A DNA stretch of 64,000 nt from Styela clava (taxonomy: Eukaryota; Chordata; Ascidiacea; Stolidobranchia; Styelidae), in NCBI RefSeq assembly GCF_964204865.1, contig NC_135250.1, forward strand, positions 19,893,395-19,957,394, in the 5' to 3' direction. Below the pieces are notes generated by a model. That model searched no databases. It had not been told where the DNA came from and saw only the letters and a list, made by a program, of their open reading frames with translations. Below are positions 1-64,000 of the stretch, piece by piece (positions within the stretch are counted from its first letter, which is position 1; each line of letters begins with the position of its first letter). The position numbers were made by a program, and so were the translations under genes.

Positions 1-159
1 TTGTTCTTTGATATACTTTGATTCACAAATCTCTCACCTCATCCTTGTTGTAATTCTTTCGTAACTCTCTCAAACATATACTTTCATTCTACAGGGAGAT
101 ACGTCAAAATCGTGTTAAATTAAATTAATTATTCACTTACCCTACGACCTTGTTCAATT

Positions 160-1134
160 ATGCCGCCTAGAAGAAGCAACATTTCACCCCAACAGCGAAC
201 GATTTTGACAAGAAGCATGTCATTGAACTTCCAAAACGAGGGAAACGACACCTGTTTTCGTGGTGTCGACGAGAAGAAATTCGGCGACGAGCCGCCGCGA
301 TTTGAAGTACATCACGTGTACGTCGCATCGAAATGCGGGCGACGGGAAAAAAGAGCAGGTATGGATATAGGAAAAGCTGCGATTCGAAAGCCGAAGAATA
401 AATTGCCGCCCGCTCGTATTGACTCGATGAAAAATCTGTTTAGCAGACTCGTTATGGATGAACAAAGTAAGAGTATTTCTCCAGATGATCAGTGCAAATA
501 TTGCAGAAGTATGAAGAGTTTTTTGTACGAAAACAATTCAGACCAACCACCGGATGGTTGTTGCTCATGTGTACATTCAATTTCACGCGGGATTGTTCAG
601 CTCGTACAAAAGCCGTCCATTTCGAAATGCCCTTTAGAAGAGCCAGTATGCCAAACCATCGTTAAGGAAACAGAGCACACGAATGCACGTGGTCCTTTTC
701 CTTGTAAAGTTAGTAACCCGCAAACTGGTCTTGGATGGAGACTAAAAGGAGGCCCAATTCATGCAGTTACTGGCGAAAATTCGGGACTCCATTATTGGAT
801 CATAACCGGAAGTATGACCGGAAGAAGAGTGTTTGTTTTTGGATTCGAGGATGGGAGTGAATGGAAATATGCAACTGTTAATCCTCACCGAAGGAGAATT
901 GCATTTAGGCCTAATAATAATCACCCAGCTTCCATAGAAGTTGACTCGAACGCACCAATTGACGACCATCGAGCGTTTTATTTGCAAGGATCGCCGGGTT
1001 CAGGTAACCATGTGCATTTAATTCCAGCTATTGACGAAAGCTTGGCAGTATCAATTAATAACAACTCGCGGAGAAGAACATTGGGATTGGTTGACGGCGT
1101 GAGGAATGCTCACTCGTGGGTGGTTGACGAATAA
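160..1134 (+). CDS. Intronless 324-aa protein of unrecognised family, paralog of the gene at 6301
   Basis: I do not recognise the family. The ATG at 160 is the start because an in-frame TAA lies at 121-123. A good splice acceptor (pyrimidine tract then ACAG, ending at 94) suggests a 5' UTR exon starting at 95. There is no signal peptide or membrane segment. Residues 1-180 are basic and probably disordered. They hold an RAGM motif (65-68) and a cysteine cluster: CxxC at 112-115 and CCxC at 134-137, which could bind zinc. Residues about 188-324 form a compact domain with regular hydrophobic spacing: VTGENSGLHYW near 203-213, LIPAIDESLAV near 287-297, RRRTLGLVDG near 304-313 and a terminal HSW. 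The RAGM motif and this domain recur in the protein at 6301-7200. An AATAAA at 1299-1304 can end the transcript. A beta-trefoil of ricin or interleukin-1 type is possible, but only as a guess. That it is a real gene is well supported; its function is unknown. Confidence 0.75.
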   Translation: MPPRRSNISPQQRTILTRSMSLNFQNEGNDTCFRGVDEKKFGDEPPRFEVHHVYVASKCGRREKRAGMDIGKAAIRKPKNKLPPARIDSMKNLFSRLVMDEQSKSISPDDQCKYCRSMKSFLYENNSDQPPDGCCSCVHSISRGIVQLVQKPSISKCPLEEPVCQTIVKETEHTNARGPFPCKVSNPQTGLGWRLKGGPIHAVTGENSGLHYWIITGSMTGRRVFVFGFEDGSEWKYATVNPHRRRIAFRPNNNHPASIEVDSNAPIDDHRAFYLQGSPGSGNHVHLIPAIDESLAVSINNNSRRRTLGLVDGVRNAHSWVVDE

Positions 1135-1298
1135 CATATATTGATTTCAGCAGCTCGAATATTATACAGTATGATGATGATGAAAAAATTACTTCGAAGT
1201 CGAATCTGTTGAATATTCATTTTTTCGTTTTGATTTTTTAATGTCCGCGCCGAATACCCCCAAGAAAATTGCCAACCGATTACAGCAGAATCGAACAT

Positions 1299-1304
1299 AA
1301 TAAA
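1299..1304 (+). terminator. Polyadenylation signal AATAAA
   Basis: An AATAAA hexamer lies 165 bases after the stop codon of the 160-1134 gene. It is the first such signal downstream on that strand and is a plausible transcript end. Confidence 0.4.
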
Positions 1305-4300
1305 AATATATAATTTTGCTTCTCCCACATGATATTTTTATTATGCCTTCCACATGCCCGCAGTAGTCTTCTTTATTTGTCACACGCACCATTTTATAAG
1401 CACCATCATGCATTTTTCATAATTTTAAGTGAGTCACTTCTAGAGTTACTCTGATAATAATCGCCTTTCCGGGGGTAAGTTGAAATTACTCTATATCGAT
1501 CGAAATGAGTGTTATTTGTGCACTCTCACGTACGGCATGGTGAAGCGGCATCGTTGTGTACAGAAGTAGTTTTGTGTCGTGGAATGCCGCTCGATTTCTA
1601 TAAATTATGTATGATTTGCGGGAAATGAGTTTATATGTAACATATTGTGATTGTTTTTCTGTAAACGAACTTTTTCCGCACAAACTTTTTAATATCTTAT
1701 TTTTATTTCTGTCTCCCCGCGCTTTTCATTCACCAAGAATTGGATTTGGGTTTGACTTGTCTCAATTAAGAAACAATTCAGTCAGAGCAAACAAACCAGC
1801 ATAAGTCTGTTCCTTAAATTAGGCTTAAATAAGAACACATACCGGGTATATCAATTCATTTGCATATAATCTATCCCTAGTAAACAAACCGGGATTTTCA
1901 ATCAAATTACTGACAACATTGTTTTTTAAATACTGCATTAGCGTGGTAAATATTAGATTCGTGAAAATATTCAGTGTGCCCTAGTTGACTGTATTTTATG
2001 GGGCTGGAATATTGAAAATCCGAATACTGTTGCATTGTCTTTCATTGTTATTTGTAATAAAATGCAAAATGTGAATAGATCCGTTGTCTGAGTTATTCGT
2101 TATAGATAGAGGATCAGTTAAACACATAGTATTGATTAAATATTCATACCACGCTGTTGGTCGAGTTTTAATGCGGTACAACACGAACAATCCGATACAA
2201 TTTAACGAAGCTTGTGTATCTGGCTGTGACATTTTTTGATACGTGTTCGAAGGAAAAACATCAGATGCCGCTTTGTGTCCACCTGTCATTTAGTTTCCAA
2301 TTCTGATATGCACGTTTATTGGCTTGCCTCTATATACATCCCCATTCGATTGTGAAAGTTAAAAGAACTTTAGTACCATCATTTTCGGTGTGAGATTGTA
2401 TGTATTTGAGATGAGATTTGGTGTATGATTAATATTTAAAACGTCAAATATCGTAAAAGTAAAATGTTACAACATGGCATTTCAAACATCATCATAATTG
2501 TGTTAACTTATAACATTTGGAAGCAATTGGCCGTTTCCAAAAACAACGACCTGCAACTCAAATTATCTGGAGCGAAACAAATTCTCGGCTAATTTGCATA
2601 AATCGATAATGAGCAGAATAGCTGGTAGAATATTAGTGAGGGTTATCCCTGATCAACCTTGTTTATGTGAAAAGAAAACATAATTTAATCGCTTACTCGG
2701 GCAGCGACCATAAAAATGCTAAGTATTCCGTACGAGTGAAACAAAACATCGTTTGACCTTTTGCTTTTCTTGAAAATCGAGTCCACTTATCGTGAACATA
2801 TTCCCAAACGCGTTTATAAATGAGGTCCATGTTTGCATGTAGCTAGTAGTGAATAAAACTAATCAACAAATTGGAACTGATACGATAGCAAGATTGAAAA
2901 TAACCGAATCGAAGTAACTATAAAAACTGATAACAATTAGAAGAATTATAGAACGAGCGGGAACACATTTTGCAACAATCAAGGTTGGCGGAGCATGCAG
3001 GTTTTTTCGTCTCGGTTATTGGTGGTATTTAACGTCCGAATTGAAACAACGAATAAGTTTTTACAACAAGTCTACGCCCTCTTAAAACAGATTGCCACGT
3101 TTTTTTAAAACAGGGTGGTCCAATTATTGAGTTGTACTGAACTTCTGTATTTTGGCCAGGGTCGAACATGAAATATAATCTCTGGTACTTGGGCTAAAGT
3201 TCATATAACGTCATCATCTTGAAACCCTGTGGTGTAAAATAAAAATGGAAGCCGTCAAATACAAAATAAATACCGCATGAAGCAGTTTATAGAAAGACAA
3301 TTTTTGGCAACAGTGTTTTTATTTGTAAACCGAAAATGAATGGTATGGATAGTTACGCGCCTGAGGAAAACTCTTCCTACCATTGAAAAATTATTTACGC
3401 TCATCTTGCGAGTGTTTTTACGAGAGCGCTTGCCGAGACCACCTTTTTGTTTCAAAATATTCAACCCATTGCCATTGAAGTACCGAAAGATAAATTTAAA
3501 AATTTGTCGTGTAGCATTTTCGGGGCAGTTTTAGGATAAAACCGTAATCTTCACAGACAGAAAATGACTACTTAATATCGGATTTATACCACGCGTTGTG
3601 ATAGAATACAAAAAAATACTGGTAAATGGCAGTCAAAGCCACGAAAACGAGTCAATGTTTGCAAATTACGTTAGAAAACCTGTTCGGTTGAAAAAAGTGT
3701 CTGAGCGACTGCTGAAAGTTCAATAGTTACGACATCTTTAAAGCATTGCCACTGCCACTGTTATACAAAACCAAAAAGTCGATGCTTGGATGAATATATC
3801 CATTGCATACAGACATAAAGGTTAAACATTTTTCAGTTTTTCTGTACGAGCTATCACGACACGAGTGGACATGTATACCGATTTCATGTTTTCGCCAATA
3901 CTGTTACTGAAAAATCTTCAATATTGATACACCGGTATTCGAAATTGTCGATAATGTATAATTATCATAATATAATATTATAGCTACCGGTATACTATAA
4001 TATTGAGTGCGCGGGTTAAAATATATTCATCTGCAAACTGTATTTACAAAGAGCTAGGGCTATGGATTTGATGTCTGTGTTTCTTATGTTTACACTTAGT
4101 CGGAGCCGAAGTCGTATTTTCAATATCCTTCGAGTCGGAGTCAAAACCCACCCGTATCGGAAGAAGTGCTGCAGTATGCAATTTTCTACAGAATCTCAAA
4201 AGTCATTTACTAATCGTTTTCACAGTCTCTAAGTACGCATGCTTTGATTTTATAGGAATTGGGAGCTGGAGTCAAGTTGTTTTATTTTATAACCTGTAGC

Positions 4301-5055
4301 CGGAAATCGTCCTCAAAAATTTTCTTTAACCGGGTGTCGTTTGCAAACAGCCCTTCGCAGTTTGTGTTTGAAGAACATTATTATCAAATTATCAGAACGT
4401 GCGACTTCAAATCAGTATTTGTGATTCAGACACCTAGATGGCCACTACTAAGTGTTCGTTAAAATACTTGAATTATTAGCACCATAAATTGTTGCACGCT
4501 GTTTGAACTGTAAATAGTTAGGACAGGAATTATTAACCTAAATAATAAATTAAACAATTAGCAGTTTTTTATATTTTAGACCGGGTTTATTCTGGAACAA
4601 GCCTTTACGATTTAGAAACGACGATTTATAACACTTATAATCAGTCTTTGAATTTACTAATTTGGAGCAATAACTTTGAACATGGTGTGAATGAAGTTCA
4701 TACATTTGTGCCATTATTTATTATACCGGATGCCAAAATTTTGCCTTTTCGGTTATTTTTCTTCAGGATCGGAGACAAAATCAATGTATCTGGAGAATGA
4801 CATTATAATTTTTACTAAAGATCTAATATCGCAATATTAACAATAATCGAAAATTACCACGACGTTTCTTGTTTTGAGAATTTAAAAATTAGTAATGCGG
4901 ATATGAACTGCAGTAACATCGTTGTGACAAGCGATGACGAAGCTGCGTATAAATAACATTGTTTGGTGCCCACGCTTCCTTAAAATGTTGCAAATGGCTC
5001 TCGTTGCATTATCTATGTACAACTGAGAATGGTCCTATCATATTTACTCAATTAG

Positions 5056-5101
5056 TAGGATGCGAGGTATCCATCCTTATTAGGATGCGAGGTATCCATC
5101 C
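5056..5101. repeat. Direct tandem repeat, 21-bp core, two copies
   Basis: A 21-bp core beginning TAGGATGCGAGG occurs at 5056-5076 and again at 5081-5101 with no mismatch, separated by TTAT. It looks like a simple slippage duplication. Confidence 0.8.
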
Positions 5102-5951
5102 ATATCGAAACCGGAAGTGGTGCCAAATACCTTTTTTCTTCAGGTTTATATCGGTCGTTTATATCAACGTCACTATGTGAATTTAACTGGACTTTGTGCA
5201 AATGTATTAGCGTATATATTTACGGTATTAGTGCAACAACCTATACTTTGATAGTAACGAGTCGATAAAAATACTAATATCGTAAATTTTACGATTAACA
5301 ACGACTTGGTTCTAATTCAGGACTGCGTTAGTTTGGGTTTTAGGACTGCCAGATTATATTATTTTGCACGCGGAATTAAAATTTAGACAGGGATTGTAAC
5401 ATTGCAGCTATATTTAAAAGTATTTAAATTTCAAGGTAAAAATGCAGATAATTTTAGGAATAATATTGTTAAAATACTCGACACGTATAGTTTATTTGGT
5501 AAGACATTTAAAAAAGTTTACAGGAATCATCTAATTAATAATCAGCTTCATCGTCTTACGAAGTGTTTATGATTCTTGTCCTAAATGGGCTTTGAACAAC
5601 AAGTTACGAACGCACGAGAAAGCATATTTATTGTAATATTCAAATCCTCATAGTTATGCATATCTATTAGTTCTATTACCCATTCATTAAGTCGCTGTTA
5701 GAAGTTATAAGATAATGATAAGATAACGATAACGTTATTTTTCTTCATTCGCAAAGTTGGATTTTTATTTTGTGATATTTTTTATACTATAATTAAAATA
5801 CTACTAAACCCCCAGTCACAGTTATAATTATCTTCACGCAACGCAGCGAGTATATAAGTCAGTGGTATGAATAAACATCATCTCAATCATATGCAATGCA
5901 GATTTTCATGTCTTTTCTCTGAAATGAACTGAAGATAACAGTTCCATTATC

Positions 5952-6055
5952 ATTGCACCCTCGTACATTTGCAACCGTAAATTGCACCCAGGACATTTGC
6001 ACCCATGAACATTTGCAACCATGTACATTTGGGGCCACAGACATTTTCACCCACG
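5952..6055. repeat. Degenerate ACATTTGCACCC-type tandem repeat
   Basis: About six imperfect units of 15-20 bp follow one another. Each carries a variant of ACATTTG, mostly followed by CAACC or CACCC, with a variable linker. The array ends 245 bp before the start codon at 6301 and could influence that promoter. Nothing else supports a function. Confidence 0.6.
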
Positions 6056-6300
6056 GATCCACCTAACCAAAGATGAACATACATAAAGTAAAATGATATT
6101 ACTACAATTGAATTTGACCACAAAAAGCGAAAACCTGTTAAAAAAATTGAATGCTACTAAAAAGGAAAAAGGGATATTTTGGCATATTATGACAATACCA
6201 AACTATGATCTTAAAAAGATGAATTTCAATATCACTTAAAATATGTTTTGCATACATTATACAGATTATTTTCTATGTAAAAGTGCAATAAATTTATAAC

Positions 6301-7200
6301 ATGGAAAAGGATATTGATATATGCAAAAGGACTGGACTTTATCAAACAAAAAAACGCATGCTCTTCTCACAAAAAAGCTTCAGTGATGATGAAAGCGAGT
6401 CAGTTCACAACAGCAATCGCGGTTTTTTTTCTTGTAGCAGTTCTGATTATGACAGCGATTCCGAGTTTGAACAGAGAAAGCATCGTGCCGGAATGAACAA
6501 GCGTCGTGTAGCTAAAAAATGGAACTCTATCAGAAATCTCAATGAGATGAGAGCTAAATTTGACAGTTTTTTGTCCGATTGGTTATTGGAAAACAGAGAA
6601 GATGAAGTGAGACTGTCTCGGCACGAGACACGTCGACAATGGAGCTGGCGAAATTTATCTACTGGCAATTGTGAACCGACGATAAAGTCTATTCGTTATC
6701 AGTTTTCAAATAGAAATCAGAGCTTGATTATAGCCAAGTGTGTTCCACATGAGGAGGCGCCGGTGGTTAGTTATTTTTCAACGAAGATAAGGAGTAAAAC
6801 AAGTCTAACCGCATGGAGTATCTCGCTTCCTGATGCCAAAATATACACTGTAGTCGGAGACGGTTCAGAAATTCATTGCTGGAAAGAATCTCCATCAAAT
6901 AGCAATGAATATAACAGATATTTTTTTGCTGTAATGAATATTATGGGAAGGTATAGGTTTGTAACGATCAAAAGCGGAGATATAGAATTGGGTAGGGGTC
7001 AAACGGATATTGATACAGCTGCGGAAGGTCAGGCATTCCGTTATATTGGAGATGTGATGTCTGGAAAACGGCTTTTAGTTCCAGAGAATGACACCAGTCT
7101 CGCACTTAAAGTTCAAGAAGAAAATGGACGGCGACGTGTTTTGTTAACTGATATTTGGAGTGAGGCGGAATCTTGGGAAGGACTGGCCGATTTTGAATAG
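6301..7200 (+). CDS. Intronless 299-aa protein, paralog of the gene at 160
   Basis: The family is unrecognised. The ATG at 6301 is preceded by an in-frame TAA at 6289-6291. No signal peptide or membrane segment is seen. Residues 27-56 are rich in Ser and Asp/Glu. Then come RAGM (62-65) and a basic helical stretch (66-110) resembling the same region of the first gene. The C-terminal domain (about 170-299) aligns with residues 188-324 of the 160-1134 product: WSIS, IYTVVGDGSEIHCW (181-194), FRYIG (246-250), a block with SG, LLVP, DTSLAL (253-269), then GRRRVLLTD (276-284) and EAESW. The cysteine cluster of the first protein is absent. Same orientation, shared motifs and lack of introns indicate an old tandem or retro-derived duplication. 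The lack of a signal peptide fits a cytosolic, nuclear or leaderless-secreted protein. Function is unknown. Confidence 0.75.
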   Translation: MEKDIDICKRTGLYQTKKRMLFSQKSFSDDESESVHNSNRGFFSCSSSDYDSDSEFEQRKHRAGMNKRRVAKKWNSIRNLNEMRAKFDSFLSDWLLENREDEVRLSRHETRRQWSWRNLSTGNCEPTIKSIRYQFSNRNQSLIIAKCVPHEEAPVVSYFSTKIRSKTSLTAWSISLPDAKIYTVVGDGSEIHCWKESPSNSNEYNRYFFAVMNIMGRYRFVTIKSGDIELGRGQTDIDTAAEGQAFRYIGDVMSGKRLLVPENDTSLALKVQEENGRRRVLLTDIWSEAESWEGLADFE

Positions 7201-7942
7201 TTATTTTTTTGAGTATTAGACATCATAAATCTGCGACAATTCAAAAGACACAAAAATTGCATAGTAGTTTACTTATCTTTTCATAGTGTGCAAAAGATAT
7301 TTTAAAAAACAAGGTTTTGTATTTCACTAACATTTAGGTTGTGTTTTTCAAATTTGATCACGGAATTTACGTAAAATCCAAACTGTAATATCAGTTATAC
7401 CAACCAACAGTAAAAATGCACCACATGTAGTAGACAATTCAGTCTCATTAAAATGTTTTGGATGTTTGATGGCCTCGGTCATAAACCATTCTTCCTATAA
7501 CTCACCAAAGATTCATTTATAATACTTATTCAGAGATTGTTTACCTAGCTTGGCTTGTTCGAACTGGTTATCAGCCGAATACTACGTCAACATCCGCTTA
7601 ATGACGAGCCATTACAACGGGAGTAAACAAGGAAGTCAATGCCTGCGGAAGCACACACTGTATTCCTCATACATGTTATACATTTATCACGTTTATTTGT
7701 ATTTTTATTTTATCTAGATTTGATTTTTGTATCAAATTAATATATTCATTTTTATGCAAGATAATAAAATAGTAGACTAGCACACAGTGGACTACCCCTC
7801 CACAGTCTTCGCCTGACCGAGAACGCGGGTCCGCCACGAGGTGCGCAATTTTTAATTTTGATGACGTCCTCGCACACAAACAACAAATCCTATAGAGTTC
7901 ACAGAAGTTTTTGAAATGCATAAAAGCAATAACAGTCTAGCT

Positions 7943-8000
7943 CAGTGGTTCCTAAACTTTTTTGACCATCGCCCCCCTAAAGTAGTTTATACAACTTCAT
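7943..8000 (+). mobile_element. hAT-type transposon left end, partner not found
   Basis: CAGTGGTTCCTAAAC begins here and is followed by a C-rich tract with two CGCCCCCC blocks. This matches the terminal inverted repeat of Charlie-like hAT elements. The preceding eight bases (GTCTAGCT, 7935-7942) would be the target duplication, but no matching right copy was found within the next several kb. The element is probably truncated. Confidence 0.55.
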
Positions 8001-8402
8001 CGCCCCCCTGTACTACAAACAAATATAAAGTCAGAAACGAATATATTACAGACCAAATAAGAAGACAAATCATAGTTTATAGTGTTTTTTAATGAGATAG
8101 ATGAGCTTGGTGTTCTTCAGCAAGTTTTTTATTATATCTAAAATTACCCCGTTTACTGATGGAAAGGTGATTTCGTTGTTTTAATAGCAATAGTAGCACG
8201 GCTGAAAACCCCCTTTTCACCATATAATAGGTCGGAAATAAAAGAATCCAGAGTTCTACCTCCTCAAAAACCGCCGTGTACTCTTGCCTTATAGCATTTC
8301 ACTTCCTAAATTCACCCCATTTCACATTAAAATAATAAAACCAAAGTTAATTTTCCCAAACTTATAATAATGATTTTCGTACATCTCATTCATTCGTACA
8401 GC

Positions 8403-8568
8403 CTGATGACCTGCACCAAAAAACTTCGGAAAAATTCATCCCCGATTCCTCATCCTATCACGGCCTCCAGTCCGATCACCAGTCCATAATTAACCAGCCA
8501 TTTGTTTTTGGATTCATAGACTCGGATGTGGAAGAAGCCGTGACTGACTATCGGCTACAGCCCAGGGG
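8403..8568 (+). other. Possible exon or transposon coding fragment
   Basis: After a good acceptor (GTACAG ending at 8402) an open frame of about 55 codons reads through to 8568 and continues into a hAT-like end. It has ordinary amino-acid composition (Asp/Ser/Gln rich) but no motif I recognise. There is no clear donor and no neighbouring exon, so this is a weak candidate. Confidence 0.2.
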
Positions 8569-8625
8569 TCGGCAAATTTTATGTCGCTCGCAGGACAAAA
8601 TTCAGGGTTGCTAGTATTTTGCAGG
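8569..8625 (+). mobile_element. hAT-type terminal sequence
   Basis: CAGGGGTCGGCAAATTTTAT followed by CTCGCAGGAC resembles the common hAT terminus that begins CAGGGGTCGGCAAAC. No matching opposite end or 8-bp duplication was identified, so only one end is called. Confidence 0.45.
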
Positions 8626-9861
8626 TAGCATATATTTTTCGAAAGTTAAAAACGGAACAGCGCGCAAAAACTGCGATAATTCGTGAACTCAACTCAGTCG
8701 TCTTATTAAAAAAATATTACAATGACATTTAATGTGACACTGTCTTATTGCTGCATCACGCTGGATAGCTATACGACGCCAAGATTGAAACATTTTCTAA
8801 ATGGGCATCACCAAACCCATTTCTTCGCTTGTTCTTTGTAATGTTCATTTTCGAAAATAATGGTTTGCACAAATACGTACTTTCAAACATCGAAGTGAAT
8901 ATTTCCGCATGATTTGTGAAATTTTGTTAAATATTTTCTTTAAGAAGATACATTCTTACGAAAATTAAGCAGAGATTAATCTCTCAAATAGGATATGAAT
9001 TTTATTTCCTTATTGCTTTGCAATATATTCGAATATTTACTGCGCTATTGAACCCCTCCCTGCACTCAGCATCAACTTTTCTGCGTGTTTCCATTTGTCT
9101 AATTATAATTAACTTGTAGGCTCGTTAAACGAGTGGCTGTTCACTAAATTGTTAGGATATAGTATAATTCAGTATAAACGTGTCTTACGATAAATTCTGT
9201 TACGTAAAAAAATGTAATTTACTCCTCGAGCGTAGATTATAAATAAATAAAAATTTCATCGTCAAAACCGCCGTTTGGATATTTCCCCGGGGATAGACTT
9301 CCTTGTTTACTTCGTGACATTGGCCAATCAGCAAGATGCAAAAAACGTAACAATGCCCCCTTTCGCATCCGCTCAGGCGCTCAGACACTCTCACTCAGAC
9401 AGATTTTCAGGCGTGGTTGTGAACATTACCTCATTTTCGCGTTTTTGAATTATATTCGTTAGTTTTTAGTTGTTTTTCGGAAATTTGAATATAAATCAAA
9501 TAAGTCAATGATTACTTTGTTTTTCTATGAGTTTCAGTTTAAACACAGCAATAAAAAATTAGTGTAGAAATAGCTGTAAAAGACTAGGCTAAAATTCTTT
9601 ATCGGTACTTTTAAAAAACAGATTGTTAAATGGTGTGTATTAGAATGATAGTTTGAAACAAATACCCCATTTTACAGGCAACAATTCGCGAAACCACTCT
9701 TAAAATAAGTACCGAAAATTTTAAAATGGTAAAGTATGGAAAGAATTTTCCGCGATCAAAGGTCCATTCAGTGAATCGTCCCGGGCCAGATTATTTTATT
9801 CCAGCCGTAGAATTCGGTTGGAAACCGAAGACTTATCGATCGAAGGTTAGGGGATCCCCCA

Positions 9862-10100
9862 AAATAGGGGTCTCACCTCATAGTGACACCGTGTGTCCCA
9901 TCACTAATTAATTAATAACTCGCTGATTATACGACATAATCCATCCAAAATCAATAGATCCTCTGATCCGAGCTAAGATGAATGCACATGCAAAATTTGG
10001 AGCAGATTGAACCTTGCTTTCGTGAGATATCGCGTGCATCTAACACACAGACAGACAAATACCTATTAACATAATTACCGATCAAGATCGATAAGTAATA
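9862..10100 (+). repeat. Hairpin-ended 234-bp dispersed repeat, copy 1
   Basis: This is one of three copies in the window (others at 14575-14803 and, inverted, 30382-30615). Shared blocks include TCACTAATTAATTAATAACT, ATGAATGCACATGCAAAAT and ACAGACAAATACCTAT. The sense 3' end is a short palindrome (TTACCGATCAAGATCGATAAGTAA). The 5' edge differs from the other copies before TCTCACCTCATAG. The family looks non-autonomous; the copy at 30 kb shows its insertion site. Confidence 0.8.
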
Positions 10101-10424
10101 ACAAAACGATCCATGATTAATTTTGCGTCTAATTATGACCCCATATTTTATCATCTGAATCATCGAATCCACGATTCTCAATATATAGTGCGTATGTTAG
10201 CCGATATAAAAAGGGGTGGTTTACTCCAATTTTCGTTTTTAATCTTTTATCAGTATTAAAATCTTGCAAAATCAAATCTATCATAAACGAACATTATACG
10301 ATTTGGCCCTGCTGTGCGTGGATGTGTGGCTAACGTCAGAACATAGCGCAAGAGAATAACTTACCCTGAAATGTCCATTAAAAAAACAGGTATTGGACAC
10401 AAAGTGGATCTATGGACCGTTTTG

Positions 10425-10870
10425 TTATCATGTTGTTGTTCTTGTCGGTATTTTTCTTCTTATTGTTATGAAAAAATATCTTTTCTCTTTAATTACTAGA
10501 CCAATTGCTTTGAAATTACCAGTGGTTAAAAACTGTATTTTTCGCTAGTAGTCTATTCCTTTTGTTTATTTTTAAAAAAAATTCTGTGGGCTATATAGGA
10601 TTTGTATCTTGTGTGCCATGACGTCACCGAAAATTGTGCACCTTGTGGCAATTCCACGTTAGCGTTTGTTATGAAGGCTGCGGTACCACTAGTCTACTGT
10701 GGTAGATTGCATGCCTCTAGTCCTCCACTACTTCGTTTTGACTTTTATGTCCATATATTTGAGCATCGCTCTCTTGTTATTATTATAATGTTGTTGCAGG
10801 CTCTGGTATTCTTGTCTTTGTGGAAAATCGCCTTTCTCTTTAACCACTGGCCAGTGGTCAGTGTATTGTT
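10425..10870. repeat. Dispersed repeat family, diverged copies
   Basis: Phrases such as TTCTCTTTAATTACTAGACC and GTCCATATATTTGAGC recur with substitutions at 11410-11830 and partly at 11005-11040 and 19255-19335. Copies share direction but differ in length and content. They look like an old, unclassified transposon family. No coding capacity is visible. Confidence 0.55.
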
Positions 10871-11409
10871 GTTGTCGCTAGGAAGCTATTACATATTTTT
10901 GTTTCCAGATTCTCTATGAATCCTATGAGATCTGATAGTTCAATTTCACTGGTTTATTTTTATTTGGTCGGAAATTGTGGGTAAAATTTTTCTTTTTGGC
11001 TTTTGTGTCCATCTATTTGATCTTTCTTTGCTCTCTTGTAAAATATTTATTGTCAATAAAATATTGTATAAGCATTTCTAAAATTAAAATATGTTGGCAG
11101 AAAATAAGCAGCAACGATGTAGGTAGGACAAGTTGAAGCATTTCCCAAAGCAGTAAATCTAATAGCAAAAATGATTTCAGGGCGAAGTATGAGTTTAATG
11201 AAATGTAACATAATATATTCCAAATGGGGATATTGGCCGACTCCATTTTGCTGACAGTCCGGTACAAAAAACTAAAATTAGGCTATTAAGATTTGCAAGA
11301 ACAATTTTTAGAACTATATGTATATATAAAAATAAGTCAAAGGATGGAGTAAATTTATAAATACTCATGATAGCATACTACTTTATTGAACACGTAGTGG
11401 ACATAACAA

Positions 11410-11830
11410 TCGTTTCAATATTATGTTGGTCTTGTTGTTGTTGTTCTTTGACACTTTTTGGACATCTAGTGGAAAATCTAAAAAAACGCTTTTCTCTTTT
11501 ATTACTGGACCGATTGCTTCGAAATTTTTACTGGTTAAAGATGAAATTTTTCTCCAGAAGGCTATTACTTTCATTTATTTCAAATAATCTGTTAGCGCTG
11601 TGAGATTTGTTTTTGTTTGCTTTGACGTCACCGAACGTTCTGCGGACGCATAGCCGACACTCCTCTTCTTTTTGACCACGTGCCATCGAACGTCGATGGT
11701 TCGTAACGAAGTCCTTACGGTACTTTGCTACGATTTTTTCCTTACGCTGATCAACGGTACGGTAAACCGTACTGTACTGCGAACAGACGTGTCCATATAT
11801 TTGGGCGTAGCTCTCTTGTAAATTAGTCTA
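11410..11830. repeat. Second block of the same dispersed repeat family
   Basis: It aligns with 10425-10770: a TTGTTGTTGTTCTTT run, the CTTTTCTCTTTTATTACTGG core, TGACGTCACCGAA, and a terminal GTCCATATATTTGGGCG followed by GCTCTCTTG. The 11640-11790 portion is locally GC-richer and holds short complementary stretches (CGGTACGGTAAACCGTACTG). Confidence 0.55.
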
Positions 11831-12775
11831 CTCAAAATAATCAAGGTAGCAATGGTATAGAAAGCTTGTGGTAAGACAATCGTAACGGAATGAAGTATTT
11901 CCCTCTAAGTAAAAGACAACCGAAATATTTCTTTCAAATTTAAGGGAAATACGAGAGTTCATCATCCGGTAGTCGGTAAGTACAAATGTTTATTGAATCA
12001 ATTTATATTTTAACCAAACCTCCGTTATTGTGCATCCACACGTGGCCAACTTTCAAAAATATATGCAAATATTTAAACTGACTAACGTCGCGACTGTTTA
12101 CTCGTTTTATCAGGAAGCTAAATCCAAGTCGTGCTTCAATGTCGTTACATTTCATGCTGACGCCATCGCGCTGCGTTTAATTTTAGCGACAATTGTCGGG
12201 TTTCAATTCGATGTTGATACGCGCTTAGAGGGTTGCAAAAATAGAAGCTAAAATGATGAATAAATGGCTTTTATCTGAGGTGTTTTAAATAGTAAGGGCT
12301 TTTCATTCTCAATCGCGTGGCGAACAATCATACTTTTCGGGGTATTATTGTTCGTGACTTTTTCTTCAGCGCACAGTTCTTAATTTCTTGTCTTGGTATT
12401 CCAGAATTTGTATTATGAGTTGAAAGATTTCGTTTATTCGCGGAATTACATAATATAAAATGTAGGAGAAATATTCAAGTTTTAATTCTAGTTGATACAG
12501 CTATGATTTTATGAGCCGCTGCAAAACAAGCATTTAATGAATGTATTACAATTTCGTGTTCGCACCAGTTATTAAACCAGGTTTGTTCACTGATGCATGT
12601 CGATGATTTTTCTATGCATAATGCCTCTGGTATAAATAACATACCTGTTGTGCGTGCATAATGTAATTACTGACGAGAAAGATATTGCTGCAATGTTCGA
12701 TTGCAAAATCTGAAAATTGCTACACTTTAGTAAGGGAACCTTCACATTTACACGGATAAGCTCTTTATGTTACAT

Positions 12776-13603
12776 ATGGATTTAAAACGATTTCTAGATA
12801 GAATAAAATATGCTGGACCAACTAAACCTCTGGGTATCGATCTCTTGAATGAACTATGCGTGCATTTTGTGTCATCCATACCTTTTGACACGTTGGACAA
12901 TTTTGGCGGAAAAAAACGAGATTTTCATTTGACTGTTCTTTACGACAAAATCGTACATGAACGAAGGGGGGAAAATTGCATCGGCCTCAATGCTATTTTA
13001 TATTGGATGCTTCATGAACTTGGATATAGTGTTGAAATTTGTTTCGGTTGTGCTTATGACACTGGAAAGCAGTGCTTCGAGGATGATCGTCATCATATTG
13101 TCGTACTCGTAACTTTAGATAGTGGGCAAACATGGGTGGCGGATGTCGGTACAGGTGGACGATCTTCTTTGCTACCTCTATAATTAGACCGACTAAATGT
13201 AGAACAGTCGCAACCAAACGGTATATTTATCGTGACCAAACACGATAATTGGTACGTTGTGTCAAAGAAGAAACAAATTCAACTTGACACTGACGGAAGT
13301 AAGCTGCAACCACGGAACGCGCAAACGAGAACTTCTCAAAGCAAATACCAGATAAATGATGAATGGACGGGGATATTTGGGTTTAATGACGAGCCTAAAC
13401 ATTTAGATGACTTATCGGATATATATATTCACTCACAAGAGAAACATCCTCTCACTACCTGCAACAGTCTTGCTATCCAGCTTGACAGAAACCATCGAAA
13501 ATTGCTATTGGGGAGTGTGTTCGTGGAAAAAAAGTACATTGACCCTATGACAGTTCAAGTCGTTCGAAAGCGAAATTGTGGGCATGGTAAAGTCATCATG
13601 TAA
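12776..13603 (+). pseudogene. NAT: Arylamine N-acetyltransferase with one in-frame stop
   Basis: NAT enzymes transfer acetyl from acetyl-CoA to arylamines and hydrazines in the cytosol, through a Cys-His-Asp triad. Starting at the second ATG (12776, giving MDLKRFLDRI like other NATs), the triad is Cys68 (in RRGENC, usually RRGGxC), His107 (in DRHHIVV) and Asp123 (in WVADVGTG). The first two match the numbering of human NATs. Codon 136 is TAA (13181-13183). The same frame then stays open for 139 codons with the expected C-terminal half (NWYVVSKKK, IFGFNDEP), to a stop at 13601-13603. Total length would be 275 residues, close to the usual 290. No intron is seen, as in many animal NAT genes. A CAA-to-TAA change would explain the stop. 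It could be a recent pseudogene, a null allele, or an assembly error. A 135-residue product would keep the triad but lose the third domain. Confidence 0.85.
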
Positions 13604-14280
13604 TTCCATCAGTCAAAAGCAGATCTTTACTACAAAAATATTTGATGATCACAAAATGTTCATCTGTATAGTTTCACTTATTGCCGTTGTTCATATTGTT
13701 ATTGTTGGGCCAATCGCCTTTAGAATATCGCGTTTGAAGATAAAATGATGGAAGGCTATATTATCTCATTCTTTATATACTATCTGAGCTCACTCGAGCT
13801 TGGTTAAATAAATTTGGAAAATTGCACGAAGTCATTGGTATTCTCGATTCCAGCGTGTTTGTAGTCAGCAAACACTGTGAGTTTAAATGCTGTCATCTAT
13901 AGTCTATAGATCGATCCTTCATAATTCGGCTACTAATGCAAGTTTTATCTATAGACCTGTGTACGATTTCAGATGCGAAGGCACGTTTTATATATTCGCG
14001 CAAACGCTTGGAAAGGTGATCACATAAACTCGGCAATATGTTGCGATTGATTTGAGCGTCAATGATTATAATTGAATACTGTATTATTATCATCGGGAGT
14101 ATGATGCATTGAAAGTTTGATACGTGACAATGACAGAAATGGCCAAAATTATTTAGACAGTTTGATCATTATATTGTTAACACGGTTTCTTGTGGCGTAC
14201 GCACAGACTATAGCTAACCAGTAATTCATTCTGATGCATGAACTTGATTGTTGGAGATAATAATGGGTTTAGGACACTTC

Positions 14281-15010
14281 GGGTTATAATGAAGTATACA
14301 AGATCAACCGAGCCACTGAGTACCAATATTTCGTTTGATTCATCCGTGAATTTTGTGTCATCCATACTATTTGAGAAATTAGAGAATTTCCGCGGGAAAA
14401 GCGCGATTTCGATTGGGCAGTTCTTCATGAAAAATAGTACTTCAACGAAGAGGAAGAGATTGTATTGGTCGCATTGTGAGCTTAAATAACTTGGATATGA
14501 TGTTGAAGTTTGTTTGGACCGAGTTTATGGTCCACAATGTGAATACTTCGATTAAAGTCAACACCATATTGTCACAGCGCTCTTACCTCATATTGACACC
14601 TTGTGTCTCATCACTAATTAATTAATAACTCGCTAATTATACGACATAATTCATCCAAAATCACCAGGCTTCTGGTACGACATATGATGAATGCACATGC
14701 AAAATCTGGAGCAGATTCAATCTCGTTTCCGTGAGATATCACGTGCATCTAACAGACAGACAAATACCTATCAACATACTTACCGATTAAAATCGATAAG
14801 TAACAACCACAACCAAATCTATATTCATAGTAGCCAAACACGATAATTGGTACGTTGAGTAAAATACAAAATTCGAATTGACGCCGACGGAAGTAAGCTT
14901 CAACGACGGAACTTGCAAACAAGAACTTCTCAAAGCAAACACCAGATAAATGATCAAAGAACGGTTATATTTGGATTTAATGACGAGCCTAGACGTGTAG
15001 ATGAAGATTA
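14281..15010 (+). pseudogene. Second, decayed NAT copy split by a repeat
   Basis: Nucleotide blocks match the neighbouring NAT: 14300-14420 corresponds to NAT codons around the VSSIPFDTLDNFGG region, 14488-14572 to LGYSVEIC through HHIV, and 14826-15010 to the NWYVV through DEP region. The copy has several frame breaks, and the catalytic-Cys segment is degraded to a stretch reading about GLYWSHCELK in one frame. The 234-bp repeat (14575-14803) replaces DNA between the last two blocks. It is a tandem duplicate that no longer codes. Confidence 0.8.
14575..14803 (+). repeat. Hairpin-ended 234-bp dispersed repeat, copy 2
   Basis: It begins CAGCGCTCTTACCTCATA and ends in the palindrome TTACCGATTAAAATCGATAA. 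It interrupts the decayed NAT copy, so it arrived after the NAT duplication. Confidence 0.85.
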
Positions 15011-16194
15011 TTAGCAATAGTATAGCGATCGTACTTCAGAGAAAACTTTCGAAAATTTCCCCGGATGAATGTGTTTATAGAAAATAAATTCAGATTATTT
15101 GAAAACGAAGTTTCGAAGATGATGAACTTAATTAAATTCTTGAGATTGATTTTGGAATAGTTTTTGACTTGTACTGACACGTTTCTGCCTAAACCAGTGG
15201 GAAGACTAAGCACCCTGCAGCTAGGTAACGTACCATGCCCGCCGGAAGGTAACATGAATCTAAAGATCTATTTAAAAATTCATTAAAATTACTACGACAA
15301 TGAATACTCAGTGAAACACACTACTGATTGTATTGAAGGTCACAAAAAATGAAATAATTTTTAGTATAAGAGCCGCATGCAGCAAGTCAGAAATGAATTC
15401 AGATTATGAATATTAGAGCTCGTTAAATCATTTTGCATTGTAACTGTTACATTGATACTAATTTGGGAGATGCGCCTTTGTGTAGTGCGACGCGAAACCG
15501 GAGTTTGGGCTATTGACAGCGACAACATCCACAATATTTTTTTTCACAAAATGCAGTCAGACTATGGTGTTTAGCACAAGCATTATTCCATGATATAACA
15601 AAACTGGCTTCAATTGTTGCATCGGATTCCTTGTTAAATGATATAATAAATTTCTGCTGTCTTAGTAATAATTTAAAATAAATTAATCTGTGTTTCCTTG
15701 CAGCTGATTAACGAGGGTAGTCTCGTACGAAATATTTGTGCTTCGTTTCATGGTGCCGTTCAAGATTGCTGACTTTATTCTGACTTAGCAGCATATGAGA
15801 GATTAAGCACGAAGGTTTATATTTTTGACTAGTCAATGCGTATTCTTCTTTTTATTTCCCATTCTGACTTGACAAGCCTATTCTCATCTTCGTATTTTCG
15901 CTTCTTACTTGACGACATATCGCACTGTAGATGAGACTAACCGCAATCTCTGCAATACCGCCAACGCAGCAACATTACATTTGACCATTCTGTGGTAAGA
16001 TTATTTTTCACTTGCCTGATTTAAAATTCCACGCCACAACAATTTTCATACTAAAACATAATTTGTCCTAATCATTGATGAAAACTTCTTCTACCGCTTA
16101 ATAAATTTAAAATACTGTTACATTACAGTTGCTCTCAAGTTAAATTTGAATTATTATAATTATATAAGAATAAATACTAGCGAGAATAGCCGCA

Positions 16195-16238
16195 TCAAAA
16201 CTCTCAGCGGCCCGCGAGTCGCGGTTTGCCCACCGTTG
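16195..16238 (-). mobile_element. hAT right-end fragment
   Basis: Read on the minus strand the sequence starts CAACGGTGGGCAAACCGC and continues CTCGCGGGCC. This is the usual GC-rich hAT terminus. No paired left end with an 8-bp duplication was found. Confidence 0.45.
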
Positions 16239-16884
16239 AAGGTTATAAATGCAATCGTAATGAGAAAGTCAAGCACTCGGCCACAGTTCGGTACACTAGT
16301 ACGAAGAATCCTAACCTCGGTGAGCCAAAACGTTACATAAATACATTTGTGTGTTAGTATGAAGCAAGACCCTTGAATCTTATAGAATAGTCATTTTTAT
16401 TCTTGCTACAGCATCCTTGCACTACACGCATACGACTCAACTCACGCAAATGCCTATAGAATAGAGCAAGGAATAGTAGTTAGTCTCGCATTACCCCAAC
16501 CGATAGTTACATTAACTATAGCCTTTAGCAATTCCGTGTTGGGCACAGATGCAGTAGGTATGCTGTGATGAATGCTTTTTTTCATTTGGGCATTTGTAGA
16601 TTGAAATCCAGTAACGAGAGGCCATCACTGCTATTGTGTAATAAAATTTTTCTTGTATCTACAACCTACCGATTCAAATTGTGATCCTCAAAATCTGTCA
16701 CAATTATTGTCTACTTACACTCTACAGATACAGAAAAAAAAAATAGATCAGAGCTGTATCTGCCTTTGCAGTGGAAAAATAAACTTTTAACAAAAATATT
16801 CAAATGAAATGTTATAATAAATATATTTCAGGTGAATTTTCAAAATTTATTCGCAAAATACACCAACGGCTTGTTTGAAAACAA

Positions 16885-16905
16885 TTTTTTTTTTTTTTTT
16901 TTTTT
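16885..16905. repeat. Poly-T tract, 21 bases
   Basis: An uninterrupted run of 21 T. Read on the other strand it could be the poly-A tail of a retroposed sequence, but no source element is recognisable next to it. Confidence 0.8.
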
Positions 16906-17399
16906 CAATTTTTCAACCGCGAAACTAAAGCAAAGTGGTGCGTGTTAGCACCTGTACACACTGTCGGAACAAAATTTTCTAAAATGTAAAAAAAAAATTG
17001 TTACAAGAGTTAATCTGCACCAGTGCGGCAGATTACGGCACCGAGTTAACACCACATTGGTTCTGTCCTGGTATGAATCAGGGGTGCCACAGCGAGCGTG
17101 TTCATAACGCAAGTTATTTCTGTATTGCAATAAATACCAGTACTATACCTGTATTCAGTGTATTAGTACTGGTACTTAGACTCTTACTGAAAATACTGAA
17201 AAACCGTAACAATGGAAACACAAATAGACTCACGTATGAATGACCAATCATGCGATCCACTATTCCTACAATGTTTTTTGTCGCGATACTTGCACACAGA
17301 CTTCCTGCAGTGAGTTTTACCTTCCGTTGTGTTAGGTAGAATTTCCCGGTAAAGAGACCATATCCAACTTCTCTTTCTACCAGACATTTAGCAAACACT

Positions 17400-17640
17400 T
17401 CGTTACGGTATCGGTAGCGTTCCGATAATCGGCGCCTAACCGTTGGTGAAAGACGCAGCGACGACGTTCGACACCAGAATGCTCACTGAAAACCGAAAAC
17501 TTCGCCACCTTTGTGAATCTGGCGGGTCGTAACTCCAACACGTGGTGGCGTAGTTGGACATTAGCGTTGTGCTACAGCTTGAGAGGGCGTGTTCGGGCAA
17601 GTCATCGCCCTGTCCGTAACATCCTGCGGCGTTTCGAATA
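17400..17640. other. GC-richer island of unknown origin
   Basis: This 240-bp patch has many CG dinucleotides and clearly more G+C than its surroundings. Both strands are closed by stops within about 25 codons in the frames I checked. It may be a transposon remnant or a CpG-rich regulatory patch. Confidence 0.35.
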
Positions 17641-18061
17641 GTTTATTGACTGAAAGAATCGATAAGGAGAGTTTTGCTCAATTTTTCCTTGTTTTAACCC
17701 ATTTAATACAAAAAAAAAAACAAGTACAACCGCCACTTTGAACAATTCAGGCAAAAAAAAACATGATTTAAAACAATTGTTTCAAAACAAATTTTTTTGG
17801 ACAAATCCCTATTCTGCAATATATAATTACCAACATGTTGCATATTTGAGGATTGCCTTTAGCTTCAATTGGTCTTCGTTATTCGATATCAGGTCAGGTT
17901 TTTTTGTCTTATACAAAATTCAACAGATTTCAACGCGCACAAGAGTTTGTGGCAAACACTTCATTTGAGTGACAATATGATTTTCACAATCCACTTATTT
18001 TATCATCCGAAGCAGTCAAGTCATATTCCAGAGTTTCCGTTTGATAATGACTAATGATTGA

Positions 18062-18240
18062 CTTCAGTGGATCACGATCAGTGCAATACTAGAAGAAATC
18101 ACGGGAGAAGATCTCAACCATGGCCGGAGAGAAATTGAAAATTTAAAAACTCAAATTTCAAAGCTGCCAATATCTAAATTTGGTATAGAATGTTTCGAAG
18201 CATCAAGTTCTATGACTAAATATTATAATGGCTTTGGTTA
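18062..18240 (+). pseudogene. DNA-transposase remnant (PIF/ISL2EU-like, tentative)
   Basis: After CTTCAG an open frame of about 59 codons runs to a TAA at 18238-18240. It predicts a Glu/Lys-rich coiled-coil segment (EEITGEDLNHGRREIENLK) followed by FGIECFEASSSMTKYYNGFG. The pattern of FGIE, F, S and then YYxGF resembles the segment that precedes the catalytic domain in Harbinger/ISL2EU-type transposases. Only this fragment is visible; the DDE domain is not. It is probably a dead transposon piece. Confidence 0.35.
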
Positions 18241-18740
18241 ATCCACTGTCTTTGGAATAGTTAGCGCATGGGCTGATTTTTTTTATTTTGGCGTCCAGTC
18301 CACCACAATCTGGCCAAATCGTGGGCAAGTTGGTGAAAATATGTCAGTGCGTTCTGAATATCTGGATCATGAATCTCTAACTTCAATTTTTATTTTCGAA
18401 AGATTTCCCACAATAGTAATTGTTAGAAACGGCTTGTTCATGCCACTTTGCGTTTCCCAAATGGGTGACTTTTGAATGACTCCTTCTATTGCAGCTCGGG
18501 CTTCTCCCGACATGCCCGAAAGCAATGCTATTTAAAAATAGTGATTTTAAAACCCTACTGTCAGCAAACACGGGGTCATTGTACCGGATATATGTATTGT
18601 TACGTTACATTTATTGGTAACGAATAACTATTTGAGTATTTGGGACTCATTTCAGATTTGGGAATCTGATTTTTTCTCATCTTCAAATATAATCGACTTT
18701 GATATTGGTGAACAATTCGAAATATTTTGTTGGTATCACC

Positions 18741-18758
18741 ATATATATATATATATAT
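18741..18758. repeat. (AT)9 microsatellite
   Basis: Nine uninterrupted AT units. Confidence 0.85.
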
Positions 18759-18799
18759 CAAATTCAAATGTGAAATCGCTTTAAATATATACTGTATAT

Positions 18800-19080
18800 T
18801 TAAATAAAAGTGGGAATGAATTTCGCCTCGTTCCAAATAACTAAACGGTTAAACCCATACAAATGTGAATCAAGTATTGAGCCACAGGGAACTACACTGA
18901 TTGGATCTATATCCCATATCACTATGATAATTAAGGTGACATCTTCATTAACGGCCGCAGGAGACGGTCGCAGGGGAAACAGTTTTATTACCAGCCCTAT
19001 CAGCCCATGGTGTGAATGTGCACCGCAACATTCACGTGAGTTCATCAGTGCGGAAACATCAACAAATATTCCATAGAGAA
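18800..19080. other. Open on both strands, unrecognised
   Basis: Long frames occur on both strands: an 88-codon plus frame at 18810-19076 and a 170-codon minus frame at 18800-19312. The plus frame ends in a cysteine-containing stretch (PWCECAPQHSREF). Neither has a signal peptide, known motif or paired splice sites. Frames this long on both strands in AT-rich DNA are notable, but a gene is not established. Confidence 0.2.
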
Positions 19081-20199
19081 TTAATATATGTATGTACATC
19101 CACAATTTCAGATGCAATATTACCAATTCTAAGCGTATTTGAGTTGAATAACGCCTACCGCTGATGGTCCAGTGTGATTTAAAATCGTCCCTGTTCATCC
19201 AAAAATATTTGGAAAAAGGCAATACTAAACATGGAGTGGACGCATTTAGCGATTTGCGGTATTGTTGTTCTTGGTGTGACGTTGTTATTGGAAAAATTCG
19301 CTTTTCTGTCAACCACTAGCCCAGTCGATAACAAATTTGATTAACTACTAATGGAATCTCTTTTATTGCAAATTTTCAACGAGTATGGAGCCCGAAATTT
19401 TACCCCAATTTTGATCGTTTTGTGTGCATTTTCGTCACGCTTTTTATTGATCTTTTCGGTTTGGCAAAGAAAGACAGGGAAACGCAAGCTATTTCGCCTA
19501 TTATTAACGTCAAAACGATTAACTTGGGATACTTGCTATCGAGTACACATCGATATTCAAAAATATGATGTAATACAATGAATTTGTAGATACCATAGTT
19601 TCGGTACACGTCATTATATACACAACGCGATAGCTTACGAGATCAGTAAAGTGTCGGTCTTCTCTGTGTTATCCGCATTTATAGAAAAAGATTGTAACAA
19701 ACATAAACAGGTAAGGTGCGTTAAAACATTTAGGTTGTAGTATAATGAAGAAAAATTGTGCTAAATATTGGTTCGCTGGATCAAATCTCTTGGGAAAATT
19801 TTGTTTCTCGGAGTTACAGGTTGATTCACATACCACTGGTTCGTGCATCTGGAACAATGTCTTGATCAGATATTCCCAAAACTTACTGGCAAAAAGGGTC
19901 AATGGACAATATTATTACGATTTTAGGAATCTCACAGATAATTTTAGATGCACCAAGATTACCAATTCTAAAGTTTGTTAGAGTTGAATAACTGGCCTTC
20001 ATCGACATATTATACTGCTGATAGTCTGGCGCAATTCAAATCCGCCCCTGTTTATCCTGAAATATTTGAACAAAAGTGGTCATTATTGAGGTAGGGTTTG
20101 GAAAATGACTTTTCTATGCAACGACTATTTCAACTGATTGCAAATTTATTCAATTACTCATGGAATCTATTCTATTGCAAATTTTCAAGTACTTCGGAG

Positions 20200-20475
20200 C
20201 AATGTTCCCTCTAATTTTTTGTAGTATGTGTGCGCAGAAATTTTGGTGTGTGCGCACTTTTTTTGTAATGACTAATATTTGTGCAAAAACCAATGAAGAA
20301 ATTTTGGCGTTCTAACCAGGTAATGGGTGGGCCAACAACAAACTTTGTCAACCTGCCAACCGAGAACATTGTAACATTACATCGAAATACGTCTGTGCGC
20401 AGTAAATCTATGCGTGTGCGCAGCCTCTGGAAGCTGTGTGCGCGCGCACACGCGCACACCTTAGAGGGAACACTG
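20200..20475. mobile_element. hAT MITE, 276 bp, perfect 8-bp target duplication
   Basis: The left end is CAATGTTCCCTCTAA and the right end TTAGAGGGAACACTG, a 15-bp inverted repeat with one mismatch. The element is flanked by CTTCGGAG at 20192-20199 and 20476-20483. The other copy of the local duplication (about 19390) lacks the insertion. There is no transposase; the interior is rich in GTGTGCGCAC-type repeats. It is a non-autonomous hAT element. Confidence 0.95.
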
Positions 20476-20820
20476 CTTCGGAGCCCGATATTTCTCCCCA
20501 AATTTTGATTATTTTGTGCATATGTCGCCAGCACGGGTCATTTCGCCAGACTTATCGGTTGATTTTTTGGGATTGAAAAAGAAAGACAGGGAAACGCAAG
20601 CTATTTCGCCTAATATTATCGTCAAAGCAACTAACTTCAGAGTTCGGATACTTGCTATCCTTGACCTTGTATAAAAATTTCAAACCTAAATAAATAATGT
20701 GCTATCGATTGGGTTTCTACAAGACCAACTACTTTTCCGTTTTCTATGCTTTTGCGTCGGTGGATCCGTATGCATATAATGCAAGGATGCTGTAGCAAGA
20801 GTGAAGATAACTATCCTGAG

Positions 20821-21007
20821 TAATTCAATAAATAGTCTTGCTGCACACTAACACAAATATATTTCTGTAACGTTTCGTCTGACCACGGTCAAACTTCCTC
20901 AGACATACATATTTCATATTGAAATATGAGGAAGTTTGACCGTGGTCAGACGAAACGTTACAGAAATATATTTGTGTTAGTGTGCAGCAAGACTATTTAT
21001 TGAATTA
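20821..21007. repeat. Perfect inverted repeat, 80-bp arms, 27-bp loop
   Basis: The arm 20821-20900 is the exact reverse complement of 20928-21007. The spacer contains a further short inverted pair, CATATTTCA and TGAAATATG. The block lies inside a stretch of about 400 bp that the other copy of the local duplication lacks, so it arrived by insertion or foldback. A single diverged arm-like sequence occurs near 16330-16380. Transcripts would form a long hairpin. Confidence 0.95.
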
Positions 21008-21923
21008 CTATATAAATAAAACTGAAATGCGTGATTTTCACTATGACGTAACACGTCTATCTCACATGCCGAATATTTCGATACCACAGTTTCAGTACAC
21101 GTCAATATATCGCGGGACAGCTTGCGAGTTGCTAGTATTAGTGAAGTCTCTTCCTCACCCACGGTTAACTGCCACTGTCGTAACTGGAATTTATACAGGA
21201 AAAGATCGTAGCAAAATATACAGCTGAGGTAAGGTGCATTAGAATGTTTAATTAAGTTGTAAGATTATGATGGGAGATTGGGCTCTTAGGCAAAGTTTGC
21301 CGAGCTTCTTGGCGTCAAAGTACATTCATCACTGGTTCGTGCATCTGGAACAATTTCTCGATTAGCTGTTCCTATAATTCACCCGAGCTAGTAATAATTA
21401 CGATTTTAGTATTGTTTGAATCAAAACAACATGCTGGCCGTTTATGATAAGCTAAGTCGTAGGCTACTTCAGTCCATGCAACTTGTAAAAATCATGACCC
21501 CCTCCCTGAAGATTAGCGGATTTCTATATATAATGCACATGCCCTTTCTATAAGACTGTATGATCCTACTGAGAGGAACATCTCAAAAAAGGGTCCACTG
21601 AGCAAGCCTCTTTTTTTATAATAAAATAAGCTTATAACCTATTTGAAAACAACTAAGCCCTAAGTTAAAAATATAAGTTATGTCTTTTAATGAATATTAA
21701 GACTACCGGTATGTTTATTTGGAAAAGACTATAGAAAGGATATTATGTCGCTTCCAAACAGATATGCCTCTGAAAAGGCTATCTTTTCTAGAAATAAATT
21801 TGTTGTTGCTTCCTGTAGGCCAGGAGAGAGGTGTAAATTTCAGCTGTTGAAATATATGCCGTTTTAGATGTAGAATACCATTTTGCCGGTATAACCCAAC
21901 CAATGCATTTTATTACCAGAATC

Positions 21924-23102
21924 ATGGGTGGATCATGGAGTGGAGATGCCAGTCAGAGCGGAGGAAGTGGAAGCAGCAAATCGCACAATTATGCGAACGA
22001 TAATAGATCAAACCAGTGCAACCCCAACCATTCTGAGTAAGAATATTTGCTGCATATCAGTAAAAAGTATCGTCGGCATATATAGCATTAAACGAAATTC
22101 TTATTATTTACTAATTTGTAAATTGTTGTCTTTCTATTTTTTGTTAACGTTTGCTATAATTTAGACAAGAGGAGCCTGTACTCTACTGTGTTTTGTCTTC
22201 TGTTTTAATATTTTGGATACGGTTTCAAAATCATGGAGGTTATGAATTCAAAAAGGAGAATTCGTTCATTTTCAGCCTTATAAAGAATATAAATCGCTCT
22301 ACTTATGAACGAGAAATTTCAGTTTTTGATAACCGTTCGGTTTAAAATAATTTTGATAAAACTTTCTGCAATATTTTATTTTTAATCAGATATCGAGGTT
22401 ACACGGGCAGTTACGGGGGCGATGGCTCGAAAGCAGATCGGAACAATCACTCCAACCAACTGAACCCCAATAACTGGAGGTGAGTATTGTTGAAGCTATT
22501 TCTCAAGAGTTTTATATGTGCATAAAGCAACACCAAAATTGAAACATTTAAACCTCCAACAACAACGTAAACTCCGGCCCGCCGACTTCAGATTAAAGAA
22601 GAATTTGATTGAAATCTTCATAGTATGCTTGCCTTCTTTAAATTGACTGATATATATTGTGTCCACATCAAGCCATTATCGTTTACGTAAAATTTTGTTG
22701 GTGAATCCTATTTCTGATTCGATAGTGTTCAAAAATTTTAGTGCGAACTCTCGGCAAAATAATACTAAATATACCCTAGCCTAGAATCCTAGATTATCCT
22801 GATCATTAAAAGTGCTTCTTGTAAAATGAACACTCGAGGATAGAACTGTCACAAATCAATGTTTGCTGCCCTCGCAGATCAGATGCCATCTCATATCCAT
22901 AAGGCACGATGCTGTTCTATTACAAGTGAATTTCACCCATATCCTCGTTAAGGATGACCCATTGGAGCGAGTTTATAAAATGTTAATCGGTCATCGAGTA
23001 CAACTTACACTTTATGAACTTACTTTCAATGCGTATCTTTTGGTCATGACTTTTATACTTTTAATATAACTTATTTTGTATTACAGATATTCTGGGAAGT
23101 AA
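21924..23102 (+). CDS. Three-exon 72-aa protein with two NQ-x-NPN repeats
   Basis: The exons are 21924-22036, 22390-22479 and 23087-23102. All junctions are GT-AG and phase 2, and the stop TAA is at 23100-23102. The product is hydrophilic, rich in Gly, Ser and Asn, with no signal peptide or membrane segment. Two similar modules stand out: residues 19-41 (KSHNYANDNRSNQCNPNHSE) and 52-72 (KADRNNHSNQLNPNN). Each is followed by an aromatic residue and a basic or glycine pair. Exon 1 covers the first module and exon 2 the second, so the gene probably grew by exon duplication. An AATAAA lies at 23176-23181. An acceptor-like TTACCAG at 21913-21919 means an upstream 5' UTR or coding exon is possible. 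I know of small animal proteins with NPNN-type motifs but cannot name a family or function. Confidence 0.65.
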
Positions 23103-23175
23103 ATTGAAAAACTTATTTTCAACATCATAGCTTCATCGTATACTTTATTCTAATAATTCGATGTTTTTTGGATTG

Positions 23176-23181
23176 AATAAA
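23176..23181 (+). terminator. Polyadenylation signal for the NQ-x-NPN gene
   Basis: AATAAA lies 74 bases after the stop codon at 23100-23102, an ideal spacing for a short 3' UTR. Confidence 0.55.
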
Positions 23182-23534
23182 ATTCACTATGTACGAGAAA
23201 GTGTGCTTATCTAAACTATGTTTAAAATTCCGAAAAGCTATTTACTGAACTTTCGTTAGACATGCGTGTGATAATATCACAAAACAAGCAAGCCAAAGAC
23301 TTATTTTATTCAATGGTAAATAATTAGAATAAAACTAGTAAAAGTGTCATTATTTTAAAAGAAATTAATGATATAGGTATCATAGGTGGGAGAGAGAGTT
23401 TTGGTTAGCTGTCCTCCAGCACAAATGCCATTTTTCATTTCTTGTTTTCTTCGGTAGACTAGTTTCCTATAAAACAAAAGAAAGGAGACTTAATACGTCT
23501 GAAACACGTTTCCCCTACTTTCACTTATAAGCAT

Positions 23535-24397
23535 GTTAGTTTATGCATGCGGCCTCCGAACTAATTTTTTGCGACCCGACCTTTAATTCATGAAACAAAA
23601 ATTGATCTGATTCTAAATTTGTTATTGTATTCACACGGATTTATGAAGTAAAAAATGCTGTACGGTGCTTGATTTGTGGTAAGTAGCGTCAGTTCTATGT
23701 CGTTTACTCGATGAACGTCCCATTGTAGGAGTAATTATATATAAGTTAGGTAAATCTTGATTTTTGAAATTTAAAAATGTCTGAGAAACGGTGGGAAGTT
23801 TGCAATGAACATCAAACATTGGACGGAAAAAATAATTTTTTTTCTTTGGCATTCCTATACCAGTTGCTTGAAATGCCAAGCCAGCATAGCAGTTGAGGGA
23901 TATGATGTTAAACGTCATTACGAAACGTGTCATTGCAAATACGAAATTCGACCCGGAGTTGCGCCACTGCTCATATCTGCGTCAATGCAAAACGTATAAT
24001 GTGCACGTTCGAAAGCACATATTGCTGAGAGCAGTTTTATATAAAATGCATTATACTAGGAAAAAATTTCGTACTCGCTTGTAAGATCATCATTTGGACG
24101 ACGTACCGCGAGGCAAGTTGCCATTTGATTTTAACGCTTTGGCCATAACACACAAACAAACATCATCCTTGACATTAATATTAAGTAAATAAAAAAGGGG
24201 ATTGTTCGATAATATATATATTGAAAAATTCTCATACACGTCTCATTGCGGCGGGTTTTCAACACGGGAATCGAAAGTGCAACAGAGTCATATGAGGTTT
24301 AATGTGGCGATTGTTGATATGCGGAATTAATGCGGTCCACACGCTACCGGAAATGAGTATATTTGGCCCGCGAGTACATAAAGTTTGCTAACCACTG
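23535..24397 (+). mobile_element. hAT element carrying a zinc-finger remnant
   Basis: The right end is clear: GTTTGCTAACCACTG ends at 24397, preceded by GGCCCGCGAG, a typical hAT terminus read inward. The following eight bases, GTTTATAC (24398-24405), are the probable target duplication. A 7-of-8 match lies at 23539-23546, next to a diverged left terminus. Inside, 23805-23999 encodes CLKCQASIAVEGYDVKRHY plus ETCH, the C2H2 finger that precedes the transposase domain in Charlie-type hATs. No catalytic domain remains. The right end touches the minus-strand nephronectin exon. Confidence 0.7.
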
Positions 24398-24405
24398 GTT
24401 TATAC
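24344..24405 (-). other. Nephronectin reading frame continues into hAT terminal repeat
   Basis: If the GTATAA at 24405-24400 is not used as a donor, the exon 9 frame continues as GINQWLANFMYSRAKYTHFR and stops at 24346-24344. All but the first two or three of these codons derive from the hAT terminal repeat. GTATAA is also part of the transposon's target duplication, so the insertion landed at or created this splice boundary. Confidence 0.5.
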
Positions 24406-27400
24406 CTTCAAGTTCCAGACGTCGTCGATTCGGCACTCTTATAGGCTGACATTTCTTGCCATCGCCGGTGTAATTTTCCCTGCTCAAAAAAGATAAGATA
24501 TCTTTAGCGACTGTCACGAAAATAAAATATGAAAAAATAGTAAAGTCTGGGAATTTTGGTATTGAAAACTTCGGCGCACGGAGGCCTTCCACTGTTAATA
24601 AAGCGTTTATGGCTTTAAGGCAATTTTTTTTTTTTAAATCTGTGAGTGAAATTTTTTTTTATTAGAAGTCGGAAATTACGACTCCGGAGAATACAGAATT
24701 CGGACTCAGGACTCCAAATAGTTTGAAAATACAACAAATTTAAATAAAACATATCAAGCACCGACTAAACAATAATTTTGGGGTAGTGTAAGCCTACAAA
24801 AGACTATACGACACCGACCATCTTGCAACCATTCCGCTCATATAGGACATTGAATAGACTGAATATTGACTAAACTTGTCTGGAACATAGAAAGCAATAA
24901 TTGCAACGTTATTTGATTACCTGCAAACACATTTGTACCCTCCATTCGTATTCACACATCTTGATATGTTTGTATCACAATCGTGTGTTTCCAACAAGCA
25001 TTCGTTTGAATCTAAGAAAGAACTTTATTTAATTTTATCGAGTCTGGATAGCTTTTTTGTTGTTTGAAATTTGAGAAACAATTCATAAATTGGTTACTAA
25101 ATGTTTAAGACAATGTCAACAAAATAGCGTACATACCTGTGCATGCTTTGAAATATCTGTGATAGAAAAAACCTTCCTTGCAAGAGCAAATGTAGGAACC
25201 AGGAAGATTTTTACAAAACCGGAATTCATCGTGTTGATTGCATTTGATATCCCGTTCGGTACATTCATTTATATCTAAAACATTTATTAAAAAATTTTAA
25301 TGACTCCGTATCAGCCATATTTGTATTTCGTCGCGTGTATTCACAGATGCATTGACGCTCGCGATTAATCATAAGAGGAGATTATGAACCGATTGGCGTA
25401 GACTGAGTAAACACTTTACTCTGTTACATATAGTATAAGATAAATATATATAACTACTCATCGTATCTTATATATATTTAGCTTTAGTTAATCCCGGAAA
25501 CATGTTGAAAATCAAACACGTAATCCAACCAACAACAAAGATCAGTTCGCCTGGCGTCAGTAGCTCAATTTTGATTCGGGACCGACTTAGAATCTATCGT
25601 GAAGGAACAACCTTCAGGCTCGTCAATTAAAAGCAAAGTATATTGTGACATAACGTAGTTGAGAGACACTTAGTTGAGATTTTGTGTCAATATAACACAG
25701 GCAACTGGGATTTGTGACTCTTGAGCTTTCAAGATATGAAAGATTACATTGACTCTGTTGTGACGCGGTGTATTTATGGTCGAATAACTGGAGCGGAAGC
25801 ATAGGTGTTTGAGAATAATAACATTGATTGGAATTGGAGTATTTTAAAAAGATAAAGAAGCTCTTTGTCAATATATCTAAATATTGTATCGAAACGGGTA
25901 CTGAAAGAAAGGCATTGCTGGGATTCGCAAGAATAGGCACGATCCCGTTCTTGGAATATCATGATAGTTGGCGTTTTTTGTACAGCGCCCCCCCTTACAG
26001 CACGTTATACATAATTTCCTTAGATAATTGCCCGGAAAAATATGGTATTGCATTGTACTAAAGGACGGATGATAATAATACCAGTATTCATCACTAACCT
26101 TTACAGCTTCTACCATCTTCAGATATCCGGTAGCCTCTCGGGCAAACGCATTTGGCATCTCCGCTATCCACATAACATTTATATTCACACTGTTTCAAAT
26201 CACATGGTGGTATTTCTGAAATATATTATCAAACAAGTTTTTATAAACAGATAGACAATAACAATAATAAACAAAGAAAACTTGAAGGCATCAAAATAGA
26301 GGTTTATTATCGAAGTTCATGCAAAATATGCAGGCATATAAAAATGATTATAAGTTAATTAAAAAGAAACTTTGTGACGACAGAACAATCTCATTCAAAA
26401 AAATTACCTTTGCAACTTCCATCACTTTGTATCAGGAATCCTTCATCACAGATGCATTTATAACTGCCGTACGTATTCAAGCACCCATGTTCACAAACAT
26501 CTTTTGCGCATTCGTTTTCATCTAATACATATGAATAAAAATTTCAACAATGTGATAAAGTAGCCTTTGGGGGTTGAGAGGAGTCCTTATTTTTTATATT
26601 TTAATTGGACCTCCTGAAGTATGTGCACCAAGATGACGCACAACCTGAACATAGTATGTGTACCAGATTAGGTTTCAGGTTGTGCGCCATCTTGGTGCAC
26701 ATACTTCGGGAGCGCCTTTTAATTTGTATGTTAAAATGTGTTATGGAATAATCAACTGCAGAGTTTGCATGAATTTAATATTCAATGTCTCAGTGATCTT
26801 ATGGACATATCATAAGTGACTCAACTTGACTCGCGACTTGGGGTTTATGGATTTCCACTCAACATTAGTCAAGGGAATTTTATTTTGATCGGGACATCGA
26901 TTTTTGTCATTTCTAAAGGGACGTAATAAGTATGTAGCCTCATCAGATTTCGCCAAACAAGACGTTAACTGGAGTATGGAATGGTCACCTTGTTAAAACC
27001 AGTATTAGTGCAAAAATTTGTGCTACGGATATGGAATATTTTAAAATGTGTCTTCAATAAAAAAAATATAATTATACCTATGTTGCACAGCGGTCCCAGG
27101 AACCCATTTCTGCATTTACATGTATGGCTGTTTTCACACGTTCCATGGACGCATGATTCGGAGCAAGATGCTGAAATGAGTTAATGATTCTCAATTATTG
27201 TTTTAAATCTGATAGTTGCAATCGAAAAATTTATATACGTTAAGTGATATCATGATGGTCATTACCAACAAATCGCCATCAAAATGCGACCTAACATTTC
27301 GCTGCACTCACTGTACAGGTCATGTTCAAATAAAAGACTAAATTATAGCTGAGTTGTGTAAAAGCGAAGGTTGCTTACTACACACTCAGTATTGAAGTTC

Positions 27401-29551
27401 ATTCGTTTGGAGTATAGTGTACATACAGATATGTTAAAGCTTGGCGATAAATTTGAAGAGCTTGATTCAGGATACTCGAAATAATAGATTCAAATCATCA
27501 AAATTAAATAAAAAAAATATTTATATCAAAATTGGACAATATTGTGTTTTGAGATTGTATTCAAAACGCTTTCACAAGAGGTGGCTATAAATAACGGAAT
27601 GTTCTGATGTGATTACTCTCAAAACGATACAATTGTAATTGAGCCACAAACGAGGCAATTGGGGGAGAGATACAACAGACTATTGCTGCAATAAATTGTG
27701 TCGAATGGCTAATTCATACTCACGTAGACAATAGCCCGTCAAAGCATGGTGACTCCATCCTTGGCAGCATTTTCCAATTTTGATATTTTTACATTTGTTT
27801 ATGAGATATTTTCTCTGTCTCGTAAGAGAAGTTGTGGGATTTGATTTTTTCGGTCTTGAAATGTTGAATCTCATTCGATTATTTCCGGCTTTTGTTTGAG
27901 AAAATTTCCTTGATTTTTGATAAAAATTGGTGCCATCTGTACGAGGATTGCTCGTGTAATTGTGTGTCATAGATGTAGGTCTTGCCAAGATTGCTTGTTG
28001 AGGTTGGTGTCGAACATGGAAAAGGCTTCGTCGAATCGGAGATCCCGGGAAATATCCGCTTCTGTAGCGACTAATTCTAGGGAATGCTAAAATAGAAACT
28101 GTTTGTGGTTAGTAATGAACGCATGAAAAAAAAAAACATGTTTAATTGATTCAGAATAAAAGAAATGTGTTTCCGCACCGTAGTCTTAAATAAAAAAATC
28201 AAAAACTACTTGAGGTATCAATATCTAAAGATATTGGGCATTCGCCATTTTGATATTCGATCGATAATTTTTGGAACCCAATTTACCTTTTTTGGTTTAG
28301 TAAAATAACTTCTTTAGAGCGGATTCCAAGGATTAGAATATTTTGAAGTGCCTATATATATACATCTACCATTTATATTATACTGAGATAAAAAATTTAT
28401 AAATTAAGGCATCGCATCGCCAAGTTAGTAATATGGGCAAATGACTGGTTAACTACAGTGAAATATCAGTGTTTTTCTACTATCTACGATATATGTAAAT
28501 TATCATACACACCACGAGGTCGACGTCGTAAATCAGGGCTCCTTGAATGTCTTGAATATGACAATGTTGACTGAATTCCAGAAATTCCACGACGTCTAGG
28601 ATACAATTTCCTAAAAGATAACGTACGTAGACAAATGTAAGGAGGATAATTATGAATCTTCAAATTATTTTTTGGATTTGTATTGCAAGCCATAAACAAA
28701 GTTCAACTCGCTATATTGTCGTATCTGAGAATTTTATCATTAACATGGAACCTAATACGACGAAGACAGTCGGTTTATATCAAATTGTTTTTCAAAGTAT
28801 TTGCTAAAGTTTAACAAATAAAATACTTTGGAATGAATGAATCATTGAAAAATATTGAGGAAATAATCATAAAACTGAAGGAAGTATTTAAAATTATTAG
28901 ATTTATTTGTATACCAGTGGGCCGCGCTAAAAATTCCAACTAAATTCCTTTTCCATTTTACTATTCGGGTATCACTTGAACAATTTGCTGACCACTGTTG
29001 AATACGAATGAGTATAAAATAACTATGAGACCAAATTTTTTACTAAAGATATTGTCAATGATGATTGTTATACCCAATCTGATCACTTTTCAAACGCTTT
29101 GAATAAATAGGTAAATTTTGAGGGCGTTGAATAATATTTCTCAAAATATATTAAAAATTGTCTGTTTTTCTTTGATGAGAAATTTTATTTTATCATTTTA
29201 TTTCACTATTTGTTCATTTTAGTGAAATGAACTAAACGAAATTTCAAATATCCGTTAATTGCCAATCGATGTGAGCTGTATAAAATTCATTGAATTTTAA
29301 TGCCATTTTATAACATGCAACCGTGAACTAGTCCCCGCGATAAAAAAAAACGTCCAAAATAATACAGTAATATAAGAGTTGGAAAATAGAAATGGCAATC
29401 ATATCCAGTGATGTAAAATTACAAGGTAGTAGTAAACAACAATGAATACTTACCGATATTCACGCCCAGTTTTTGCTATTACTTCTGAAGATGAGCATGA
29501 TATAATACTAAAAAGAATCAAGATACACAAGCAAATTTTTGTGCATGCCAT
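24406..29551 (-). CDS. NPNT: Nephronectin/EGFL6-like secreted matrix protein, nine exons
   Basis: Minus-strand exons are 29551-29454, 28610-28513, 28086-27724, 27170-27078, 26521-26408, 26215-26099, 25274-25137, 25011-24921 and 24479-24406 or beyond. All junctions are GT-AG and phases agree throughout. Exon 1 starts at ATG 29551 and encodes a signal peptide (MACTKICLCILILFSIISC). Exons 2-3 add an Arg-rich linker of about 130 residues, then CKNIKIGKCCQGWSHH, matching the CC-x-GW segment of vertebrate nephronectin. Exons 4-9 encode five EGF domains in the same order as vertebrate NPNT/EGFL6: a first non-calcium EGF, a calcium EGF (DENEC), a CxxxxCxYxC type, a calcium EGF (DINEC), and one (DSNEC) split over exons 8-9 and ending YTGDGKKC. 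Vertebrate proteins bind integrin alpha8-beta1 through RGD and end in a MAM domain. Neither is seen here. The frame either splices at 24405 or reads into a hAT end, stopping at 24344 (415 residues). Length and domains are clear; the C-terminus is not. Confidence 0.88.
26607..26716. repeat. Foldback MITE, CTCC(C/T)GAAGTATG family, copy 1
   Basis: The left arm starts ACCTCCTGAAGTATGTGCAC and runs through CACAACCTGAA. The right arm reverses it, ending GTGCACATACTTCGGGAG. The arms are about 43 bp around a 25-bp loop. It lies in the nephronectin intron between exons 4 and 5. Related elements occur at 47800-47870 (partial) and 55641-55780. Confidence 0.85.
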
Positions 29552-30381
29552 TTCGTATACACTTTTCAAATATGCTCAGCTAACAATTGATATTTCATTA
29601 TGACTGCAAATGAAAGAAAGACAGGATTATTATGTTACTTCTAAGAAGTTTAACTTAACCAAACTACGTCATTATAATATTGTAATTATACTTTTCTCTG
29701 GCACTGTTGGTGTTCATAAATAAACTGAAACACCCTGGAAAGTTTCCAATCGACCTTCTTCTGTAACCTCTGACTTTGAATGCATCTACAATGACAAAAC
29801 TGGCATTTATACAAAGAGACGTCAACCCTTTTTTTTCATCCTTGTCGTTATCAACCATTGCCATAATTAGAAAGTCTACGCAAAGCCAAGTATAGAACGG
29901 CACTAAATGTGACATCATAAGCAAGTTATGGATAGAGATTGACTGTACAAAGCCGCTGTTAGAGTTGACTTGCCGATTTTGTTCCAATCTAGAACACTAC
30001 TGATTCAATACGGTAAAAACAACAAATACCATGAACCTAATCAAGTATAATAATGCACTGATTAGATATGAAAAAGGAGGGACAAACTATTTGCAAGAAA
30101 AAAGCATACAAGTAACTTTGTATTAAACTATGAGCGCTTGTATAAGATAAATTTAGTTTACAATTTTTGTATCCTGGTGGACAATGTGAACCTGGCTCAA
30201 TTTAATTAGACCGTGTTATTGTTATTCATTCGCTGTTTTGGGAGTTCAGCTTGATAATTTTTTTAATTGGCTCATAAAATAACTGTATCGCAATGATTTT
30301 TTTTACATATTCCAATGCCACGGATATATGTACTTATCTTGTTTCATTTGGTAGTTACTTAGGGACGAGGCCCGCAAATAA

Positions 30382-30615
30382 TTACTTATCGATTTTAATC
30401 GGTAAGTATGTTGATAGGTATTTGTCTGTTTGATGTACGCAATATCTCACGAAAGCGAGATTGAATCTGGTCCAGATTTTGCTTGTGCATTCATCATATC
30501 TCGGACCAGAAGCCTATTGATATTGAATGAATTAGGTCGTATAATTAGCGAGTTATTAATTAATTAGTGATGGGACACAATGTGTCACTATGAAGTAAGA
30601 GCGCTGATATTCTCG
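30382..30615 (-). mobile_element. Hairpin-ended 234-bp repeat, copy 3, with exact empty site
   Basis: The duplicated flank in unit 3 reads CCCGCAAATAATTTGTATAT at about 41147 without this element. That places the insertion cleanly between an A and a T, with no target duplication. The element's sense strand is minus; its 3' end is a palindrome (ACTTACCGATTAAAATCGAT). Insertion at AT without duplication and a 3' hairpin suggest a non-autonomous Helitron relative. Canonical TC and CTRR ends are not seen, so this is tentative. Confidence 0.75.
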
Positions 30616-31157
30616 TTTGTATATTATTGAAACATTACTATTACATAATAGTTCAGATAAAAAGAATAATAGAAGCAGGAACAGTGATAAAACTTTAGTA
30701 TATCGTGTCCATGGCATTTTACTTTCAAATTGCTTCGCAAATATTAAGCTATATAGAAATGTAAGTTGTATTCAACCTATAAAACATTCTGGTAGTTGTG
30801 AGTGGCCTGAATTCTTCATGTTCAAACCCAGACAGAACCCTACAAGGCCGACCCTGCTTCGGAAATAGATAGCTCTAGATAGCCCGTGCTCCAAATAGAT
30901 ATACGATTGAGCCATATACACAATCAATGCAAATTGCATGATCGCCGTCCACTTTTTCAAACTCAAGTATCTAACAAAATCAAAAGACCGACCCAACTTG
31001 TACCTAAGGAGAAACTGCTATCGCTTAAACGCGGTTATTCAATTATCTGTCTCCCTCCGATGTTTGTTTTAGTCGTTAGGTTTGTCGACGGCGTCTCACA
31101 TATGAAGACAACCATTTTATTCTTGATAACGTTAAACCTAAATGAAGTCATTGTGAC

Positions 31158-32268
31158 CAGTATGTTCCCCAGCTTTTCTCTTTAGGGGGGGTGTTTCAAA
31201 ATTTAGGGGGTGGTAAATAATTTGCTATCAGAGATAAAACTAGGCTATTTGTATTCTTAAAAAAATGGTATGTATTTAAGAGACGATGTACATGGGAGCA
31301 CCCCCAAGTTGACTGACGGCGAGTCAAAATCCACAGCAGAATGAAATTGTAGGGCCAGAAAAGGGAAGCGAAGAAAAGTGCGGGACGACACGGCTGGGGT
31401 TCAGGGCGCGCTTAAGCGCCCTGAGAAAAATTTGAGAAATAGGCACCAAAATAGGCTCTAAGCTTGATTTTAGATACACCTAGCATCGCAGTTTGTTATG
31501 TAATAAAATCAATAATTATAATATTTAGCTGATAGAATTCCCGGGGAATAGATAACAAGCACGGCTTTCAACCGTAAATATATACTACTAAGTTTCAACA
31601 AGTAATTTGCAAATGATAGTGACTAATGAAGTAACTTGCTCATCTGTCATTGTATGAATGGCTACTTATGGCTAGTTTTGTTACACATTTCTAATTTTTT
31701 TGAACATGTTTGTTTGACTTTTGTATGAATTAAATTTTGAAATACGCTCGTCAACTGATCATAATGTTGTATTCCTTCAGAACTGAAATATTTTGTTGGT
31801 AAGAAGACAAATCGCTGAAGTTTGATTCTTTTTAATAAAGAAATAAAAACGCTGTCATTCATCTAAAAAACGTCTGTTTTCAGTGCCTAGTTTTCGTTTT
31901 GTGACATCTTTAAGCTTTCTTAATATACGGTGATATCTAAAATATTGCAGTGTGTAATCATTATACCCATACCTATACATAAGATACCAGAATAATTCAA
32001 TTGTTACGAAATAAACGTGCTTAAACTGTGATAATGATGTAACAATAGACGGTATCTAAAATTCAAAAGGTACCACATGAAGGGTTAAACTATTTCACTC
32101 AAGTTCGGCAGGTCATTTTAAATGGTCACGCGGGCCGTAATTGGCCCGCAGACTGCGGTTTAGAACCCCTCAGTGTGGAATCGCACCTCAAAATTAGGAG
32201 GGGGGGGGGTGTTTTAAATTTTAGGGGGGGTGTTCACCCCCTATAGGGGGGGTGTAGGAAAATCACTG
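31158..32268. mobile_element. hAT element, 1111 bp, perfect 8-bp target duplication
   Basis: ATTGTGAC at 31150-31157 and 32269-32276 flanks an insertion that is absent from the homologous flank at about 41676. The ends are CAGTATGTTCCCC and GGAAAATCACTG, a weak inverted repeat sharing CAGT and TTCC. G-rich tracts (AGGGGGGGTG) lie just inside both ends. A second hAT-like terminus sits inside near 32120-32175. No transposase is seen. Confidence 0.92.
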
Positions 32269-33422
32269 ATTGTGACGTTTTCAAACAATGCTCTGTCATA
32301 CTTATCTATGAATGGCGCCACTTGATATTTTATCAAACGCTGTGAATCTGTAAAGTATCCCCAACCTGTCCGACATGAGACAAGACGTGTATATAAATAA
32401 TATATATATAAGTATCATTATACTGTATATTACCATGTTTGTATCTACTATGATGGCATAAATTACTGTGATAGAAGTTGTCTTCACACAAAGGTCAAAA
32501 TGATTAGAATGTCGCAGACAGGCTACTAATTTACAGATCGCAACCATCGGGGTGCACTGCAATATCATACCGTTAGGTTGGAGGCAATATATAAGTGTTC
32601 GCAAAATAATAGTCAATTGCGAACATTATTGAATTAACACAACACAAAATGCCGCAAAAGATGCCTAAATATTTATGGTTTCAAGAAAGATATTATTCTT
32701 TTAAATCTACAACAACGGGTAAGGAAATCGACATGCATAACGTTATTATAAAAAAACGAGTTTATAAGTTCACGTAAAGCGCATAACCAGTATCCGTGGT
32801 AACCAAGGATGACATCAACAACTGTAAATCACTATGTGTAATGGACAGCGCGGGGCCTTGCCAGGGTAGAGATCAGAAGAATAACTGGATAATTAATAAC
32901 TTTTATTTCAATCAAGTACTAAATCACGATTAAAGAAACTTGCAAAAACGATTTTTACGTACACAGAACATACAGACTGGGCTATACATGAATACATATA
33001 TATTATAATGATTAAAATTAATAATTTTCACTTCAATTAGCGCGGCCCTGTGGAAGAGAGGGGCTCAGTGTGTTTATTTGATAGCTTTCCCTGTAAAATT
33101 GTATATGTGATATTATTAGACTACGCTGATCAACAGACTCGCATGACCGGCGTGATTCTGAAGCCAGACCAAAGAAAAACGCAATAAGCAAATTTAACAT
33201 ATGCTTTATTTCAGTTCAAACGCGCCCATGTGTATGTTGGTGATCAATATAGCTTTTTACATTTCTCACGGCTGTAGTTTGTTTTTGTTTATGTTTCGTC
33301 TGGCAATAATTTATATCCGATCAGTCTCAAATCATAGATAATCTCTAGTATCCAAAACGTTTTGTGTTCGGCCAAATATGAATATAGATATTTACCATCT
33401 AAAATCAAACGGGATAAAATTG

Positions 33423-33430
33423 TATATAAA
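33423..33430 (+). promoter_or_regulatory. TATA box of lipocalin copy 1
   Basis: TATATAAA lies 98 bases before the ATG. The surrounding block, ATTATCAGTCCAGCGTGGCA, is conserved in the copies at 43007 and 57125, so transcription probably starts near 33455. Confidence 0.7.
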
Positions 33431-33527
33431 ATTATCAGTCCAGCGTGGCAGGGATCACTTTTGCAACGCAAGGTGACAGTAAAGTACGTCCGAGTTCTGC
33501 TGGAAGATTAAATTCAAGGTGGATAAC

Positions 33528-36406
33528 ATGGCAACACTGAGCTACTACGTTGTTCTCGTTTGCTTCGTGGCAACAACATCGTTTGCGAGTCTTTGTCCTG
33601 GAAATGGAACATATGAAGCGTTGGACCCAACAAAGGTAAGATATGAAAATGCAAATATTATCTTGTGCTGGTTGCAAACGAAGCCCTCGTCATCCAAATC
33701 AGAGTGTCAGGATTGGCGATAAAGTATTACTGTTCTTCATAAAACTATATAGCTTTGTTTGAGCGCAGCCTTCAAGATGCCTTATTTTTTTATTACTAGT
33801 CGGGGAAAAGCAATATTTTATATGAACATCTGCACTCTTGGTATCTCTGAACCGATTTACATATTTAAACAAAGAACAATGGAAAGCTACCAGGGTTATC
33901 CAACTCAGATAGATATCTTCATTTATTCCAATTTTCACTAGAAATACGAAGAACGCGAATGTACGCTCGTCTCCTAAGGATAATTTTCGTTAGTTTGAAA
34001 GAATGGGTGTGCTTTACACAAAGGGTATAAGATGATAAATTGAGGTTTAACTTTCAGCTGAGCAAAATGAGTTATCCCTTATACGACGTGATTGATATAC
34101 CTGCTGCGATAAGTCATGTTGATTGCTGGGATCTCAAGGAGATTACTGGAAACAATGATGAAATTGTTCTCACATTTACTCAACAAGTGGAAGGGTAAGG
34201 TTTTGTTCTAGGGGCGCTTGAAAATTTGTTTATTTCAGTTCTGATATCGTTGTCTTTCAGTAGTTTCAGTCAAATAGGCATACTTCTTCTCTGAACACTA
34301 GGACATTTGAGGAAAAAATAGTTTGTATTCAGAGAATTAAAAGTGAATTCTACTGCCACGCAATATACGATATATTTGTGATGAATCACCATTCTTCTCA
34401 AACCGTTGCCAAACCCATACTTTTTAAAGTATTTGATGACTGAATTCTTGAAACACAAGCCCGCATCAGACCAATTTTAAGTGTTCGATGAGCAATTTTA
34501 CTTTGAGATATCATAAAGAAAAATAGTATCAACTGCGCACTTGTTGGATGACATTGAATATACGATTTTGCAATGAAATCGGGAACAATATATTTTGGGC
34601 AAAAATTGATTCTGAATTCATCGTTTTCAAATTTTTACAATTGTAACAATTTTCACAATTGTTGGGTCCTTATCAATACAGTTAGTGATGTTCTTTTGAA
34701 TTAAAAGCCACAGGTGATAAATTTGCGACGAACTAATCATTTTTTATGTAATTCTACATTATAAAGATGATTTGTACCTGAGATGTCAGTTAACGGTTAT
34801 AATAAATCGTAACCGTTAACCATCTAAAATCGGTTAACCGGTTAACCATTCCCAGCCCTATTTTTTAGTCGTCCAGCAGAAGACTCGTTCGACGTGGATG
34901 TTTATTTTGTACATAATGGAGACGGAACGTATAAGGTCAATCCTAAAAACAGTAAGTTCACTTAGTTATGTTAGCTCGTTAGAAGCTCGTTAAAACTGCA
35001 TAGCTTCATGTCCATGAACAAAATTATTTCGAAGCCAGTGAAAGCACAGCGTACCTCCTAAAGAAAAATTTGACGGGAATTTTGTCCTTGAACAACTAAC
35101 TGGGTCTTCCTGTTTGAAATTCCCCAAATGTTAATATTTGTTAACAATCCTTGAGTGTGAAGGGAATTTGTCAAAACTAATTTTCACGACTATATAGAAT
35201 TCAATTTTGAGAGCTCCTCAAAGTATTCACACGGCAGTGATGTCCACCTGGACTACCTGCGGAATCGGATACTGATATTATACCGACTCTGATAAAGCAT
35301 TAGTTATATACAATGAAATATCAGGACTGCCCATGTCGTGCTGCAAATTAAATGAGAGATTATTTCTCACTACTCCATTCAACGTGTGCGGTGGTATATG
35401 AGTGATTTGCTCATGCTTTAAAATTTGTATTTTTTTGTAATGTTGAAATCTATCTCTTGGCTTGTCGTATCCCCCAATAGTAAATTTATTGCAGATTTAC
35501 ATTTCTCCGTTTTAGAACAAGAAGTGATAGAAACTTCTCAAGAATCTGTGAAACACAAAGCCGATGAAAAAATGCTGCAAGAAGTAGAAGATGGTAAAAT
35601 GCAATTATATGCTTAGTGTTACATTCAAACGTAGTGAGAAATTGGTTTGTGTAAATTAAAAGTTATCTGATAACAGAGAAATACATTACATTTTCACGAT
35701 GCTGGATGAAGTTCCCACTCAAATTGCCTACGGAAAAGTAGACTATTTCCTTTGAATAACCTTGTTCTGCGACTGATACTGTAAAATGTTGCAAATTCGA
35801 TTTAAATTTCAATAGTTTTCATTGTATATGTATCACTATGTGGAACATAATGACCTAGACGAGTTTATGGAAATGAATTAAATTGTTTTGGATATTTCAG
35901 CTCTTCATAAAATATATGCATCGACTTATTTCTTCCTGACTGATTACAATAAATATTTCATCTTGAGTACATGTGCTCCAGGAAATCGTAAGTTCAGAAA
36001 ATTAATTGTTTTTTGATTTTTTTTTTTTTCTAAAAATGAACCTAGCAAGTTGGGATAATTAACCAATAAATTATATCGCCTTTTGTAAAGCGATATTTTA
36101 AGTGAAATCTAATCAAAGTTTATGAGTTATAATATTCCTTCATGTTTAGTTTACATTTTTATTTTTCATTCACCTATTCCAACCTTTTTGCACTAATAAT
36201 TTGAACTTTGTGACAATGTTCTATGTTATTGTACTTATTAAATAGGTCTAATCGGACTTGTGAAGCACATAAGAATGCGTCCTAGCGGTAAAGACGTTGT
36301 GGATATTTGGAACGAATATGCGAAATATGGCGAATCTACAACAGCAGAATGGGAAGAATATTGTACAAGCAGGAGAGAAACAAAGAAGAGCATTGGGCAA
36401 AAATGA
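33528..36406 (+). CDS. Lipocalin-like secreted protein, array copy 1 (type A), intact
   Basis: Lipocalins are secreted beta-barrels that carry small hydrophobic ligands. Six exons: 33528-33635, 34058-34194, 34869-34951, 35516-35593, 35901-35987 and 36246-36406. All junctions are GT-AG, phases 0/2/1/1/1, giving 217 residues. Residues 1-20 are a signal peptide, probably cut after SFA. The mature chain has four cysteines (23, 59, 160, 204), allowing two disulfides. TDYNKY at 149-154 is the second conserved lipocalin motif; CWDLKEITG (59-67) may stand in for the first GxW motif. Six short coding exons and the length also suit the family. The ATG at 33528 is chosen because upstream frames are closed in copy 3. 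Copy 3 differs by only about ten residues. The family call rests mainly on TDYxxY and architecture, so a lipocalin-like fold is likely rather than certain. Confidence 0.8.
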
Positions 36407-37320
36407 TCTGGTCGTTTAGGCCATGTTTAATTTATATTAGAGTTATATGGATTCCAGTTATTGAACGTTTCTCAATGTTTCATTCACTTCGTATTCAAGT
36501 GATGTGAAATACATGATGAAAGCATATTACACTTGCGATATATATAGTATGTTCAAATCAGATTTATGTTTCGGGGAGGCCCCGAGTCGGAAACGAGTCT
36601 TGTTTTTCAATAATTCGATTTATTTTTTTTAAAAACGCTTGTTTAACCTTCCGTGAGCCATCGAGATACCATATTGAGCCATCGATGACTCGGCTTGACC
36701 GTCACTTGATCGGACTCGCGCCTCGTCATTCAGAGGACTTCTACCCAACACTGGCATATAGGTAATGAGCACAAAACAAACTTAGTAGGAGAAATGTACG
36801 TAGCGCAAAGAATAGTAACCTCATGCCTACAGATACTGAAAATAAAGGATGCCTGTTCATTAATGTTGGGTTTAACTACGGACAGTGACTATTGGTATAC
36901 AGTATCGGTTCACGAGTTTGGGACAAAACCTTTACCAGTTACAAATGGGACAGGCAATAAATCAACGACTAAATTTGAGTGATTTCGGTGCGGCCTACGA
37001 TACACACGAATAGTATGTTCTATCTGATAAACACTCACGTTTATTCTCGAAAAGTGTAATATCCAACAGCTGTACCAGGTTAGGGTTATAGGCCATGATT
37101 GTATTCCGATTTTCCTTATTTTAGTTCTATTACGAAATCGTGGACTGTCTGTGTTAGCAAAGTGGATATACCCTCTGCTCATAACTTCCGTCTCTTTACA
37201 CAACTTGATGTAAAGTAGGCGATCAAAATTAGTTACCAACATATTGGTTAAACACTTCTGAAGCGCCCAAATTTTTATTAAAAAACGTTGTTAGCAGTTA
37301 TTCATTCATCTTATCCGCTT
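36407..37320. repeat. Array tail, copy 1
   Basis: Downstream DNA shared with 39394-40225 and 45910-46740, and in diverged form with 59438-59760. It includes GGCCCCGAGTCGGAAACGAG and a block rich in GACTCG. The frames inside are short and not conserved in reading frame, so it appears non-coding. It joins directly to copy 2 exon 2 near 37322. Confidence 0.8.
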
Positions 37321-37322
37321 AT

Positions 37323-39393
37323 ATGATGAGTTTTCCTTTATACGACGTGATTGATATACATGCTGCGAAAAGTCTCGTGGATTGCTGGAATGTCAAGCAG
37401 ATTACTGGAAACAAGGTTGGATTTGTTGTCACATATACTCAACAAGTGGAAGGGTAAGGTTTTTTACTGAGGCACTTGAAAATCTGGTTGTTTCGTTTCT
37501 GATATTGTTGTTTGTCTTTATATAGTTTCAGACAAAATAGTAATAATCTCATATTTCAAACTTCTTCCGTGCACACCAGGACATTTTGAGTACATATTTG
37601 TGATAAGTCACCGCTCGTCTCAAACCTTTGCCAAACCCATACTCTCAAAGTATTTGGAGTCTGAATTCACAAAACCGCGCCTGACCAAGTTGGCCCCAAA
37701 CTTACGTTTGATATTGTTTGTAAGTCGTCCAGCAGAAGACTCGCTCGACTTCAATTTATATTTTGTACATAATGGAGACGGAACGTATAAGCTCAATCCT
37801 AAAAACAGTAAGTTCACATTTTACCGCACGTTAGCTTTTCAGAACTGCATAGCTTCATGTTCATAAACAAAAATACTCGAAGCGAGTGAAAGCAAAACGT
37901 ACCTTCTTCTGACATTTGGTTTGACGGGCATTTTGCTTTCAAACAATTAACTGGTCTTCCTGTTTGAAATCCCCTAAGTGGAATATAAATATTCTTAACG
38001 TTTCTTGATTTTAAAAAATTATTTTCTCAAGGGAATTTGTCAAAACTGATTTTTCCGACTTTGGAATTCAATTTTGAGAGCTCCTCAAAGTATTCACACG
38101 GCAGTGATGTCCACCTGGACTATACCTGTACAATCGGATACTGATATTATACCGACTCTGATAAAGCATTGGTTATATACAAAAAAATACCAGGACTGAC
38201 CATGCCGTGCTGAGTCGAACAACTCAAATTAAATGAGAGAATATTTCTTACAACTTCATTCAACTTGTGCGGTGGTATGAGTGAGAAAATCATTTTGTTA
38301 GTGCTTAAAAATTTGTAATTCTTTGGAATTTTGAATCTGTCTTTTTTTGTCGTATCCCCCGGTAGTAAATTTGGTGCAGATTTACATTCTCTGTTTAGAA
38401 CAAGAAGTGATAAAAACTTCTCAAGAATCTGTTAATCACAAAGCCGATGAAAAAATGCTGCAAGAAGTAGAAGATGGTAAAATGCAATTATATACTTAGT
38501 GTTGCATTCAAACGTAGTGAGAAATTGGTTTGTGTAAATTAAAAGTTGTCTGATAACAGAGAAATACATTACATTTTCCCGATGCTGGATAAGTATTTCC
38601 AATCAAATCGCCAACGGAAAAGTAGACTATTTTCTTCGAATTACCTTGGGCTACAAATGATTTTGTAAAATGTTGCACATTCGATTTAAATTTCAATAGT
38701 TTCATTGTATATGTATCACAATGTGGAAATACAGAATAACCGAGATGAGTTTATCTATATGTAAATGAATTAAATTGTTCTAAATATTTTAGCTCGACAT
38801 AAACTATTTGCATCGACTTATTTCTTCCTGACTGATTACAAAAAATACCTCATCTCGAGTACCTGTGCTCCAGGAAATCGTAAGTTTGGAATATCAGTTG
38901 CCTTTTTTAATTAAACCATATACGTGCCATATAGAGATTAAAACACAACGTAAAAGCTTTCACGGTTAATTTGAATTTCAGCAAGTTGGGGGATGAGCTT
39001 TAAATTATATCTCACTTGACAGTGTAACAATAAGAGGAAGTTCTGCCAAACAAACAGCTTGTTGCCTGGTGCCTTGTTTACAGCAATATTTCAAATGAAA
39101 ATCTAGTTAAAATTTATGATTTATAATTTTCTTTGATATTTAATTTGCATTTTGATTCACTTATTGTAATCATTCTGTACTGATAATTTGAACTTTGTAA
39201 TAATGTTCTGGGTAATTGTACCTATTAAATAGGTCTAATCGGATTTGTGAAGCACACGAGAAAGCGTCCTAGCGGTAAAGACGTTGTGGATCTTTGGAAC
39301 GAATTTGCAAAATATGGCGAATCAACCACCGTAGATTGGGAAGAATATTGTACAAGCAGAAAAGAAACAAAACAGAGCATTGGGCAAAAATGA
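37323..39393 (+). pseudogene. Lipocalin-like array copy 2 (type B), promoter and exon 1 deleted
   Basis: Exon 2 starts abruptly at 37323 (MMSFPLYDVIDIHAAKSLVD), directly after the tail sequence of copy 1. The TATA box, exon 1, intron 1 and the exon 2 acceptor are gone. The remaining exons are 37323-37453, 37725-37807, 38399-38476, 38793-38879 and 39233-39393. All keep GT-AG sites, matching phases and open frames (TDYKKY, STCAPGN, the terminal SIGQK). So a leaderless protein could be made from ATG 37323 or 37326 if something drove transcription. The exon 3 acceptor (TTTGTAAG) has a weak pyrimidine tract. Its intron sequences resemble copy 4 rather than copies 1 and 3, marking a distinct B subtype. 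Most likely a recent 5'-truncated pseudogene. Confidence 0.8.
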
Positions 39394-40225
39394 TCTGGTC
39401 TTTTAGGCCATGTTTAATTTCTATTAGAGTTATATGGATTTCAGTCATTGAAAGTTTCTCAATGTTTCATTTACTTCGTATTCAAGTGATATAAAATACA
39501 TGATAAGCATAATACACTTGCGATATATATATTCGAATCAGATTTATGTTTGGGGAGGAGCCGAGTCGGGAACGAGTCTTGTTTTTCAATAATTCGATTC
39601 ATTTTTAAAAAGACGCTTGTTTAACCTTCCGTGAGCCATCGAGCCACCATATTGAGCCATCGACGACTCGGCTTGACCGAAACTTGATCGGACTCGCGAC
39701 TCGGCATTCAGAGGACTTCTACGCAACACTGGCATATAGGTAATAAGCACAATACAAACTTAGTAGGAGAAATGTACGTAGCGCAAAGAATAGTAACCTC
39801 ATGCCTACAGATACTGAAAATAAAGGATGCCTGTTCATTAATGTTTGGTTTAACTACGGACAGGTAATAAGTCAACGACTAACTTTAAGTGATTTCGGTG
39901 CAGCCTACGATACACACGAATAGTATGTTTTATCTGATAAACACTCACGTTTATTCTCGAAAAGTGTAATAATAAACAGCTGTACCAGGTTAGGGTTAGG
40001 CTATGATTGTATTCCGATTTTCCCTATTTTAGTTCTATTACGAGTTCGGGGACTGTCTGTGTTAGCCAAGTGGATATACCCTCTGCTCATAAGCGTCTCT
40101 TCACACAACTTGATGTAAAGTAGGCGATCGATATTAGTTACCTTCAGGTTGGTTACACACTTCTGGAGCGCCCAAATTTTTATTAAAAAATATTGCTAGC
40201 AGTTGTTCATTTATCTTATCCGCTT
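39394..40225. repeat. Array tail, copy 2
   Basis: It aligns to the tail at 36407-37320 but lacks a stretch of about 80 bp present there near 36880-36960. It ends in TTATCCGCTTATAT, where copy 1's tail instead joins copy 2 exon 2. Confidence 0.75.
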
Positions 40226-42189
40226 ATATAATTAAAGCATATCATAGGATAGAGCATGTCATGAGCATAGGTAGTCGGTGTGGTCTTTAATGGCGGTATG
40301 GAGTAAAGAAGGTCTTTACAAATACCACACTTGAACACCTTTAACCGGGGTGAGCGGTACATTTGGCAAAGAAAACTGTAGGTTACCAATTTTCGTCAAC
40401 TACGTATTCAACAGCAGGATTATTATGTTACTTCTAAGAAGACTAACTTAACCAAACCACGCCATTATAACAATGTGTTTATACTTTTCCCAGGCACTGT
40501 TGATGTTTATAAATAAATTGAAACACTCTGGAAAGTTTCCAATCGACCTTCTTCTGTAACCTCTGACTTTGAATGCATCTACAGTGACAAAACTGGCATT
40601 TATACAAAGGGACTTCAATCTTTTTTTTTTCATCCTTGTCGTTATCAACCATTGCCATAATCAGAAAGTCTAGAACGGCACTAAATCTGACATCATAAGA
40701 AAGTTATGTATAGAGATTAACCGTACAAAGCGGCTGTTAGAGTTGACTTGCCGATTTTATTCCAATCTAGAACACTACTGTTTCAATACTGTAAAAACAA
40801 CAAATACCATGAACCTAATCAAATATAATAATGCACTGATTAGATATGGCAAAAGAGGGACAAACTATTTGCGAGAAAAAAGCATACAGATAACTTTGTA
40901 TTGAACTATGTACTAAGATAATTTTAGTTTACAGTTTTTGTAACCTGGTGGACAATGTGAACCTGGCTCAATTTAATTAGATCGTGTTATGGTTATTCAT
41001 TCGCTGTTTTGGGAGTTCAGCTTGATAATTTTTTTAATTAGCTCATAAAATAACTGTGTCGCATTGTTTTTTTTACATATTCCAATGCCACGGATATATG
41101 TACTTATCTTGTTTCATTTGGTACTTACTTTGGGACGAGGCCCGCAAATAATTTGTATATTGTTGAAAATTACTATTACATAATATTTCAGATAAAAAGA
41201 ATAATAGAAGCAGGAACAGTGATAAAACTTTAGTATATTGTGTCCATGACATTTTACTGTCAAATTGCTACGCAAATATTAAGCTATATAGAAATGTAAG
41301 TTGTATTCAACCTATAAAACATTCTGGTAATTGTGAGTGGCCTGAATTCTTCATGTTCAAACCCAGACAGAACCCTATAAATCACGAAGGGCGACCCTGC
41401 TTCGGAACTCCAAATAGATATACGATTGAGCCATATACACAATCAATGCAAATTGCAGGATCGCCGTCCACTTTTTCAAACTCAAGTATCTGACAAAATC
41501 AAAAAACCGACCCAACTTGTACCTCAGAAGAAACTGCTATTGCTTAAACGCGGTTATTCAATTATCTGTCTCCCTCCGATGTTTGTTTTAGTCGTTAGGT
41601 TTGTCAACGGCGTCTCACATATGAAGACAACCATTTTATTCTTGATAACGTTAAACCTAAATGAAGTCATTGTGACGTTTTCAAACAATGCTCTGTCATA
41701 CTTAACTATGAATGTCGCCAGTTGATATTTTATCAAACGCTCTAAATCTGTAAAGTATCCCCAACCTGTCCGACATGAGACAAGACGTGTATATAAATGA
41801 TATATATAGAAGTATCATTATACTGTATAGTGTATATTACCATGTTTGTATCTAATATGATGGCATAAATCACTGTGATAGAAGTTGTCTTCACACAAAG
41901 ACCAAATGATTAGAATGTCGCAGACAGGCTACTAATTTACAGATCACAATAATAATAAAATAAAAATCTAGTTAAAATATATTTCAAGCGTTGTACGTAC
42001 TTTGAAACAGTGGTCGGCAACCATCGGAGAACAGTGCCATATCATACCGTTAGAGGCAATAGATAAGTTTACGCAAAATAATAGTCAATTGCGAACATTA
42101 CCGAATTAACACAACACAAAGTACCGCAAAAGATGCTTAAATATTTATCGTTTCAAGAAATATATTATTCTTTTTAATCTACAACAACG

Positions 42190-42405
42190 GGTAAGAAAAT
42201 CGACGGGCATAACGTTATTATAAAAAAAACGAGTTTATAGGTTCACGTAAAGCGCATAACAAGTATCCAGGGTAACCAAGGATGACCTCAACTACTGTAA
42301 GGAAATCGACGGGCATAACGTTATTATAAAAAAACGAGTTTATAAGTTCACGTAAAGCGCATAACCAGTATCCATGGTAACCAAGGATGACCTCAACTAC
42401 TGTAA
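42190..42405. repeat. Tandem duplication, 111-bp unit, two copies
   Basis: The block from GAAAATCGACGGGCATAACG to GACCTCAACTACTGTAA occurs twice in a row with a few substitutions. Units 1 and 4 have it once, so the duplication is specific to this unit. Confidence 0.85.
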
Positions 42406-43006
42406 ATCCTTATGTGTAATGGACAGCGCGGGGCCTTGCCAGAGTATAGATTAGAAGAATAACTGGATTATTATTAACTTTCAATTTAAATCAAGTGCTA
42501 AATCACGATCAAAGAAACTTGCAAAAACGACTTTTACGTACACAGAACATACAGACTGAATATATACATTAATATATATATATATATTATAATGGTTAAA
42601 ATCAAGAATTTTCACTTCAATTAGCGCGGGCCCTGTGGAAAAGAGGGCCTCAGTGTGTTTAATTTGCTAGATTTCCCTGTAAAATCGAATATGTGATATT
42701 ATTAGACTACGCTGATCAACAGACTTGCACGACCGGCGTGATTCTGAAGCCAGACCAAAGAAACACGCATAGCAAATTCAACATATGCTTTATTTCAGTG
42801 TTCAAACGCGCCCATGTGTATGTTGGTGATCAATGTCTTCTCACATTTCTCACTCCTGTAGTTTGTTTTTGTTTATGTTTCGTCTGGCAAAAATTTATAT
42901 CCGATCAGTCTCAAACCATAAATAATCTCTAATATCCAGAACGTTTGTGTTCGGCCAAATATGAATATAGAGATTTAACATCTAACAATCAAACGGGATA
43001 AAATTG

Positions 43007-43014
43007 TATATAAA
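43007..43014 (+). promoter_or_regulatory. TATA box of lipocalin copy 3
   Basis: TATATAAA lies 99 bases upstream of ATG 43113 in the same conserved promoter context as copy 1. Confidence 0.7.
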
Positions 43015-43112
43015 ATTATCAGTCCAGCGTGGCAGGGATCACTTTTGCAACGCAAGGTGACAGAGAAGTACGTCCCAGTTCTGCTGGAGGATTAAATTCA
43101 AGATGGGATAAC

Positions 43113-45909
43113 ATGGCAACACTGAGCTACTACGTTCTTCTCATTTGCTTCGTGGCAACAACATCATTTGCGAGTCTTTGTCCTGGAAATGGAACATATG
43201 AAGCGTTGGATCCAACAAAGGTAAGATATGAAATTGCAAATATTATCTTGTGTTGGTTGCGAACGAAGCCCTCGTCATCCAAATCAGGGTGTCAGGATCG
43301 GCGATACCGAATTATTGTTCTTCATAAAACTATATAGCTTTGTTTGAGAGCAGCCTTCAAGATGCCTTATTTTTTTTATTACTAGTCGGGGAAAAGCAAT
43401 ATTTTATAGGAACATCTGCACTTTTGGTATCTCTGAATCGATTTACATATTTAAACAAAGAACAATAGAAAGCTACCAGGGTTATCCAACTCAGATAGAT
43501 ATCTTCATTTATTCCAATTTTCACTAAGAATACAAAAAACGCGAATGCACGCTCGTTTCCTAAGGATAATTTTTGTTAGTTTTAAAAGAATGGTTGTGCT
43601 TTACGCAAAGGGTATAAGACGATAAATTGAGGTTTAACTTTCAGCTGAGCAAAATGAGTTATCCCTTATACGACGTGATTGATATACCTGCTGCGATAAG
43701 TCATGTTGATTGCTGGGATATCAAGGAGATTACTGGAAACAATGATGAAATCGTTCTCACATCCACCCAACAAGTGGAAGGGTGAGGTTTTGTTCTAGGG
43801 GTGCTTGAAAATTTGTTCATTTCAGTTCTGATATCGTTGTTTTTCTCTAGTTTCAGTTAAATAGGCATACTTCTTCTAATGGTGATGAATCACCATTCCT
43901 ATCAAACCGTTGCCAAACCCATACTTTTAAAGTAATTGACGTCTGAATTCTTGAAACACAAGCCCGCGTCAGACCAATTTTAAGTGTTCGATGAGCAATT
44001 TTACTTTGAGATACCATAACAAAAAAATAGCATCAACTGCGCACTTGTTGGATGACATTGAATATACGATTTTGCAATGAAATCGGGAACAATATATTTT
44101 GGGCAAAAATGGATTCTGAATTTATCGTTTTCAAATTTCACGATTGTAACAATTGTTACAATTGTTGGGTCCACAATACAGTTAGTGGTGTTCTTTTGAT
44201 ATAAACGCCACAGGTGATAAATTTGCGATGAACTAATCATTTTATATGTAATTGTACATTATAAAAATGATTTGTACCTGATGTCAGTTAACGGTTATAA
44301 TAAATCGTAACCGTTAACCATCTAAAATCGATTAACCGGTTAACCATTCCCAGCCCTATTTTTTAGCCGTCCAACAGAAGACTCGTTCGACGTGGATGCA
44401 TATTTTGTACATAATGGAGACGGAACGTATAAGGTCAATTCTAAAAACAGTAAGTTCACTTAGTTACGGCATGTGAGCTCGTTAGAACTGCATAGCTCCA
44501 TGTCCATGAACCAAATTATCTCGAAGACAGTGAAAGCACAGCGTACCTCCTAGCGAAAGATTTGACGGAAATTTTGCTTTGGAACAACTAACTGTGTCTT
44601 CCTGTTTGAAATCCCCCAAATGTTAATATTTGTTAACATTCTTTGAGTCTGAAAAATAAAAAATTACTTTTTAAAAGGAATTTGTCAAAACTGATTTTCA
44701 CGACTATATAGAATTTAATTTTGAGAGCTCCTCAAAGTATGACACGGCAGTGATGTCCACCTGGTCTACCTGCGCAATAGGATACTGATATTATAGCGAC
44801 TCTGGTAAAGCATTGGTTATATACAATAAAATACCAGGACTGCCCATGTTGTGCTGCAAATTAAATGATAGATTATTTCTCATTACTCCATTCAACTTGT
44901 GCGGTGGTATATGAGTGATTTGCTCATGCTTTGAAATTTGTATTTTTTTGGAATGTTGAAATCTATCTCTTGGGTTGTCGTATCCCCCAATAGTAAATTT
45001 ATTGCAGATTTACATTTCTTCGTTTGAGAACAAGAAGTGATAGAAGCTTCTCAAGAATCTGTGAAACACAAAGCCGATGAAAAAATGCTGCAAGAAGTAG
45101 AAGATGGTAAAATGAACTTATATGCTTACTGTTACATTCAAACGTAGTAAAAAATTGGTTTGTGTAAATTAAAAGTTATCTGATAACAGAGAAATACATT
45201 ACATTTTCACGATGCTGGATAAATTTCCCACTCAAATTGCCCACGGAAAAGTAGACTATTTCCTTTGAATTACCTTGGTCTGCGACTGATACTGTAAAAT
45301 GTTGCGAATTCGATTTAAATTTCAATAGTTTTCATTGTATATGTATCCCTATGTGGGACATTATAACCTAGAGTTTATGAAAATAAATTAAATTGTTCTG
45401 GATATTTCAGCTCTTCATAAACTATATGCATCGACTTATTTCTTCCTGACTGATTACAATAAATATTTCATCTTGAGTACATGTGCTCCAGGAAATCGTA
45501 AGTTCAGAAGATAAATTTTTTTTTTAAATTTTTTTTTCCGTAAAGCAAGCAGGTTGGGATAATTAACCAATAAATTATATCGCCTCTTGTGAAGCGATAT
45601 TTTGAGTGAAATCTAATAAAGTTTATGAGGTATAATATTCCTTTATATTTAGTTTACATTTTTAGTTTTCAATCACTTATTCCAACCATTTTGTACTAAT
45701 ATTTTGAACTTTGTGACAATGTTCTGGGTTATTGTACTTATTGAATAGGTCTAATCGGACTTGTGAAACACATAAGAATGCGTCCTAGCGGTAAAGACGT
45801 TGTGGATATTTGGAACGAATATGCAAAATATGGGGAATCAACAACAGCAGAATGGGAAGAATATTGTACAAGCAGAAAAGAAACAAAGCAAAGCATTGGG
45901 CAAAAATGA
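43113..45909 (+). CDS. Lipocalin-like secreted protein, array copy 3 (type A), intact
   Basis: Six exons: 43113-43220, 43645-43781, 44367-44449, 45029-45106, 45411-45497 and 45749-45909. Exon lengths (108, 137, 83, 78, 87 and 161 bases) are identical to copy 1. The product has 217 residues with the same signal peptide, four cysteines and TDYNKY motif. Differences from copy 1 are scattered substitutions, for example CWDIKE for CWDLKE, RPTED for RPAED and EASQ for ETSQ, with no frame change. Exon 4 uses a TTTGAG acceptor where copies 1 and 2 have TTTTAG or GTTTAG. The exon 2 donor is GTGAGG. The flank and promoter are co-duplicated, so expression is probably like copy 1. The close match and intact frames suggest both type A genes are functional. 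Confidence 0.82.
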
Positions 45910-46740
45910 TCTGGTCTTTTAGGCCCTGTGTAATTTATATTACAGTTATATGGATTCCAGTCATTGAACGTTTCTCAATGTTTCATTTAATTTGTATTCA
46001 AGTGATATAAAATACATGATAAGCATATTACACTTGCGATATATATAGTATGTTCGAATCAGATTTATGTTTCGGGGAGGCCCCGAGTCGGAAACGAGTC
46101 TTGTTTAATAATTCGATTTATTTTTTAAAAAACGCTTGTTTAACCTTCCGTGAGCCATCGACGACTCGGCTTGACCGTCATTTGATCAGACTCGCGACTC
46201 GGCATTCAGAGGACTTCTACCCAACACTGGCATATAGGTAATGAGCACAAAACAAACTTAGTAGGAGAAATGTACGTAGCGCAAAGAATAGTAACCTCAT
46301 TCCTACAGATACTGAAAATAAAGGATGCCTGTTCATTAATGTTGGGTTTAACTACGGACAGTGACTATTGGTATACAGTATCGGTTCACGAGTTTTGGAC
46401 AAAACCTTTACCAGTTAAGAATGGGACAGGCAATAAATCAACGACTAACTTTAAGTGATTTCGGTGCAGCCTATACGATACACACGAATAGTATGTTCTA
46501 TCTGATAAACACTCACGTTTATTCTCGAAAAGTGTAATATTAAACAGCTGTACCAGGTTAGGGTTAGGATATGATTGTATTCCGATTTTCCTTATTTTAA
46601 TTCTATTACGAGTTCGGGGACTGTCTGTGTTAGCCAAGTGGATATACCCTCTGCTCATAAGCTTCCGTCTCTTTATACAACTTGATGTAACGTAGGCGAT
46701 CAAAATTAGTTACCTCCATATTGGTTATCCGCTTGTAGGA
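45910..46740. repeat. Array tail, copy 3
   Basis: It matches 36407-37320 and 39394-40225. It ends in GGTTATCCGCTTG, then the spacer 46741-46923 that also precedes unit 3. Non-coding as far as can be seen. Confidence 0.75.
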
Positions 46741-47799
46741 TTAAAGCATATCATAGGATAGAGCATGTCATGAGCATAGGTAGTCGGTGTGGTTTTTAAT
46801 GGCGGCATGGAGTAAAGAAGGTCTTTACAAATACCACACTTGAACACCTTTAACCGGGGTGAGCAGTATATTTGGCAAAGAAAACTGTAGGTTACCAATT
46901 ATCGTCAACTACATATTCAACAGCAGGTTTATTATGTTACTTCTAAGAAGACTAACTTAACCAAACCACGCCATTATAACAATGTGGTTATACTTTTCCC
47001 AGGCACTGTTGATGTTTATAAATAAATTGAAACACCCTGGAAAGTTTCCAATCGACCTTCTCCTGTAAGCTCTGACTTTGAATGCATCTACAATGACAAA
47101 ACTGGCATTTATACAAAGGGACGTCAACTCTTTTTTCCTTTCATCCTTGATGTTATCAACCATTGCCATTCCATAAAAAAATAATTGTTTTTCATATACA
47201 CGTGCCATTGTTTGCGCTTCGCATCGCTCTATTCAGTCGAGGTGCATGCTTGGATAAAATTGTCATCGCAATTACTCAGTGTCATAATCAGAAAGTAGTG
47301 AATCTACGCAAAGCCAAGTATGGAACAGCACTAAACATGACATCACAAGAAAGGTATGGATAGAGATTGACTGTACAAAGCGGCTGTTAGAGTTGACTTG
47401 CCAATTTTATTTCAACCCAGAACACTACTGATGCGATACTGCAACCAAGGCCAGAAATCTAATTTAATTATATATTATTACAAACTCCGTGCAAAAAACT
47501 ATTCGGAAATATCCTATGCTTAGTAAATATATAAATATAAAATGCACTTATGGGATATGGCAAAAAAGGGACAAACTATTTGTGAAAAAGGCAAGGAGAT
47601 ATATTAGTATTGAGCTATGTGTGCTTGCATAAGAGAATTCAAGTTTAAAATTTTTGTAACCTGGTGGACCATGTGAACCTGGCTCAATTAGAATTAGATC
47701 GTGTTATTGTTATTCAATCGTTGTTTTGTGTGTTGAACTTGATAATTTTTTCAAATTTGCCAAGTGACTCCCGTAGCATTTGTACCTGAAATTATGGCC

Positions 47800-47870
47800 T
47801 AACACTAACCTGGTACACATACTACGTTCCAGTGTCCGCCATCTTGGTTAACATACTTCGGGAGTACCCA
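47800..47870. repeat. Partial foldback MITE, CTCCCGAAGTATG family
   Basis: It shows CCTGGTACACATACTACGTT and CGCCATCTTGGTTAACATAC followed by TTCGGGAG. It is a decayed copy of the elements at 26607 and 55641, absent from the homologous flanks of units 1 and 3. Confidence 0.6.
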
Positions 47871-48100
47871 TAAAATAACTGTGTCGTAATGAATTTTTGA
47901 CATATTCCGATGTCACAGATATGTACTAATCTTGTGTGATTCAAGACTCAATTAGGAGCGGGTTCTTATATAATTTGCATATTATAGAAGCATGACTATA
48001 ACATAAAATAAAAAGATCAATGGAAGCAGGAACAGTGATAAAACTTTAGTGTTTTGTGTTCATGATATTTTACTGTTTGCTGTCAAATTACTTCGCAAAT

Positions 48101-49626
48101 GTATGTATGTATGTATGTTTATTCGTCTCGTAAAAGCAATATAAAAGAGTAAGTACTTATAAATACTGAAGACGGGATGTATGCACAAGACCATATTGGC
48201 CTAAAACACAGATGTGCGGCATACACCCCTTTGATTTATATAAATTATAATAGGGTAAATCAAATATGTACAATATGGTCCTTTATACAGGCAGTTGTGC
48301 GAGGAGGGTAGGTGGATGCGGTAACAGGGATATGGGTGGAGTGTACAAAACTGTTTGTACAAAGGAGTTTGTTAGACAAAACAACATCTATAAATAGAGA
48401 CACAACACAACATGAAACGCAATGCATATGAATATAGTAATAAAAAATTTTTTTAAAAAAAAAAAAAAATTAAGAATTTGGATGAATGTACAATACCATT
48501 GAGTGATGATGCCACATACTATAAAACGCGGGAATGGTCAAGTTTAAAGGGTGTGTACATATATGGTATGCACCACTCAAGGGCGACAGTGTTATAAGTG
48601 GTCTATGGCTGTTCTGGCCAAAATGTGACCCTACAGGTTTTGGCGAAATATGATAAAAAAGGTATGTATCAAATGACTCACTATTATAAGGTTTTTTTTG
48701 AAATTCTGGATTCAGCCAAAAACAATGAAGTTTCAAAAAAAAAAATTAAAAAAAATTAATAAAAAGCATTTCCACAAAACCTATTATGGTTGCATTTCAG
48801 CCAGAAGATTAGAAAGGTATAAAGGTACAGTGGGATAGGGAATGATAAGTTATAAAGAGAAGCCATTTTACCATGTCATGGATTTTCCAATGTAAATTAA
48901 AATAATAAAATTATATGGTATCCTGGGATGAGCAGAAGAAAAAGTGTGATTCGGTGATAGGTAGCAACAATGGAAATAAATTGAACAGCATGCTACTCAA
49001 ACAAAAACCATTGTCCCTACTATTTGAGCATTCTATCTATAACCTAAATTGCTGTGCTTTTGTTGTTGTCTAATTACGCATGATAATGAAATTAGAATGG
49101 TGTGCTAGTTATTAATTCAGTCCATTGTTCTATATTGAATCCGGGTGAAGTATCCTGTGGAGTTATTGAAATTGTCAGCTGGTCTATGGTGACTGAAGAG
49201 GAGGACAGATTCCTGATTCAATCCAAATAATCAACAGCTCTCCCTTTCAGTGTTGAGCTGACCTTAAAAAAATAATCTCCAAACAGTAACATGTTCAAAG
49301 CAGAGAAAATTGCTAATATGATGATAATATATATTGTTTAAGTTTGGAACGAAATTCTGAGTTCGATTTTGAATTTTTGATGTCATCGGGTAGGGAATTC
49401 CAAGCTTTTGGTCCACATACTGCGATTGATTCTTGTGAGATACTTTTACTGACAAATGGAATAAAAAAATTATCTTTATTTCTGCTGTTTGAATTTGGGT
49501 TTGCTTGGAACAGGCTGTTCAGGCTGGACGGAAGCTCTCCAATGTGACAAGAGAACATCATATTACATAGTTCGAATTTAGCTAAATCCACAACTCGTAG
49601 TAGCCTATGCTCTTTAAATAAGTCAT
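48101..49626 (-). mobile_element. 3' fragment of a CR1/L2-type LINE, inserted in minus orientation
   Basis: The homologous flanks in units 1 and 3 pass directly from CGCAAAT to ATTAAGCTAT. Here about 1.5 kb intervenes between two CAAAT copies (48096-48100 and 49627-49631), a probable target duplication. The minus strand encodes the last 104 or so residues of a reverse transcriptase (stop at 49313-49315), including PSSLNSLF, KAWNSLPDDIKNSKS and FRSKLKQYIL. That is the typical C-terminus of CR1/L2/Jockey-like LINEs. About 1.2 kb of 3' UTR follows and ends in a (CATA)n microsatellite (48101-48118), as CR1/L2-group LINEs do. The 5' end is truncated, so it cannot move by itself. Confidence 0.85.
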
Positions 49627-50557
49627 CAAATATTAAGCTATATAGAAATGTGAGTTGTATTCGACATCCTGGTAATTGTGAGTGGTCTAAATTGTTGAAG
49701 TTCAAACCCAGACAGAACCCTATAAGGCACAAGGCCGACCCTGTTTCGGAACTCCAAATAGATATACGATTGAGCCATATACATAACCAATGCAAATTGC
49801 AAGATCGCCGTTCACTTTTTCAAACTCAAGTATATAACAAAATCAAATTACTGACCCAACATGTACCATAGGAGAAACAGCTATTTCTTGAACACGGTTA
49901 TCTAGTTATTTGTCTCCTATCGACGTTCGTTTTAGTCGTTAGGTTTGTTTTACAAATCAAGTCGACAGCATCTCACATCTGAAGACAACCATTTTATACT
50001 TGATAACGTTAAGCTTAAATGACGTCATTTTGACGTTTTCAAACAATGGTCTGTCATACTTATCTATGAATGTCGCCAGTTGATATTTTATCAAACGCTG
50101 TAAATCTGTAGAGCAGGCCTGCACACCTCGAATTACCACGAGGGCCGCAAGCATAAATCTGAAGTCCCGGCGGGCCGCAAACTTTGCCACATACATATTT
50201 CTCAAGATGTACTACAAATCAAAATAATATTGGAAAACAATTAAATTTAATGAAACACTTTCATTACTGAGAAGCTTAAAAATTTGAAGACTCTTATTTT
50301 CTTGAGTAAAAACAAGGTACAGTATTTTTGCATAGGAGATGGCAAATATGTATTTAGTGGTCCATCTACCTTGAAAACGCACCCTTCGTTCCCAATATTT
50401 CTTTTTTATTAGAATTAGGTATTGCGTGTTGCAGTATAAACTGAGTGCAGGAAAATATTTTACTCATTTTCAGTTTTGTAAAATCGCCCCAAATATAGGA
50501 ATGACAATTTCTTTAGTCATATTCACCGTTATTGGATATTTCCATTGTAGGCTAGAC

Positions 50558-51818
50558 CAGTGGTTCCCAACCGCCGGTCCGCGAAGCTTTTTAGCCGGTC
50601 CGCGAGAAAATTTAGTTGTTTCGTTGTTTTCATGTCGTCTCAATCGCTTTCCCGATACGAGGTTGCGTTGGTTTATTACGCAAGTTCTCTTCCGCCGTCA
50701 TATTGAGACATTGTGGTGCCGTCTTCCGCGACATCTTGGCGCCGAGTAACCACACTTTTCGCTTTTTCGGCTCCAATTCATTGCGAATGCGCTCAATCGA
50801 ATCTCGCAAGATTCAGAAAACTAAAAATCGGCACGCATGCTTTTTCTGTTCTGCGTGCTTTTCCTGATTAATATAACCATCCACATAAAACTTTATGCAT
50901 ATATCTTTGTTTGAACCAGAAAACTGTCAAAAACAGTATAATATTCCAGTAGGACATGAACTTGTTGCAGCCCTGCAGGTGGTCACGAGACGCGCAAAAA
51001 TCATGGACCGCAGAGATTTTTCCCAGTTTTTTGAGCAGGCACAGTAGAATTTTGATCCTGGTGCCAAGTTACCGACGACTTGTCATTGTAATTTCATTTC
51101 GTTTGAGACGTCGATCAACTACAGAAGGATATATATGATAAACCCGATAAAAAAGAAAAAGCTTGATTAATATTTGTGATTCTACTTTACAGTCCAGATT
51201 TTAAAAAATGATTCACTGTCACAATTTAGGATATCTTTTTATAACGAATACCCATCGCTAAGTAATCGAGCAATCAAACTATTGTCCATATTTTCAACCA
51301 GTTACTGCGTTATGCAAAAAAGCATTTTCATCACTAGCTTAATTAAAACACAGCAAAGAAATCGGCCGCACGCCGGTGAAGAGCTACGTGTTGCAGAAAC
51401 TTCTTTGAGGCCTCGTTTGCAATCCTATACTGGAAACGAAACAGCGGCAAAATTATCACTATAGTTAATAATGTTTGTACATTTCGCTTGTACATGTTGT
51501 TTATGTCAGATGTTTTATGTGTGTCTTTCTTACGCATAATGGGTGTCCAACACTGCATTTCTTTACGCAAATTTATGGGGTTGTTTCCTGTTTCAACCAT
51601 TTCAATTTTTGGCCATATTATTTGATAGTTTTTTTTCGTGTGATATGTATTTAAGTGTGCCTTTTTGTCTAGAAGTATATTGAGTGCCCGACACTCCATT
51701 ATATTACGCAAATTTATTTTATGCTTTTCTGTTCCGGTCATTTCAATTTTTGACGGTCCGCGCGTACATTTAATTTTATTCTACCGTTCTGCCAGGGTAG
51801 AAAGGTTGGAAACCACTG
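50558..51818. mobile_element. Nested hAT element, 1261 bp, perfect 8-bp target duplication
   Basis: The ends are CAGTGGTTCCCAACCG and GGTTGGAAACCACTG. The target duplication GGCTAGAC is at 50550-50557 and 51819-51826. It lies inside the 50114-52468 element and is therefore younger. Its interior is GC-richer with short frames on both strands (for example 51343-51741 minus, 132 codons) that show no clear transposase motif. Confidence 0.95.
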
Positions 51819-52282
51819 GGCTAGACGAACAATCCGTTTAGTAGCAATAGATCTTCTTCTATTGTACTTTTTTGACTGTTAAATTACATTTTTCTACAAA
51901 ATCTGCCTAATGTATTTGAAATTTTACAGTAAATAGCAAAATATTTTGTGCCAGAATTTTTGCACCATTCATAAATGACAGAATTGTTTTTTAGGTTTTA
52001 AATTTAAAAAAGAACTTCAGTTTCATAAACTGCTAGTACAAAAATGGAGTTATTAAGAGGTTTCTAATATGAACTAATGGGTGTGAGATTGTATACCAAT
52101 ATTGTTTTAAGCGTGATTCAGTCTGAATACTGAGATATCTAAATCAGGGTTTCCCAAACTGGAGGGCGAGGGGTCTAGTGACGAATTTTGGGGGTCGCGA
52201 AGGGCACACAAATTTCACACAAAGCTAGATATTTAGTGAAACTAGTGTAAACATAAATCTCACGATTTCGAATATGATCAGA

Positions 52283-52395
52283 GTAGCGGCGCGCTTGCAT
52301 ATCAATGCAGGCTTTGATTGTTAGACCCGAGAAGTGGCGCGCTTGCATATCAATGCCGGCTTTGATTGTTTGACCCGAGAAGTGGCGCGTTTCCG
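52283..52395. repeat. 48-bp tandem repeat inside the hAT
   Basis: GGCGCGCTTGCATATCAATG recurs at a 48-bp period twice, with a third partial unit (GTGGCGCGTTTCC). Subterminal tandem repeats like this often serve as transposase-binding sites; that role is inferred. Confidence 0.8.
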
Positions 52396-53514
52396 AATCA
52401 CCCGCGGGCCGCACAGAAGTATCTAGCGGGCCGCATGCGGCCCGCGGGCCGTATGTTGTGCAGGCCTGCTGTAGAGTATCCCCAACCTGTCCGACAGGAG
52501 ACAAGACGTGTTTATAAAAATATATATATATAAGTATCATAATACTGTATAATACCATGTTTGTATCTATTATGATGGCATAAATAACTTCACTGTGGTA
52601 GAAGTTGTCTTCACACAACGGTCAAAATGATTAGAATGGGGTTGCGGACAGACTACTAATTTACACGTGACGCACAACACGAAAAGGCCATAAAAAAGAT
52701 TCTCAAATATTTATTTACATTATACCATTTATTGTACAGAAACGGGTAGGAAAATCGACGAACACGCAGCTATTACCAAAATACGAGTTTATTACATGTT
52801 TACCCAAAGCGCTAACTACTGACCAGTAGCCTTTAAATTGTCGCTCCGTTGATGCTGGCGCCGTGAATTTTTAACTCCCATAGCCTATCACGATCATGGT
52901 TACCAGGGTTGACCTTAACTATTGTTTAGCATTATGCGTAAGCGGGTCCCAGTCAATGTAGCGATTAGAATAAAATCTGGAATTTTATCAACTTTTGAAT
53001 AAAATATTCACATTTTATCAACTTTTTACCAAGTACTAAATTACGATCAAAGAAACTTGCAACAACGAATTTTGCATACACAGAATATTCACACTGGACA
53101 TATACCCTGAATGGAGGATACACCTGTGCCTGAGATATACATTATATATCTACTAAATTCTCTAGGATTACATATAGAAGTGACAATAGACGAAATGGCG
53201 ACAATGCAATAATGCATGTTTGTCTTTTCAGTGTGCAACTGTGAGCTAAGCTTGCTTTCATCAGCCACACTAACGAAAGACGCTTTAGAAAACGCTTTAG
53301 CTTCACTCTATTGCAAAATACAAGATGAAATAGTGTAAAAAATAATTGCAGAACAATACAATTTTTACGTGATAAACGAGCATACATAACAGGTATGCGT
53401 TTAGAGCAGGGATGTGTATCCCGCGGGCTAAATGCGGCCCCCCCAAAAAAATTATGCGGTCTCCGGGGAAGCAATTTTGAATAATGTGTGGCCCATTTAA
53501 CTAGTTAACTAGTC

Positions 53515-54897
53515 CAGGGCTTCCCAAACTAGGGGCCGCGGCCCTCTAAGAGGCCGCGAAACGAATTTTAGGGGCCGCTCTATTGTACTTTTCCAGACTC
53601 TTGATTCGAAATACAATCATTAAAAATAATGAGAAACAAAAATTTTACGATTTCGAATGAACACAACATCATTATGTGTAAATAAGACAATGTCTTCAAT
53701 TTTATTTCGAAAATAACTCTAGGGCTTATTTGGGGGGGGGGGATGTAGTGAATAACGAGTTTTTTTATTATGCCAAATATGAATACCGATTTCCATTACT
53801 TAAAATAGCACGTCTTCATTTAAAATAACTGCTACTTATAGATTATTAACAAATTAAAAAGTATAAAGAGTAGAAATTTCTTGCTATCGACTAGGACTCA
53901 GTGGTTCTCGAACTTCATTGTATTGTGACGCCCTCCAAAAATATGCTCAATTTACGACTACCCGTGAAAATACGTATTGATACCTTTCAATAAAAGACTT
54001 TTTTTGCAATGAGTTTTATATAAAGGAACAAACAAAACATAACGACAGTCAGTAAAATCACATTTAATGGGCCTTGGTAGAAAAGTCTGCTTTATATAAA
54101 AACGAAATCGCAAAGGGGATGGGAGTCCTCAACGCTTTTTGACCCAAGAAAAATAATCTTTATCTACAGAAAACCGAATTTTCAGAATTAAACTTTTTTA
54201 TTGTAACACCATCACATGTAAGATCGATATAATCTTCCCTTTTTTCCGTAAAAGTAGAAGATACGGGTTGTTTGAAAGGTTCACAAATCACGAAATTTTG
54301 CGACGTCCTAGCAAAATTGAAACGACGCACTTCCACGGGATTAGATAAAAAAATGCGCTATCGACTAAGTCTTTTTTAAAGGGGAGCGCTTATCCTACGG
54401 GTATCCTACATGCTGCAATTTCGCAGGCTGCAGTTTATTCATTTGCTGAACATGAGTGATTTTTTTAGCATTTTAGTGGAAAAACCAGGCAGAGATAAGA
54501 TAAGTACATATTAACGATGACAAAATTGTGTTTTATTATCAGGTAGCATATTTTTTGTGTAGGTGCGCCATGAGTTTTTTCCATGATAATTTGGCGCCAC
54601 ACAAACCGCTGTCTTTTGCTAAGTTAGATCAATAAGAGTGAACAATGCCGTCGGTGGCCGAACATCGTAATTCATCATTTAGGCCTGCATAAGCAAACAT
54701 TGAGCCAAGGCTGGACTTGCTATGCAGCAAAAAGTATTCCCACCCATTACACTGAATAATTAAGTAACGTTAATCTGAATAAATATGTGCTTGTTTTTGT
54801 ACTTGAGTAGGCCTACTAAAAGTTGAGATATAGCTGTGTAAATAAAACATCAAAAATTTTAATATATTAAAAGGGGCCGCGAGTTTGGGAAGCCCTG
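53515..54897. mobile_element. hAT element, 1383 bp, perfect 8-bp target duplication
   Basis: The ends are CAGGGCTTCCCAAACTAG and GAGTTTGGGAAGCCCTG, about 16 bp of inverted repeat. Target duplication AACTAGTC is at 53507-53514 and 54898-54905. GC-rich subterminal blocks (GGGGCCGCGGCCC, GGGGCCGCGAG) are present. The interior is AT-rich with no transposase. Confidence 0.95.
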
Positions 54898-54996
54898 AAC
54901 TAGTCAATTTAGTTTAATCTGGTACGTACGAGTAATTCCACTAGTTATTTGTATCTGGCCCTCCTGTAATAAAGATTGCACACCCGTCACCTACAG

Positions 54997-55030
54997 CAGT
55001 GGTTCTTAACTTTTTCGGATCGGGAAATTG
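54997..55030 (+). mobile_element. hAT-type left end, partner not found
   Basis: CAGTGGTTCTTAACTTTTTC is a typical terminus. The preceding eight bases, ACCTACAG, have no matching right copy nearby. Confidence 0.5.
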
Positions 55031-55640
55031 TCATTGTTGTGTCACCATTTTTGCAGCAACCATTTTTTGTTGTATAGAAATTGCAGTTTGGAGATCCGGA
55101 AGATGATAGGATACCTCAAAAATATTGGTAGCTCAAGTCGTTTGTTTTCCAAACTTCAAATTGCATTCAAATGCGGATCAAAGCGTTTTTCACAGATTTT
55201 TGTCCAATTTGACAAAGCCTACCTACGACTCGTCATTTTGAGGTCGTCCAGAACGGATGATAATTTAGCAAAGCTTCTCAATGAAATTATAGTTGCCACA
55301 AATGTATCACTTAATGAAAGTAAACATTTATATCAACTCATATACATATACACTTACTTCCCACATTCAACCTGTTCGAAAAAATGAACTACAATTTATT
55401 AGAGGATTAAGAATGAGATGATGCGCATGCAAAAACTTGAAACGCCAAGGTTTGTCATAACAACCAACCAACAACAAGATATTTTGTGCACATAAGCAGA
55501 AAGCATCTAAAACTGCTAAAACGTACAACATCTGCAGCATCGGTGACGATAGATAGATAATTTCTTTCGGAAACTCCATAACAAACATAAATTAAAAATG
55601 GAGAATTCTGGAGGGCAAGCAAAATCTATAAAAAAATTTA

Positions 55641-55780
55641 AAACATGAGTATAGGTGCTCCCGAAGTATGCTTATCAAAATGTCGCACAACCTGAACCCT
55701 AACCTGGTGCACAACCTGGGTTGAGGTTGTGCGCCATCTTAGTGCGCATACTTCGGGAGCACCTATACTTCTCATGTTTT
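55641..55780. repeat. Foldback MITE, CTCCCGAAGTATG family, fullest copy
   Basis: The arms read AAACATGAGTATAGGTGCTC inward to CGAAGTATG, and the reverse complement with few mismatches at the right. This gives a hairpin of about 140 bp. It extends the terminal repeat beyond that visible at 26607 and defines the family. Confidence 0.85.
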
Positions 55781-57124
55781 AAATATCTCATGTGCCTGCC
55801 AATCTGCACGCACACAAAAACCCAAGCCCAATCAAATGAGGCTTAGGCCAAACTTAACAAACAAAATACACGATAGTGTTTAAACTTGCGGGCTGTCGTT
55901 CTTTTAACAATTAAGTTGATAATGACCAATACCTACAATCTCATGCAAAGATAATGTGGGGAGTGGAATGTAATAAATTTGCGACGATAGTCATACTCTC
56001 GAAGACATGACAGCTTTAAGAAAGACCAAGCCATGAAAAACTACACTGATTGCTAGATTGGGCATTGCGGAAAAGGTGATAAGTGGTTTAAATATACAAA
56101 CAAACGCAAAACCATGGCGGCAAATTCGGTGTGCGGACACTCATAAAAGCAATATTCAGGAAAAACACTAATCACACGTGAGCAGGTCTGTAGCCTAATT
56201 GATATATACAGTACCGGTATACACATAAGTGATGCACTACTGAATTCAAATTGTAACAGTCATTGAAATGTGCAGTAACAAATATATCTGCGCAAAGCTA
56301 CACCCAGGTAATCTATTTTACGACTTGTTTAAACGTGTAATATTGTATATCTTCAATGAACTATCACAATTTTAATATGTTTCCTCAAATAGTAGGCTGG
56401 GTACTGGAAAGGTTTCATCTTATAAAACCGTTCCAGAAGACCTTTGACGAATCTCCGAACAACTTCACCGAACCCCGGGGTCAAAACACTGACCTAAACA
56501 AATTTCGTATGCTAATTTCATTGCTTGTCTTATGTGTAATGATAATTGTTAGCTTCTACATACTTTAAACTTTTCTTAACATCAAAAAACTGTTGAATTT
56601 ATCATAAGAAAATTTCAATTATTTTTTCCCGTGAAAAAGGAGGACATTTTGACTTTTTAGAGCGTCCTCCGAGGACGTAAAATTTTTAACAAAAAAGGAG
56701 AACAAATCCTTCAAAAGAAGGAAGTATGGTCACCTTACTATAGGCTACATGATTATAATTTATAATGATTGAATTTAATAATTTACATTTTAACTTGCAC
56801 GGGACCTGTGGGAGAGGGGGGGGGGGGCAGTGTGTATAATTTACTATATTTCCCTGAAAAATTGTATGTGTGATATTATAAGACTACGCGGACATATGTT
56901 TCAACATATGTTTTACTTTTCGAAGACATCTATATTCTATGTGTATGTTGGTGATCAATATGTCTTCATACTTTTTACACTCCTGTATTTTGTTTATGTT
57001 TCGTCTGGCAATAATTTGTGTACGATCAGTCTCAAACTATAGATAATCTCCAGTATCCAAAACGTTTGTGTTCGGCCAAATATGAATAGATATTTAACAT
57101 CTGACATTAAACAGGATAAAATTG

Positions 57125-57132
57125 TATATAAA
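57125..57132 (+). promoter_or_regulatory. TATA box of lipocalin copy 4
   Basis: TATATAAA lies 99 bases upstream of ATG 57231. The promoter block is kept despite the broken coding region. Confidence 0.65.
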
Positions 57133-57230
57133 ATTATCAGTTCAGTGTGACAGGGATCACTTTTGCAACGAAAGGTGACAGTAAAGTACGTCCGAGTTCT
57201 GCTGGAAGTTTAAATTCAAGGTGGGATAAC

Positions 57231-59437
57231 ATGGCAACACTGAGCTACTACGTTCTTCTCGTTTGCTTCGTGGCAACAACATCGTTTGCGAGTCTTTGTC
57301 CTGGAAACGGAACGTATGAAGCGTTGGACCCAAATAGGGTAGGATATAAGAGTGTAAATATTCACTTGTTAATTGTTGTGAACGTCGTCCTGGTAGTTCT
57401 TTTAATTTGCTTGAATATGACCACCTCAAACAAAGTATTTAAAGTGGGTAGGCCAGCTCAATTACTGTTTATACTAAAGTATTGTATCAATATTTGATTA
57501 TTTGGACCTTTATTGTTATGAGCAGTTTTAAAGCCCTTGATACAGCTCTTGCTATCCTGTTACAGCAGTGCTTTGTTCATAAATCACCTAAATAACAACA
57601 GGAAGTGACCATAATTATCCAGCACAGATGCTGCCATGAAACATGGAAACGCCCGTCTATCTCTTCTACTGAAACTTGGCCGACTTTTTTTTCAATAAAT
57701 TACTTTGGATTATTAAGCATGGATCAGTCTTGCTTTATACAAAGAGTATGAAATGATAAATTAAAGTTTTACTTTCAGCTCAGCAAAATGAGTTTTCCCT
57801 TTTATATTTTGTACATAATGGAGACGGAACATATAAGCTCAATCCTAAAAACAGTAAGTTCACATTTTACCGCACGTTAGCTTTTCAGAACTGCATAGCT
57901 TCATGTTCATAAACAAAAATACTCGAAGCGAGTAAAAGCAAAACGTACCTTCTTCTGGGATTTGGTTTGACGGTAATTTTGAAACAACTAAGGGGTCTTC
58001 CTGTTTGAATTCCCCCAAGTGGAATATTAATATTCTTAACATTTCTTGAATTTAGGAAATAAAAAATAATTTTTTGAAGGGAATTTGTCAAAACTGATTT
58101 TTCCGACTTTGGAATTCAATTTTGAGAGCTTCTCAAAGTAATCACACGGCAGTGATGTCCACCTAGACTATACCTGTACAATCGGATACTGATATTATAC
58201 CGACTCTGATAAAGCATTGGTTATATACAATAAAATACCAGGACTGACCATGCCGTGCTGAGTCGAACAACTCAAATTAAATGAGAGAATATTTCTCACT
58301 ACTTCATTCAACTTGTGCGGTGGTATTAGTGAGAGAATCATTTTGTTAGTGCTTAAAAATTTGTAATTCTTTGGAATTTGAAATCTGTCTACTTTTGTCG
58401 TATCCCCCGGTAGTAAGTTTGGTGCAGATTTACATTCTCTGTTTAGAACAAAAAGTGATAGAAACTTCTAAAGAATCTGTGAAACACAAAGCCGATGAAA
58501 AAATGCTGCAAGAAGTAGAAGATGGTAAAATGCAATTATATACTTAGTGTTGCATTCAAACGTAGTGAGAAATTGGTTTGTGTAAATTAAAAGTTATCTG
58601 ATAACAGAGAAATACATTTTTCCGATCCTGGATAAGTATTTCCAACCAAATTGCTTACGGAAAAGTAGACTATTTTCTTCGAATTACCTTGTCTGCAAAT
58701 GATCTTGTAAAATGTTGCACATTTGATTTAAATTTCAATAGTTTCATTGTATATGTATCACAATGTGGAAAGACAGAATAACCGAGACGAGTTTAGCTAT
58801 ATATACAAATGAATTAAACCGTTCTAAATATTTTAGCTCGACAGAAACAATTTGCATCGACTTATTTCTTCTTGACTGATTACAAAAAATACTTCATCTT
58901 GAGTAAATGTGCTCCAGGAAATCGTAAGTTCAGAATATCAGTTGCCTTTTTTAAATAAACCATATACGCGCTATATAGAGTTTAAAACCCAACGTAAAAG
59001 CTTCCGCGGTTAATTTGAATTTCAGCAAGTTGGGGGATGAGCTTTTAATTATATTTCACTTGACAGTGTAACAATAAGAGGAAGTTCTGCCGAACAAACA
59101 CCTTGTTGCCTGGTGCCTTGTTTACAGCAAGATTTTAAGTGAAAATCTAGTCAAAGTTTATGATTTATAATATTCTTTGATATTTAATTTGCATTTTGAT
59201 TTACTTATTGTAATCATTTTGTACCATTAATTTGAACTTTGTGATAATGTTCTGGGTAATTGTACTCATTAAATAGGTCTAATCGGATTTATGAAGCACA
59301 TAAGAAAACGTCCTAGCGGTAAAGACGTTGTGGATCTTTGGAACGAATTTGCAAAATATGGCGAATCAACCACCGTAGATTGGGAAGAATATTGTACAAG
59401 CAGAAAAGAAACAAAGCAGAGCATTGTGCAAAAATGA
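57231..59437 (+). pseudogene. Lipocalin-like array copy 4 (type B), exon 2/3 fusion deletion
   Basis: Exon 1 (57231-57338) is intact, with the same signal peptide and mature start (SLCPGNGTYEAL), but its donor is GTAGGA. Exon 2 keeps only CTCAGCAAAATGAGTTTTCC from 57779 and then jumps into the second half of exon 3, ending at donor 57853. The junction lies in a TTTATA shared by both parental sites in copy 2, so microhomology-mediated deletion is likely. The fused exon is 75 bases; exons 2 plus 3 should give 220. The phase is therefore lost on entering exon 4. Exons 4-6 (58447-58524, 58837-58923 and 59277-59437) stay open with good splice sites (TDYKKY, TSRKETKQ). Promoter and signal peptide survive, so a short secreted fragment could be made, but the barrel cannot. 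Confidence 0.85.
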
Positions 59438-59760
59438 TCTGGTCTTTTAGGCCATGTTTAATTTATATTAGAGTTATATGGATTTCAGTCATTGAAAGTT
59501 TCTCAATGTTTCATTTACTTCGTATTCAAGTGATATAAAATACATGATAAGCATATATATTCAAATCAGATTTACGTTGCGAGGAGTCCCCGAGTCGGAA
59601 ACTAGTCCCGTTTTTCAATACTTTGAATTTAATTTCGAAATAACGTTGGTTTACCCTGAACGTGAGATAGGAAATTTAGTGTCAAAGTGACTCATATTTA
59701 GCCATCGACGACTCGGCTTAACCCGCCGCACGATCGGACTCGGGACTCCGCAATTAAGAT
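59438..59760. repeat. Array tail, copy 4, diverged; right edge of the array
   Basis: It shares the TACATGATAAGC, CCCCGAGTCGGAAA and GACTCGGCTT blocks with the other tails, but with many differences. Homology ends near 59760. Confidence 0.65.
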
Positions 59761-62700
59761 ATATTCTTATCCTTCTACTTGCAGTGTAGAGAATGTGGAT
59801 TATAACTATGAATTTTAATGTTATATAAACCATTTTTATTACTAATATGTGAATTCCATGAATAGGTCAGTGCCCTGTTTTCCCTGATTATGATTTATCA
59901 CGGCAAGCGCCAAGTCCTAGCAATGCTCTATGTATCGATCGTTCTTTGTATTAACGAATTTGTGACGTGTTTCCTCCGTTCGAGAGTTAAGGATTTAGTG
60001 TTTTTCATGTTTTTGTGTTGCTTACTGTTGTGAATTTCAACCGTATAACTGGTATTAATATTTAGGTGTATATTTGAATATATCTATCCGGATTCAATTT
60101 GCTCTTTACAGTATACGAACATTTGACATAACAGTACACTCTCTGAGGAGTCAGTTCAGGTTTACCCTAGGTTACCATATTTTTTGTGACCTCAAAGCGG
60201 GACGCCTCCAGGGCTCCAAAGACCATAGCTGTGATATTTTTAACTTTAAATTTATCGATTTTACATTAGAGGCCTACATTTAAAACCACTGCAGCTGTCC
60301 TCACTGGCCATATTGTTATCGAGAGTTCATTCGCTGTCTGTCTAAATATCGGTTTCAGTTCGAAAAATAGAAAGGAATATACGTTAACGTTAAGCACCCC
60401 TTTGCGTTAGGAGGTTTACACGTAACAAATTGTAGCAATTAAACAACGAAACAAACAAAACCACGCATTCACCTTCAGTTAGTAGGCTACCGGTACGCTA
60501 CACAGAAACAACAGTACCGAGAACATGCTAATTCAGGGTGGTCCAAACTGCGGCCCGCAGAACAATTTTAGAGTACACCACTAAACTATTGGCAGATATT
60601 TATATTTATAAGCAGAACAATTTTGATTTATTTATAAACTATTCCAACTGGGAATAGTCCTTTTGCTAATCTCGATGTCCGGATTGATGTTTGTGAAAAT
60701 CACGTAATTTCATTGTTGTATAAACGTCAAGACGGTGCTTATATGGGAATAACGTCCCGCGATCGGCAAAAAGAGAATCAATTGTCTTGTGCAGACAGGA
60801 CCAAGTCAACGAGATGAGCTCGCGTCAAATAACTCCTCATTCGAAGAGACGTTTTGTAGCTTTATTTTAGTCTCTCCTATTTCAAGCGTTGGCCACGTGA
60901 CAACAGAGACGAACCGCAGAGATGATTTAGCGCCGCGCGAACCAGTTTTTTTTTATCTGGGTGTGAGGTCCCAACTTAGACGGACTTGGTTGTTTTTCAA
61001 CGGCTACAAATCACGCTACAAGTAATCAATTTTTTCAAACATAACAATCATACAAGGAGTGTAGATTGTAGAAAAAGGGTGACCGAAGTAAATAGAGAGG
61101 AAACGTATTTCCTTACACACGACAACGGTAAATCACAGTGTCTAAAGTGTTTTCAGGTAATATTCGTCACAGAAGAATATAATTTTAAGCGACATTACAA
61201 AACCAAACACGAGAAAACATACAGAAAATACCACGATATTTCTCGGGAAGCAAATTTTGAAATAACTAAAGGTTTTATACAGTTTCCTTGAAAAACTGAT
61301 TAGACGGTTAAACTCTCATTCTTGAATATATTTGAAGTGAGAAAACTCGCGATAATTTGATTACTTTTGGGTTTCTCCGACTGCGGCCCGCGAGACCTCC
61401 TAGAAAAGTTTGGACCACCCTGTGCTAATTGGTAATGTTCGTGTTAGCTGGTTATCGAGTTATCGAGCAGCGACACCCAAGGTTTAAATATCTCATTTGA
61501 AAAATTGAAATTTTAGAGTTATGAAACTACTGTTTTTGACGGTAACTACCGTACGAATCATTAATCTAACATCGCTAAATAGAGATAGTTTGATTTCTCG
61601 AGATTGCATTAAAGAGTCGAAACACCATCTGCTGGACGGAAAATTTCACAAGTGAGATGAATTAATTGTAGCAAGAGCTGTTCTGAATATAGATTTATAA
61701 ATATACACTCAATCTGGTCAATATAAACGAAAATTTATCCTGCAAGAATTACAAAAAAAAAGTTGTGTGTGTTGCGGTTTTACTGGGGAAAGAAAGCCAA
61801 AACTGATTTTCGAGCAGCGACACCCAATTTTTTATTATCCATATTAGAAAATTGGAAATTCGAAATTACTGTTGTTAACGGTGAGTACCATGTGAATTTT
61901 GTGTATCGTTATGCTTTTATACCTTGGTATTCTCTTTTTCTGTTTGTGGGGTCGAGTTGGGACTTGAAAGTAATGTAGAAAATGAAAATAGACGTCAATC
62001 TTGTAATCATATTCCCATAAAAACGGTTTTCTCCGATTTATTTAAACTGTGTTAATGCACTCCAATACAAATTATTATGTATTATTAGTCTCAAATTTAA
62101 AAAAAATTCGTTCATCCTTCTATCATCTCCAAATTAGCATAAAAATCGATAAATCTTCAAGCAATGTTTCCCGTTGTTTGTATTGCGTCGAGTGTAAATT
62201 GGATTAAAGTATGCGCAACAACAGTTTCATTTTGTTTCATAAACATTGCTCACTCCCCAAATCCTATTATTTTATTGCTTTACGTAGGCTTCAACGGAAA
62301 TGTAAATGTTGTACACTCGCTGATTACACGAAAATAACTGTTTGTTACTATTTATTTATTTTTCATCATAATCTTCAGGAAAACAATAGACGAAAGAAAA
62401 CTTTAAAAAATTATATTATCGTCTAATCTTGAGATGACGTTATTTCATCAATTCGCTTTAGAAAACTTGATGAAAATAATTTTCAGACATTTATTACAAA
62501 AAACTGTTGATTTTATGTTTATATTCCAGTATATATTTCATATTGCCACCCACAATATATTGCAGATTGAACCGATTTCTAGAGCAATGTTTCATGTACG
62601 TTGATACTAGTGCGTCTATGAATCATAAATATATATTTAGCTATTTGAAAATATATAATTTTGGAACAGGAAGTTGGTATTAAATAAAAAGTTATATGTC

Positions 62701-63102
62701 GACGAATCAAATTCTCATAAAAAGACCACAGCTCTTGAGACGTTAAACGTATCACTATGAGATCATCCTCGTGCAAGTTTTCAATAACGCAATACAAAAC
62801 CATCCTTCTCTTGTATAAAAAAGTAGTTATATTAATAAAGAACATATTTTACGGTAATAGTAATTTGTAAGCGTTCCACATAATAAATATTATGTTATAT
62901 TCATGCATCAAAATATTACTCATTGTTCAAAATGTTTGCATTAATAAGTATATACAAAAATAAATCTGAAATTACATAATAATTTGAGCTGCACACGTGC
63001 AACAGTATAGCTGCTAAGCAGTTAAAACATACTCAGTAAAAAGGTGGAAAAATGCATTCAGATCGAGAAGCAATCTTTATCATTCCTCAGATTTTATGTT
63101 GG
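59761..63102. other. Spacer between the array and the GNAT gene
   Basis: Contains one complete hAT (60534-61422) and a diverged direct repeat pair that shares CGAGCAGCGACACCCAA (about 61461-61560 and 61810-61915). No exon is supported. The right part probably includes the 3' UTR of the minus-strand GNAT gene. Confidence 0.5.
60534..61422 (+). mobile_element. hAT element, 889 bp, with BED-type zinc-finger frame
   Basis: The ends are CAGGGTGGTCCAAACTGC and AGTTTGGACCACCCTG, with target duplication TGCTAATT at 60526-60533 and 61423-61430. The plus frame 60986-61291 encodes CLKCFQVIFVTEEYNFKRHY followed by KTKHEKTY, the N-terminal zinc finger of Charlie-like hAT transposases. The frame stops shortly after, and no catalytic domain follows. 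It is an internal-deletion derivative, probably mobilised by a full-length relative elsewhere. Confidence 0.93.
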
Positions 63103-63760
63103 TTAGCCAGAAGCAATTTTGAAATTGTTGAACGTTGCTTTTGTTTGACTATTAAGAATTTGAACATTACTGTTTTTGATACATTTTGTAATATCATCAT
63201 ATTTTCCCGTTTTGAAAGGATCCAGAATTAAAACATTTACGTTAAATGATTCAGATTTAAGGCTGAGTGAGTCCAATTCACTCATGCCTTCTGTTGGATA
63301 AATCATGTCTGTGACGGAAAAGAAACCGTTCTTCTTGTAGAAATTCACAGAACGATGACTGTGGGATAATGCGAAAAATAGAGGCGGGCATGTTTCGGAA
63401 ATGTACGGGCCGCTTTCTATTGTTTCCTGGTTTCTAAATTTGTATTTGCAGTTAAAATCACTTTTGCATGACATCGGTATTTTTGATCCTGACGTTTTAT
63501 TCATTCTTTCTTGCTCTCTTGTCGGAATATCTTGTGAATATCGCTGGCTATCGGATTTGTCGTTTTCGGAAATTTGACGTCGAAGTTTTTGCTTTGATGG
63601 GTTGTGATTTTCAAGATACCTCAGGCAAGCTGGTCCCATTAAAGTTCCGTGTCCCTGTCCTGTATACTCTGGATCCATTGCGGCAAACGGTCCATTCCAC
63701 ATTGGTATGCCGGTTGCGCACACATGCTTTGTTATATTCTCGTATTCCCAGTCTTCGTAT
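63103..63760 (-). CDS. GNAT-family N-acetyltransferase, last exon only
   Basis: GNAT enzymes transfer acetyl from acetyl-CoA to amines or protein N-termini. This is the final exon on the minus strand. The acceptor TTTTTGTACAG ends at 63761, exon starts at 63760 in phase 2, and the TAA is at 63105-63103. Near the N-terminus AAMDPEYTGQGHGTLMG matches motif A, whose Q-x-x-G-x-G/A loop holds the acetyl-CoA pyrophosphate. Later, SVNFYKKNGFFSV matches motif B (N-x-x-x-F-Y-x-K-x-G-F). Between them lies an insert of about 80 residues rich in Ser, Lys and Asn, longer than the usual loop, likely disordered. The first beta strands of the fold must be on exons beyond the right edge. No signal peptide can be judged. 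The substrate cannot be told. Confidence 0.75.
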
Positions 63761-64000
63761 CTGTACAAAAACACAAATTTCACATTACAAATCAATTGTT
63801 TAATTCATCACCATAATGAAATTTCACAATATACGTAAAAACTTGTATAAGTCAAATCAATATGGTATTTCAGAATAAAGCAAATCTCTTATAGTCTGAT
63901 GAATAATGTTAACTGTAAATACTGTTCGCAGCAAATATTATTATTTATACTGAGATTTATCACATCATTCACTTAAGAACATTGTTACAAATTCATACAT

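Follow-up and report, generated by a model that had tools for sequence, protein, structure and literature searches.

A leaderless, tandemly expanded beta-trefoil protein family in a probable tunicate, with a tentative likeness to IL-1

Introduction

The closest described proteins are those of the IL-1 superfamily (IL-1, IL-18, and IL-33; PF00340 and PF15095), a vertebrate group that lacks a classical signal peptide and places a leader before the trefoil. Fascin (PF06268) is likewise a beta-trefoil protein, cytosolic and composed of four tandem trefoils, while the FGF family (PF00167) comprises beta-trefoils of which some are leaderless. Ricin-type lectins are marked by QxW repeats. IL-1-like activities in tunicates have been described since the 1980s.

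A 2022 review (PMC9020223) describes IL-1-like activities in tunicates and other invertebrates together with IL-1 receptor-like genes there, and states that IL-1 genes are known from vertebrates alone. IL-1 is called a vertebrate innovation in another article (PMC9382457), and the Ciona genome is reported to contain putative IL1 receptor genes (PMC5465252). The beta-trefoil fold is described in PMC12225799 as tolerating unrecognizable sequence divergence, even between IL-1 paralogs. Among the matches listed in our literature search, the scope of which left out most subscription journals and bioRxiv preprints, no title reported a family such as the one described here.

Results

Two Related Genes in the Window

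The window, by which we mean the whole stretch of 64,000 nucleotides of DNA that was analyzed, lies on contig C1 of the genome and carries two genes on the forward strand that were confirmed as first annotated: gene A (160–1134) and gene B (6301–7200), each a single open frame, of 324 and 299 amino acids, respectively. The leader of A contains a RAGM motif (352–363; residues 65–68) within a basic stretch, which is a possible nuclear signal, and a set of cysteines (493–570) in which the CxxC and CCxC motifs span 493–504 and 559–570. The leader of B contains an acidic-serine tract (6379–6471) and a RAGM motif (6484–6495; residues 62–65) followed by a basic stretch. The cysteine cluster and the acidic-serine tract reported for the two leaders are thus both present. 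The C-terminal domains comprise 143 amino acids in A (703–1131) and 140 in B (6778–7197). A crude 19-residue hydropathy scan returned maxima of 0.71 for A and 0.74 for B, which agrees with the earlier statement that neither protein has a signal peptide or membrane segment.

Smith-Waterman comparison of the whole proteins yielded a z of 11.9 and that of their C-terminal parts a z of 10.1, with 0 of 1000 shuffles scoring as high in either case, whereas the leaders yielded a z of 1.3 (113 of 1000 shuffles as high). These shuffle tests rule out a chance likeness of A and B and bear out the first-pass annotation, in which the two proteins were related and their N-termini had diverged. BLASTP returned an E of 1e-6, a value for that one comparison alone, and the shared domain is near saturation (pS 0.70, pN 0.53). 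Most of the shared blocks that had been listed do match (IHAVTG/IYTVVG, HYW/HCW, SLA, and AHSW/AESW); the exception is RRR-x-L-x-L-x-D, which is literal in A alone (RRRTLGLVD), the corresponding RRRVLLTD of B being one residue shorter.

Two further observations were made in the window. The sequence ggatgcgaggtatccatcc occurs twice, at 5058 and 5083, with a spacing of 25 bases, and an open frame at 12767–13183 resembles an arylamine N-acetyltransferase (PF00797, E 9.5e-25).

The Wider Family

The genome (376.6 Mb, 379 contigs) was searched with the single proteins A, B, L002, L008, and L020; a sixth query, L018, gave no new loci. The pair in the window, which had been taken to define a family by itself, is indeed related but belongs to a larger family, for which 13 loci were counted, a lower bound in that the search scored the best candidates alone. 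A third tandem copy, L002 (C1:19886349–19887155), lies some 6 kb upstream of the window, on the opposite strand. Further members are located on C14 (L008, L016, L017, and L023), on C13 (L020, L021, L022, and L030), and elsewhere on C1 (L018 and L019). Five weak genome matches to B (L010–L014; E 1.6–6.9) were taken as chance, and four of the five contain internal stops. L023 is broken, being split across two frames, and was excluded from the 12-member alignment (A6), for which five N-terminal residues of L017 had been trimmed relative to the preceding alignment (A5). L017 (C14:10449054) and L023 (C14:10452994) are closely similar; they are separated by about 4 kb and have opposite orientations.

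A profile of the window group compared with one of the nine other members gave a probability of 98.1 and an E of 1.4e-13. When an HMM of those nine members was run against 3265 open frames from the family stretches, L002 was matched at E 1.6e-9 and A at E 5.1e-8; B alone was not significant (E 0.13 in the same set) and is placed in the family because it is linked through A by BLASTP and the shuffle tests.

Nine of the 12 aligned members (A, B, L002, L008, L016, L020, L021, L022, and L030) have a leader with a Met in frame with the domain, and in these nine the leader measures 80–181 residues ahead of a trefoil domain of about 142 residues. Hydropathy maxima among them range from 0.54 to 0.99, with no signal peptide or membrane span indicated by this measure. 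Start codons are predicted throughout and are doubtful for L017, L018, and L019: splice-acceptor-like sequence lies close 5' of the domain in the first two, and L019 lacks a clear start. The frame of L016 is open for 50 codons 5' of its first Met. The description of these genes as intronless therefore holds for the coding part, which is single-frame in nine of the 12 members, and is qualified by the acceptor-like sequence in L017 and L018 and by a splice-acceptor-like CAG located 5' of the ATG of both A (near 94) and B (near 6265).

The leaders vary, with cysteines in A and an acidic-serine tract in B. RAGM, correctly noted in both genes, is confined to them, as it is absent from all 10 further members examined. 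Directly N-terminal to the trefoil, all four C13 members carry CDGI-x-D, a motif found in none of the other eight; its position corresponds to that of the caspase-1 cut after Asp in IL-1beta. Constraint is visible between L022 and L020 (dN 0.28, dS 1.39), while most other pairs are saturated at silent sites. We consider it unlikely that the 12 members are pseudogenes, given that their frames contain no stops, although constraint was measurable in few pairs.

Genomic Surroundings

On the minus strand of L003 (5505–5969), a single-frame open frame of 154 amino acids resembles a Cu/Zn superoxide dismutase by eye. Between it and the trefoil cluster, pieces of retroelement polyprotein-like and transposase-like open frames were recognized, also by eye, in L003–L005 upstream of the window. 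Three places on C10 carry TIR exons that pass E 0.001; of these, one was compared with PDB sequences and proved closest to Toll-like receptors. In the interval C10:21227269–21249627, three TIR matches fall within 23 kb, of which the first is Toll-like and one has internal stops. An exon with a GH6 domain over the Pfam cut-off is present on C9; GH6 in animals points to tunicates.

Searches of Pfam and PDB

The view that the family is an unrecognized one held up within the libraries used. Scans of Pfam with full-length A, B, L008, and L002 and with the domains of 11 members (all but L030 and L023) returned nothing better than E 0.069 apart from unrelated names at chance level. PDB sequence searches with A, B, an 11-row profile, or the consensus returned nothing significant; for the 11-row profile, there was no hit at all up to E 10. 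The best Pfam match of the family consensus was fascin rather than IL-1 (E 0.05); at 14.2 bits it lies below the cut-off of 23.1, and PF06268 was not among the matches listed for the members scanned. When ten typed human sequences were run as a control, each found its own Pfam family, fascin in four stretches, and FGF1 also matched fascin at E 3.5e-6, so that a weak fascin match is no proof of fascin membership.

PF00340 had no match in the scanned family proteins, and none over its cut-off in the genome; the 14 control genomes also gave none, so this genome search has no positive control. One weak genome match to PF00340 was recorded at L050 (17 bits, E 1.09). Typed human IL-33 matched its own model and failed PF00340, and a failed PF00340 match therefore does not exclude IL-1 membership.

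Fold Prediction and Profile Comparison

The structure model of L022 is a confident beta-trefoil of 12 strands with structural matches over the whole domain, and the predicted fold is like that of IL-1 and IL-18. An AlphaFold2 model of A built from three sequences was too poor to judge its fold (pLDDT 36.5). The beta-rich domain noted at first can thus be sharpened to a beta-trefoil, predicted for A by homology to the L022 model and for B by the same homology through A. Among the Foldseek rows for the L022 model was FGF2, with a TM of 0.73 by target length. Fold scores tie with those of lectins, rows within 1 Z being treated as ties. FGF and IL-1beta were absent from the 50 VIA-align rows listed, an absence that proves nothing.

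The 12-member family profile was compared by hhalign with sequence sets of IL-1, IL-33, FGF, and fascin. It scored 28.3 against five IL-1 sequences (27.7 on trimmed columns; probability 27–30%) and 28.1 against IL-1 plus IL-33. Scores against FGF were 13.6–14.3 with three sequences, with sets of three reaching at most 17.3, and 17.4 with five; those against fascin were 14.4 and, on trimmed columns, 17.9. As a yardstick within IL-1, IL-18 scored 29.7 against the other four sequences and IL-33 scored 18.0 against the five. Two hundred column shuffles of the family profile against IL-1 averaged 10.8 (sd 2.1) with a maximum of 18.0, and reversing the profile brought the score to 15.3. A rotation by two thirds would be expected to destroy a collinear match, yet it gave 21.2, more than all shuffles, which indicates that part of the IL-1 signal is local; rotation by one half gave 20.8, and rotations that spared the aligned stretch gave 27.7–27.8. 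In global mode, the IL-1 score dropped to 15.4.

The IL-1 signal derives from the wider family rather than from the window trio. Without the C13 cluster the score was 22.0, without the trio of A, B, and L002 it was 30.6, and the trio alone scored 11.1 against IL-1 versus 14.3 against FGF. Single members scored 9.3–19.4 against IL-1 and 10.5–20.6 against FGF, with A (FGF 15.7, IL-1 10.2) and B (FGF 15.9, IL-1 13.5) both higher against FGF. Averaged over single target sequences, the scores were 16.1 for IL-1 and 16.0 for FGF.

In the alignment, D-x-R of the family falls on the EKRFVF strand of IL-1beta, whose FESAQFPNWYI is matched by LRSCKDPGLFV of L022. According to PMC12108812, these two places are those of the IL-1 signature motifs, including the FES-PG-WF motif. 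The Arg of D-x-R is kept in 11 members of 12 and the Pro in three. The strict IL-1 PROSITE pattern, which occupies the place of the FES-PG-WF motif, was found in none of the 12, and an ad hoc relaxed version in four.

Discussion

Collectively, these observations provide good support for a family of leaderless beta-trefoil proteins that has expanded in tandem in a probable tunicate. Its function can be proposed with less assurance. We estimate a probability of roughly 0.4 that the proteins work like an IL-1 family cytokine, the option that scores highest with the family profile and that would fit the layout, in that nine of the 12 members, like IL-1, have a leader before the trefoil and no classical signal peptide by hydropathy. 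The cytokine-like role speculated upon at first thus becomes the leading guess on the strength of profile scores and layout, tempered by the tie of fold scores with lectins and by the origin of the IL-1 signal outside the window trio. Fold and sequence are no proof that the family members are cytokines. The family also differs from the described superfamily in its coding part, single-frame in those nine members, and, if the GH6 exon is a reliable marker, in its non-vertebrate source, and we do not assign it to IL-1, since neither PF00340 (over its cut-off) nor the signature pattern was matched.

We read A and B as two members of this leaderless family, each with a fast-changing N-terminal leader followed by one C-terminal beta-trefoil. 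If the proteins do act like IL-1, the leader may hold the precursor in the cytosol or nucleus, and release could follow cell damage or a protease cut near the start of the trefoil, an idea that draws on the motif common to the four C13 members just before the trefoil. The freed trefoil would then signal by way of an Ig- and TIR-domain receptor. A history of tandem duplication and fast divergence would fit immune ligands that need to diversify.

The main rival is a beta-trefoil protein that stays inside the cell or its nucleus, as do fascin, FRG1, or hisactophilin; the trefoil would bind actin, nucleic acid, or a partner protein, the basic leaders would serve as localization signals, and there would be no secretion. 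Fascin resembles the family as a cytosolic beta-trefoil and as the best Pfam match of the consensus, but it has four trefoils per protein where the family has one, and its profile scores are lower (14.4–17.9 versus 27.7–28.3 for IL-1) and fall below those of IL-1 in 10 of 10 family subsets. The score of 17.9 exceeds the maximum of the column shuffles against fascin (16.1). Rapidly diverging tandem copies would also be unexpected for a structural protein, and we regard this explanation as unlikely, if the most serious of those considered. For A and B themselves, the next to consider is a divergent FGF resembling the leaderless, intracellular FGF11–14. Such an origin would accord with the FGF2 row in Foldseek and with the higher FGF score of nine of the 12 single members and of the window trio profile. 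The profile of the whole family nevertheless prefers IL-1, its column shuffles against FGF reach 23.2 and so exceed the real score, it aligns to three FGFs with a shift of one third, and PF00167 is absent from the Pfam results of the scanned members and consensus, all of which make a divergent FGF improbable.

A beta-trefoil lectin or carbohydrate-binding domain serving in defense, comparable to ricin-type or MOA-type lectins, is scarcely more probable. It could share the fold equally well, the fold-comparison rows being ties, and it is opposed by the absence of QxW from all 12 members, by the lack of a signal-like segment, and by the Pfam results of the scanned members and consensus, which list no lectin family (HMMER discards most hits above E 0.1 at its filtering stage). 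Least probable in our estimate is an independent origin of this beta-trefoil family within the lineage, in which case its function would be unlike that of every named family. Such an origin would be consistent with the lack of significant matches in Pfam or PDB and with the divergence that the fold tolerates even among IL-1 paralogs (PMC12225799), and is opposed by the collinear IL-1 profile match, which exceeds all 200 shuffles.

Returning to the IL-1-like reading, we suggest, more tentatively still, that these genes are invertebrate representatives of the IL-1 superfamily, coding for leaderless IL-1/IL-18-like ligands that expanded in tandem in a tunicate. In that event, the ligand, and not the receptor alone, would predate vertebrates, and the genes would be candidates for the IL-1-like activities of tunicates. 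Leaderless beta-trefoils with a collinear IL-1-like profile would provide concrete ligand candidates for the invertebrate IL-1 receptor-like genes, and would make the question directly testable.
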